A DNA stretch of 36,250 nt from positions 1-36,250 of IMG/VR virus record IMGVR_UViG_3300013126_000107; one strand, written 5' to 3'. Below, one piece after another: positions 1 through 36,250 of this stretch (within the stretch, counting starts at the first letter, position 1; each line of letters opens with the position of its first letter). The notes under the pieces were generated by a model that saw only the letters and a program-made list of their open reading frames with translations, made no database searches and was not told the DNA's origin. The translations under genes were made by a program, and so were the position numbers. Source of the DNA: a virus.

Positions 1-2
1 AG

Positions 3-1103
3 AAATTCGGCATCCCTTGCGAACGCGTCAACTTCGGGGAAATCGGAAAGAACGCGCCGCGAATTATCGTTACAAACTATGAACGGTTGCATCACTTCAA
101 CCCTGATGACTTCTCAGGGTGCGTTTGCGATGAATCCAGCATCCTGAAAAACGTGTCAGGCAAAACGCGAACGGCAATCATCCACTTCATGGCGAAGATG
201 AAATACCGGATGCTATGCACGGCGACTGCCAGCCCGAATGATTTTATCGAGCTTGGCAATTCAAGTGAGGCGCTTGGAAATCTTGGATACATGGATATGC
301 TTTCCAAGTATTTCAAGAACGAACAAAACACTATCAGTGCTGTTCGTTCATGGAAAGACGGCGGCAAGTGGAGGTTTCGTGGTCACGCCGAGCGCGACTT
401 CTGGCGATGGGTTTGTTCATGGGCGCGGGCCGTTCGCCGTCCATCCGATTTGGGATTCTCCGACGATGGATACGTTTTGCCAGCGTTGATTCTTGAGGAA
501 CGCGTAGTGGTGGCCGCAAATCACAACGACGAATATCTATTCGCACTACCGGCGCACGGATTGAAAGAACAAGGCGACGAAGCACGCCGGACCATCGCGC
601 AGCGCTGCGAAGAATCTGCCGACTTTCTCCGCAGCGCCACAACCCCAGCCGTAGCATGGGTTCACCTGAACGAAGAAGCCGACACGCTCCGAAAGATGAT
701 GCCGGAAGCGGTGGAAGTGCGAGGCAGCGACAGCGACGAAAAGAAAGAGGAAATACTTGAAGCGTTCCGGCGCGGAGAAATCCCCACGCTGATTACGAAA
801 CCGCGCATTGCCGGGTTTGGACTGAACTGGCAGCACGTTGCTTATCACTCGTTTTTCCCGTCTCACTCTTTCGAGCAATTCTATCAGGCTATTCGCCGTA
901 GTTGGCGATTCGGGCAAGTAAACGACGTTAGGTGTTGCATTGTATCCAGCGAAGGCAACGCGGGCGTGCTGTCGAATATGAAGCGCAAGGCGGCAAACGC
1001 CGACACGCTTTTTGCAAACCTAGTGGCCCTGATGAACGACGAACTCGCGCACATGCGCGCCGACCGATTCACCCAAAAACAGGAGGTTCCGACATGGCTG
1101 TAA
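3..1103 (+). CDS. SNF2/DEAD-type helicase, C-terminal part (5' cut by window edge)
   Basis: The frame is open from base 3 and has no start in the window, so the N-terminal Walker A region is missing. Visible motifs are those of SNF2-like superfamily 2 helicases: a VTNYERL stretch just before the motif II equivalent (CDESS), TATASP as motif III, and near the C-terminus GFGLNWQ (motif V) and QAIRRSWRFGQ (motif VI arginine fingers). It would use ATP to translocate on double-stranded DNA. Its end overlaps the start of the methyltransferase gene by 10 bases, so the two are translationally coupled. This helicase-methyltransferase pair recurs in phages; the partner suggests a shared role in DNA modification or replication, but that is inference. 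The TTG at 87 is internal to the domain and is not the start. Confidence 0.85.
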   Translation, partial: KFGIPCERVNFGEIGKNAPRIIVTNYERLHHFNPDDFSGCVCDESSILKNVSGKTRTAIIHFMAKMKYRMLCTATASPNDFIELGNSSEALGNLGYMDMLSKYFKNEQNTISAVRSWKDGGKWRFRGHAERDFWRWVCSWARAVRRPSDLGFSDDGYVLPALILEERVVVAANHNDEYLFALPAHGLKEQGDEARRTIAQRCEESADFLRSATTPAVAWVHLNEEADTLRKMMPEAVEVRGSDSDEKKEEILEAFRRGEIPTLITKPRIAGFGLNWQHVAYHSFFPSHSFEQFYQAIRRSWRFGQVNDVRCCIVSSEGNAGVLSNMKRKAANADTLFANLVALMNDELAHMRADRFTQKQEVPTWL

Positions 1104-2092
1104 TCAATCAGGAAATCACGGACAAGTACGCGCTGTACAACGGCGATTGCATCGAAGTCATGCAGGGGATGCCAGATGACTGTATCGACCTTAGCATTTA
1201 CTCGCCTCCGTTTGGCGGGCTGTACAACTACAGCAGCAGCGAGCGCGACCTATCGAACTGCAAGAGCTACGATGAGTTTTTCGAGCACTACGATTACTGC
1301 GTGCGCGAGATTCACCGAATCACAAAGCCTGGTCGCATTTCGGCGGTTCACGTTATGCCTGTTCCAAAGACCGGCGCAAACTCAGCCCGCGTGCTCATTG
1401 ATTTCCCTGGCGACGTTATCCGCCAGCACAACCGCATGGGCTTCGATTGGGTTGGGGAATACTACGTCTGGAAGGAACCGCTTGCCGTGCGGCGGCGCAC
1501 TATGGCAAAGGGACTGGCGCACCGCACTCTCTGCGAGGATTCCGCGAAGTGCGACAACGCGCAAGCGGATATTCTTTTGATGTTCCGCAAGCGTGGCGAC
1601 AACGCGGTTCCCATTGCGCACCCGACCGGGCTTGAGCGATACGCTGGCGAGCGCGTCATGCCCGATGAACTCAAGGCGTTCAAGAACTACCCCGGCAAAC
1701 AGACAGAGAACCGGTATTCTCACTGGATTTGGCGGCGGTATGCTGACGCTTTTTGGGATGATGTTCGCGTTGGTCGCGTGTTGCCGTATCGCGAGGCCAA
1801 GGAGCCTGACGACGAAAAGCACGTACACCCGCTACAACTCGACGTTATCGAGCGCGCTTGTGTTCTGTGGAGCAATCCCGGTGAAAAGGTATTCACACCA
1901 TTCATGGGCGTTGGTAGCGAAGTATATGGCGCTGTAATCAACGGTCGGCGCGGTATCGGCGTGGAACTGAAAACCAGCTACTACAAGCAGGCTGTCCGAA
2001 ACCTTGCCTACGCTCAAGAGGGCGGAGAGGGTGAAATTCAGGACATCGACATGGCAGAACAGGAATCGTTAGTTACGGGCTTGATGGAATAG
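1094..2092 (+). CDS. Site-specific DNA methyltransferase (N4-cytosine or N6-adenine, beta class)
   Basis: This 332-residue protein transfers a methyl group from SAM to an exocyclic amine of a DNA base. The catalytic motif IV is SPPF at residues 37-40, and the SAM-binding FMGVG follows at about 270-274, in the permuted order of beta-class enzymes. SPPF rather than DPPY leans toward N4-cytosine but does not settle it. I chose the ATG at 1094 because AGGAGG sits at 1081-1086 and the frame upstream is only a shadow of the helicase gene. No restriction endonuclease gene is adjacent, so it looks like a phage orphan methyltransferase for protecting or marking its DNA. The target sequence cannot be read from the protein. 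Confidence 0.9.
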   Translation: MAVINQEITDKYALYNGDCIEVMQGMPDDCIDLSIYSPPFGGLYNYSSSERDLSNCKSYDEFFEHYDYCVREIHRITKPGRISAVHVMPVPKTGANSARVLIDFPGDVIRQHNRMGFDWVGEYYVWKEPLAVRRRTMAKGLAHRTLCEDSAKCDNAQADILLMFRKRGDNAVPIAHPTGLERYAGERVMPDELKAFKNYPGKQTENRYSHWIWRRYADAFWDDVRVGRVLPYREAKEPDDEKHVHPLQLDVIERACVLWSNPGEKVFTPFMGVGSEVYGAVINGRRGIGVELKTSYYKQAVRNLAYAQEGGEGEIQDIDMAEQESLVTGLME

Positions 2093-2096
2093 TGCC

Positions 2097-2849
2097 ATGA
2101 TTCACTGCAAGGTGTGCAACGCGGAGATGGATGAACCGGAAGATACCGGCGAAGTGGTCGAGTCGCCAGGCCTTCGGGCGTTCATCGAATCGGCGCGGAA
2201 TTCCATATGCTGCGATGACTGCATCGCCAAGATGGACCGGCGCCGCGCGATAGACGATAGGTTCCGGGATGCGGTGAACGCTGGCGATGTTCCGCCGACA
2301 ATCTGGCATCAAGGGTTCAAGTACTCGGACCATGCGATAGAGGCGCTGAATCCCGCCGCGTGGGCCGCTGTGCGGGCCTACAGGCGCACGGACGGGTGTT
2401 TGTGGATATCTGGCCCCCCTGGAGTCGGCAAATCGCGCATGGCGGCTGCTGTGGCGCATAAGGCCATCGCTGCGGGCGTGACTGCGTGCTTTGTCCAGAT
2501 TCGGGGGGTTGTGGTGGCGCTCCAGAAATTCGACGATGGGCGCGCGATGCTGAATCGCTGGGGCGCATGCGGGGTGCTGGCGCTGGATGACATCGACAAG
2601 ATGACACCGACCGCGAACAACCTCATGGGCCTGTGGGAACTAATGAACGCGCGCGCGGCGAACGGATTGCCGAGCATCGTGACGGCGAACGTGACGCCGG
2701 GCATGCTACTCAAGCAATGGGAAGGCGAAGGCAAGGAGCACACGGCGCGAATAACTGCCACACTCGACCGCCTGAAACCGTGCCTGCTAATCGAAATGCA
2801 AGGAAAGAGCCAACGCGGGGAATTCACCCGCATGAAAGGAAGCGAATGA
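2097..2849 (+). CDS. DnaC/IstB-like AAA+ ATPase, putative helicase loader
   Basis: A 250-residue protein with an N-terminal cysteine pair set (C4-x2-C7 and C39-x2-C42) that could hold zinc, then an AAA+ core. Walker A is GPPGVGKS at about 106-113 and Walker B is VLALDDIDK at about 160-168. This combination matches phage DnaC-like loaders, which place the replicative helicase on single-stranded DNA. The ATG at 2097 lies 4 bases after the methyltransferase stop. Its last codons overlap the next start (ATGA). No replicative helicase gene of DnaB type is seen here, so it may serve a host helicase, the SNF2-type helicase upstream, or one outside the window. Confidence 0.82.
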   Translation: MIHCKVCNAEMDEPEDTGEVVESPGLRAFIESARNSICCDDCIAKMDRRRAIDDRFRDAVNAGDVPPTIWHQGFKYSDHAIEALNPAAWAAVRAYRRTDGCLWISGPPGVGKSRMAAAVAHKAIAAGVTACFVQIRGVVVALQKFDDGRAMLNRWGACGVLALDDIDKMTPTANNLMGLWELMNARAANGLPSIVTANVTPGMLLKQWEGEGKEHTARITATLDRLKPCLLIEMQGKSQRGEFTRMKGSE

Positions 2850-3118
2850 GCGACGAGAAGCCGAAGATGGAAGAAGTAGGTGCGCTTTGGGAAAAAACAA
2901 GCAAGGGCGGAAAGGTGTATTTCAGCGGCAAGTTTGGCGATATGCGGATAATCGCGTTTCAAAACACGCACAAGAAGCCGGGCGAAAATACACCCGACTG
3001 GCGCGTCTACCGGCAAGAGGATAACCCGGACTACCAGCGCGCCGAGTCGCCACCGCCGCGACAGGAACAGCGACCCGCACCGCAGCAAGAACCGAAAACC
3101 GACGATATCCCATTCTAA
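2846..3118 (+). CDS. Small DUF736-like protein with SSB-type C-terminal tail
   Basis: A 90-residue protein. The front half has the pattern ALWEKTSKGGKVYFSGKF, like small DUF736-type phage and plasmid proteins that carry a compact beta fold. The back is a proline/glutamine-rich linker ending in TDDIPF, which is the acidic tip used by bacterial single-stranded DNA-binding proteins to recruit replication and repair partners. It overlaps the DnaC-like gene by 4 bases (ATGA) and is the last gene before the terminator. I infer a single-stranded DNA-binding or partner-recruiting role at the phage fork; it is too short to contain a complete classic SSB OB fold plus tail. The AAAGGA at 2835-2840 can serve as its ribosome site. 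Confidence 0.7.
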   Translation: MSDEKPKMEEVGALWEKTSKGGKVYFSGKFGDMRIIAFQNTHKKPGENTPDWRVYRQEDNPDYQRAESPPPRQEQRPAPQQEPKTDDIPF

Positions 3119-3139
3119 GCCACTACCAATCAAAGCAAA

Positions 3140-3168
3140 GCCCCGGCGGATTCGACACCCGCCGGGGC
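3140..3168. terminator. Bidirectional hairpin terminator between convergent operons
   Basis: A 10-bp perfect GC-rich stem, 3140-3149 with 3159-3168, with a 9-base loop. It sits exactly between the rightward replication genes and the end of the leftward small-gene cluster. There is no long T run on either side, so termination may be partial or rho-assisted. Confidence 0.7.
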
Positions 3169-3189
3169 GATTGCTTGCTACACGGTCCG

Positions 3190-3468
3190 CTACAGGTAGA
3201 ACGTATCCTCCGCACCCAACGAGTCGCCAGAATGCCCGTTATCGCCCTGAGCGGCCTCACAGGCGGCGGAATCAGCATTTAGGCGGGGCGGGTCCATCTC
3301 ACCGCGAAGAATCGCGATTAAAATCTCGTGGCAGCTGGGCGAAGTGGCGATATTGCGCCGCCGCCGATAGTTGTAGACGCTGTATTGACCGATGCCGGTC
3401 AACTCACCCACCAGCGAGTCAGGTATCACCCCGACGATGTGCGCGTATTGGTCAAGAACGTGCGCCAT
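3190..3468 (-). CDS. Small helix-turn-helix protein
   Basis: A 92-residue protein, the last gene of the leftward cluster. Residues about 17-41 read DSLVGELTGIGQYSVYNYRRR, the shape of a helix-turn-helix with a strongly basic recognition end, as in many short phage DNA-binding proteins. The C-terminal third is acidic and probably disordered. The start at 3468 is supported by GGGAG a few bases upstream and by a TAATG overlap with the preceding ribbon-helix-helix gene. A longer reading that begins at 3591 would run through that gene and is rejected. It could be a transcription regulator of this region; the target is unknown. Confidence 0.65.
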   Translation of the reverse strand: MAHVLDQYAHIVGVIPDSLVGELTGIGQYSVYNYRRRRNIATSPSCHEILIAILRGEMDPPRLNADSAACEAAQGDNGHSGDSLGAEDTFYL

Positions 3469-3623
3469 TACTTCACACTCCCACCAGCCGCCAGCCGGTC
3501 CTGAATTGCCAACTCGATGAAAGCAGAAATGGTCCGGTGTTCGGCCTCCGCCGCCTTCTTGATTATCGCGTGGAATTCGGGCGTAACCCAAACGCCGACC
3601 ACCTTTTTTTTCAGTTCAGACAT
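3468..3623 (-). CDS. Arc/CopG-type ribbon-helix-helix protein
   Basis: A 51-residue protein. The pattern KKKVVGVWVTPEFHAIIKKA followed by a second helix with TISAFIELAIQDRL is the ribbon-helix-helix fold: one beta strand that pairs in the dimer and contacts DNA, then two helices. Such proteins are dimeric repressors or antitoxins. GGAGGAG lies 8 bases before the ATG. It overlaps both neighbours, and is translated in a chain with them. A good candidate for binding the palindrome at 5798-5815 that overlaps the cluster promoter, although no direct evidence links them. It is not followed by a recognisable toxin. Confidence 0.75.
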   Translation of the reverse strand: MSELKKKVVGVWVTPEFHAIIKKAAEAEHRTISAFIELAIQDRLAAGGSVK

Positions 3624-3736
3624 CGATTTTGCTCCTCCATGATTCTGTGCATGATGAATTCACGCATGGTTTCGATTTCCTCATCGGTCAACTTGGGCGG
3701 CGACCCCCATATCACGCCAGATAGGCAGATTTTCAC
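3611..3736 (-). CDS. Small acidic protein, unknown function
   Basis: A 41-residue frame beginning with GTG, with GAGAGGAA upstream and a start 2 bases after the stop of the preceding gene. It overlaps the ribbon-helix-helix gene start by 13 bases. The residues form an amphipathic, charged helix (LTDEEIETMREFIMHRIMEE). I recognise no family. Gene-like spacing and ribosome site make it likely to be translated. Confidence 0.5.
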   Translation of the reverse strand: MKICLSGVIWGSPPKLTDEEIETMREFIMHRIMEEQNRCLN

Positions 3737-3738
3737 GG

Positions 3739-4050
3739 CTAGTTCCTCTCCGCAGCTGTCAAACTGGGGTGCTCCGCGCCATCATCGCGCATGGTGTCTT
3801 CCACCTGTTCCCAGGCTTGCTGAATCGCTTGATACTCAATATCGACGTATCGGTCGGCGTGTTTAGTCTTGAAGTCGGCCAGATATTCGCCGTCAACCTG
3901 AATCAAAACGCGCACCTCGCGCCCGCTCGTGCATCCGTACTCAATGCAGACCTGCATACCCTGGCGCACACCCTCGCGAACAAGGTCGCCGAACGTGCTT
4001 TGCTCCAAAACCCAGGCAAGCGGGTGCTCATCGTCCAGTTTCGCGCTCAT
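3739..4050 (-). CDS. Hypothetical protein, 103 residues
   Basis: I do not recognise this protein. It is mixed alpha/beta in appearance, with a central strand-rich stretch (REVRVLIQVDGEYLADFKTK) and a helical, acidic C-terminus. The ATG at 4050 overlaps the stop of the preceding gene (ATGA), which fixes the start; an upstream extension to 4239 runs across that gene and is rejected. No transmembrane segment or signal peptide is seen. Confidence 0.6.
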   Translation of the reverse strand: MSAKLDDEHPLAWVLEQSTFGDLVREGVRQGMQVCIEYGCTSGREVRVLIQVDGEYLADFKTKHADRYVDIEYQAIQQAWEQVEDTMRDDGAEHPSLTAAERN

Positions 4051-4208
4051 CGTCCAGCCTCCGACGCACCGAGCAGCACATTGAATCTGTTTGTTTCGTG
4101 CTGATACTTCGCAATCGCCTGATTGCCAGTAGCAGCCTGAAAAACAGCCAACACTGGCGACTGAATCAGGCCCGAAGGACTCACCGCGTACACGTTCCAG
4201 AGTTTCAT
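4047..4208 (-). CDS. Hypothetical protein, 53 residues, MK-x-W-x-VY type
   Basis: A 53-residue protein beginning MKLWNVYAVSPSG, with GGGAGAAAG just upstream. It resembles the product at 5075-5284, which begins MKTWYVYSW and also has an Ala/Gln-rich middle with a short helix where such small phage proteins have an EAIEAARE-like stretch. They may be diverged copies. Function unknown. It is coupled to the next gene by an ATGA overlap. Confidence 0.6.
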   Translation of the reverse strand: MKLWNVYAVSPSGLIQSPVLAVFQAATGNQAIAKYQHETNRFNVLLGASEAGR

Positions 4209-4219
4209 GTTCTTTCTCC

Positions 4220-4450
4220 CTAGTTTTGTTGTGCGGCAAGCGCCGCGTTGATTTTCAGACGCAACTTCGAGCACTTAAAAAGCGTCGATTCGCAGCTGGT
4301 TCGTTGTGCCTCCAATTCGGCAATTCGCTCGATGTTCAGGCGGCGGATATTGCGCTCCCAAACTGACGCTTGTTCCGCGTGCCCACTACCGACCATCGCA
4401 TCGAGCGCGGCAAACGCATGGTCTTCCATATCGAAATCGGGTTCCATCAT
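4220..4450 (-). CDS. Hypothetical protein, 76 residues, helical
   Basis: An unrecognised, mostly helical protein with an acidic start (EPDFDMED) and a coiled-coil-like middle (IRRLNIERIAELEAQRTSCE). Two ATG codons are adjacent at 4450 and 4447; the AAAGGTGG ribosome site lies so close to the first that 4447 is an equally good start. The reading upstream of 4450 has no ribosome site and is not used. Confidence 0.55.
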   Translation of the reverse strand: MMEPDFDMEDHAFAALDAMVGSGHAEQASVWERNIRRLNIERIAELEAQRTSCESTLFKCSKLRLKINAALAAQQN

Positions 4451-4491
4451 CCCACCTTTCTGCGCATTGCGCGTTGAAAACTTGACAAAGC

Positions 4492-4677
4492 CTAAATTTT
4501 GCTGAATCCACGAGTATGCCCGATGAACAGCGGCGCCGCCGACACCAGCACCCGGTCGGGATGGTCGCGAATCCAGCACTCTTCATCAAACCGCCCTTCA
4601 TGCGCCACCGTCACATCGCCTGGCGACCTGTCGTGACGCCAGTTGATGTACTCGAATTTCACCCGCGTGTAGTTCAT
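4492..4677 (-). CDS. Hypothetical protein, 61 residues
   Basis: An unrecognised protein beginning MNYTRVKFEYINW, rich in aromatic and charged residues. AAAGGGGAAG lies just upstream of the ATG at 4677, and the start overlaps the stop of an 18-codon frame. Soluble by appearance. Function unknown. Confidence 0.55.
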   Translation of the reverse strand: MNYTRVKFEYINWRHDRSPGDVTVAHEGRFDEECWIRDHPDRVLVSAAPLFIGHTRGFSKI

Positions 4678-4730
4678 GACTTCCCCTTTCCTGTGCAAAC
4701 ATCATCGCGACAAAGCACCCGGTCGCTCAT
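4674..4730 (-). CDS. Possible 18-residue leader peptide or micro-protein
   Basis: A tiny frame with two cysteines whose ATG at 4730 is preceded by GGAGAAGGAG, one of the strongest ribosome sites of the cluster, and whose stop overlaps the next start (ATGA). It may be a micro-protein or simply a translational coupler for the 61-residue gene. The evidence is the spacing and ribosome site only. Confidence 0.35.
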   Translation of the reverse strand: MSDRVLCRDDVCTGKGKS

Positions 4731-4775
4731 CGTGTCTCCTTCTCCGCGTTAGCATGCGCGGCCCGCGTGTTTATT

Positions 4776-5045
4776 TTAGATTCCTGAGAGGAGCCAGAAC
4801 AGGAACCGCTCACGAATCGCAGTGCACCCGTAATACTGACCGTCCCGCGAGTCCACGATTCCGACTTTCTCATACACGAGCCGCATCAGATTATTGATGC
4901 CGCTCTCAGACTGCGTCACGCTTCTCCCCGCGAGCTGACCGTAAAGGTGCTGGCGCAGCCTTGCGTTGTGTTGCCCGCTTAGATTCCAAACGCGCCCATC
5001 AGGGCAGAAACTCTTGATGATGATTGCGCTATTCATGCGGTCCAT
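4776..5045 (-). CDS. Hypothetical protein, 89 residues
   Basis: Residues 1-60 show a strand-rich beginning (SAIIIKSFCPDGRVWNLSG) and then a helical part ending in LMRLVYEKVGIVDSRDGQYY. I do not recognise it. The start at 5045 is set by GGGAG in the repeated leader found upstream of four cluster genes; a second in-frame ATG lies 9 bases further on at 5036. The much longer reading from 5276 lies over the neighbouring gene and is a shadow. Confidence 0.55.
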   Translation of the reverse strand: MDRMNSAIIIKSFCPDGRVWNLSGQHNARLRQHLYGQLAGRSVTQSESGINNLMRLVYEKVGIVDSRDGQYYGCTAIRERFLFWLLSGI

Positions 5046-5074
5046 CTTTTTTACTCCCTTCGGCCCGCGCGGGG

Positions 5075-5284
5075 TTAGTTGGTGTTTGTTTTCTGGCGAA
5101 CCACGCCAGCCGAGATTATACGACCAGAGGCAAAATGCTTGCCGAGAACTTCGCGGGCAGCTTCGATTGCTTCCGCACGGCTTGCTGCTTGTACCGTAGC
5201 ACCCCCGAAATTTTGCCGCTTTGCCGTCGCGATGTTGCGATATTTCCCGAAAGGCATCCATGAGTACACATACCACGTTTTCAT
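5075..5284 (-). CDS. Hypothetical protein, 69 residues, MK-x-W-x-VY type
   Basis: Begins MKTWYVYSWMPFGKYRNI and contains TVQAASRAEAIEAAREVL, a layout typical of small phage proteins with a beta hairpin followed by one helix. GGGAG in the repeated leader precedes the ATG. It ends in KTNTN, and the product at 5571-5753 ends in ETNTN, because both stop codons lie inside copies of the same repeat. Possible paralogue of the 4047-4208 product. Function unknown. Confidence 0.65.
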   Translation of the reverse strand: MKTWYVYSWMPFGKYRNIATAKRQNFGGATVQAASRAEAIEAAREVLGKHFASGRIISAGVVRQKTNTN

Positions 5285-5313
5285 GTCTCTATCTCCCTTA
5301 GACCAGCGTGGGG

Positions 5314-5541
5314 TTAGTGGTTAAGCAACGCGAACGCGCCGCCCGTGTGCTGGCGGATCGCGTCATGCAGCGAGCGCGACCAGACGCGCACGGCGTCTTG
5401 CTCGACATCGGAAAGCTGCCGGCCATTGCTGCGCGTGTAGATTTCCCCAAGCGCCTCGCGCGCATCCTTCACCGCCGGAATGCGCTTGACCGTCTTGCTG
5501 TTGCTGCCGCGAAGTGTGTTTAGAATCTGGCTGCGTTTCAT
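5314..5541 (-). CDS. Hypothetical protein, 75 residues
   Basis: A basic-to-neutral helical protein with LGEIYTRSNGRQLSDVEQ and RSLHDAIRQHTGG. No family recognised. It is preceded by the repeated leader with GGGAG, and its own stop falls in the next copy of that leader. Probably soluble. Confidence 0.6.
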   Translation of the reverse strand: MKRSQILNTLRGSNSKTVKRIPAVKDAREALGEIYTRSNGRQLSDVEQDAVRVWSRSLHDAIRQHTGGAFALLNH

Positions 5542-5570
5542 TTCTCGATCTCCCTTAGGCCCGCGTGCGG

Positions 5571-5753
5571 TTAGTTGGTATTGGTTTCGGTGTTCAGCAG
5601 ATCGTGTGCGCGAGCTAGCAACTTTTCGATGGGGCCTGCGCCATGTCCCTTGAGCCGCAATTTCGTGTCAATAAAAATGCGACCGTCCCTGTCGGCCATC
5701 TCGTGCAAAAACCCACGAAGTATTTGCTCTGCCGTGTCAATTCGATTTTTCAT
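5571..5753 (-). CDS. Hypothetical protein, 60 residues, first gene of leftward cluster
   Basis: The promoter-proximal gene of the leftward operon. The product is a short helical protein, MKNRIDTAEQILRGFLHEMA, then DGRIFIDTKLRLKGHG and a final helix. No family recognised. The ribosome site GGGAG lies in the repeated leader 5762-5777. As the first gene behind the promoter at 5805-5833 it should be the most expressed of the cluster. Confidence 0.6.
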   Translation of the reverse strand: MKNRIDTAEQILRGFLHEMADRDGRIFIDTKLRLKGHGAGPIEKLLARAHDLLNTETNTN

Positions 5754-5797
5754 CGCTCTGTCTCCCTTCGGCCCGCGCCCTGTGCGCTTGCCTTATC

Positions 5798-5815
5798 TGT
5801 TGTAAGTTTACAACA
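5798..5815. promoter_or_regulatory. Palindromic operator overlapping the -10
   Basis: TGTTGTAA-GT-TTACAACA is an 18-base perfect inverted repeat (8 bp arms, 2-base centre) that covers the whole -10 element of the leftward promoter. A dimeric repressor bound here would exclude RNA polymerase. I saw no second copy in the window. Confidence 0.65.
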
Positions 5816-5833
5816 AACCGTTGCGAGTGTCAA
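5805..5833 (-). promoter_or_regulatory. Sigma70-type promoter of leftward cluster
   Basis: On the minus strand a perfect TTGACA (5828-5833) is followed after exactly 17 bases by TAAACT (5805-5810). It faces the first gene of the leftward cluster, whose ATG is 52 bases downstream of the -10. Confidence 0.75.
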
Positions 5834-5995
5834 GTACTTTCGCAATCTTTTTTCTACCTCATTTGGGGTAAAATCCACCATGACAGCACGAAATAACCAA
5901 CCCCCGAAATTCACTGTTAACCATCTAACCGTTAGACATCTAACAATCAATTCGCCAGTAAATCCGAACCCATACCCCATTTGAGGCACTCACGC

Positions 5996-6025
5996 TTGAC
6001 AACGCCCACAGAAACCCGCTAATCT
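5996..6025 (+). promoter_or_regulatory. Possible rightward promoter
   Basis: Perfect TTGACA at 5996-6001 with TAATCT at 6020-6025, 18-base spacer. The -10 is only a partial match. It would drive transcription toward the packaging genes through the non-coding region. Confidence 0.4.
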
Positions 6026-6142
6026 TCGCGCCCTCGCGCAGGCGCAATTCATTCTAAACACCAGCGGCGATAGCCGCGTAATCAACGGGCTACCATCCCA
6101 TCGAGCAAGCAAGCGACAATCAGTAGCATCAAAAAGCAATCC

Positions 6143-6180
6143 ATCAAAATCGCTTCGATTTTGATAGCGCCGATAGGCGC
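6143..6180. other. Two adjacent hairpins
   Basis: A perfect 10-bp inverted repeat ATCAAAATCG-CTT-CGATTTTGAT (6143-6165) is followed one base later by GCGCC-GATA-GGCGC (6167-6180). A third related half-site, ATCAAAAAGC, begins at 6128. The first stem is AT-rich and has no U-tract, so it does not look like a terminator; it could be a protein-binding site or part of a structured RNA or cos region. Confidence 0.55.
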
Positions 6181-6339
6181 GGTTCCGGCTACACCGACCA
6201 GCCCGCGCGATAACCGACTGGAGCGCAATGCGCGAAGCGACCCGCACTGACTCCCCTCTTGCACTTAAGCAGAAAACCAATTCCCAGAATACAGCGCCAA
6301 AAATAAGACCACCCCCACCATCACAGCCGGATGCAACAC

Positions 6340-6483
6340 ATGAACACCCGCTCATTGCTATACCTACTCGCAAAACTGATAGGCGACTTCAACGCAATCA
6401 GGCGCGGTAAAGTCGCTGAAAGAGTAGCACGCCGAATCACTGGCCGACTTTCAGCCCGCGCACTAGGCAGACTCCACCGCTAA
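6340..6483 (+). CDS. Small basic phage protein (47 residues)
   Basis: Begins MNTRSLLYLLAKLIGDFNAI and continues with RRGKVAERVARRITGRL, very rich in arginine. Short proteins of this exact style (a hydrophobic front ending in D-x-N/E-A, then a run of Arg/Lys with Gly) are common next to terminase genes in phages, but I know of no assigned function. A second in-frame ATG lies 9 bases upstream at 6331; neither has a clear ribosome site. The charge suggests nucleic-acid or membrane binding. Confidence 0.65.
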   Translation: MNTRSLLYLLAKLIGDFNAIRRGKVAERVARRITGRLSARALGRLHR

Positions 6484-6491
6484 AGGTGATA

Positions 6492-6521
6492 TTGACAAAT
6501 CAATAGCATCCGTGGTAAAAA
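6492..6521 (+). promoter_or_regulatory. Promoter in front of the packaging operon
   Basis: Perfect TTGACA (6492-6497), then TAAAAA (6516-6521) after 18 bases, with GTGG immediately before the -10 as in the promoters at 26538 and 31309. The expected start of transcription falls at or next to the ATG of the HNH gene (6527), so the message would be leaderless or nearly so. Confidence 0.5.
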
Positions 6522-6526
6522 GCGGC

Positions 6527-6787
6527 ATGGCAACTAAGCCGAAGACATACAAGCCGACCACGCGCACGCCACCAGCAGACCACGCATTCTACCAAACGGC
6601 TAGGTGGAAGCGGATGCGCTCCATAGCGCTTGGCGTTCAACCGCTCTGCCGATACTGCAACGCAATCGCAACCGACGTAGACCACATACAACCGCATCGA
6701 GGCGACTACGAACGCTTCTTCGATTCGTCAAATCTCCAATGTTTATGCCATTCCTGCCACTCCCGCAAGACGGGGGAGGGGGGGTGA
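6527..6787 (+). CDS. HNH endonuclease
   Basis: An 86-residue protein with the full HNH layout: C-x2-C (CRYC), the catalytic DVDHIQPHRG, the Asn in SSNLQCLCHSCHSRKT, and the second Cys pair. The ββα-metal fold cuts DNA with one divalent ion. In HK97-type cos phages a nuclease of this kind sits next to the terminase and is needed with it for specific cos cleavage; its place two positions before the large terminase fits. The start at 6527 is chosen over a GTG at 6512 because the latter lies inside the promoter. Ribosome site is poor, in line with a leaderless message. Confidence 0.88.
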   Translation: MATKPKTYKPTTRTPPADHAFYQTARWKRMRSIALGVQPLCRYCNAIATDVDHIQPHRGDYERFFDSSNLQCLCHSCHSRKTGEGG

Positions 6788-6869
6788 AATCTCTGCCGAG
6801 CAACCGCAAACGAGCGCGCCCTGCAACAAAATCTAAAATTGGACCTTTTACTAATTGGGGTTTCTCAAT

Positions 6870-7259
6870 ATGGCACAAGTAAAGCGAATCAAGCGCCCAT
6901 CAGACCTATCCGATGGTGCTGTCAGAGTTTGGAATATGCTTGCTCCGGTGCTGTTGGACCGCGAGGATTTGACGGAACGCAACGCGGTTGTATTCGCGGA
7001 TGCGTGCGAGCAAATCGCGCTGTTCAAGCGTGTTCAGCGGGAAGTGAACGAGCTTACAGAGCTTTGTTACGAAGGCCCAAACGGTGCGATGTGTCAGCAC
7101 CCGCACCTAAAAACGCTTCGAGAATTGCAGGTAGGCATGAAGCCTCTGTATCGGCAGTGGGGATTGACGCCCCATGACCTGGCGATGGTGGATACCCAGA
7201 AGGCTGCGGCCGGCACGGTTCCACCAGACCCGGAGGATGAGGCATTCTCGAATCTGTAA
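6870..7259 (+). CDS. terS: Terminase small subunit (P27-like)
   Basis: A 129-residue helical protein just before the large terminase. Features of P27-family small subunits are seen: an early PSDLSDGAVRVWNMLAPVL helix, a middle with DACEQIALFKRVQREVNEL and a C-terminal TLRELQVGMKPLYRQWGLTP typical of this family. It recognises the packaging site and feeds DNA to the motor. The ATG at 6870 is preferred over a TTG at 6855. Its stop at 7257-7259 overlaps the large-subunit frame. Confidence 0.8.
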   Translation: MAQVKRIKRPSDLSDGAVRVWNMLAPVLLDREDLTERNAVVFADACEQIALFKRVQREVNELTELCYEGPNGAMCQHPHLKTLRELQVGMKPLYRQWGLTPHDLAMVDTQKAAAGTVPPDPEDEAFSNL

Positions 7260-9010
7260 AGCCGCCTTGGAAGCTGGCGCAGTGGAACGGCTTTTGCACC
7301 GTCCGCAATGATTACGCCGGCGGAGTTTGGACCTACGCGCTTGGCCGACCCGCGTTCGAGCACCCGAAATACGCGGATGCGCTTGCGATTGCGGAGCGTG
7401 CCGGGTGGCATCAGTGGTGGATTCGGTCCTATCAAGATGTTTCGGCGGTTCTAGATGGCTGTTATTTTGATGATTCGGCGGCGCTGCGGGCTGTAAAGTT
7501 TTTCACGCGGTTTTGCCATTACCCTGCCGAGGATGGTGGGGGGCTGGTCAGGCTGATTGACTGGCAGATATACGACCTGATAGCGCCGCTTTTCGGGTGG
7601 ATGCGGCCTGGCGCAGTGCGCAGATACAGGCGCGGTTGCCTGTGGGTTCCGAAGAAAAACGGCAAATCCTTCCTTTGCAGCCTGATTGCTTTGTACATGC
7701 TGGTCAAGCCTACGGAACCAAGCCCCGAAGTGTACGTTGCGGCTGGCGACCGCGAGCAAGCGAGCATCGTGTACAAGGATTCAAGCAAGCTGGCGAAGGC
7801 GTCACCGCAGATATTCAAGCGCGTCAAGCCGGTGGACTCGCGGCGGTGGATTAACGTGCGCAAGGGCGGCGGGCTGTACCGCGTGCTGTCGAGTGACGCG
7901 AAACTTGCCGAGGGCATCAAGTGGAGTTGCATGATTCTGGATGAATTGCACGTCCAGCGCCCGCAGATGTGGCAGACGGTGAAGGGCGGCGGCGTGTCGC
8001 GTGCCGAGCCGTTGATGCTGGCTATCTCCACGGCTGGTGTATACGACGAGACGAGCATCGGATGGGAGCAATGGCGGTATTCCGAGTCAGTTCAGACCGG
8101 CGAAGTAGACAATTGGAGCTACTTTTCGCTGGTGTATGCCGCTAAAAAGGACGATGATTGGAACTCTCCCGACACTTGGAAGAAGGCCAACCCGTCATTT
8201 GGCGCGGTGTTGCGCGAAGATAATCTACGCGAACTGTACGACGAGGCGCGCGACAACCCATCCGAACAGCCTAACTTCAAGCGGTATCATATGAATCTGT
8301 GGGTTCAGTCGGCGGATGTCTGGATAGGCGCGGATAAATGGGCGGCGTGCGAGGCGCAATACACGGCGGAAGATATGGACGGGTGCCGGTGCTACGCCGC
8401 GATGGACATGAGCCAAACCGAGGACATGACCGCGCTGGCGCTTTGGTTCCCTGCGCAGCGCGATATGCCGCAGCGAACGCTTGAGTGGTACTTTCTTCCC
8501 GGCGACAACCTAGCGAAGATGGGCGAAAAGAACAACGTGCCCTACATGGACTGGCACGCGCGGGGGTTACTCAAAACTACGCCGGGGAACTACATTGACG
8601 CAGATGCTTTGCAGGAGTATGTCTTGTCAATCCTATCAAATTACCATGTAGAACAGATGGTTTTCGACCCGTACAACAGCGCCTCGATGCACCAGGCTGC
8701 GGAGAAATCGGGCATTCCGTGCGCGCACTTCCCGCAGACTACCCGGCACTTCAATGAACCAATGAAGGAATTTAGCGGGGCTATATTCTCGAAAAAAGTC
8801 CAGCACAACGGCAACCCAATTACTAGGTGGCAGCTTGGCAACTGCCAAGTGGTCTATGATTCGGGCGGGTTGATGAAGCTGAACAAGACGGACGGCGGCG
8901 GCGTGAATAAGCGCGGAACGAAGCGCCACAAAATAGACGGTCCGGTAGCAATGGTAATGGCATGCGGCGCTGCTAAAGCGGCTGAAATGCAAACCGTCGG
9001 CATCCTATAA
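7244..9010 (+). CDS. terL: Terminase large subunit (start probably ATT)
   Basis: The packaging motor and nuclease, 588 residues if it starts at ATT 7244. Walker A is VPKKNGKS at about 135-142, Walker B MILDEL with the acidic pair at about 233-234, and the nuclease domain begins with YAAMDMSQTED; VFDPYN carries a further acidic residue. The conserved N-terminal part (DDSAALRAVKFFTRFCHYP, then DWQIYDLIAPLFGW) lies before the first ATG at 7601, so that ATG is not the start. The frame opens after a TGA at 7238-7240 and holds no ATG, GTG or TTG before 7601. GGAGG at 7232-7236 is 7 bases before the ATT. A CTG at 7274 or an assembly indel are alternatives. Confidence 0.88.
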   Translation: MLESVKPPWKLAQWNGFCTVRNDYAGGVWTYALGRPAFEHPKYADALAIAERAGWHQWWIRSYQDVSAVLDGCYFDDSAALRAVKFFTRFCHYPAEDGGGLVRLIDWQIYDLIAPLFGWMRPGAVRRYRRGCLWVPKKNGKSFLCSLIALYMLVKPTEPSPEVYVAAGDREQASIVYKDSSKLAKASPQIFKRVKPVDSRRWINVRKGGGLYRVLSSDAKLAEGIKWSCMILDELHVQRPQMWQTVKGGGVSRAEPLMLAISTAGVYDETSIGWEQWRYSESVQTGEVDNWSYFSLVYAAKKDDDWNSPDTWKKANPSFGAVLREDNLRELYDEARDNPSEQPNFKRYHMNLWVQSADVWIGADKWAACEAQYTAEDMDGCRCYAAMDMSQTEDMTALALWFPAQRDMPQRTLEWYFLPGDNLAKMGEKNNVPYMDWHARGLLKTTPGNYIDADALQEYVLSILSNYHVEQMVFDPYNSASMHQAAEKSGIPCAHFPQTTRHFNEPMKEFSGAIFSKKVQHNGNPITRWQLGNCQVVYDSGGLMKLNKTDGGGVNKRGTKRHKIDGPVAMVMACGAAKAAEMQTVGIL

Positions 9011-9019
9011 GGAGGGTCT

Positions 9020-9223
9020 ATGCGCTGTCCTAATTGCAAGCGTTATGCGCTCAAAGTTACCAACACGGTACAAACAGATGGCGGGTTTCAGACACGGCGT
9101 TATCTATCCTGCAAGCACTGCGGTTCACGCTATTCGTCGCAGGAGGAAATTCAGCAGGAGTACAAACCGCGCGCGCGAAGGATGCCAGCACCCAAAAAAC
9201 GCTGCGCACATATAGCACTCTAA
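9020..9223 (+). CDS. Zinc-ribbon protein, NrdR-like N-terminus
   Basis: A 67-residue protein with C-P-N-C near the start and C-K-H-C about 30 residues later, the two knuckles of a zinc ribbon; RRYLSCKHCGSRYSSQEEI between and after them resembles the DNA-binding ribbon of NrdR and of Ogr-like phage activators. The tail is basic. It has the best ribosome site nearby (AAGGAGG, 5 bases before ATG). It could regulate late genes, or be a small structural or packaging accessory. Only the zinc site is firm. Confidence 0.7.
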   Translation: MRCPNCKRYALKVTNTVQTDGGFQTRRYLSCKHCGSRYSSQEEIQQEYKPRARRMPAPKKRCAHIAL

Positions 9224-9288
9224 GGCTATATATAGCATTCTCGCGCACGCAAAAATAAACAGCTTGAGAAACCTGCGACAATATCCGC

Positions 9289-11304
9289 ATGAAGCGGGTT
9301 TCTATCGCACAGCGGGCGCAGTCTGCCATCCGCGCATGGATGGCTGGCAACGTATTCACGCTGGGGGGAATTGGTAGCGGAACATGGTTCTCGCCGTTCA
9401 ACACGGCGTATACCGGCAAGCATATCAGTCCGCGCACGGCCATGCAGACCGCGACTGTCTACGCTTGCGTGCGCGCCATTTCCGAGACCATCGCCGGGTT
9501 GCCGGTGCATGTATACATTCGCGAGTCAGGGGGGCGGTCCGAGAAAGCCCCGGCCAATCATCCGCTTCAAATACTGTTGCACAATCGCCCTTGTTCTTGG
9601 CTGACCCGCTTTGAGTTTTGGGAGTACATGATTGGCAACCTTGAGTTGCGCGGCAATGCCTACGCGGCAATCGTGCGCGATAAATTTGGCACGCCAGTAG
9701 ATATCTGGCCCGCTTCGCCCGACAACACGACAATCAGCGAGACGGAAAGCGGGCTAGTATACAGCCTTAACGGGCGCCTACTGCACTCTGAAAACGTTAT
9801 TCATTTGCGTTCGCAATTGACATACGGGCACTACGGCATTTCCCCGGTTGGCGCGCTTGCACAGTCCATCGGATTGCAGTTATCCGCCGAAGAGTATGGC
9901 GCGCGTGTGTTCGATGGCGACGGCATGATGCGGATGGCGCTGACAACTGACCAGGTTCTTCGCGACAAGGAAATGATACAAGACCTAAAGCGGTCTTGGC
10001 GCGAGTCAATCGGCGGAAACAAGAACGCGCACGAAACGGCAATTTTGCATGGCGGCATCAAGCCGGTCAACATCGGCATCAACCCGAAGGATGCGCAGCT
10101 ACTTGAGTTGATGAAGGCCACCCGGCAGGACATCATCCGAGCGTATCGCATTCCACCGCACAAGGTTGGCGAACTTGGCGACGCTACGTTCAGCAACATC
10201 GAGCATCAGGGTTATGAGTGGAAAGAAGATAGTATTCTCCCTCGCGTCTGCCGAATCGAGGCGGCGCTTGAGTGCAAGTTAATCAATCCTGGCACGCCGT
10301 ACTTTATCCGGTTTAACCTTGATTCGCTTGGCCGCGCCGACTTTGCAACGCGCATGGCGGGCTACGTTCAGGCATACGGCAACGGCATCATGAGCGCGAA
10401 CGAGATTCGGGCGCTTGAGGATTTGCCGCCGTATCGAGAGGGCGATACTTACTTCCGACCGCTTAACCTTGCGCCAGTAGACGCGCCCATAGCCCTACCA
10501 GAACCACCAGATTCGCCGGACACAGAACCAGAAGCGGTGGAGCCTGAGCCCGAAGATGATGCGCGGTCTATATCGCTCACAGAATTCCGCGCAGCCACGG
10601 CGAAGAATCAGGACGTGCGCGACCTGTTCATCCCCATGATGACGCGCGACCTAACTCGCATGTTCTACAGATGGGAACAGCGAATGATTGCCGGGGTGAA
10701 GCAACACCTGAACACGCGCGCGGACTCGTGGGATGAATTCGTAGAAGAATTCATAACGAGGGCAGGCGAAGAATCCTATGCGGTAATGACGCAGCCGACG
10801 ATGGACCTTGCGCGCCAGATTTCCAAGCGGGCGGCGGAATTGATTGGCGGCAACGCAGGCCCTGAACAGATGGCGGCGTTTGTCGAGCAAATCGCCCGCA
10901 CGAAAAGCAAGATTGCGCCGCAGTGGGCGCTTGACCAGCTTATGAAAATTCGCGAAAAGGCCGGGACTGATTATGTCATTGACGAAATCGCAAGCGGGTG
11001 GCGGCGGGAAGCTGCTAGTCAGGCTGAATACATTGCCACGTCAACAGCCGTTGAGACCGATGGCGATATATCTCGACTGACTTGGCGCGAAAACGGAATC
11101 ACGAAGCTGCGATGGGTTGCCAACTCTGGAGCTTGTGGAATCTGTCAAAAAATGGATGGGCGTGTAGTCGGCATAGAAGAAGCATTCGCGCCGGCGGGCA
11201 GCGAAGTCAAGGGCGAAGATGGGCAGGAACCGCTAAAGGTTTCAGGCAATATTCGATACCCCCCGTTGCACTCCGGTTGCGCTTGCAGCATCGGCCCGGC
11301 ATAG
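9289..11304 (+). CDS. Portal protein fused to MuF-like minor head domain
   Basis: A 671-residue protein. Residues 1 to about 400 are an HK97-type portal, with TAMQTATVYACVRAISETIAG, the FEFWEYMIGNLELRGNAYA clip region, and YRIPPHKVGELGDATFSNIE in the stem/crown part. An acidic, proline-rich linker (about 401-430) follows, then a helical region and a Mu F-type C-terminus with SGACGICQKMDGR and HSGCACSI, in which two Cys pairs probably bind zinc. In most phages the two are separate genes. The portal is the 12-subunit ring through which DNA passes; the MuF part would face the head interior. Ribosome site is weak; the ATG matches the family's usual start. Confidence 0.88.
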   Translation: MKRVSIAQRAQSAIRAWMAGNVFTLGGIGSGTWFSPFNTAYTGKHISPRTAMQTATVYACVRAISETIAGLPVHVYIRESGGRSEKAPANHPLQILLHNRPCSWLTRFEFWEYMIGNLELRGNAYAAIVRDKFGTPVDIWPASPDNTTISETESGLVYSLNGRLLHSENVIHLRSQLTYGHYGISPVGALAQSIGLQLSAEEYGARVFDGDGMMRMALTTDQVLRDKEMIQDLKRSWRESIGGNKNAHETAILHGGIKPVNIGINPKDAQLLELMKATRQDIIRAYRIPPHKVGELGDATFSNIEHQGYEWKEDSILPRVCRIEAALECKLINPGTPYFIRFNLDSLGRADFATRMAGYVQAYGNGIMSANEIRALEDLPPYREGDTYFRPLNLAPVDAPIALPEPPDSPDTEPEAVEPEPEDDARSISLTEFRAATAKNQDVRDLFIPMMTRDLTRMFYRWEQRMIAGVKQHLNTRADSWDEFVEEFITRAGEESYAVMTQPTMDLARQISKRAAELIGGNAGPEQMAAFVEQIARTKSKIAPQWALDQLMKIREKAGTDYVIDEIASGWRREAASQAEYIATSTAVETDGDISRLTWRENGITKLRWVANSGACGICQKMDGRVVGIEEAFAPAGSEVKGEDGQEPLKVSGNIRYPPLHSGCACSIGPA

Positions 11305-11313
11305 GAGAATCAG

Positions 11314-11928
11314 ATGAGTCTGAAACAAATAGAACGGCGTTCTTTCCAGATTGAGACGCGCGACGATGGAGACGGCACCACGATTCGCGGGTATGCCGCC
11401 GTGTTCGACCAAATCGAGAACGGCGAAGTTATCCGCCGTGGCGCTTTCAAAAAGACGCTGAAAGAATCGAAGGACATCAAAGCGTACTGGAGTCATGATG
11501 CGCACGGTTCTAAGGTGCTCGCGCGCACCAGCAACAAAACGCTTGAGCTAGGCGAAGATGAAAAAGGGCTGTGGGTGCGGATGACGCCGAACGCGGAAAC
11601 GACATGGGGTAAGGATGCACTCGCCAGTGTGGCGAGGGGCGACGTGGACCAAATGAGTTTTGGATTCGCACCCATCAAAGCGCCGACGAAGATGATTGAT
11701 AACGAGGCTATCCGCGAACTGCAAGAAGTGAAGCTGTATGAGGTTTCGCTTGTGTCAGAGCCGTGGTACACCGGCACGAGCGCGGCTGTCCGCGCACTGT
11801 TAGGCCAATTCTCGAACGAATCGGATGATACGCCGGAGCCGGGTAAATCCCACTCCACTATAAACCGAAGCGTGGCCGAGCGTGAAATAGAACTTTTGGA
11901 ACGAATAAACAAGAGAAAGGAGTCCTAA
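11314..11928 (+). CDS. HK97-family prohead protease (U35)
   Basis: A 204-residue serine protease that matures the capsid. It shows TIRGYAAVFDQIENGEVI at the start, then the catalytic His in YWSHD (about residue 61) and the catalytic Ser in MSFGF (about 115), with YEVSLVSEPWY closing the fold. These positions match the family. The C-terminal 35 residues are charged and probably removed or flexible. TAGGAG lies before the ATG; the gene is followed 2 bases later by the capsid gene, as is usual. Confidence 0.93.
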   Translation: MSLKQIERRSFQIETRDDGDGTTIRGYAAVFDQIENGEVIRRGAFKKTLKESKDIKAYWSHDAHGSKVLARTSNKTLELGEDEKGLWVRMTPNAETTWGKDALASVARGDVDQMSFGFAPIKAPTKMIDNEAIRELQEVKLYEVSLVSEPWYTGTSAAVRALLGQFSNESDDTPEPGKSHSTINRSVAEREIELLERINKRKES

Positions 11929-11930
11929 TC

Positions 11931-13307
11931 ATGGACGAAATTCTGAAGCGAATGAAGGAAATTGTGGCGCTGGCGAAGGCCGAGGCGCGCGATTTCAATG
12001 AAGCCGAGACCAAAGAGTACGAAGAATTGCGGGCCAAGGCCGACGCCATCGAGGCGGCCGAAAAGCGTGAAGCGGACATCGCCGCGCGCGAAGTTGCCAA
12101 GCGTGACGCCGCTGGCATCGCCGCCGCCGAGGAACGCAGCAAGAAGATTCAGGAGGCGACCACGCGCGCCGGCCTTAATGTTGCGGAATTCCGCAGCCCG
12201 AAGCCTGAGTCTCGCATTGAAGTCCCGTTCGCGCACACGCGCAGCTTTACCGAGACCATCAACGGCAAGGCTCCGCATGAGCGTGCGTATGACTTCGGTA
12301 TTCGCATGTTCGCTGGACTTGGCAACGAGTACGCGATTCGCCGTTGTCAGGAACGCGGTATTGAATACCGTGGGCAGGTTGAGGGTGTGAACTCTCTTGG
12401 CGGTTTCCTCGTTCCCTCGCAGACCGACCCAGACATGATTAAGCTGGTTCTCAGCTATGGCGTGTTTGGCCGGTACGCTCGCCGTGTCGCGATGGCTAGC
12501 GACAGCATTCACCGCAACGCGCTGGGTTCTGAAGTTGACCTGTATCCGGTTGGCGAAGCGCAGGCCGGTACGGGTTCTCAGAGCACCTTCGACAACACCA
12601 CGCTGACCGCGAAGGATTGGATGGGCCTAGCTGCGATTTCCAAGCAGTTGAACGACGACAGCATCATCTCAATGGCTGATGAGCTTGCGGAACAGTTTGC
12701 GCGCGCGAAGGCCCGCCGACAGGACCAGGCTGGGTTTATCGGTGACGGTACCAGCACCTACCACGGAATCCGTGGTGTGCGCACGAAGCTTGCCGCCGAC
12801 GGCACAGCCGGTGTCGCGACCGCCGCTTCTGGCACGCACACGAACTGGGGGCTTATCACGCTTGCGAAGTTCTCCGAGACGTTGGGCAAGCTGCCCGACT
12901 TCGAGGGCGGATTGCAGCCGGTGTGGTTCACCTCTAAGCCGTTCTGGAGCACGGTCATGGAGCCGCTTGCGCTTGCCGCTGGTGGCAACACGGTTGAGAA
13001 CATTCAGAACGGTGCGCCGCGCAAGATGTTCCTCGGCTACCCGGTCGAGACGACCGAAGTGATGCCGAAGACCGCCACTACCGCCGAAGTGGTTTGCTTG
13101 TTTGGCGACCTTCGCCGCGCGGCCGACCTTGGCATTCGCAACGCCGACACCTTCGAAGCGTCGATGGATGCGACGATTGCCGGCGTTTCGATGTTCGAGA
13201 CCAATCAGATTGGCGTCCGGTACACCACGCGCTTCGGCATCAACGTGCACAGCGTTGGCGACGCGACGAACGCGGGTCCGGTTGTCGGCCTGAAGACGGC
13301 CTCCTAA
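11931..13307 (+). CDS. Major capsid protein, HK97 fold
   Basis: A 458-residue protein. Residues 1 to about 85 form a charged coiled coil, the scaffolding delta domain that the upstream protease removes; the mature shell protein follows. Family signs are SLGGFLVPSQTDPDMIKL, the E-loop region around YPVGEAQAGTG, DDSIISMADELAEQFA along the spine helix, and GVRYTTRFGINVHS near the end. It forms the icosahedral shell. AAAGGAG is placed 7 bases before the ATG. The cleavage site cannot be fixed from sequence alone; it is likely between residues 85 and 130. Confidence 0.93.
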   Translation: MDEILKRMKEIVALAKAEARDFNEAETKEYEELRAKADAIEAAEKREADIAAREVAKRDAAGIAAAEERSKKIQEATTRAGLNVAEFRSPKPESRIEVPFAHTRSFTETINGKAPHERAYDFGIRMFAGLGNEYAIRRCQERGIEYRGQVEGVNSLGGFLVPSQTDPDMIKLVLSYGVFGRYARRVAMASDSIHRNALGSEVDLYPVGEAQAGTGSQSTFDNTTLTAKDWMGLAAISKQLNDDSIISMADELAEQFARAKARRQDQAGFIGDGTSTYHGIRGVRTKLAADGTAGVATAASGTHTNWGLITLAKFSETLGKLPDFEGGLQPVWFTSKPFWSTVMEPLALAAGGNTVENIQNGAPRKMFLGYPVETTEVMPKTATTAEVVCLFGDLRRAADLGIRNADTFEASMDATIAGVSMFETNQIGVRYTTRFGINVHSVGDATNAGPVVGLKTAS

Positions 13308-13334
13308 GCCACAACAAAAGAAAGGAGCTAACTC

Positions 13335-13766
13335 ATGATTCACTCTCAGAACCAGAAAGTCGGGGTTGTAATCGCCCCGGTTTCTATTGGTACGACCGAA
13401 GTTACCGGCACCATCGACACTCTTGACGCTGATTACGTCACGATTGATACGGTGCTGGCGACTGGCGCGACGACCGTTACGCTTGAGATTGCCGTTGCTT
13501 ATGGCGACACGACTTCGGCTTTCACGAACATTCCGGTTTTCACGTCTGGCACGGCTACCGGCAACTTCTCCGCGCCGAACGCTGCGGCAACCCCGCAGAT
13601 TGTTCGTATCGGTATCGACAAGCGGAACTACCCGTACCGGTATTTCCGTGTCGGCGTGACGAATTCGAGCGCACGAATCACCGCCGTTAAAGCCGACCTG
13701 TCGCGCCAGAGCAATGGCGTGACAGACGCGACATCGGCTGGCGCTGCGGCGCTGGTACTCGGCTAA
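13335..13766 (+). CDS. Capsid-associated beta protein, likely decoration
   Basis: A 143-residue Thr/Ala/Val-rich protein with regular beta strands (VTGTIDTLDADYVTIDTVLA) and no charged helices. It follows the capsid gene with its own AAAGGAG ribosome site, the place where HK97-type phages often encode head decoration or stabilising proteins. The end of the structure has KRNYPYRYFRVGVTNSSARI, a jelly-roll-like run. I recognise no named family, so the decoration role rests on position and composition. Confidence 0.55.
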   Translation: MIHSQNQKVGVVIAPVSIGTTEVTGTIDTLDADYVTIDTVLATGATTVTLEIAVAYGDTTSAFTNIPVFTSGTATGNFSAPNAAATPQIVRIGIDKRNYPYRYFRVGVTNSSARITAVKADLSRQSNGVTDATSAGAAALVLG

Positions 13767-13772
13767 CCCCTA

Positions 13773-13787
13773 CCCCGCCTAGCGGGG
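13773..13787 (+). terminator. Hairpin after the capsid operon segment
   Basis: CCCCGC-CTA-GCGGGG right after the 13335-13766 gene, without a T run. It could be a partial terminator that keeps capsid expression above that of downstream genes, or an RNA-stabilising 3' hairpin. Confidence 0.45.
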
Positions 13788-13867
13788 GCGGGTGTCGAAA
13801 GGCATCCGTCCCCGCGCGGCGGACACAGGGAAACAATTAAACAGGCAGGAAAGGTAGGGTAAAGATT

Positions 13868-15073
13868 ATGGCGAATGAGTATACAAACATCGACGAGGGG
13901 CGCATGGTGAAGCTGAACCTTGGCGCGGGTCCAGTACCGATTGAAGGGTACACAAATCTTGACCGGAAAACCGGGCAGGAAGTCTACCCGCTTGCCATGG
14001 AAGATGGCACGGTAGACGAAATCCGCGCGAGCCATGTGCTTGAACATTTCAGCCATCGCGACGTTGGAAAGGTGCTAGAAAATTGGGTTGCCAAGCTGCG
14101 CCCCGGCGGCGTTTTGAAGTTGGCGGTCCCCGACTTCCGCAAGTGCGCGAAGATGTATTTATCGAACGTGCCGGAGCCGCACTTGCAGGGATACATTATG
14201 GGTGGACATTCAGACTCTGATGACCACCATGGCGCTATATTTGACCGCGACACGTTGGAGGAGGCGTTTGCTAACCTTGGCTTGTTCAATATAACCACAT
14301 GGGAGAGTGAGATTGACGATTGCGCCAAGCTGCCCATCTCGCTGAATATTCGCGGAACAAAGATGCACACCGGCGCGGTGGATTTCAGTGGCACGCATAT
14401 GTTGCTCGCCGCGGCGCGGTTCGGCCCGACGATGCACTTCAATTGCACCATGCCCGTAATTCATCAATTAGGCATCCGGTATAACAGCCATTCTTCTTGC
14501 TTCTGGTTTGAGGCGCTATCGAATCTGATTGAAAACGCGCTGCAAGACCCGACATGCAAGTACATTCTGACCGCTGACTACGATTCAATGTTTAGCGTTG
14601 CTGATGTTGTTGAGCTTCACAGGTTGGCGATTACCTATCCTGAAGCGAAGGCTATCGTGCCGGTGCAATCCAAGCGCCAGTGCGAGACCGCACTTTTCAC
14701 TGTTGGCGATGGGAATGGTGGAATCAAACGCCAGATGTACGCTACCGACTTTGCGCGGAATCTCACGCAGATTACCACAGGGCACTTCGGCTTGACGCTT
14801 ATCAACGCCGATTGCTTGCGCGCACTCCCGCGCCCGTGGATGCAGCCAACCCCGAACGCTGAGGGGCTTTGGGACCGTGGGCAGACAGACGCCGACATAT
14901 CGTTCTGGAAGAACTGGCACAAGGCTGGGCACAAGGTATTCCTTGCGAACAACGTGCGCATCGGCCATATGCAGGAATTGGTGACGTGGCCCGGTCCAGA
15001 CTTCAGGCCGATTCACCAGACGTTGAACGAGTATCAGCGCGACGGAATGCCGCCGGGGTGTGTAGCCGTATGA
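13868..15073 (+). CDS. Methyltransferase-glycosyltransferase fusion protein
   Basis: A 401-residue two-domain enzyme. Residues 1 to about 175 are a class I SAM-dependent methyltransferase: LNLGAGP (17-23), ASHVLEHF (54-61), LRPGGVLKLAVPDF (77-90). Residues about 190-395 look like a GT-A glycosyltransferase of the GT2 kind: YILTADYDSMF with a D-x-D metal site (237-239), then DADISFWKNWHKAGHKVF and VRIGHM, whose His usually ligates the metal. It sits between the capsid and connector genes, with ATGA coupling to the next gene, so its substrate may be the virion itself. A role in cell-surface or DNA modification is an alternative. The GT part could also be a degenerate sugar-nucleotide fold; the metal residues argue for activity. 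Confidence 0.78.
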   Translation: MANEYTNIDEGRMVKLNLGAGPVPIEGYTNLDRKTGQEVYPLAMEDGTVDEIRASHVLEHFSHRDVGKVLENWVAKLRPGGVLKLAVPDFRKCAKMYLSNVPEPHLQGYIMGGHSDSDDHHGAIFDRDTLEEAFANLGLFNITTWESEIDDCAKLPISLNIRGTKMHTGAVDFSGTHMLLAAARFGPTMHFNCTMPVIHQLGIRYNSHSSCFWFEALSNLIENALQDPTCKYILTADYDSMFSVADVVELHRLAITYPEAKAIVPVQSKRQCETALFTVGDGNGGIKRQMYATDFARNLTQITTGHFGLTLINADCLRALPRPWMQPTPNAEGLWDRGQTDADISFWKNWHKAGHKVFLANNVRIGHMQELVTWPGPDFRPIHQTLNEYQRDGMPPGCVAV

Positions 15074-15255
15074 ACATCAAATTCAACTGCAACATCGGGC
15101 GCTTTACTAAAGACGAAGTAATCGACCTGCCTGTAGGGCTTGCATGCGCGTATCTCGACAGGCGCGTAGCGGTGCGCGTTGACATGGATGGGCGCGAGAC
15201 GGCCAGCCGTGTGCATTCACCTGAAAAGACAAAGCGCGGAGGGCGCGAGCGATGA
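15070..15255 (+). CDS. Small protein of connector region, unknown
   Basis: A 61-residue basic protein (MNIKFNCNIGRFTKDEVIDL start), coupled on both sides by ATGA overlaps with the fusion enzyme gene and the connector gene. The front half is probably beta, the tail RVHSPEKTKRGGRER is basic and flexible. Small proteins of this kind are frequent before head-tail connector genes. No function can be assigned. Confidence 0.6.
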   Translation: MNIKFNCNIGRFTKDEVIDLPVGLACAYLDRRVAVRVDMDGRETASRVHSPEKTKRGGRER

Positions 15256-16076
15256 ATTGCTACGTTGACGCAGGCCGAATATCCGAATTGCTAAGCATCG
15301 CCACCGCCGATGTTGCGGACGCGCTTGTGATTGCGGATGCAGCGAGCCGGATAGCCGACCAGATGACGGGACGGCACTTCTACACGGAGACTGCAACCCG
15401 GTACTACGATGGTACCGAGCGGGACACGCTGCCTGTACATGACCTGCTGTCAATTACTTCGCTCAAGACAGACGCCGACCTAGACGAATCGTATTCCGAC
15501 ACCTGGGTGAAGGGTACGGATTTCGAGGTGATACCGGACAACGGGTATCCGTGGACGGCCATTCGCCGCAAGCGTGGCGATTCACTGTTCAATCTGTACG
15601 CGCCTTCATCGAACCAGGCTAACTGGATTCAGATTGTGGGCACCTTCGGCGCTGGCGATATGCGTAGTGCTGACCCATGGGCATCGGCTGGGCTGACCGG
15701 CACCGTGGCTAGCACAGATGGAACATCGCTAACCATCAGCGTGTCGGCTGGGCTTGTGGCTGGTCAGACAATCAAGATTGGCAGCGAACAGATGTTTGTC
15801 CAGTCTGTCACCACCACCACGGCGACTGTTGTGCGCGCTGTGAACGGCACCACGGGCACAACGCACGCGGGGCAGGCTGTGTATAAGGCTGTCTACCCTG
15901 CGGTGATAGTGAACGGCACTGAAGCGGTTGCAGGAATTCTACACCGAAACATCGGTGGCGCGGGAATGATTCAAGAGACCATCAAGAATTACAGCTACAT
16001 GCGAAGCACCGCGGCGAACGAGGATGCACAAATCCGCCGCATTTTCAGCAACCTACGCCGGGAGCCCTGGTTCTAA
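15252..16076 (+). CDS. Head-tail connector (adaptor) protein with inserted beta module
   Basis: A 274-residue protein. The first 130 residues have the adaptor pattern of HK97 gp6-type proteins: short helices with ASRIADQMTGRHFYTETATRYYDG, then beta strands with VIPDNGYPWTAIRRKRG. Residues about 145-215 are a Thr/Val-rich beta insert (TATVVRAVNGTTGTTHAGQA), and the C-terminal helix SNLRREPWF is typical of the adaptor end. It would form a ring under the portal. The insert resembles a module in the tail-fibre-like product at 20851 and may face outwards. Confidence 0.7.
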   Translation: MNCYVDAGRISELLSIATADVADALVIADAASRIADQMTGRHFYTETATRYYDGTERDTLPVHDLLSITSLKTDADLDESYSDTWVKGTDFEVIPDNGYPWTAIRRKRGDSLFNLYAPSSNQANWIQIVGTFGAGDMRSADPWASAGLTGTVASTDGTSLTISVSAGLVAGQTIKIGSEQMFVQSVTTTTATVVRAVNGTTGTTHAGQAVYKAVYPAVIVNGTEAVAGILHRNIGGAGMIQETIKNYSYMRSTAANEDAQIRRIFSNLRREPWF

Positions 16077-16387
16077 TGATAGGGCTGTTCAATAGCGAGG
16101 CGACGATAGTCAGGCGCTCGTTCACCACGAGCGGCCCAGAGCCGACACCGACCACAGCCGTTGTGGCTACGTCGCGCACGCGCGTATGCGCGCTCGACGC
16201 TAAAGAGCTTGGCCCTCAGTATGACCCCGCTGTAATGCGGTGCCTGCTGTATTTCCCTTACGGAACGGACATAAAAACGAGTGACCGCGTGACAGTGGAT
16301 TCTCTGGTATACGAAATCGAGGGCGTAGACTTCGATGCTGGGGCGGAACGGCACCACGTCGAGGCCAACGCAAAGAGGGTTGACTAA
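16076..16387 (+). CDS. Head closure (stopper) protein
   Basis: A 103-residue beta-rich protein that fits the head-closure family by size, order and pattern (FNSEATIVRRSFTTSG at the start, RVTVDSLVYEIEGVDFD and a final His-containing strand). It caps the connector and stops DNA leaving the head before tail joining. Its ATG overlaps the previous stop (TAATG). Confidence 0.7.
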   Translation: MIGLFNSEATIVRRSFTTSGPEPTPTTAVVATSRTRVCALDAKELGPQYDPAVMRCLLYFPYGTDIKTSDRVTVDSLVYEIEGVDFDAGAERHHVEANAKRVD

Positions 16388-16779
16388 TGGCTAACCCAAC
16401 GAAGAAAGCCAAGGCAGGAAAGGTGACGGTGCAGGACCGCACACTCGCCGCTATACGCAAGGTCGGGTTTGTTACTGATAAGGCAATATCCGAATTCACC
16501 GAGGAATCCATGAAGCTAGGTAGGCAGCTATTGCGCGACCTAACAAAGGAGAGCACCGGCAAGCTGGCGAATTCCATGAAGACGGAAAAGCGCGGGCATA
16601 TGCTGTACAGCATCAAGACCGAAGCAAACAATGAAAAGGGCACGGGCTACGGCGCGGCGCAGGAGTACGGCTGGCATCCGAAGGGTGGAGGCAAAAAGGT
16701 TAAGGGCCGTTTCTTCATCATTCGCGGAACCACCGGCACGATTGGCAAGTGGAAGCGCGGCGATAGGTGGAAAGACTAA
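16387..16779 (+). CDS. Neck / HK97 gp10-like tail-joining protein
   Basis: A 130-residue basic protein; the central helix LGRQLLRDLTKESTGKLANS and the C-terminal GYGAAQEYGWHPKGGGKKVKGRFFI match the HK97 gp10-like (minor tail/neck) family, in which a Tyr-x-x-x-x-E-Tyr-Gly stretch precedes the last strand. It acts at the junction of head and tail. Start and stop both overlap the neighbours by one to four bases. Confidence 0.75.
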   Translation: MANPTKKAKAGKVTVQDRTLAAIRKVGFVTDKAISEFTEESMKLGRQLLRDLTKESTGKLANSMKTEKRGHMLYSIKTEANNEKGTGYGAAQEYGWHPKGGGKKVKGRFFIIRGTTGTIGKWKRGDRWKD

Positions 16780-17180
16780 TGCTTGACACCAATCTAATTA
16801 TCTGGCAGCACCTAACTGGTACGGGCACTAGCCTTTATACGCTAGTTGCTAACCGGGTATGGAGTCCAGCAGCACCGGAGGGATGGCGCAATGACAGCAA
16901 GGCGATTATCTATGAGACGGTGACAGAGGAACGTCACGCGGTTGCGAACGTGATGCGGTGCCGTGTGCAGTTTCACTGCTACGGCGCGGCGGATACCTAC
17001 GCCAGCGCGAACGCGATATACGCGGCCCTGCATGACAGGCTGCACGGAGTAATCGGGGTAAGGGTTGCCGCCGGACAGATACGGATGGCAAGGCAAATCG
17101 ACGGAGCAACCGGGGAACGTGAACCGGAAACCGAATGGAAGTATGCACGGGCGATTTACGAAATAGAGATCGCCCCCTAA
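16779..17180 (+). CDS. Tail terminator / completion protein (DUF3168-like)
   Basis: A 133-residue protein with the DUF3168 layout: a start helix, RVWSPAAPEGWRNDSKAIIY, RVQFHCYGAADTYASANAIY and a long final strand pair ending EWKYARAIYEIEIAP. In siphophages this protein caps the tail tube and fixes its length together with the tape measure. The ATG at 16779 overlaps the previous stop; four codons upstream (16767) there is another ATG inside the neighbour, less likely. Confidence 0.78.
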   Translation: MLDTNLIIWQHLTGTGTSLYTLVANRVWSPAAPEGWRNDSKAIIYETVTEERHAVANVMRCRVQFHCYGAADTYASANAIYAALHDRLHGVIGVRVAAGQIRMARQIDGATGEREPETEWKYARAIYEIEIAP

Positions 17181-17198
17181 CCCCGAAAGGATAGAACG

Positions 17199-17744
17199 AT
17201 GGCAAGTAACGTATTGTGGAACATCAGCATTCACCCCACTGCGGAGACGGCTAAGCCGAGCATTCCGGCGCTTGGCGCGCACTTCGCGAGCATGACGGCG
17301 TGGACGCAATTCGGCAGCGTGGCGCGCGGAGACGATGCGGACCTTGATGAGGATACCGTTGACTTCCCGTTGCTCGACGAGTGGACGATGGTTAAGGCTC
17401 CGGTGTCGCTTGCGGCGCAGGAACATATCCTGAAGTCTGTCGGCGCAACGGAGTTCAGCTTCACCGCGTATGACCTGAGCCAAGCGGCGTTGCAGATTGC
17501 GAGCAACGTGGCTACGGCCACGAACACGCTTACGATGACCGCGACGACGACGAAGCGCACGGTGCTTATCGAGGTCAACGGGCTTGCGAGCCTGTACTTC
17601 CCGAAGTGCGTTGTGACTGTCGGCAGCATCCCGTTCGGCATTTCGGGCGATAGTGCTGCAGCGCGTACCACGTTCACGGTTAAGCCGGAGGCGACTTCGG
17701 CGATTCCTGGCGGCGTGGCTATCGACTTCTTCCAGTCCGCATAA
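17199..17744 (+). CDS. Major tail tube protein
   Basis: A 181-residue, mostly beta protein with low charge (MASNVLWNISIHPTAETAKP start and TFTVKPEATSAIPGGVAIDF near the end). Size, position after the terminator gene and before the chaperones, and the good ribosome site (GAAAGGA) make it the tail tube subunit, which stacks in hexamers. High expression is expected. Codon use is notably rich in G/C-ending codons like the capsid gene, as for an abundant protein. Confidence 0.75.
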   Translation: MASNVLWNISIHPTAETAKPSIPALGAHFASMTAWTQFGSVARGDDADLDEDTVDFPLLDEWTMVKAPVSLAAQEHILKSVGATEFSFTAYDLSQAALQIASNVATATNTLTMTATTTKRTVLIEVNGLASLYFPKCVVTVGSIPFGISGDSAAARTTFTVKPEATSAIPGGVAIDFFQSA

Positions 17745-17775
17745 TCGACAACCAATTATCAATAAGGAGTAGGGA

Positions 17776-18234
17776 ATGATTCAGAGAAACGAACGCGAGC
17801 GGGTTACGAATAGCCCGATTGAAATCATGCAGTTGCCGACTGGCAAGAAGGTGCTTGCGAAGGCGCTTCCGATGGCGGCGGCTGCGACGTGGTGCGACGG
17901 GGCGGCGGCGGTTGACAAGTTAGTCACCGCCGCCGCCGCCAAGCCGAACAAGCGTGAATTGATGCGCGATGCAATGGCCGCAATGCTGGAGCATTTGATG
18001 ACCTATGATGACAAATGGCCCGCCGACGAAATCCGAGAGCATGCCACTATCAGCCAAGTCAGCGATGCATTCTACGCGGTCTGGAAGGATAACGACCCTT
18101 TCGCTATTGGCGAGCGCAACAAGATGGCGGCGATTCAAGAGCAGTTAGCGTTCGCAGAAAAGGTCGGGACACTAGCGCCGATGCTCGCGCGTGCGAACCA
18201 GATGCAGTCTGGCGAACAATCGGCGGGCTCATAA
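17776..18234 (+). CDS. Tail assembly chaperone (G-like)
   Basis: A 152-residue, largely helical protein between the tail tube and tape-measure genes, where siphophages encode the G/GT chaperones. TGKKVLAKALPMAAAATWCD and MLEHLMTYDDKWPADEIREH show the mixed helical pattern of these proteins. It would bind the tape measure during tail assembly. The ATG has AGGAG 9 bases upstream. The -1 frame is open from at least 18096 into the next small gene, as expected for a programmed frameshift that makes the longer GT form. Confidence 0.7.
   Translation: MIQRNERERVTNSPIEIMQLPTGKKVLAKALPMAAAATWCDGAAAVDKLVTAAAAKPNKRELMRDAMAAMLEHLMTYDDKWPADEIREHATISQVSDAFYAVWKDNDPFAIGERNKMAAIQEQLAFAEKVGTLAPMLARANQMQSGEQSAGS
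18096..18102 (+). promoter_or_regulatory. Candidate -1 frameshift site in chaperone gene
   Basis: CCCTTTC is in the right phase (X XXY YYZ with codons CCT and TTC), and the -1 frame then runs open into the 18240-18434 frame. A later imperfect site is AGAAAAG near 18157. The exact site is uncertain; see findings. Confidence 0.35.
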
Positions 18235-18239
18235 ACGCG

Positions 18240-18434
18240 GTGGCGGTGCGGTTGAATCTTGACCCGTGGCAGGTTTGCGAAACGTGGACATGGGCGCGTT
18301 TCTGGAATACATTTGAGTACCTTGAATCGCGCGCGAAAGAAGATGCGCGTGCGCAGCGGCTGGCGCGCGTGAAGGCCGGGCTTGAGCGTCCGAAGCTGGT
18401 AGACAAGTTGCAGGACATTGGCATAGGAGGTTAG
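18240..18434 (+). CDS. Tail chaperone T-like segment, probably reached by -1 frameshift
   Basis: A 64-codon frame with GTG as its only start and no ribosome site. The peptide NLDPWQVCETWTWARFWNTF followed by a charged helix is typical for the T part of GT-type chaperones. The frame extends upstream without stop through ...RTIGGLINAVAVRLNLDPW in the -1 phase of the previous gene, supporting a fusion made by ribosomal slippage. It ends 3 bases before the tape-measure start. Confidence 0.6.
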   Translation: MAVRLNLDPWQVCETWTWARFWNTFEYLESRAKEDARAQRLARVKAGLERPKLVDKLQDIGIGG

Positions 18435-18437
18435 ACC

Positions 18438-20429
18438 GTGGCGATACAAGCGGGCGATGTAGTCTGGAACATAACCGGCGTCACGGATGAATTCAAGAAG
18501 GCGCTAAATCAGTCCAAGCAGATGGCGGACAACTTAGGCAAGACGCTTATGGCGAACTCCAAGGTTATCGGCGCTAGCATGACCGCTGCTGGAGTAGGTA
18601 TGGCGGGTATTCTTGGCAAGGCCGCAAGTATCGCCAACGAATTCGACACTGCCGCGAAAAAGTTGACCGTATCGCTTGGCGAGCCTATCGAGCAGGTAAA
18701 AGCGTTCGACAAGGTTATCACACAGGTTTACGGGAACAACTTTGGCGAGTCTATTGATGATGTTGCGGAATCTGTCAAGGCCGTCGCGCTTGGCTTGAAA
18801 ACTGTTGGCGTTGTGTCCAAGGATGAAATAGGCAAGTCAACGGAATACGCGATTGCACTGCGCGACACGTTCGACGCCGATGTGTCTGGCAGTATTGACG
18901 CTGTAACGGCGCTTATGCAGAACTTCGGACTTAAGTCTACAGAGGCTTTTGACTTTATTGCTAAAGGGTTTCAGGAAGGTTTGAACAAGTCGGACGATTT
19001 CTTGCAATCTGTGACCGAATACTCCACGCAGTTTGCAAACGGTGGCGCGGAAGCGGAGCAGTTTTTTAGCCTATTACAATCCGGTCTTGCATCCGGCAAT
19101 TTGGGAACTGATAAGGCTGCGGACCTGTTCAAGGAGTTCCGCGTGCGAATTCTGGACGGCAGCAAGGCGACAAGCGATGCGCTCACGCTGCTTGGCCTGA
19201 ACGTGGATGAATTCAATACTAAGCTGTCCAGCGGGAGCATGACATCTGCGCAAGCATTCCAGATGGTTCTGGATAAACTTCGAGACACAGACAATCAGGC
19301 TATTGTCATGCAGGCCGGCGTTGGTCTGCTTGGCACGCAGTTTGAGGATTTGGGCGAATCTGCCGTACTTGGCATCGACATGTCAATAACAAAAATGGGC
19401 GAACTGGGAGGCGCTATCAAATCCCTTAACGACCAGTACAATACCCTTGGCAATGACATGGAAGGCGCTAAGCGCAAGTTTGAGCTTGTCGGCAAAACTA
19501 TAGGTGAGACGGTTTCCCCTTCGCTTAACGATGGCGCGGACGCTGCGAAGGGGTTTTCTGAGTGGCTTATAAAGCTTCAGGAGTCAAGTCCCGGTGTTGT
19601 GGATGCTATTACGAAAATTGCAATGGTTGTGGCAGGATTTTTGATTACTACTGGCCCTATAATTTGGTTTATCAATGAGCTTGTAACGCTTTTTGGAAAT
19701 CTGGGCAAAATAAAGGCGGGACTTATCACTGGTTTTGGGAAGTTGGCAGATGTGTTTAAGTTTGTGGCAAAGGTAGGGAGTGCACTAATAGGTGCGGTAT
19801 TTTCTCCGCTTGGCTTGGCTGTAGTTGCCGTGGCGGCATCATTAGCAGCGGCGTACATAGCCATTTCGTCTGAATGGGAGAACATCAAGAAACTATTTAG
19901 TGATTTCGTGGGTTGGCTTTCTGATTGGGCGTCTAGTATCGCCACCGCAATAAGCGACTTCGCTAGCACCATGTATGATGCATTTCTTACGGCGTTCACA
20001 AGCCCAATTGACGCCATCAAAATAGCATGGGGGGGGCTGGTGGATTGGTACAGTGGAATCTTTAATTGGTTCATTGACACGGCGCGGTCCATTGCTGGAT
20101 TGATTGCCGGGACTGTACAAAATCGGTTAGTTGGGCTTGATGCAGACGTTGGATTTTTTGGCGGACAAACTCCCGGGTTCGCATCCGGCGGCACGTCGGG
20201 CGGCGGCGTGATTCGTGTCGGGGAAAGCGGGCCGGAGACGATGATTGTCCCGCCGGGCACGAAGATATCGCCGCACGACCCGAACAACGCTGGTGCGCGC
20301 GGCATGGCTGGCGTTACACTAAACGTATACTCACCGACATTCCTGGACGATGCGCAGATGGACCGTTTCAACACCGGCATCGGCAAAGTGATTTCCGAAC
20401 AACTGCGGGCCGCAGGGAGCTTCGCGTAA
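18438..20429 (+). CDS. Tail tape measure protein
   Basis: A 663-residue protein, the longest helical product here, starting at GTG 18438 with AGGAGG upstream. N-terminal coiled helices (ITGVTDEFKKALNQSKQMAD), then a TP901-type core with SGSIDAVTALMQNFGLKSTE, two strongly hydrophobic stretches at about 393-420 and 455-480 and a Gly-rich C-terminal part with GGVIRVGESGPETMIVPPGT, common in this family. It sets tail length and travels into the cell on infection. The region 19,560-20,150 is clearly more AT-rich than the rest, which suggests mosaic exchange of the hydrophobic module. By length, a tail of roughly 100 nm is expected. Confidence 0.9.
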   Translation: MAIQAGDVVWNITGVTDEFKKALNQSKQMADNLGKTLMANSKVIGASMTAAGVGMAGILGKAASIANEFDTAAKKLTVSLGEPIEQVKAFDKVITQVYGNNFGESIDDVAESVKAVALGLKTVGVVSKDEIGKSTEYAIALRDTFDADVSGSIDAVTALMQNFGLKSTEAFDFIAKGFQEGLNKSDDFLQSVTEYSTQFANGGAEAEQFFSLLQSGLASGNLGTDKAADLFKEFRVRILDGSKATSDALTLLGLNVDEFNTKLSSGSMTSAQAFQMVLDKLRDTDNQAIVMQAGVGLLGTQFEDLGESAVLGIDMSITKMGELGGAIKSLNDQYNTLGNDMEGAKRKFELVGKTIGETVSPSLNDGADAAKGFSEWLIKLQESSPGVVDAITKIAMVVAGFLITTGPIIWFINELVTLFGNLGKIKAGLITGFGKLADVFKFVAKVGSALIGAVFSPLGLAVVAVAASLAAAYIAISSEWENIKKLFSDFVGWLSDWASSIATAISDFASTMYDAFLTAFTSPIDAIKIAWGGLVDWYSGIFNWFIDTARSIAGLIAGTVQNRLVGLDADVGFFGGQTPGFASGGTSGGGVIRVGESGPETMIVPPGTKISPHDPNNAGARGMAGVTLNVYSPTFLDDAQMDRFNTGIGKVISEQLRAAGSFA

Positions 20430-20836
20430 TGGCGCAGTCGATAACCAGCTTCACCCTAAACAGCGTCGATTACAGCGGCACAAACTACAACATGCACGTC
20501 ATGCCGATGGTTCCGATACCGGAGTTTCGGCTGAATATCGCGGAGCTTGGGCAAAGCAACGGCGTGGTGACGCAAGGTACGCTGCTTGGCGCGCTCACGT
20601 TCGACCTGCAATGCCACGTTATCGGCACGGATTCAAGCACGCGGGATACACGATGGGCGAACGTGCTTGCAGCGTTGAAGGCGGCACACGTTGCGGGGTT
20701 GACGACATTCGCCCCGACTTGGACTACTGACATGTTCCTCGCGCGCCCTATCGGCGGACCTGATGTTGGCGAAATAAGCATCAATGCTGTATCATTCCGG
20801 TTGAAGTTAATCGTGCCTAGCGGTGCGAAGATTTAG
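20429..20836 (+). CDS. Tail protein, distal/tip-associated, unknown
   Basis: A 135-residue beta-rich protein immediately after the tape measure (TAATG overlap). LNIAELGQSNGVVTQGTLLG and the last strands EISINAVSFRLKLIVPSGAK suggest a small beta-barrel, as in the N-terminal half of Dit-like distal tail proteins, but it is too short to be a full Dit. I call it a tail-tip structural protein by position. Confidence 0.5.
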   Translation: MAQSITSFTLNSVDYSGTNYNMHVMPMVPIPEFRLNIAELGQSNGVVTQGTLLGALTFDLQCHVIGTDSSTRDTRWANVLAALKAAHVAGLTTFAPTWTTDMFLARPIGGPDVGEISINAVSFRLKLIVPSGAKI

Positions 20837-20850
20837 GCATAGGAGCAATC

Positions 20851-21828
20851 ATGGCTACCACGTTCCACAAGGTCAAGGATAACTGGTACGCGCTTCTCGA
20901 TGGCGCGATTAACAACAGCGTGACAAGCATCGTAATCGATGGCGCGGGCGCCGGCGGTGAGCCGACCGTGCCTTTCTACTGTGACATCGACAGCGAGGCA
21001 ATCCGGGTGTCTGCGGTCGCGACGAACACGCCGACCGCCGGCAAATCTACGCTGACAGTAACGCGCGCGCAGTTGGGTACGTCTGCCGCATCCCATTCCG
21101 ACAACGCGGCGGTACAGCAGAATGCCTACGCACAGCAGTTGACGGAAATTCACACCGCAGTAAACGGCATCGAGAACGGAACTACTACCCTTGCCGAAGT
21201 CAACGTTACCGGCGATGTTGTCGCGGGCGGCGACCTGATAGGCGACAATGTGAGTGTGGGGGCGGACGATGCGGCGGTTGCGCGGCATATTGTGAATTGC
21301 GGGCCAGCGGGCGTGGGGGCTGTTGAGTTTCAAGACGCAGGAGTGAAGCGGTTGGCGTTGTCCTACGACGCTGCTGGTGAGTTATTGACTATCACACGTT
21401 ATAACAGTTCTGGCGCAAGCCCGACAGGTGTGTTTAGCTTTAGTTCTGACACTGGCGCGATAGTTGCAACTGGAGACACGAGATTCAACGGGTCAGCACT
21501 TGCTAGTGGCGCTTTTAGGATTGGAGCATCAACGCCGGTAATCTCCAGCGGTGTCGCGGCATATACTTCCGCATACGCGGCGGTTGATACTGAAGCGGCT
21601 GCTGCGACAGATGACCTTGACACAATGACCGGAGCGTCTGTCGGTGCGATACTTGTTCTTCGCACGCTTTCAGACTCGCGAGATGTAACAGTCAAGCATT
21701 CGACCGCTACCAATGGGTTCCGTCTTGCCGGTGGGGCGGACTTCGCGATGACTACCACGCGACACATGCTTATGTGCATTCACAATGGAACAGCATGGCT
21801 TGAGCTTTCGCGCAGCACTAACAGTTAA
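20851..21828 (+). CDS. Tail fibre-like structural protein
   Basis: A 325-residue Ala/Gly/Thr/Ser-rich protein. The first 100 residues hold a beta module (SEAIRVSAVATNT, then LTVTRAQLGTSAASHSDNAA) that is also found in the adaptor protein. The middle has repeating short strands (VNVTGDVVAGGDLIGDNVSV) as in trimeric fibres. The end, with SVGAILVLRTLSDSRDVTVK and MLMCIHNGTAWLELSRS, is a domain seen at the C-termini of many phage fibres. A role in host contact is likely. GGAG lies upstream of the ATG. Confidence 0.65.
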   Translation: MATTFHKVKDNWYALLDGAINNSVTSIVIDGAGAGGEPTVPFYCDIDSEAIRVSAVATNTPTAGKSTLTVTRAQLGTSAASHSDNAAVQQNAYAQQLTEIHTAVNGIENGTTTLAEVNVTGDVVAGGDLIGDNVSVGADDAAVARHIVNCGPAGVGAVEFQDAGVKRLALSYDAAGELLTITRYNSSGASPTGVFSFSSDTGAIVATGDTRFNGSALASGAFRIGASTPVISSGVAAYTSAYAAVDTEAAAATDDLDTMTGASVGAILVLRTLSDSRDVTVKHSTATNGFRLAGGADFAMTTTRHMLMCIHNGTAWLELSRSTNS

Positions 21829-21839
21829 GGTGCAATCAA

Positions 21840-22430
21840 TTGAGTGCATTTATTCCAGTCACGCCGAACCCAGCATTGCCGACGGTTTTGCACATGGGCG
21901 ACTCCCTAAGTATCGGAATGGTTCCAGAAATGCGAACGGCGCTATCTGGCGAGGTTAACATTTTACGACCTCCAGTCAACTGCGAACATACATGGACGTG
22001 GCTCGATGACCTTGAATATGAATGGCTGAACCCTACGCGGAATTATAACTACCGCATGGTCTTGTTCAACGCCGGGCTTTGGGATATCAACGAGGATTTC
22101 ATGACCGATTCGGCGGAGTACGCCGACAACCTAGAGGCCATCGTTGCGATTCTCAAGGCGCGTTGCCTGAACGCAACGCTTGTATTCGTGAATACCACCT
22201 ACGTTGGACCGGCGGCCGTGAACCGGGACAATGCGGACGTCATAGCGTACAACGCGGCGGCGGCGGCTGTAATGGCGGCGGAAGGCGTGGAAGTCTACAA
22301 CATGTACACGCCGACATATACGAATCACGCGACATGGTACGATGCCGATGATGTTCACCTGAATCCGACAGGATACACCGCAACCGCCGCGCTTCTTGAG
22401 GCGCGCATCCGCACGGAGTTTGGGTTGTAA
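21840..22430 (+). CDS. SGNH/GDSL hydrolase in tail cluster
   Basis: A 196-residue SGNH hydrolase. Block I is HMGDSLS with the catalytic Ser at about residue 22; block III is weak, AGLWD instead of GxND; block V is DDVHLNP, giving the catalytic D-x-x-H at about 170-173. These enzymes remove acetyl or other esters from sugars. In a tail-fibre operon it would deacetylate a surface polysaccharide during adsorption. Start is TTG with AAGGTG upstream; the N-terminal residues before HMGDS are few, as in the family. No signal peptide. Confidence 0.78.
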   Translation: MSAFIPVTPNPALPTVLHMGDSLSIGMVPEMRTALSGEVNILRPPVNCEHTWTWLDDLEYEWLNPTRNYNYRMVLFNAGLWDINEDFMTDSAEYADNLEAIVAILKARCLNATLVFVNTTYVGPAAVNRDNADVIAYNAAAAAVMAAEGVEVYNMYTPTYTNHATWYDADDVHLNPTGYTATAALLEARIRTEFGL

Positions 22431-24337
22431 TGGCGCAAGCGTTCCAAGCGCACACTCGATACTGGCAGACGGGTTACGATACCCGTTATGGTCAGTTCGC
22501 GTGGTGGGGGAATCGGGGCGGACCGCAGACGCAAGCCGACTTGCTGGACCGTCCCGCATGGGAGCGGCGCACGGGGGGCACGTTCGAGGGAACAAATCCT
22601 AGCGCCCCTGGCACCGCTACCGGATTGCCCACTGTAATCGGCGGACAGCCTTCAGACCTTGGCATTACCGCTGACCGTGTGGCGCTGTACACGATTGAAG
22701 TGCAAGACGCGGACGGCGCGGTGCTGGTGGCGAGCGTTGACTTCTTGGCGGAGGGTTCGCGGCTTGAGTTGACCCTTAACGAGGCGAGCAAGCTGACATT
22801 CAAGGTTGCCGGCGACAATGCCGCTATCGAGCATTTCATTCCAGAGAACCGACTGATACTTCGGGACCGCTGGGGTATGGCGCTTGGCCGCTTCCAGATT
22901 AGGTCGCGCGCGAGTTCGCTTGAGCAACCCGGCGCGGTGTTCATGGTAATCACTGCGCTGGACGCGCTCAGTCAACTTGGACGCGAGCCCGTGGTGACTG
23001 GTGGCACGCCGACAGCTATCACCGTACAGGCGATTGTAGAGGGCTTATTCGGCCTTCAGCAGCAGACTGTGCCGCTGTCGCTTGGCGTGATAGACCCGGC
23101 GATTGCGAATTACGAAACGGCATTTTTCGTTCAGGACACATCGATACTTGGCGCGCTTCGGGAATTGCATGCATCCATGCCGAAAGATATCGCGGGTGCG
23201 TTCTACGTCACGATGGATGGGACGTTTGAATGGCGCGTAAACATCGGCACGGAAGAAGGCACGTTCGCCATGGCGCTAACTGGCGCGCAATTCGAGATTA
23301 ACTACGATGACCAGATTAACCGGCTGTACATGTACGGACAGGGCCAAGACGCGCGCACGCGGCTGCGGCTGACTGATGCTGGGGAGGCGGAGGAATACAT
23401 TGAGGACGCGGCAAGCATCGCGTCTTATGGCTTGCTGCCTTCGATAAAGGTGGAGTCACAGATAGCGGACCCGACCGTGTTGCTCGCGGCGGCTCAGCGA
23501 ATTCTTGAGGACCGCGCGGAACCATTCGTCCGATTCTCCGGGAACATGCTTGACCTTGCCAAGGCTGACAACGGCACGATTGGGTACAATGACATCTACC
23601 TTGGCAGTAGGTACACGTTCAGTTATCCCGCGCATGATATTGCCAGCACCACGCTGAAAGTAGAGCGCATGGTGTTGAACCTTGCGAATCCGCTACCTAT
23701 CGATATCGAGATGGCAAACCGCCGGCAATCGCTCGACGACATCATCCGGTCTCTTATCCGTTCCCAGAACCCGCCGCTTGACGTGAATGACGACGGCACG
23801 CTGTACCCGACTATCGGGCGGACGTTCGACACCTTCGACTCGACAGACATTAGCCCGCGCCTTGAATTCAAGAATGGTGATTGGGCCTACGCCGAAGTAG
23901 ACGACGAAGGCACAATGAACTTCTACGATCAAGGGTTGTGGCAGCGCGTGGCTCTATACAATCAAAGCGGTATTATTTGGGGTGAGGTGCAAGACGTTTT
24001 TGATGATTACCTTGAGTGCAAAATCTGGAACGTAGTCAACGGAACACTAGGCGATACTGTGCTTGTTGCAAAGCACTACCTGTTTCAGCGCACCCCATTC
24101 GACACAGAGACGATTACCTATATTGACGGAGAGGAAATAACCTACACGGCGGACGCAACCTATCCAGAGTACAAGCGGGAGCATAATGACGGCACGAATT
24201 ACGCAGACTTCTATGTTACGCCGAACTGGTACATAGGCGAAAAAATACTTATGGCGCAAATGCAAACAAACGTTGTGGTGTCCAGCAATCGCCTAGAGTA
24301 CATGGAACTACCGTTCGGCAAGGTGTGGGCGCGATGA
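22430..24337 (+). CDS. Baseplate hub / tail-associated Tal-like protein
   Basis: A 635-residue tail-tip protein. Residues about 85-180 have the beta pattern of hub proteins (YTIEVQDADGAVLVASVDFL, then LILRDRWGMALGRFQIRSR), followed by QAIVEGLFGLQQQ and a region with INYDDQINRLYMYGQG, as in gp27/Tal-like hubs; then a helix RQSLDDIIRSLIRSQ and a beta C-terminal part with many aromatic and acidic residues. It would form the trimeric hub at the tail tip; an endopeptidase activity is not visible. It starts at ATG 22430, overlapping the TAA of the SGNH gene. Confidence 0.7.
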   Translation: MAQAFQAHTRYWQTGYDTRYGQFAWWGNRGGPQTQADLLDRPAWERRTGGTFEGTNPSAPGTATGLPTVIGGQPSDLGITADRVALYTIEVQDADGAVLVASVDFLAEGSRLELTLNEASKLTFKVAGDNAAIEHFIPENRLILRDRWGMALGRFQIRSRASSLEQPGAVFMVITALDALSQLGREPVVTGGTPTAITVQAIVEGLFGLQQQTVPLSLGVIDPAIANYETAFFVQDTSILGALRELHASMPKDIAGAFYVTMDGTFEWRVNIGTEEGTFAMALTGAQFEINYDDQINRLYMYGQGQDARTRLRLTDAGEAEEYIEDAASIASYGLLPSIKVESQIADPTVLLAAAQRILEDRAEPFVRFSGNMLDLAKADNGTIGYNDIYLGSRYTFSYPAHDIASTTLKVERMVLNLANPLPIDIEMANRRQSLDDIIRSLIRSQNPPLDVNDDGTLYPTIGRTFDTFDSTDISPRLEFKNGDWAYAEVDDEGTMNFYDQGLWQRVALYNQSGIIWGEVQDVFDDYLECKIWNVVNGTLGDTVLVAKHYLFQRTPFDTETITYIDGEEITYTADATYPEYKREHNDGTNYADFYVTPNWYIGEKILMAQMQTNVVVSSNRLEYMELPFGKVWAR

Positions 24338-25215
24338 GTTTACAAGGTTCGCCAAGTCCATACTTAGGTCAGTTGTTGGAATTTCAAACGTCATCGCGGG
24401 CAATGCGTAGGGAATTGCAGGGAATAGGTCATCTGTGCGATGGACCGGTAGGTATTGTTGCCAATGGCGGACGACTATACATATCCGGGCTAAACGCCAA
24501 AATGATTTTAAACTACGACCTTCGACTAATCGCATATATGTCTCACGCAGAAAACTTCGATGTTGTTGTTGGTTCTGGCAGATTTGCAAGGATGATACCG
24601 GTTGGAAATCAGTCAATATACCCGCAAGGAAACAGTGTAGTAGTGCTGAACAATGGTTTGCAATACGTTGATGACCTTTATATGCCTCCAGACGGTGTTG
24701 ATCGCTGTAATTTTTATGGCGGTCGCATATACTTTAACGGCTTCGGTTACAGCAAGTCATGCTTGCCTGACTTTACCGACATCCAAAACGAGCCGGACTC
24801 TATAATTGTCGCCTCCAGTATAGACGCCGACAATGATACCGGTTATATAGCTAGTGTCGACGAGGTTTTTGCTTATAACCTTACATCAAAGGCAAACACA
24901 CTGACCTTTGGTTCTGCCGGAACTGGCAACGGGCAATTTAATTCTATTGCGAATGTGGCTTTTTACGATGGAGAAATTTTCGTAATAGAAGGCAGTTTGA
25001 CGTCAACCGACAATCATCGGGTTCAGGTGTTTGATGATGCTGGCGGGTACTTGCGGCAGTGGGGGAGCTACGGAGAGAATACGCCAGGACAATTTGAAAA
25101 GTCGCAAGATATTGCAGTAGATGACGGGTTTGTTTTCACTGTTCAACTTGACGGCATGATTCAAAAGTTTGACTTGGATGGAAATGTGCTAGCATATATA
25201 AGCGGCACTTCATAG
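24334..25215 (+). CDS. NHL-repeat beta-propeller tail protein
   Basis: A 293-residue protein with NHL-type repeats: GPVGIVANGGRLYISGLNAK near the start, then FGSAGTGNGQFNSIANVAFY and HRVQVFDDAGGYLRQWGSYG followed by GQFEKSQDIAVDDGFVFTVQ and KFDLDGNVLAYI at the end. Each repeat is one blade of a propeller, and five or six blades fit the length. Propellers bind proteins or sugars. The gene is visibly more AT-rich than neighbours and uses A/T-ending codons, so it was probably acquired recently. It overlaps the hub stop (ATGA). A host-binding role is inference; no catalytic residues are seen. Confidence 0.72.
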   Translation: MSLQGSPSPYLGQLLEFQTSSRAMRRELQGIGHLCDGPVGIVANGGRLYISGLNAKMILNYDLRLIAYMSHAENFDVVVGSGRFARMIPVGNQSIYPQGNSVVVLNNGLQYVDDLYMPPDGVDRCNFYGGRIYFNGFGYSKSCLPDFTDIQNEPDSIIVASSIDADNDTGYIASVDEVFAYNLTSKANTLTFGSAGTGNGQFNSIANVAFYDGEIFVIEGSLTSTDNHRVQVFDDAGGYLRQWGSYGENTPGQFEKSQDIAVDDGFVFTVQLDGMIQKFDLDGNVLAYISGTS

Positions 25216-25224
25216 GAGCACCCC

Positions 25225-25512
25225 ATGATTGAAATCTCCCTTCCCTACGCGATAGTCGGCGTGCTGTTTGCTTGCGTGCTTAATGGATTCGTGGCTTTCG
25301 GTGGCGCATGGTTCGCGATTCGCATGAAGCTGGAGGCGCTGGTGCAACAATACGAATGGCTTGCGAACGAAGTGCGGGAACACAAGACCGCGCTGTACGG
25401 CGTCAATCTAGACAACGGGATGAGGTCGCGTATGCAGGACCAAGGCAACAGAATCGGAAACCTTGAACGCACTGTATACGATAAGCACGATAGGAGAGTG
25501 ACGCATGGATAA
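25225..25512 (+). CDS. Small membrane protein, lysis cluster
   Basis: A 95-residue protein with one hydrophobic span (YAIVGVLFACVLNGFVAFGG, about 8-30), followed by a long charged coiled-coil-like helix (KLEALVQQYEWLANEVREH). Position just before the endolysin gene suggests a holin accessory or anchor; the pattern (N-terminal span, helical cytoplasmic part) is also that of phage membrane proteins of unknown role. The TAGGAG site 8 bases upstream of the ATG supports the start. Confidence 0.6.
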   Translation: MIEISLPYAIVGVLFACVLNGFVAFGGAWFAIRMKLEALVQQYEWLANEVREHKTALYGVNLDNGMRSRMQDQGNRIGNLERTVYDKHDRRVTHG

Positions 25513-26056
25513 CCACACTTACGCGGCGTACATTTACGAATTGTGCCAGGATGCGGCATGGCAGATTTACGGGCGCACTCCGCCGAACGAGCGATACGCG
25601 GCGGCGACTACCGACCTGCTGTTCGGGACTATCGCGCACGAATCCGGCATGTTCCAGCATACGCGGCAGATGGGCTTTAGCTGGGTGTCCGACAAAGGCG
25701 CTTGGGGAATCGCTCAAACCGAGCTTAATGCACTCACCGACAGCATGGACCTGCTCGCACGAAACCCGGCGCTTGCCAAGCGTGTCGCGGTGTTCGCCAG
25801 CGGAGGCGACAAGGACGCCACACTAGACGCCATCATGAGCATGCACCCGCGCACCGTGCTGCGGCTGCTGCCGCTGTCTGACCCGCTGGCCGTGGCGTTT
25901 TGCCGGTTGCACTACTTCCGCGACCGCAACCAGATTCCAAGCGACCGCGCCAGCCAAGATGCCTACTACAAGAAAAACTATAACACCTTTCTTGGCTCCG
26001 CAAAACTTGGCGACTTCACCCGCGCGCTTGTAGCCGCAAAGGCGATGCTCGCATGA
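25505..26056 (+). CDS. Endolysin, lytic transglycosylase-like
   Basis: A 183-residue peptidoglycan hydrolase. TIAHESGMFQHTRQ (catalytic Glu at about residue 46) and KGAWGIAQTELNAL match the SLT-type transglycosylase core, in which HESG is followed by a G-x-x-G-x-x-Q strand. It would cut the glycan strand after holin opens the membrane. No signal peptide or TM segment, so it needs a holin. The start overlaps the previous stop by 8 bases; the gene ends in an ATGA overlap with the holin gene. Confidence 0.78.
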   Translation: MDNHTYAAYIYELCQDAAWQIYGRTPPNERYAAATTDLLFGTIAHESGMFQHTRQMGFSWVSDKGAWGIAQTELNALTDSMDLLARNPALAKRVAVFASGGDKDATLDAIMSMHPRTVLRLLPLSDPLAVAFCRLHYFRDRNQIPSDRASQDAYYKKNYNTFLGSAKLGDFTRALVAAKAMLA

Positions 26057-26415
26057 AGCGCCCGATACGCAGCCTATGGCGGGCGTGGCGGGCAAAGCGC
26101 CGGTACAACCGGGGAGAGTTAGACCAAAACTTTGAGGCGATGCTAGGGCAGCTTGACGCGCCCTTTTCAGACGCAACCGAAACAGGAGACACCACCATGA
26201 AACCCATAACGCAGTCCGCCACTACCGCGACCGTTGCCGGCGCCGCAGCATCTTCGGGCGGCGCAATCTACGGAGTAATCGCCTTCCTCCGCAGCGCATT
26301 CCCTGATTACATGCCGTTCGGGCCGGAGTCGGACGCCGCCGTAGTGGTAGTGGTGACAACGGTTCTCACCCCGCTGCTATCCCGCCTTGTGGCGTCCATC
26401 CGCAAGGGGGGTTGA
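26053..26415 (+). CDS. Holin-type membrane protein with probable dual start
   Basis: From ATG 26053 the product has 120 residues, from the internal ATG 26197 it has 72. The short form starts MKPITQSATTATVAGAAASS and has two hydrophobic spans (GGAIYGVIAFLRSAF and AAVVVVVTTVLTPLLSRLV) with a short loop, like class II holins. The internal start has its own AGGAG 9 bases upstream. The long form adds a 48-residue, strongly basic N-terminus (RSLWRAWRAKRRYNR), which could act as antiholin. Holins form lesions in the inner membrane to release endolysin. Alternatively the two are separate functions overlapped in one frame. Confidence 0.65.
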   Translation: MKRPIRSLWRAWRAKRRYNRGELDQNFEAMLGQLDAPFSDATETGDTTMKPITQSATTATVAGAAASSGGAIYGVIAFLRSAFPDYMPFGPESDAAVVVVVTTVLTPLLSRLVASIRKGG

Positions 26416-26466
26416 CGCCAGACCCGCGATAGGCTATCATACCGCCAGACAGTTTAACAGCCCACA

Positions 26467-26485
26467 ACGCGGTCTCCCCCCGCGT
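26467..26485 (+). other. Small GC hairpin before terminator
   Basis: ACGCGG-7 bases-CCGCGT, followed by CTTCT. It stands between the holin gene and the strong terminator and may assist it or stabilise the late message end. Confidence 0.35.
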
Positions 26486-26495
26486 CTTCTCCCCG

Positions 26496-26536
26496 CCCCG
26501 CTGGTGCCATCCCTCGCCAGCGGGGTTGTTTTTTTT
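26496..26536 (+). terminator. Strong rho-independent terminator of the late operon
   Basis: A perfect 9-bp stem CCCCGCTGG / CCAGCGGGG (26496-26504 and 26517-26525) followed directly by TTGTTTTTTTT. It closes the structural-lysis operon; the next promoter begins 2 bases later. Confidence 0.92.
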
Positions 26537-26537
26537 C

Positions 26538-26566
26538 TTGACACCCCGCCGCAGTTGTGGTAATTT
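26538..26566 (+). promoter_or_regulatory. Promoter of the second rightward operon
   Basis: Perfect TTGACA (26538-26543), 17-base spacer, TAATTT (26561-26566). The 15 bases 26557-26571 (GTGGTAATTTATCAA) are identical to those at the promoter at 31309, so both likely answer to the same factor. Confidence 0.8.
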
Positions 26567-26610
26567 ATCAATACGCCGCGCGGGGCGGCGAACGAAATAA
26601 AGGGATTAAG

Positions 26611-27414
26611 ATGGACATTCGCAGAATTAAAGTGACGCCAGATCAAGCCAAGGAATGGATTGATAACCACAAGAATTACAGGAAGCTACGAACCCATGTA
26701 GTCCAACGCTATGCAGGGGACATGAGCCGTGGAAACTGGACGGACTGCGGCGAGACCATCAAGTTTGACAGTGGAGGACAGATTACAGACGGGCAGCATC
26801 GCCTTGCAGCAATTGTTCTTTCTGGCGTGACAATTGAAATGTGGGCCGCGTTTGGCGTTGATGATGTCCGAAACATAGACTCTAACTTCGCCCGAACGCA
26901 AGCTGACGCGCTATATGCAGAAATGGGGACTGACTATTCAGACAAGATTGTGGCCATCTACAAGCGACTTGCGCTGTGCCATCTTGCAGGTATCAATAAG
27001 GTGTCACACCAGATAACAAAATCAGACGTAATTGATTTTGTGAGTGCCAATCCATTCATGCTTTCGGCAGTGGACTCTGCCGTTAAGTTGAAAAAAGACA
27101 AGGTTATCAGCATTGCTGAGGTTGGTGCCTGCATTATGCAGGCAAACTACATGGATGCTGACATTAGCATTACGGAATCTTATCTTGAAGCTATACGGTG
27201 TGGATTAGGGTTGTCAAAGGGCGACCCGGCACATACGGTTCGGGAGAAGCTAATCGTAACCAATTTTAACGGAGCATCATCACTGAAAATGCGAATGTGG
27301 TGCATACTTAGAGGCCTTCGCGCTTCCATGCTGGGGGAACGATTGACCATTCTCCGGTACGACCCAATATGCCCGATGCCATCACTGGTAAAAAAAATTA
27401 ACAAGACAGCATAA
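26611..27414 (+). CDS. ParB/Srx-like domain protein
   Basis: A 267-residue protein with the ParB-type N-terminal core: ITDGQHRLAAIVLSG (about 58-72), where DGQHRL replaces the usual ENxQR/GxHR strand, preceded by NYRKLRTHVVQRYAGDMSRG. This module binds CTP/ATP or acts as a nuclease in different proteins; this phage version has no partner ParA. The rest is helical and unassigned. First gene of the operon, with AAAGGG before the ATG. The gene is more AT-rich than its neighbours, as if acquired separately. An upstream GTG at 26557 is inside the promoter and rejected. Confidence 0.68.
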   Translation: MDIRRIKVTPDQAKEWIDNHKNYRKLRTHVVQRYAGDMSRGNWTDCGETIKFDSGGQITDGQHRLAAIVLSGVTIEMWAAFGVDDVRNIDSNFARTQADALYAEMGTDYSDKIVAIYKRLALCHLAGINKVSHQITKSDVIDFVSANPFMLSAVDSAVKLKKDKVISIAEVGACIMQANYMDADISITESYLEAIRCGLGLSKGDPAHTVREKLIVTNFNGASSLKMRMWCILRGLRASMLGERLTILRYDPICPMPSLVKKINKTA

Positions 27415-27429
27415 CCAGAAAGGGAGACC

Positions 27430-27492
27430 ATGAGCGAAGAATACTGGAAGGCAAACCGCATCGAGGTCGAGATGAAGGGAGACACGAAATGA
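27430..27492 (+). CDS. Possible 20-residue micro-protein
   Basis: MSEEYWKANRIEVEMKGDTK, with AGGGAG 4 bases before the ATG and its stop overlapping the next ATG (ATGA). Charged and helical. It may be a coupler for the following gene or a true micro-protein; only spacing supports it. Confidence 0.4.
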   Translation: MSEEYWKANRIEVEMKGDTK

Positions 27493-27734
27493 AACAGCGC
27501 AACCCCGACGCGCGGTGCGAGAATTGCCCGTATTTCGACAATACCACAGGTCGCGAGGCCGAAATGTGTCTGCGCCACGCGCCAATGCCAGCATCATGGA
27601 CTGTGTATGACGAGACCGGGAAAGCGAAGTTCGAACTATACGAATCTGATAACGGTACTTTTTACCCTCCCGCAACCTATCCAAATGCAGTCTGCGGAGA
27701 GCACCCGGAATTCTTCAAGGAGAGCATCGAATGA
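27489..27734 (+). CDS. Small cysteine-rich protein, unknown
   Basis: An 81-residue protein with CENCPYF near the start, CLRHAP and a last Cys in NAVCGEHPEFF, arranged like a small zinc- or iron-sulphur-binding module. Proteins of this pattern are common in phage early operons and unassigned. ATGA coupling on both sides. Confidence 0.6.
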   Translation: MKQRNPDARCENCPYFDNTTGREAEMCLRHAPMPASWTVYDETGKAKFELYESDNGTFYPPATYPNAVCGEHPEFFKESIE

Positions 27735-27919
27735 CACGCGGCGAACAAGCGGTAATGGAACAGGTGATTGAAGCGGCGGCGCACTTGCCGATGAACCGGA
27801 AGTCCCGCGCGAAGATGGAAGGGCTACTCCGAATCATGGAGGATTTGCAAGCATGCCGGTTTGCGTCGTATCAGGGCGACGCCAAGGTGTTGGTGCATGG
27901 CGAGGGTGCGCGCAAGTGA
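27731..27919 (+). CDS. Small helical protein, unknown
   Basis: A 62-residue helical protein (MTRGEQAVMEQVIEAAAHLP start, then RKSRAKMEGLLRIMEDLQAC). It overlaps the next gene's GTG start by 4 bases (GTGA). No family recognised; small early phage protein. Confidence 0.5.
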   Translation: MTRGEQAVMEQVIEAAAHLPMNRKSRAKMEGLLRIMEDLQACRFASYQGDAKVLVHGEGARK

Positions 27920-28803
27920 GCGGAGAAATACCAACCCCGCCGCACGTCTGGCGGCTGCACCAGTCCATAGCCAAGCAGTTGCTCCGATGCCCGATAAAGG
28001 CGAAGTCAGACTACGAGCGCCGCTTCCTTGAAGGCGGGCAGGAAAACCCAACGGACGCCATGATTGCCGGCAAGGTGCTGGAGAGGCTGATTACCGGCGG
28101 CGACCTAAACGCAATCGTCACAATCAACGCGCCAGACTACAAGACGAAAGCCGCGCGTGATGCCCGTGACGACGCGAACGCTTGCGGCATGGTGCCGATA
28201 CTGGCGCACAAACTATTGGCGCTGTACGAGGCAGCGCAGCCCATCCGCGCGCAGATTGTCGCGTCTTATCCAGAGTTCGAGTCATGCCAGTTCTTTAAGA
28301 CGCTGCAATGGGAATCGCACGGCGTGGATTGCGAGGGTGAGATTGACGCCCTGTACATGCCGAAGGAGAAGCAGGATAAGTTCCGCATCTTCGACCTGAA
28401 ATCAGCCCGGTGCGCGGACCCCAAGTTTATCGAGCGTTCAGTAATCCTGCAATACGGGTACGACATTCAGCGCGCGGCGTACACAGAAGCCGTCAACAAG
28501 CACTACCCGGAGCGAAAGAATCGCGGTGAGTTCATCTTCCTATTCTTCGAGAAAGAACCGCCGTATTGCGTCACGCCGGTTACGCTCGACGGCGGATTCG
28601 TTCAAGTCGGGGATAGCAAGTGGCGGCGCGCTAAGGCCATATGGAAAGACTGCCTAACAACCGGCGTCTGGCACGGATACGTCCCTCCAGGCATCGCGGC
28701 TACCGTAGAATGCCCGACCTACGCAATGGATGAAACCGCATACATAGACCCGCCGAACGACGGGTCGGACCTAGACGACATCTTCGGAAAGGACAGCAAG
28801 TAA
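27916..28803 (+). CDS. PD-(D/E)XK exonuclease, RecE/Exo VIII-like
   Basis: A 295-residue nuclease. Visible motif pieces are CEGEIDALYMP (Asp), RIFDLKSARCADP (the D-x-K catalytic pair) and LQYGYDIQRAAYTEAVN, the Q-x-x-x-Y helix shared by RecE- and RecB-type nucleases. It would resect double-stranded DNA ends 5' to 3' to give single strands for annealing. It is followed, with a TAATG overlap, by the Sak4-like ATPase, its expected partner. I chose GTG 27916 (GTGA overlap with the previous gene) because the upstream frame is a shadow. Members of the family are usually 280-340 residues. Confidence 0.82.
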   Translation: MSGEIPTPPHVWRLHQSIAKQLLRCPIKAKSDYERRFLEGGQENPTDAMIAGKVLERLITGGDLNAIVTINAPDYKTKAARDARDDANACGMVPILAHKLLALYEAAQPIRAQIVASYPEFESCQFFKTLQWESHGVDCEGEIDALYMPKEKQDKFRIFDLKSARCADPKFIERSVILQYGYDIQRAAYTEAVNKHYPERKNRGEFIFLFFEKEPPYCVTPVTLDGGFVQVGDSKWRRAKAIWKDCLTTGVWHGYVPPGIAATVECPTYAMDETAYIDPPNDGSDLDDIFGKDSK

Positions 28804-29891
28804 TGGCACGCACATACGAAATCGCGCCAGCAATGCGCGACCCCGCACACCCTGCGGCGCTTATCATCGGCATCGTCGCACCGTCTGGCGCTGGCAAGAC
28901 GTTGACCGGACTACGGCTTGCCGAAGGAATTAAGAGCGTCTACGGCGGCAAGGTCGGCGGCATAGACACCGAAGCAGGGCGCATGCTCCAGTACGCGCCA
29001 AATCGCGGACAGAAAGCCAACCCGCCGCACACTTTCGACTTCGACGTACTCCACATGGGGCCGCCGTTTTCCTCCAGAGACTTCATGGGCGCGATTGATG
29101 CGCTAGTGGCGAAGGGGTGCAACATCATATTTATTGACGGAATGGAGAAAGAACATACCGGCGAAGGCGGGCGGTTATCGCAAAGCGAAGCCTACATTGA
29201 TGACAAGATGCGCCAGAATCCACAATCGAAGCGCCAAGCATGGGCCGCTTCATCGTGGATTGAACCAAGCCGACAACGCCGCGAGTTGAACAATCACATC
29301 ATGCAACTTGCGCGGGACGTAGTTTTCATCTTCGCATATCAGGCCAGCGAGAAAATCGACTTTTCCGCGAAGAACGAGCGCGGGTATACATCTCCGCAAA
29401 GCACTGGATACCAAGCCGAAACGACATCATCGCTTAAGCGCCAGATGGTTATTCAGTTCCTTCTGCCGGAGTGCGGCAATGGTTGCCCTGTACTTAGGCC
29501 CGAAGCGCCGGAGGAAAAGAAGGCTGTTAAAATCGGATGGGAATTCGAGCCGTGGTTTAGCGCGGATAAGCCTATCGACGAAAGCATCGGGCGCAAGCTG
29601 GCGTTATGGGCGCGAGCCGAAGACAGCGAATCGGAGTCCGCGCCGGTCAACCATCAACCCGCAGCCGCTGTATCCAGCGAGTTCGCGGGCTGGGGATTGC
29701 TTGAGTTCATCGAATACCTTGAAGCTGCTGGCACAATGGCAGAGCTTGCCGAGAGATTCAATCAAGGCAAGGCGGCAATCAAAGACCCTGTTGAGCTTGC
29801 CGACTTTGTGCGACGCAAAGACGTAATGAAGTCGGCGCTGAAATCGAAGCCTGAATACGCGGACGATGCCGTCCCGTTCAACCCGAAGTAA
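28803..29891 (+). CDS. Sak4-like RecA-fold ATPase (AAA_24), annealing protein
   Basis: A 362-residue protein with Walker A in IVAPSGAGKTLTGLRLAE (about 24-40) and Walker B in NIIFIDGMEKEH. The N-terminal 230 residues match the Sak4/AAA_24 ATPases that act as phage single-strand annealing or RecA-like proteins beside an exonuclease. After an acidic, proline-rich linker (around 275-295) there is a helical C-terminal part with GWGLLEFIEYLEAAG. It ends in YADDAVPFNPK, with an SSB-like DDAVPF close to the end. Adjacent to the exonuclease, so both form the recombination pair. Confidence 0.8.
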   Translation: MARTYEIAPAMRDPAHPAALIIGIVAPSGAGKTLTGLRLAEGIKSVYGGKVGGIDTEAGRMLQYAPNRGQKANPPHTFDFDVLHMGPPFSSRDFMGAIDALVAKGCNIIFIDGMEKEHTGEGGRLSQSEAYIDDKMRQNPQSKRQAWAASSWIEPSRQRRELNNHIMQLARDVVFIFAYQASEKIDFSAKNERGYTSPQSTGYQAETTSSLKRQMVIQFLLPECGNGCPVLRPEAPEEKKAVKIGWEFEPWFSADKPIDESIGRKLALWARAEDSESESAPVNHQPAAAVSSEFAGWGLLEFIEYLEAAGTMAELAERFNQGKAAIKDPVELADFVRRKDVMKSALKSKPEYADDAVPFNPK

Positions 29892-29900
29892 GGATATTTC

Positions 29901-30107
29901 ATGAACATATCAGACCTGCAACACGGCGACGAGGTGTACGTAAGGGCGAAGGTAATCGCAATCGACGGCGCCAAAAAAAGCGTTTGGGTTACAACGCCTG
30001 GGGATGACATGCTCATCTTGATTGAATCTGACCTAGCGCCCGTGCAGCCCGTTGACGTGGCGCACATGATGGCCGAACAGAAAGCGAAGGAGCAAGCCGA
30101 TGCTTAG
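29901..30107 (+). CDS. Small protein, unknown
   Basis: A 68-residue protein. The front is a small beta fold (LQHGDEVYVRAKVIAIDGAK), the end an acidic helix. AAGGATATTTC precedes the ATG. No family recognised; found just after the recombination pair. Confidence 0.5.
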   Translation: MNISDLQHGDEVYVRAKVIAIDGAKKSVWVTTPGDDMLILIESDLAPVQPVDVAHMMAEQKAKEQADA

Positions 30108-30423
30108 CAATGACGCAATCGCGGCGATACTAGACCCTGAGAACAAGAACGGATGGATAGTCGCCATTCCCATGGGTGACGGCGTGTTCTCTATGCACTA
30201 CAACGGACCCGACTTCCGCGAGCGGACAGAGGCGTGGAGGTTAGAAGATTACATTACCGATAACAGATGCTACTACACGCGCTGGCCTGATAGAGTTGTC
30301 AACATGGTATCTACTTCCGTTTTTAACGAATTCGACGATACAGTTTCGTGTGCGATTAACCATAACCTTGCGCTGATAGCGGCGCTTCCAGACGCGGCTG
30401 GATACGCAAAGGAGACCGAGTAA
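30100..30423 (+). CDS. Hypothetical protein, 107 residues
   Basis: A soluble, unrecognised protein with KNGWIVAIPMGDGVFSMHYN at the front and TRWPDRVVNMVSTSVFNE in the middle. AAGGAG lies before the start; start and stop overlap the neighbours. No catalytic motif. Confidence 0.55.
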   Translation: MLSNDAIAAILDPENKNGWIVAIPMGDGVFSMHYNGPDFRERTEAWRLEDYITDNRCYYTRWPDRVVNMVSTSVFNEFDDTVSCAINHNLALIAALPDAAGYAKETE

Positions 30424-30815
30424 TGCCAAAGGTGTACATTGCAGGGCCATACAGCCACGAGAGCGCCATGATTCGGGAAAGCCGGTTCTACTCACTGACA
30501 CAGGTTGCCGCGCACCTTTGGGAACGTCGCATCACCTGCTACAGCCCGATTACCGAAGGGCATACTGTGGTGACGGTTGGCGGGAGAGACATCCCGACCG
30601 ATTGGGAGTTCTGGAAACAGCACGATACCGAGATGATAGCGCACTGCAAGGTGTTTCTCCGTGTGCTGTTGAGCGGACACGAAAAGTCTGTCGGGCTTGC
30701 GGCTGAGACGGAAATCGCGCGCTCGCTTGGCTTGCCGATTGTGGAACACTCGATTTGCGATCCAGTTGAACAGCTAGTTGCAGACATCAACGCCGCGATG
30801 GGGGGTGGCAAATGA
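30423..30815 (+). CDS. DUF1937 nucleoside-2-deoxyribosyltransferase-like protein
   Basis: A 130-residue protein with the family pattern: YIAGPYSHESAMIRESRFYS at the start, CYSPITEGHTV in the middle, then PTDWEFWKQHDTEMIAHCKV and GLAAETEIARSLGLPIV. The fold is that of nucleoside deoxyribosyltransferases, which exchange bases on deoxynucleosides, and the Glu in AAETEIA lies where the catalytic Glu falls. A nucleotide-salvage or base-modifying role fits a phage early operon; the substrate is unknown. Confidence 0.75.
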   Translation: MPKVYIAGPYSHESAMIRESRFYSLTQVAAHLWERRITCYSPITEGHTVVTVGGRDIPTDWEFWKQHDTEMIAHCKVFLRVLLSGHEKSVGLAAETEIARSLGLPIVEHSICDPVEQLVADINAAMGGGK

Positions 30816-31312
30816 GCGCACCACGAAAAGAGATACTAGCATTCGACCTTGCCACGAATACCGGATGGGCGGCGACGAAGAACGGCACCATCCAGACTGG
30901 CATGATTCGAGTCAATGGCACTCACGGGCAAAAGTTCAATGATTTCGCGATATGGGCGAATGTGCTCATGCAAGAGCACAAGCCGCAAGCGGTTTACTTC
31001 GAGGATGCAAGCGCATCGGCAAGGCGAACAAGCATGACGCAAGCGCAGCACTGGTTCGGGTTCCGCGCTGAGTTGCTGAGGCTGGCGTACATGAACAAAC
31101 TACCAGCAATCCCGATAGGCACGGGGCAGTACAAGACCACGATGGGGCTGAAGGGGAACGCGCCTAAAGATGAAGTGCGGGCCGCAGTGCATGCCGCAGG
31201 TTTCCCGGTGGAGTATGATGACGAGGCGGATGCGGTGGCGATTCTAGCTGCGGCGTTGCACGAACACGGGGCGAAACTGTCCGACTTCCGGTACGCGAAA
31301 AATACCGCTTGA
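30812..31312 (+). CDS. RuvC-like Holliday junction resolvase
   Basis: A 166-residue protein with the RuvC/RNase H acidic residues: Asp in LAFDLATNTGWA (about 12), Glu in VYFEDASASARR, and the closing DDEADAVAILAAAL. The GTGQYKTTMGLKGNAPKDEV stretch resembles the substrate loop of phage RuvC proteins. It resolves branched DNA made in replication and recombination before packaging. It overlaps the DUF1937 stop by 4 bases. The promoter at 31309 begins inside its last codons. Confidence 0.82.
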   Translation: MSAPRKEILAFDLATNTGWAATKNGTIQTGMIRVNGTHGQKFNDFAIWANVLMQEHKPQAVYFEDASASARRTSMTQAQHWFGFRAELLRLAYMNKLPAIPIGTGQYKTTMGLKGNAPKDEVRAAVHAAGFPVEYDDEADAVAILAAALHEHGAKLSDFRYAKNTA

Positions 31313-31337
31313 CATTCGGCAAGTGGCGTGGTAATTT
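31309..31337 (+). promoter_or_regulatory. Promoter before HTH gene and tRNA-like region
   Basis: Perfect TTGACA (31309-31314), 17-base spacer, TAATTT (31332-31337), sharing 15 identical bases around the -10 with the promoter at 26538. It drives the HTH gene, the structured non-coding region and probably the genes after it. Confidence 0.8.
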
Positions 31338-31361
31338 ATCAACAGGCAGAGGAAACAGGCA

Positions 31362-31559
31362 ATGGCAAAGCAGAAAATCACAGACGGTGAATCGCTCCGC
31401 AAGTGGCGGATTGAGGGCCGCATTGCGCAGATGAAGTTCGCGCGGGAAAGCGGGTTGAGCCAATCGGCAATCAGCGCGTTCGAGAGATACAACATGAGTT
31501 CGCCTGAAACCCTTGAGCGCATCCGCGAGACGGTCGCGCGCTGGGCTGATACAGTTTAA
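31362..31559 (+). CDS. Small helix-turn-helix regulator
   Basis: A 65-residue protein with a Cro/XRE-like helix-turn-helix: LRKWRIEGRIAQMKFARESG and LSQSAISAFERYNM, whose second part is the recognition helix. Size fits a single-domain DNA-binding protein such as Cro. It has its own promoter 25 bases upstream of the ATG, so it is a candidate regulator of the two similar promoters. GAGGAAA is the ribosome site. Its stop lies 7 bases before the tRNA-like RNA. Confidence 0.75.
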   Translation: MAKQKITDGESLRKWRIEGRIAQMKFARESGLSQSAISAFERYNMSSPETLERIRETVARWADTV

Positions 31560-31566
31560 CCGACTT

Positions 31567-31709
31567 TGGCGGTAAGTGTTTCGGTAGCACTGCGGGCCTC
31601 GAAAACTCGCGCCCGTGAAATAGGCGAGCAGACCGGATAATGCAAAGCTGAAATAGCGGGTAAAGCGGTAAAAACTGCTGGGGTTGGTTCGACTCCAACA
31701 CCGCCACCA
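31567..31709 (+). tRNA. tRNA-like RNA with an oversized variable region
   Basis: TGGCGGT (31567-31573) pairs perfectly with ACCGCCA (31700-31706), the acceptor stem. Next come a D-arm, GTGT-TTCGGTA-GCAC (31576-31590) with GGTA in the loop, and an anticodon-type arm GCGGG/CTCGC (31592-31596 with 31606-31610), in which CTCGAAA can be read as a 7-base loop with anticodon CGA (serine) at 31600-31602; one C-A mismatch closes that loop. The T-arm GTTGG-TTCGACT-CCAAC (31683-31699) is canonical. Between anticodon and T arms lie 72 bases instead of 5-20, themselves with two hairpins. In an alternative register a 6-bp acceptor leaves A plus an encoded CCA at 31706-31709. It could be a functional odd tRNA, a tRNA-derived RNA, or a decayed gene. 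Confidence 0.55.
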
Positions 31710-31865
31710 ATTTTGTGGAACGTCACCATTACGGCCCTGAGCGTAGAATGGGCTTACAACGCATGGCGTGACAGCCGGAGAGACGGCATCTTACTCCGCC
31801 GTGCCTGCAACCTGCACCCGGCAGTAAGCGGGCAGCGGTGCGACGCCGCACAGTTTAATCAATGA
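31710..31865 (+). ncRNA. Structured non-coding stretch
   Basis: No gene. Several short hairpins are present: GCTTAC (31752-31757) pairs with GTAAGC (31824-31829), enclosing ACGGC/GCCGT (31783-31787 and 31798-31802) and CTGC-ACCCG-GCAG (31812-31824, competing by one base); GTGCG-ACGC-CGCAC follows at 31838-31851. The outer pair spans 78 bases, tRNA-sized, but I see no T-loop or CCA end. Function unknown. Confidence 0.4.
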
Positions 31866-32016
31866 CGGGACTAGGCGCTGAGGGTGTTTCTAGAGCAAAG
31901 CGCACGGCATGTGATTGCCGAGGTCCGCAAGAGCAAGCGCGATAGACACGCCATACCGCAATTTGGCTTGGGGAACGTCCGTGAAATCCGCGCACCCGGC
32001 TTGCGAGTCCCGACCA
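31866..32016 (+). ncRNA. Second possible tRNA-like RNA
   Basis: CGGGACT (31866-31872) pairs perfectly over 7 bases with AGTCCCG (32006-32012), which is followed by ACCA, as a discriminator plus CCA end. Inside is CGGCA-TGTGAT-TGCCG, an anticodon-like arm (31901-31922 region). The 17 bases before the 3' strand form only a poor T-arm with no TTCGA loop. It shares short words with the first RNA (GTGTTTC, CCGTGAAAT, ACCAATTT in the same order). The chance of a random 7-bp match is not negligible, so this is weaker than the first. Confidence 0.3.
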
Positions 32017-32051
32017 ATTTACACAACGCGCATAGCGCGGGGAGACAGACG

Positions 32052-32402
32052 ATGAACAACAAACACGACGATGGACCTGCGATACCTACCGAGACCTACG
32101 CCGCGATTGCTCTTAATCTACCGGAGCCGCAGATAATGTTATTCTCTAGTGGCCCCGACGGTCCTGTCTACACCGGACCATACGACGCCGCCGAGTTCCT
32201 GTACGTCATTCGGGAGCCGCTGCGGGAGTGGTGCAAAGTGATAGACAATGCGGAAGCCCTGAGCGAAGTACACTTGCAATTCTATCTCCGCCCAGAAGAA
32301 GCATACATTCCTAGCTCCGCCTGGGTTGCATATGTGCTAAACGAGGAAGATAAAGTCCGCGCCCTCGCGCAGGCCATGGGAATCGAGGTTGGCAATGAGT
32401 GA
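32052..32402 (+). CDS. Hypothetical protein, 116 residues
   Basis: An acidic, unrecognised protein (MNNKHDDGPAIPTETYAAIA start; a middle with GPVYTGPYDAAEFLYVIREP). GGGGAG lies before the ATG at 32052. The frame can be read back to 31884, but that part lies over the structured RNA and lacks a ribosome site. First gene after the non-coding block. Confidence 0.6.
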   Translation: MNNKHDDGPAIPTETYAAIALNLPEPQIMLFSSGPDGPVYTGPYDAAEFLYVIREPLREWCKVIDNAEALSEVHLQFYLRPEEAYIPSSAWVAYVLNEEDKVRALAQAMGIEVGNE

Positions 32403-32802
32403 GCAAATGACGCCCGCGCAGCTATTGGCCCTCGCGGAGTTCTGCGGGGTGACGCCGGAGACGAGGCCGGACTTATACATCCTCCAAACGGGTAACCGAT
32501 GGGTAAGTCCCAATCCCGATTGGGCATATAAGTTAAGGGACTCTGTGCCAGACCCAACATCCCCCGACGCAGACCCGCGCGAGGTGGACAGCGTGTATCT
32601 GGCTGGGCTGATGTGGGCGCTGAATCATAGGTCGCTCGTTATCAATACAACGCGCCTGCCGGGAACCGTCATGGTTTCTGGTATGCCGATTCCATTTGAA
32701 ACATCACTCACCCTCGCGCTACTCCGCGCTGCCCAGGCTGCGGGCGTGCCGCAGGTGGTCGATATCATGCAACAGCCGCCGAGCGCGGCGGGAGGCGAGT
32801 GA
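32395..32802 (+). CDS. Hypothetical protein, 135 residues
   Basis: Starts at ATG 32395 inside the end of the previous gene. TPAQLLALAEFCGVTPETRP and PNPDWAYKLRDSVPDP suggest a small phage-specific domain of the kind that carries sequence-ambient 'Phage ABA-sandwich' folds, but I cannot assign it. Hydrophobic helix SLTLALLRAAQAAGV near the end. Soluble by appearance. Confidence 0.5.
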   Translation: MSEQMTPAQLLALAEFCGVTPETRPDLYILQTGNRWVSPNPDWAYKLRDSVPDPTSPDADPREVDSVYLAGLMWALNHRSLVINTTRLPGTVMVSGMPIPFETSLTLALLRAAQAAGVPQVVDIMQQPPSAAGGE

Positions 32803-32803
32803 C

Positions 32804-33103
32804 ATGCTGAGTAAATTAACGATGTCGACGATTGCGCGGGCACAAAGGGTCCGCGACGAACTTTACGAGTTTAGCTACACGCAGGAAGGCGACATTGCAT
32901 GTGCGTCTTTCGCTCGACTGGAAATGCCCTATCTCACATCCGCCATTCGCGAGCTTTCCGCCGCGCTGGAGACCGAGCGGGCCGAGGTGGCGCGGCTGCG
33001 GGGTGAACTTGCTGTGCATAGAGTAGGTTGTGCTGATGTCTCGCAATTCTATGTTGACGAGGTTGATTACGACGCGCTGGGAGAGACCGATGACCAAGCC
33101 TGA
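32804..33103 (+). CDS. Hypothetical coiled-coil protein, 99 residues
   Basis: MLSKLTMSTIARAQRVRDEL start; the middle AIRELSAALETERAEVARLR is a clear coiled coil. No family recognised. The start follows the previous stop by one base and lies after GGAGG (32791-32796), a good ribosome site. Confidence 0.55.
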   Translation: MLSKLTMSTIARAQRVRDELYEFSYTQEGDIACASFARLEMPYLTSAIRELSAALETERAEVARLRGELAVHRVGCADVSQFYVDEVDYDALGETDDQA

Positions 33104-33470
33104 TTACAGCACGATGACCGACGCGGAACTGGACCAACACCTCGCTGTGCTGGACGGGTGGATGCCTACAACGAAGTGCCGAACGTGTTTGCGTTTATTT
33201 GCTGGGCACCAACTCGATCTAAATTGCGACGGTCTTGGCGCATGCAGTCCACTTCTTTTGGGTCCTAACAGCTACACCACGTCCCTTGACGCCGCCGTGG
33301 CGCTGGCCGGACGGCTGGGGTATCGGTGGAAGCGACTCACCGATGTCGATGTTGTCTATGTCGGCACGCCGCACGGATGGTTTCATTGTTCCGAATCTGA
33401 AACGAAGCCGACCGCCCGCGCGCTGGCCGAGGCGCTGGCAGCGGCGAAACAACAGGAGGGCGAGGAGTGA
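33090..33470 (+). CDS. Hypothetical protein with Cys motif, 126 residues
   Basis: TKCRTCLRLF and a later CDGLGAC could form a zinc site. The rest has DAAVALAGRLGYRWKRLTDV, resembling a small ABA-sandwich-like phage domain, and an Ala-rich helix at the end. The start overlaps the previous gene by 14 bases, with GGGAGA upstream. Unassigned. Confidence 0.55.
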   Translation: MTKPDYSTMTDAELDQHLAVLDGWMPTTKCRTCLRLFAGHQLDLNCDGLGACSPLLLGPNSYTTSLDAAVALAGRLGYRWKRLTDVDVVYVGTPHGWFHCSESETKPTARALAEALAAAKQQEGEE

Positions 33471-33721
33471 AAGACCAAATAATGTTTACTTCGGTCAAGG
33501 TGGCTATCCACCGCGAAAGCGCGAGTCCAATAGATGGCGACGGCAACATTTACCTACAACTGGATGACGAAGGCGGCGGCGCGTTCTTTCTGTTGTTCCA
33601 GCCGGATTCCAGCGGGAGTATCCGCGTTGACCCGGAAGATATCGAGGCGATAGCCAGAGCTGCGCGGTTTTTGATGCGCGGCGTGGAAAACAAGGGAGAA
33701 AAGGGATGCAACGCTACCTAA
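33467..33721 (+). CDS. Hypothetical protein, 84 residues
   Basis: GTG start with GGAGGGCGAGGA just upstream. A small beta-rich front (FTSVKVAIHRESASPIDGDG) is followed by an acidic helix (DPEDIEAIARAARFLMRG). No family recognised. Overlaps both neighbours. Confidence 0.55.
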   Translation: MKDQIMFTSVKVAIHRESASPIDGDGNIYLQLDDEGGGAFFLLFQPDSSGSIRVDPEDIEAIARAARFLMRGVENKGEKGCNAT

Positions 33722-34278
33722 TCGCGCCAGACCCGCAGGCGCGCCGGGCCGCGAGTTTGCAACCGGGCGAGACGATGCAGGTCTGGACTCCGCTACTTGT
33801 GACTTGGCGCGGGCCGAAAAAGTGCACGATAGACCAGACGGTCGGTTATTGGGTTGATGATGGCGAGCTTTGGTACGACGACAACCCGCCGTCTCGCTGC
33901 GCACCACCCAACGGCTTCGGCGACCTGCTCGCGGTCAAGGAGGCGTGCTGGGTCAACGACTCAGAATGTGTCATTGCATACCGCGCGGACGGCGAATTCC
34001 CATGCCACATGGCGAGTGCGAAATGGATGCCCGCGAACCGGATGCCCGCCGAGGCCGTCCGCAGTCTCCTGTACGTGCTCGACGTGAAGGCGCGAAGGGT
34101 GCAGAGCGTGACATGGCAAGATGCAATCGCAGCCGGGTTCAAGGGCTATGCTGGCGATGAATCGCCGGAGTCCGAATTCCGAGCGGAACACAACCGCCGC
34201 CACGGCAAGAAGCCCAGCCTGTCATGGGCAGATAACCCGTGGATGTGGGTGACAACAGTGGAAAGGGTAGATGTGTGA
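33706..34278 (+). CDS. ASCH-domain protein
   Basis: A 190-residue protein with the ASCH pattern of phages: FGDLLAVKEACWVN, the WMPANRMPAEAVRSLLYVLD stretch that corresponds to P-x-x-M-P..ASR...V, then RVQSVTWQDAIAAGFKG and the closing NPWMWVTTVERV. ASCH domains form a PUA-like beta-barrel thought to bind RNA or modified nucleotides. Phage copies are common in early regions and not well understood. Starts in the end of the previous gene. Confidence 0.78.
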   Translation: MQRYLIAPDPQARRAASLQPGETMQVWTPLLVTWRGPKKCTIDQTVGYWVDDGELWYDDNPPSRCAPPNGFGDLLAVKEACWVNDSECVIAYRADGEFPCHMASAKWMPANRMPAEAVRSLLYVLDVKARRVQSVTWQDAIAAGFKGYAGDESPESEFRAEHNRRHGKKPSLSWADNPWMWVTTVERVDV

Positions 34279-34466
34279 GCGAATTTAACGATGACCCTAC
34301 AACCCGCGCGAAGGTAGAGGCATGGTTCTACCAGCACGCGACGCAGGATGAAGCGCGCGACGCCAGCACGGTCCCGGTCCTTCTCGCCGGGTTCGCGATT
34401 GGCGTGGGCATCGGCGCGGCACTACTCGCGGCGGCCTGGCTGATTCTTGGCGCTGCCACGCCATGA
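34275..34466 (+). CDS. Small single-span membrane protein
   Basis: A 63-residue protein with an acidic N-terminus and one hydrophobic span at about 36-60 (VPVLLAGFAIGVGIGAALLA). GTG start overlaps the previous stop (GTGTGA). The orientation by charge is N-terminus outside or short-tail inside; not decided. May modify the host membrane or block superinfection, but this is a guess. Confidence 0.55.
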   Translation: MSEFNDDPTTRAKVEAWFYQHATQDEARDASTVPVLLAGFAIGVGIGAALLAAAWLILGAATP

Positions 34467-34822
34467 CCAATTCCGAGAACATGCGCGCTCGCCTTCTCCG
34501 CGGTGTGCCGTGCCATGACCGGCAGATGGGGACATTGGCTGAAATCGAGCGCACCGAATGGGACTGGCATTTTATCCAGCTTTGCGTGAATCGCGTATTC
34601 ATGGGTGCGTTTAGGTACGGCAGCATCCGCGAGAACCAGCACGCGATTTACCGGCCCGACGAAATGCGGCGGCGCATTCGGTTGTACGAATCGACCGGCA
34701 ATAAGGAATATCTATGCGACATTGCCAACATGGCCCTGCTAGAATTCAAGTATCCGGCTGTTGAAGGCGCACACTTCGAAAGCATCGACGACGGCCAACA
34801 CTGCAAAAGGAGTCACGAATGA
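34463..34822 (+). CDS. Conserved-style phage protein, 119 residues
   Basis: Mostly helical. The stretch FMGAFRYGSIRENQHAIYRP, then RIRLYESTGNKEYLCDIANM and LLEFKYPA, is a layout seen in small phage proteins of unknown role near replication genes. No catalytic signature. ATGA-type coupling at both ends. Confidence 0.6.
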   Translation: MTNSENMRARLLRGVPCHDRQMGTLAEIERTEWDWHFIQLCVNRVFMGAFRYGSIRENQHAIYRPDEMRRRIRLYESTGNKEYLCDIANMALLEFKYPAVEGAHFESIDDGQHCKRSHE

Positions 34823-35817
34823 GGGCACACGATAAGGCGGCGACCATCGATGCGTACAGGCGACTAGGTAGTAAGCGGGCGGTGGCTGTGGAGTTGGGTA
34901 TAGGCCGCGCGACAGTTCAGCGGCATTTAAAGGATGCCACGCTGGAAGAATACACGGTTGACCCGTTGCCGTCTGTCGAGCTTGGGCCGGAGGAACTATG
35001 GGCCGCGCGCAAAAAGCACTTCGACCGGGTGAACCGGGCGCACACGGCGCGGAAGCTGATTCAGGTAAAGGTGAAGCTTGATGGGCCGGTTGGCATTCTC
35101 CACTTCGGTGACCCGCACACGGATGGTGATACAGACCTGCACCAGCTGGAGGAGCACGCGCGAATCGTGCGAGAGACGCCAGGGCTATTTGCCGGCAACA
35201 TAGGCGACCAGCAGAACAACTGGATTGGTCGGCTGCAACGGCTATACGGCGAACAAAGCACAAGCGCGAAAGAGGCTTGGATTTTGACTGAGCACTTCCT
35301 TGGCATGGTCAAGGATTGGCTGTACCTTGTTGGCGGTAACCATGACGCTTGGGTTGGCGCGAACGACCCGCTCCAGTGGATTATGCGCGGGAACAGTGGA
35401 CCAGTCGAGTACCACGGATGCCGCTTGAATCTAACCTTCCCGAATGGCCGTGAAGTGCGCGTAAACGCCCGGCATGACTTCCAAGGGCACTCGCAGTGGA
35501 ACGTAGTACACGGACCATCTAAAGCCGCGCAGATGGGTTGGAGAGACCATATTCTTGTTTGCGGGCACAAGCACACCACGGGCTACACCATAGTCAAAGA
35601 CCCGGCAAGCGACCTGATAAGCCATGCAATCCGCGTGGCGACCTACAAAATACACGACGAGCACGCTCGCGCACAGGGATTCCCGGACCACAACATAAGC
35701 CCTTGCTGCGTGACGGTGATTGACCCTAGTGCTACGATGGAGCGAAATCTTGTTCAGGTGTTCTTCGACGCCGAACACGGCGCGGACTATTTGACGTGGC
35801 GGCGAGGCAAGAAGTAA
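34819..35817 (+). CDS. HTH plus metallophosphoesterase protein
   Basis: A 332-residue protein. Residues about 8-38 form a helix-turn-helix (DAYRRLGSKRAVAVELGIGR and TVQRHL). After a linker comes a calcineurin-like phosphoesterase: HFGDPHTDGD, GNIGDQQNNW, VGGNHDAW, ARHDFQGHSQWN and CGHKHTTGY carry the metal ligands in order. It would hydrolyse phosphodiesters or phosphomonoesters with two metal ions. The fusion with a DNA-binding domain suggests a DNA-directed role, such as nuclease; phage homologues of this design exist. AAAGGAG lies before the start. Confidence 0.82.
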   Translation: MRAHDKAATIDAYRRLGSKRAVAVELGIGRATVQRHLKDATLEEYTVDPLPSVELGPEELWAARKKHFDRVNRAHTARKLIQVKVKLDGPVGILHFGDPHTDGDTDLHQLEEHARIVRETPGLFAGNIGDQQNNWIGRLQRLYGEQSTSAKEAWILTEHFLGMVKDWLYLVGGNHDAWVGANDPLQWIMRGNSGPVEYHGCRLNLTFPNGREVRVNARHDFQGHSQWNVVHGPSKAAQMGWRDHILVCGHKHTTGYTIVKDPASDLISHAIRVATYKIHDEHARAQGFPDHNISPCCVTVIDPSATMERNLVQVFFDAEHGADYLTWRRGKK

Positions 35818-36090
35818 ATGGTCAAGCATGTCAAGGTTGGGGCTATCCGATACCGCGTCGAGTACGTTGAGAGCCTTCCCGACATGGGGGAGTGCGACGA
35901 GATGGCCGCGACTATTCGGATACGGCAGGGCCTGGCTACCGACATCGAGCGGGTAACGCTCATTCACGAGGTGTTACACGCCGCGTTATTCGCCCTTGGA
36001 CACCGCAAGCATTCCGAGCTAATCGTTGACGGACTGGCCTATCAGCTTGTTCAAATTTTGCGCGACAATCCCGGCCTGATTGACAAATAA
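35818..36090 (+). CDS. HExxH metallopeptidase-like small protein
   Basis: A 90-residue protein with HEVLHAALFALG (zinc-binding H-E-x-x-H) and a further Glu in HSELIVDGLAYQLV, the pattern of ImmA/SprT-like minimal zinc peptidases of phages. ATG follows the previous TAA directly (TAAATG). Possible cleavage of a host or phage repressor; the target is unknown. Confidence 0.7.
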   Translation: MVKHVKVGAIRYRVEYVESLPDMGECDEMAATIRIRQGLATDIERVTLIHEVLHAALFALGHRKHSELIVDGLAYQLVQILRDNPGLIDK

Positions 36091-36108
36091 CCTGAAATAG
36101 TGTACAGT
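36080..36108 (+). promoter_or_regulatory. Promoter at the right end
   Basis: Perfect TTGACA (36080-36085), 17-base spacer and TACAGT (36103-36108). It overlaps the last codons of the HExxH gene and starts a new transcript near 36115. Confidence 0.75.
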
Positions 36109-36150
36109 AACAACGCGCTGCTGCAACCGGCGTGGAAAAGGAAAAGCGAC

Positions 36151-36250
36151 GTGACAGACTATAAACCCAATATCCCGCCCCTGATTCGAGCCTTCGCCGT
36201 TGTCGCTTTCGGCGCTGGCCCGTTGCAAATCAGGGGCGGGTTTCCTTTTG
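36151..36250 (+). CDS. Possible cut gene or leader, right edge
   Basis: GTG start with AAAAGGAAAAG upstream; the frame MTDYKPNIPPLIRAFAVVAF... stays open to the window end. It runs through a 13-bp hairpin, so it may instead be a leader peptide or not a gene at all. The continuation would decide. Confidence 0.3.
   Translation, partial: MTDYKPNIPPLIRAFAVVAFGAGPLQIRGGFPF
36174..36240 (+). terminator. Long-stem hairpin, terminator- or attenuator-like
   Basis: CCCGCCCCTGATT (36174-36186) pairs perfectly over 13 bases with AATCAGGGGCGGG (36228-36240), loop of 41 bases with a smaller CGCCG/CGGCG stem inside, followed by TTTCCTTTTG. It lies about 60-125 bases after the predicted start of transcription. 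Confidence 0.6.

Follow-up and report, generated by a model that had tools for sequence, protein, structure and literature searches.

What does a protein that joins a methyltransferase to a glycosyltransferase do among the head genes of a phage? The question is raised by a 36,250-base stretch of DNA from an uncultured virus (the window), in which terminase, portal, protease, HK97-type capsid, connector and tape measure genes follow one another in a siphovirus-like order. A sequence-only reading, made without database searches, had proposed that one 401-residue protein encoded in this late operon carries both enzymes and that it may coat the virion with a methylated sugar. We followed up this proposal with profile searches, structure prediction and comparative genomics.

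One Protein, Two Predicted Domains

The gene, which we call MT-GT, encodes a class I SAM methyltransferase (MT) at the N terminus followed by a GT-A glycosyltransferase (GT), both predicted:

13868..15073, plus strand: MT-GT fusion gene, 401 aa, a single ORF; AF2 model and alignment of relatives
13907..14401, plus strand: putative class I SAM methyltransferase domain, residues 14-178 (LNLGAG, SHVLEHF, LRPGG, VPDF); PF13489, phrog_6636, Foldseek
14402..15055, plus strand: putative GT-A glycosyltransferase domain, residues 179-396; phrog_1574; structure matches to STIV A197 and LH3
14576..14584, plus strand: D-x-D metal/nucleotide-sugar motif, D237-Y-D239; both Asp invariant in 77/77 fusions
14966..14968, plus strand: H367, C-terminal candidate GT-A metal-ligand His; G366-H367 invariant in 77 fusions

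That both domains belong to one protein was confirmed by the ORF itself, by Pfam and PHROG matches, by an AF2 model and by a second copy, 89% identical, which occupies a matching position among matching neighbors in another IMG/VR contig (L002). Comparison of the two copies gave a dN of 0.083 and a dS of 0.967 (dN/dS ~0.085), values that read as strong purifying selection. A single-sequence AF2 model (pLDDT 35) was discarded, and the model used here was instead built on a deep alignment of 76 full-length relatives (pLDDT 93.2, pTM 0.86).

Residues 1-180 match the Pfam family Methyltransf_23 (PF13489) with 28.4 bits against a cut-off of 27, the N-terminal half matches the PHROG methyltransferase phrog_6636 (E 6e-8), and the Foldseek matches of the AF2 model include class I methyltransferases. 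The motif I described earlier as an intact LNLGAGP keeps its G-x-G across the family (G19 in 76/77 fusions, G21 in 72/77), but its final residue, P22, is variable. D119, H121, D151 and N160 are invariant in all 77 sequences and lie outside the stretch used as our search pattern; the invariance of RASHVLEHF, an ascertainment artefact of that pattern, was excluded from the evidence. By family score and G-x-G motif, we classify this half as a predicted class I SAM methyltransferase; that it methylates a sugar hydroxyl is inferred.

The C-terminal half matches phrog_1574 (E 2e-5), whose tested cyanophage members are annotated as glycosyltransferases and also match PHROG glycosyltransferases. No Pfam glycosyltransferase family matched the window protein, and in a relative, L134, the match to Glycos_transf_2 is weak (E 0.003). 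Had this half folded as something other than GT-A, the proposal would have been refuted; a fold search instead returned GT-A enzymes. Residues 174-370 of the model align with STIV A197 (Z 19.1, rmsd 2.0, 159 residues), followed by LH3 (Z 18.5), Mimivirus R699 (Z 17.7) and COLGALT1 (Z 15.2), with further matches to B4GALNT1, Mnn9 and GT2 enzymes such as SpsA; many GT-A enzymes score Z > 14. The VIA-align rows all span the GT half and are uninformative on the MT half. W213, D237, D239, R270, G308, D343, W347, G366 and H367 show no variation across the 77 sequences, so the D-x-D and closing His picked out earlier both stand, the His as a candidate metal ligand. On the modeled fold and the D-x-D motif, the GT half meets the description of a GT-A enzyme, without assignment to a named GT family. 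Matches of this half to T4-like nrdB were rejected as chance (E > 1).

A Recurring Fusion Next to a Small Head Gene

The distribution of MT-GT was surveyed in IMG/VR with a DNA pattern drawn from MT only (nine residues, RASHVLEHF), which found at least 119 loci. Among the matches listed, 98 of these 119 encode MT then GT in a single ORF, a count that excludes L002, the window and L101 (a doubtful reversed match only); several MT-only loci end at contig ends. Identity between the window protein and the aligned fusions is 30-56%, L002 being the exception. Close-relative scans with the window protein gave no match in IMG/VR or the genomes, and loose alignment patterns gave one distant relative among the matches listed. 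No full-length copy was matched in 50,697 phage records, which gave only MT-domain and chance matches. No sequence relative was found in the PDB by phmmer and profile searches, and the two-domain protein as a whole had no viral or PDB match among the matches listed. We take MT-GT, at the level of sequence, to be a recurring family and not a one-off.

As had been stated, MT-GT lies between the capsid gene, which ends at 13307, and the connector gene, which starts at 15252. Its immediate upstream neighbor is a small gene that we call DEC:

11931..13307, plus strand: major capsid protein (HK97 fold family, Phage_capsid)
13335..13766, plus strand: DEC, a 143-aa Thr/Ser-rich protein, candidate decoration protein and candidate acceptor, from its position and its linkage to MT-GT or GT

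The Thr/Ser content of DEC is 22%. Its relatives form phrog_5707, of unknown function; it matched no solved structure, and a DEC relative found no match in the phage collection. The term decoration protein is based on nothing more than its position, size and composition and remains a candidate description.

We propose that MT-GT, as part of the late (head) operon, encodes a soluble enzyme that works on a glycan in two steps. The GT-A domain, holding a metal-bound nucleotide sugar through D237, D239 and H367, would add a sugar to a capsid-surface protein, the favored acceptor being DEC; the MT domain would afterwards O-methylate that sugar, and the outcome would be a capped, methylated sugar at many sites on the head surface. 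We give a probability of roughly 0.72 to the reading that MT-GT attaches a methylated sugar to the surface of the capsid, with DEC as the likeliest acceptor and with activity, substrate and sugar all inferred. There are no biochemical or mass data behind the enzyme activity, the part of DEC as acceptor and decoration protein or the methyl group on the sugar, and any benefit, such as shielding, adhesion or stability, is likewise inferred. Because no sugar-nucleotide gene was recognized in the window, the donor would be host-derived.

Decoration of the head surface is probable because dozens of uncultured phages carry the fusion at an equivalent place. Profiles built from the genes of the window found the order TerL-portal-protease-capsid-DEC-MTGT across the family: DEC lies within 2.5 kb upstream of MT-GT in 61 of the 66 loci with >2.5 kb of upstream sequence. 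Linkage of a GT gene to structural genes is a criterion for virion glycosylation, and it is met here. The link was also approached from the other side, by a DEC-only search of IMG/VR with a six-member DEC alignment, in which a locus counted as testable if 2 kb or more lay downstream. All 17 newly found loci were positive for MT-GT or GT. The DEC-found loci are not fully independent, since some nearly duplicate one another and MT-GT loci were the source of the DEC seeds, and the linkage of MT-GT could partly reflect shared lineage with a conserved gene order.

Might the virion be glycosylated on its major capsid protein or a tail protein, with the link to DEC no more than an inherited gene block? 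The capsid gene is also close by, in 53 of the 58 loci with 3.5 kb upstream, and mycobacteriophage glycans are found on capsid and tail tube (PMC11600133, PMC12619734). Against such an acceptor, every testable locus in the DEC-only search (26/26) has either MT-GT (25) or GT alone (1, L309), and three phages that have related capsid genes and no DEC have neither MT nor GT at the position. Moreover, GT divergence follows that of DEC (r 0.68) somewhat better than that of the capsid (r 0.58; 95% interval of the difference, 0.02-0.19). We therefore regard a capsid or tail acceptor as unlikely, without discarding it. DEC is favored as the acceptor because it is adjacent, near-obligate and rich in Thr/Ser, and because of the correlation with GT divergence.

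Sequences Flanking MT-GT

The features on either side of the fusion gene may bear on how it is expressed:

13767..13867, plus strand: intergenic RNA hairpin, DEC to MT-GT (inner stem 13782-13796 / 13801-13815); -53.3 kcal/mol, z -5.1
15070..15255, plus strand: 61-aa ORF; ATGA overlaps with the MT-GT stop and the connector start; present in L002
15252..16076, plus strand: head-tail connector/adaptor; phrog_442

The hairpin occupies the 101-nt gap upstream of MT-GT and has no T-tract. Its pair 13790/13807 shows a compensatory G-C to A-U change in L002, and of the 35 homologous gaps measuring 40-220 nt, 24 have structure with z < -2; Rfam has no family for the region. By inference, the hairpin may set the level of the enzyme below that of the head proteins. 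Translational coupling of MT-GT to the connector, asserted in the sequence-only reading, needs qualification: an ATGA chain is indeed present, but the coupling is indirect, running only through the 61-aa ORF. We had also considered MT-GT as a stand-alone moron with its own promoter, an idea that was dropped because the gaps around it contain no sigma-70 promoter and no T-tailed terminator.

Other Head Modules and Varied Glycan Genes

Is the association confined to one type of head? In L094, terminase (phrog_2), portal (phrog_156), capsid (phrog_9953) and a 167-aa protein precede MT-GT; in L215, the preceding genes are portal (phrog_21), capsid-protease (phrog_4523) and phrog_122 head decoration. 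Judged by these families, two head modules non-homologous to that of the window have MT-GT at the equivalent slot. The specificity of GT for DEC would not be simple, because the acceptor in these two modules would be another family.

Relatives also carry further glycan genes at this slot. Between DEC and MT-GT, L096 (4394-6402) has gmd, for GDP-mannose 4,6-dehydratase (E 1e-162, above the NCBIfam cut-off), and fcl, for GDP-L-fucose synthase (E 3e-149, just under its own), and relatives of one or both come after DEC in L144:1390-2679, L137:2077-3378 and L159:1804-2727. Genes of the sulfotransferase family occur between DEC and MT-GT in three loci (L140:2511-3209, L176:8217-8858 and L124:2899-3633), suggesting, from gene content, sulfated virion glycans. 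L208 has an FkbM methyltransferase in this interval, and L116 and L162 have homologues; in L138 and L193 the interval holds another GT, from the same family as the first.

The fusion itself is variable. Long variants of ~600-640 aa occur in L094, L114, L150, L187, L201 and L121, and in the L094 protein (3317-5182) an FkbM methyltransferase domain is inserted between MT and GT. A Methyltransf_9/23 domain is added before MT-GT in L134 and replaces MT before GT in L219; MT and GT are separate adjacent ORFs in L122 and L156. GT is the constant part, around which methyl groups, sulfate groups and sugar donors are predicted to vary. A broader reading is that a portable virion-glycan cassette centered on MT-GT settled behind the head decoration gene in at least three unrelated head modules, its sugar chemistry varying between phages in fucose donor genes, in sulfation and in whether one methyltransferase or two are present, and that many uncultured phages thus have lineage-specific methyl-capped head coats; on this we would give about even odds.

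These variants bear on whether the methyl group goes to the sugar that GT adds. MT could instead act on a protein or on a free nucleotide sugar, the fusion merely co-localizing two virion modifications: a methyltransferase fold alone does not reveal its substrate, and L309, L220 and L218 keep GT without a recognizable MT. However, various methyltransferase families (FkbM, Methyltransf_9) precede GT, as expected for varied sugar methylation, and in the chlorovirus protein PBCV-1 A064R, domain D3 methylates the sugar added by D2 (PMC9614988). A separate target for MT is accordingly quite improbable in our view.

No Copies Found in Cellular Sugar Loci

The decoration proposal would also have been undermined by the same fusion outside late operons. 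None was found outside head operons. Of the best 80 loci from a search of 84,980 species of bacteria and archaea, 11 carry GT. DEC lies upstream in 10 of these 11, in 9 of them together with the capsid gene, while L214 begins inside DEC; the eleventh is L215, with its other head module. The GT-bearing loci look like phage contigs or prophages and not cellular genes, and no cellular copy outside phage head loci was found among the genome matches examined. Bacterial loci L221-L289 have only the MT domain by profiles and were not counted as fusions. As a separate observation, a related MT domain forms the C terminus of an annotated glycosyltransferase of >1,200 aa on an Azospirillum lipoferum plasmid (L090:1-3663).

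An enzyme of this kind could in principle modify a host surface glycan, such as O-antigen or teichoic acid, like the serotype-conversion genes of temperate phages. The sugar genes at the slot would fit this equally, and Azospirillum plasmid loci with sugar genes have related MT domains and an MT-plus-GT protein. Yet MT-GT stands in the head operon across distant phages with different head modules, and no cellular copy was found within a surface-polysaccharide locus, which makes a host target very unlikely. Characterized T4 DNA glycosyltransferases have GT-B folds, whereas MT-GT has a predicted GT-A fold. Given also its place in the head operon and the absence of any recognized base-hypermodification gene among the scanned window genes, glycosylation or methylation of phage DNA or hypermodified bases can hardly be entertained, even though phage glycosyltransferases often act on DNA (PMC12619734).

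Virion decoration from the late operon, as first proposed for MT-GT, is in contrast supported by comparative genomics and structure, through the linkage to head genes, the two non-homologous head modules, the sugar and sulfotransferase genes in relatives and the lack of cellular copies outside phage head loci; its chemistry is inferred.

Relation to Known Systems

To our knowledge, few phages have been shown to glycosylate their virions, and the enzyme and its acceptor are rarely both known. In the family described here, an enzyme and its probable acceptor are encoded by neighboring genes in scores of environmental phages, and DEC plus MT-GT could serve as a marker for glycan-coated phages in metagenomes. 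If our reading is right, these phages have methylated head coats, which in relatives are fucosylated or sulfated.

The phrog_1574 glycosyltransferases of cyanophages and other phages, such as Synechococcus phage Sf-FS3 and S-TIM5, are sequence relatives of the GT domain and share its D-x-D, PW and GH motifs but are single-domain proteins, and none of 80 loci with single GTs of this type has DEC, a capsid gene or an MT of the MT-GT type nearby. Two of their loci deserve mention in their own right. In cyanophage Sf-FS3 (L004:2458-4285), an annotated prolyl 4-hydroxylase stands shortly before the phrog_1574 glycosyltransferase, near baseplate genes, and the pair might carry out hydroxylation-dependent glycosylation. 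In L007:963-3810, two tandem phrog_1574-type GTs are followed by enzyme-like genes, with a repetitive surface-like protein upstream. The closest solved folds of the GT domain are STIV A197 and the collagen glycosyltransferases LH3 and COLGALT1; identity to these is only 10-16%, the fold alone is common, and no shared substrate has been shown.

Among phages, a close parallel in gene content comes from mycobacteriophages, where GTs encoded next to an O-methyltransferase modify capsid and tail tube proteins (PMC11600133, PMC12619734). In cluster O phages, the O-methyltransferase gene lies upstream of three GT genes in tandem, which reportedly act on the capsid and the tail tube (PMC11600133, after Freeman et al. 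2023). Unlike MT-GT, these are separate genes, with no fusion linked to a DEC-type gene.

The view that known phage virion glycosylation uses separate enzymes thus holds for the described phages that we found, but among viruses more widely it meets an exception in the chlorovirus PBCV-1, whose soluble A064R protein is a GT-GT-MT fusion in which MT methylates the rhamnose added by the second GT on the capsid glycan (PMC9614988). Like MT-GT, A064R (with A061L) has GT-A and SAM methyltransferase domains in a single viral protein; A064R makes the methylated terminus of a glycan that the major capsid protein carries (PMC9614988). It differs in belonging to a eukaryotic algal virus, in having two GTs first and MT last, in acting on an N-glycan of the major capsid protein and in being expressed early, whereas MT-GT has MT first, one GT and a position within the head operon, next to the gene of a small head protein. 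By analogy, MT-GT would work like A064R and like the mycobacteriophage enzymes, without being filed as a member of the A064R family, the domain order being MT-GT against GT-GT-MT. Virion glycosylation itself is already known; what sets this family apart is the fused MT-GT order, the place beside DEC and the spread in uncultured phages.
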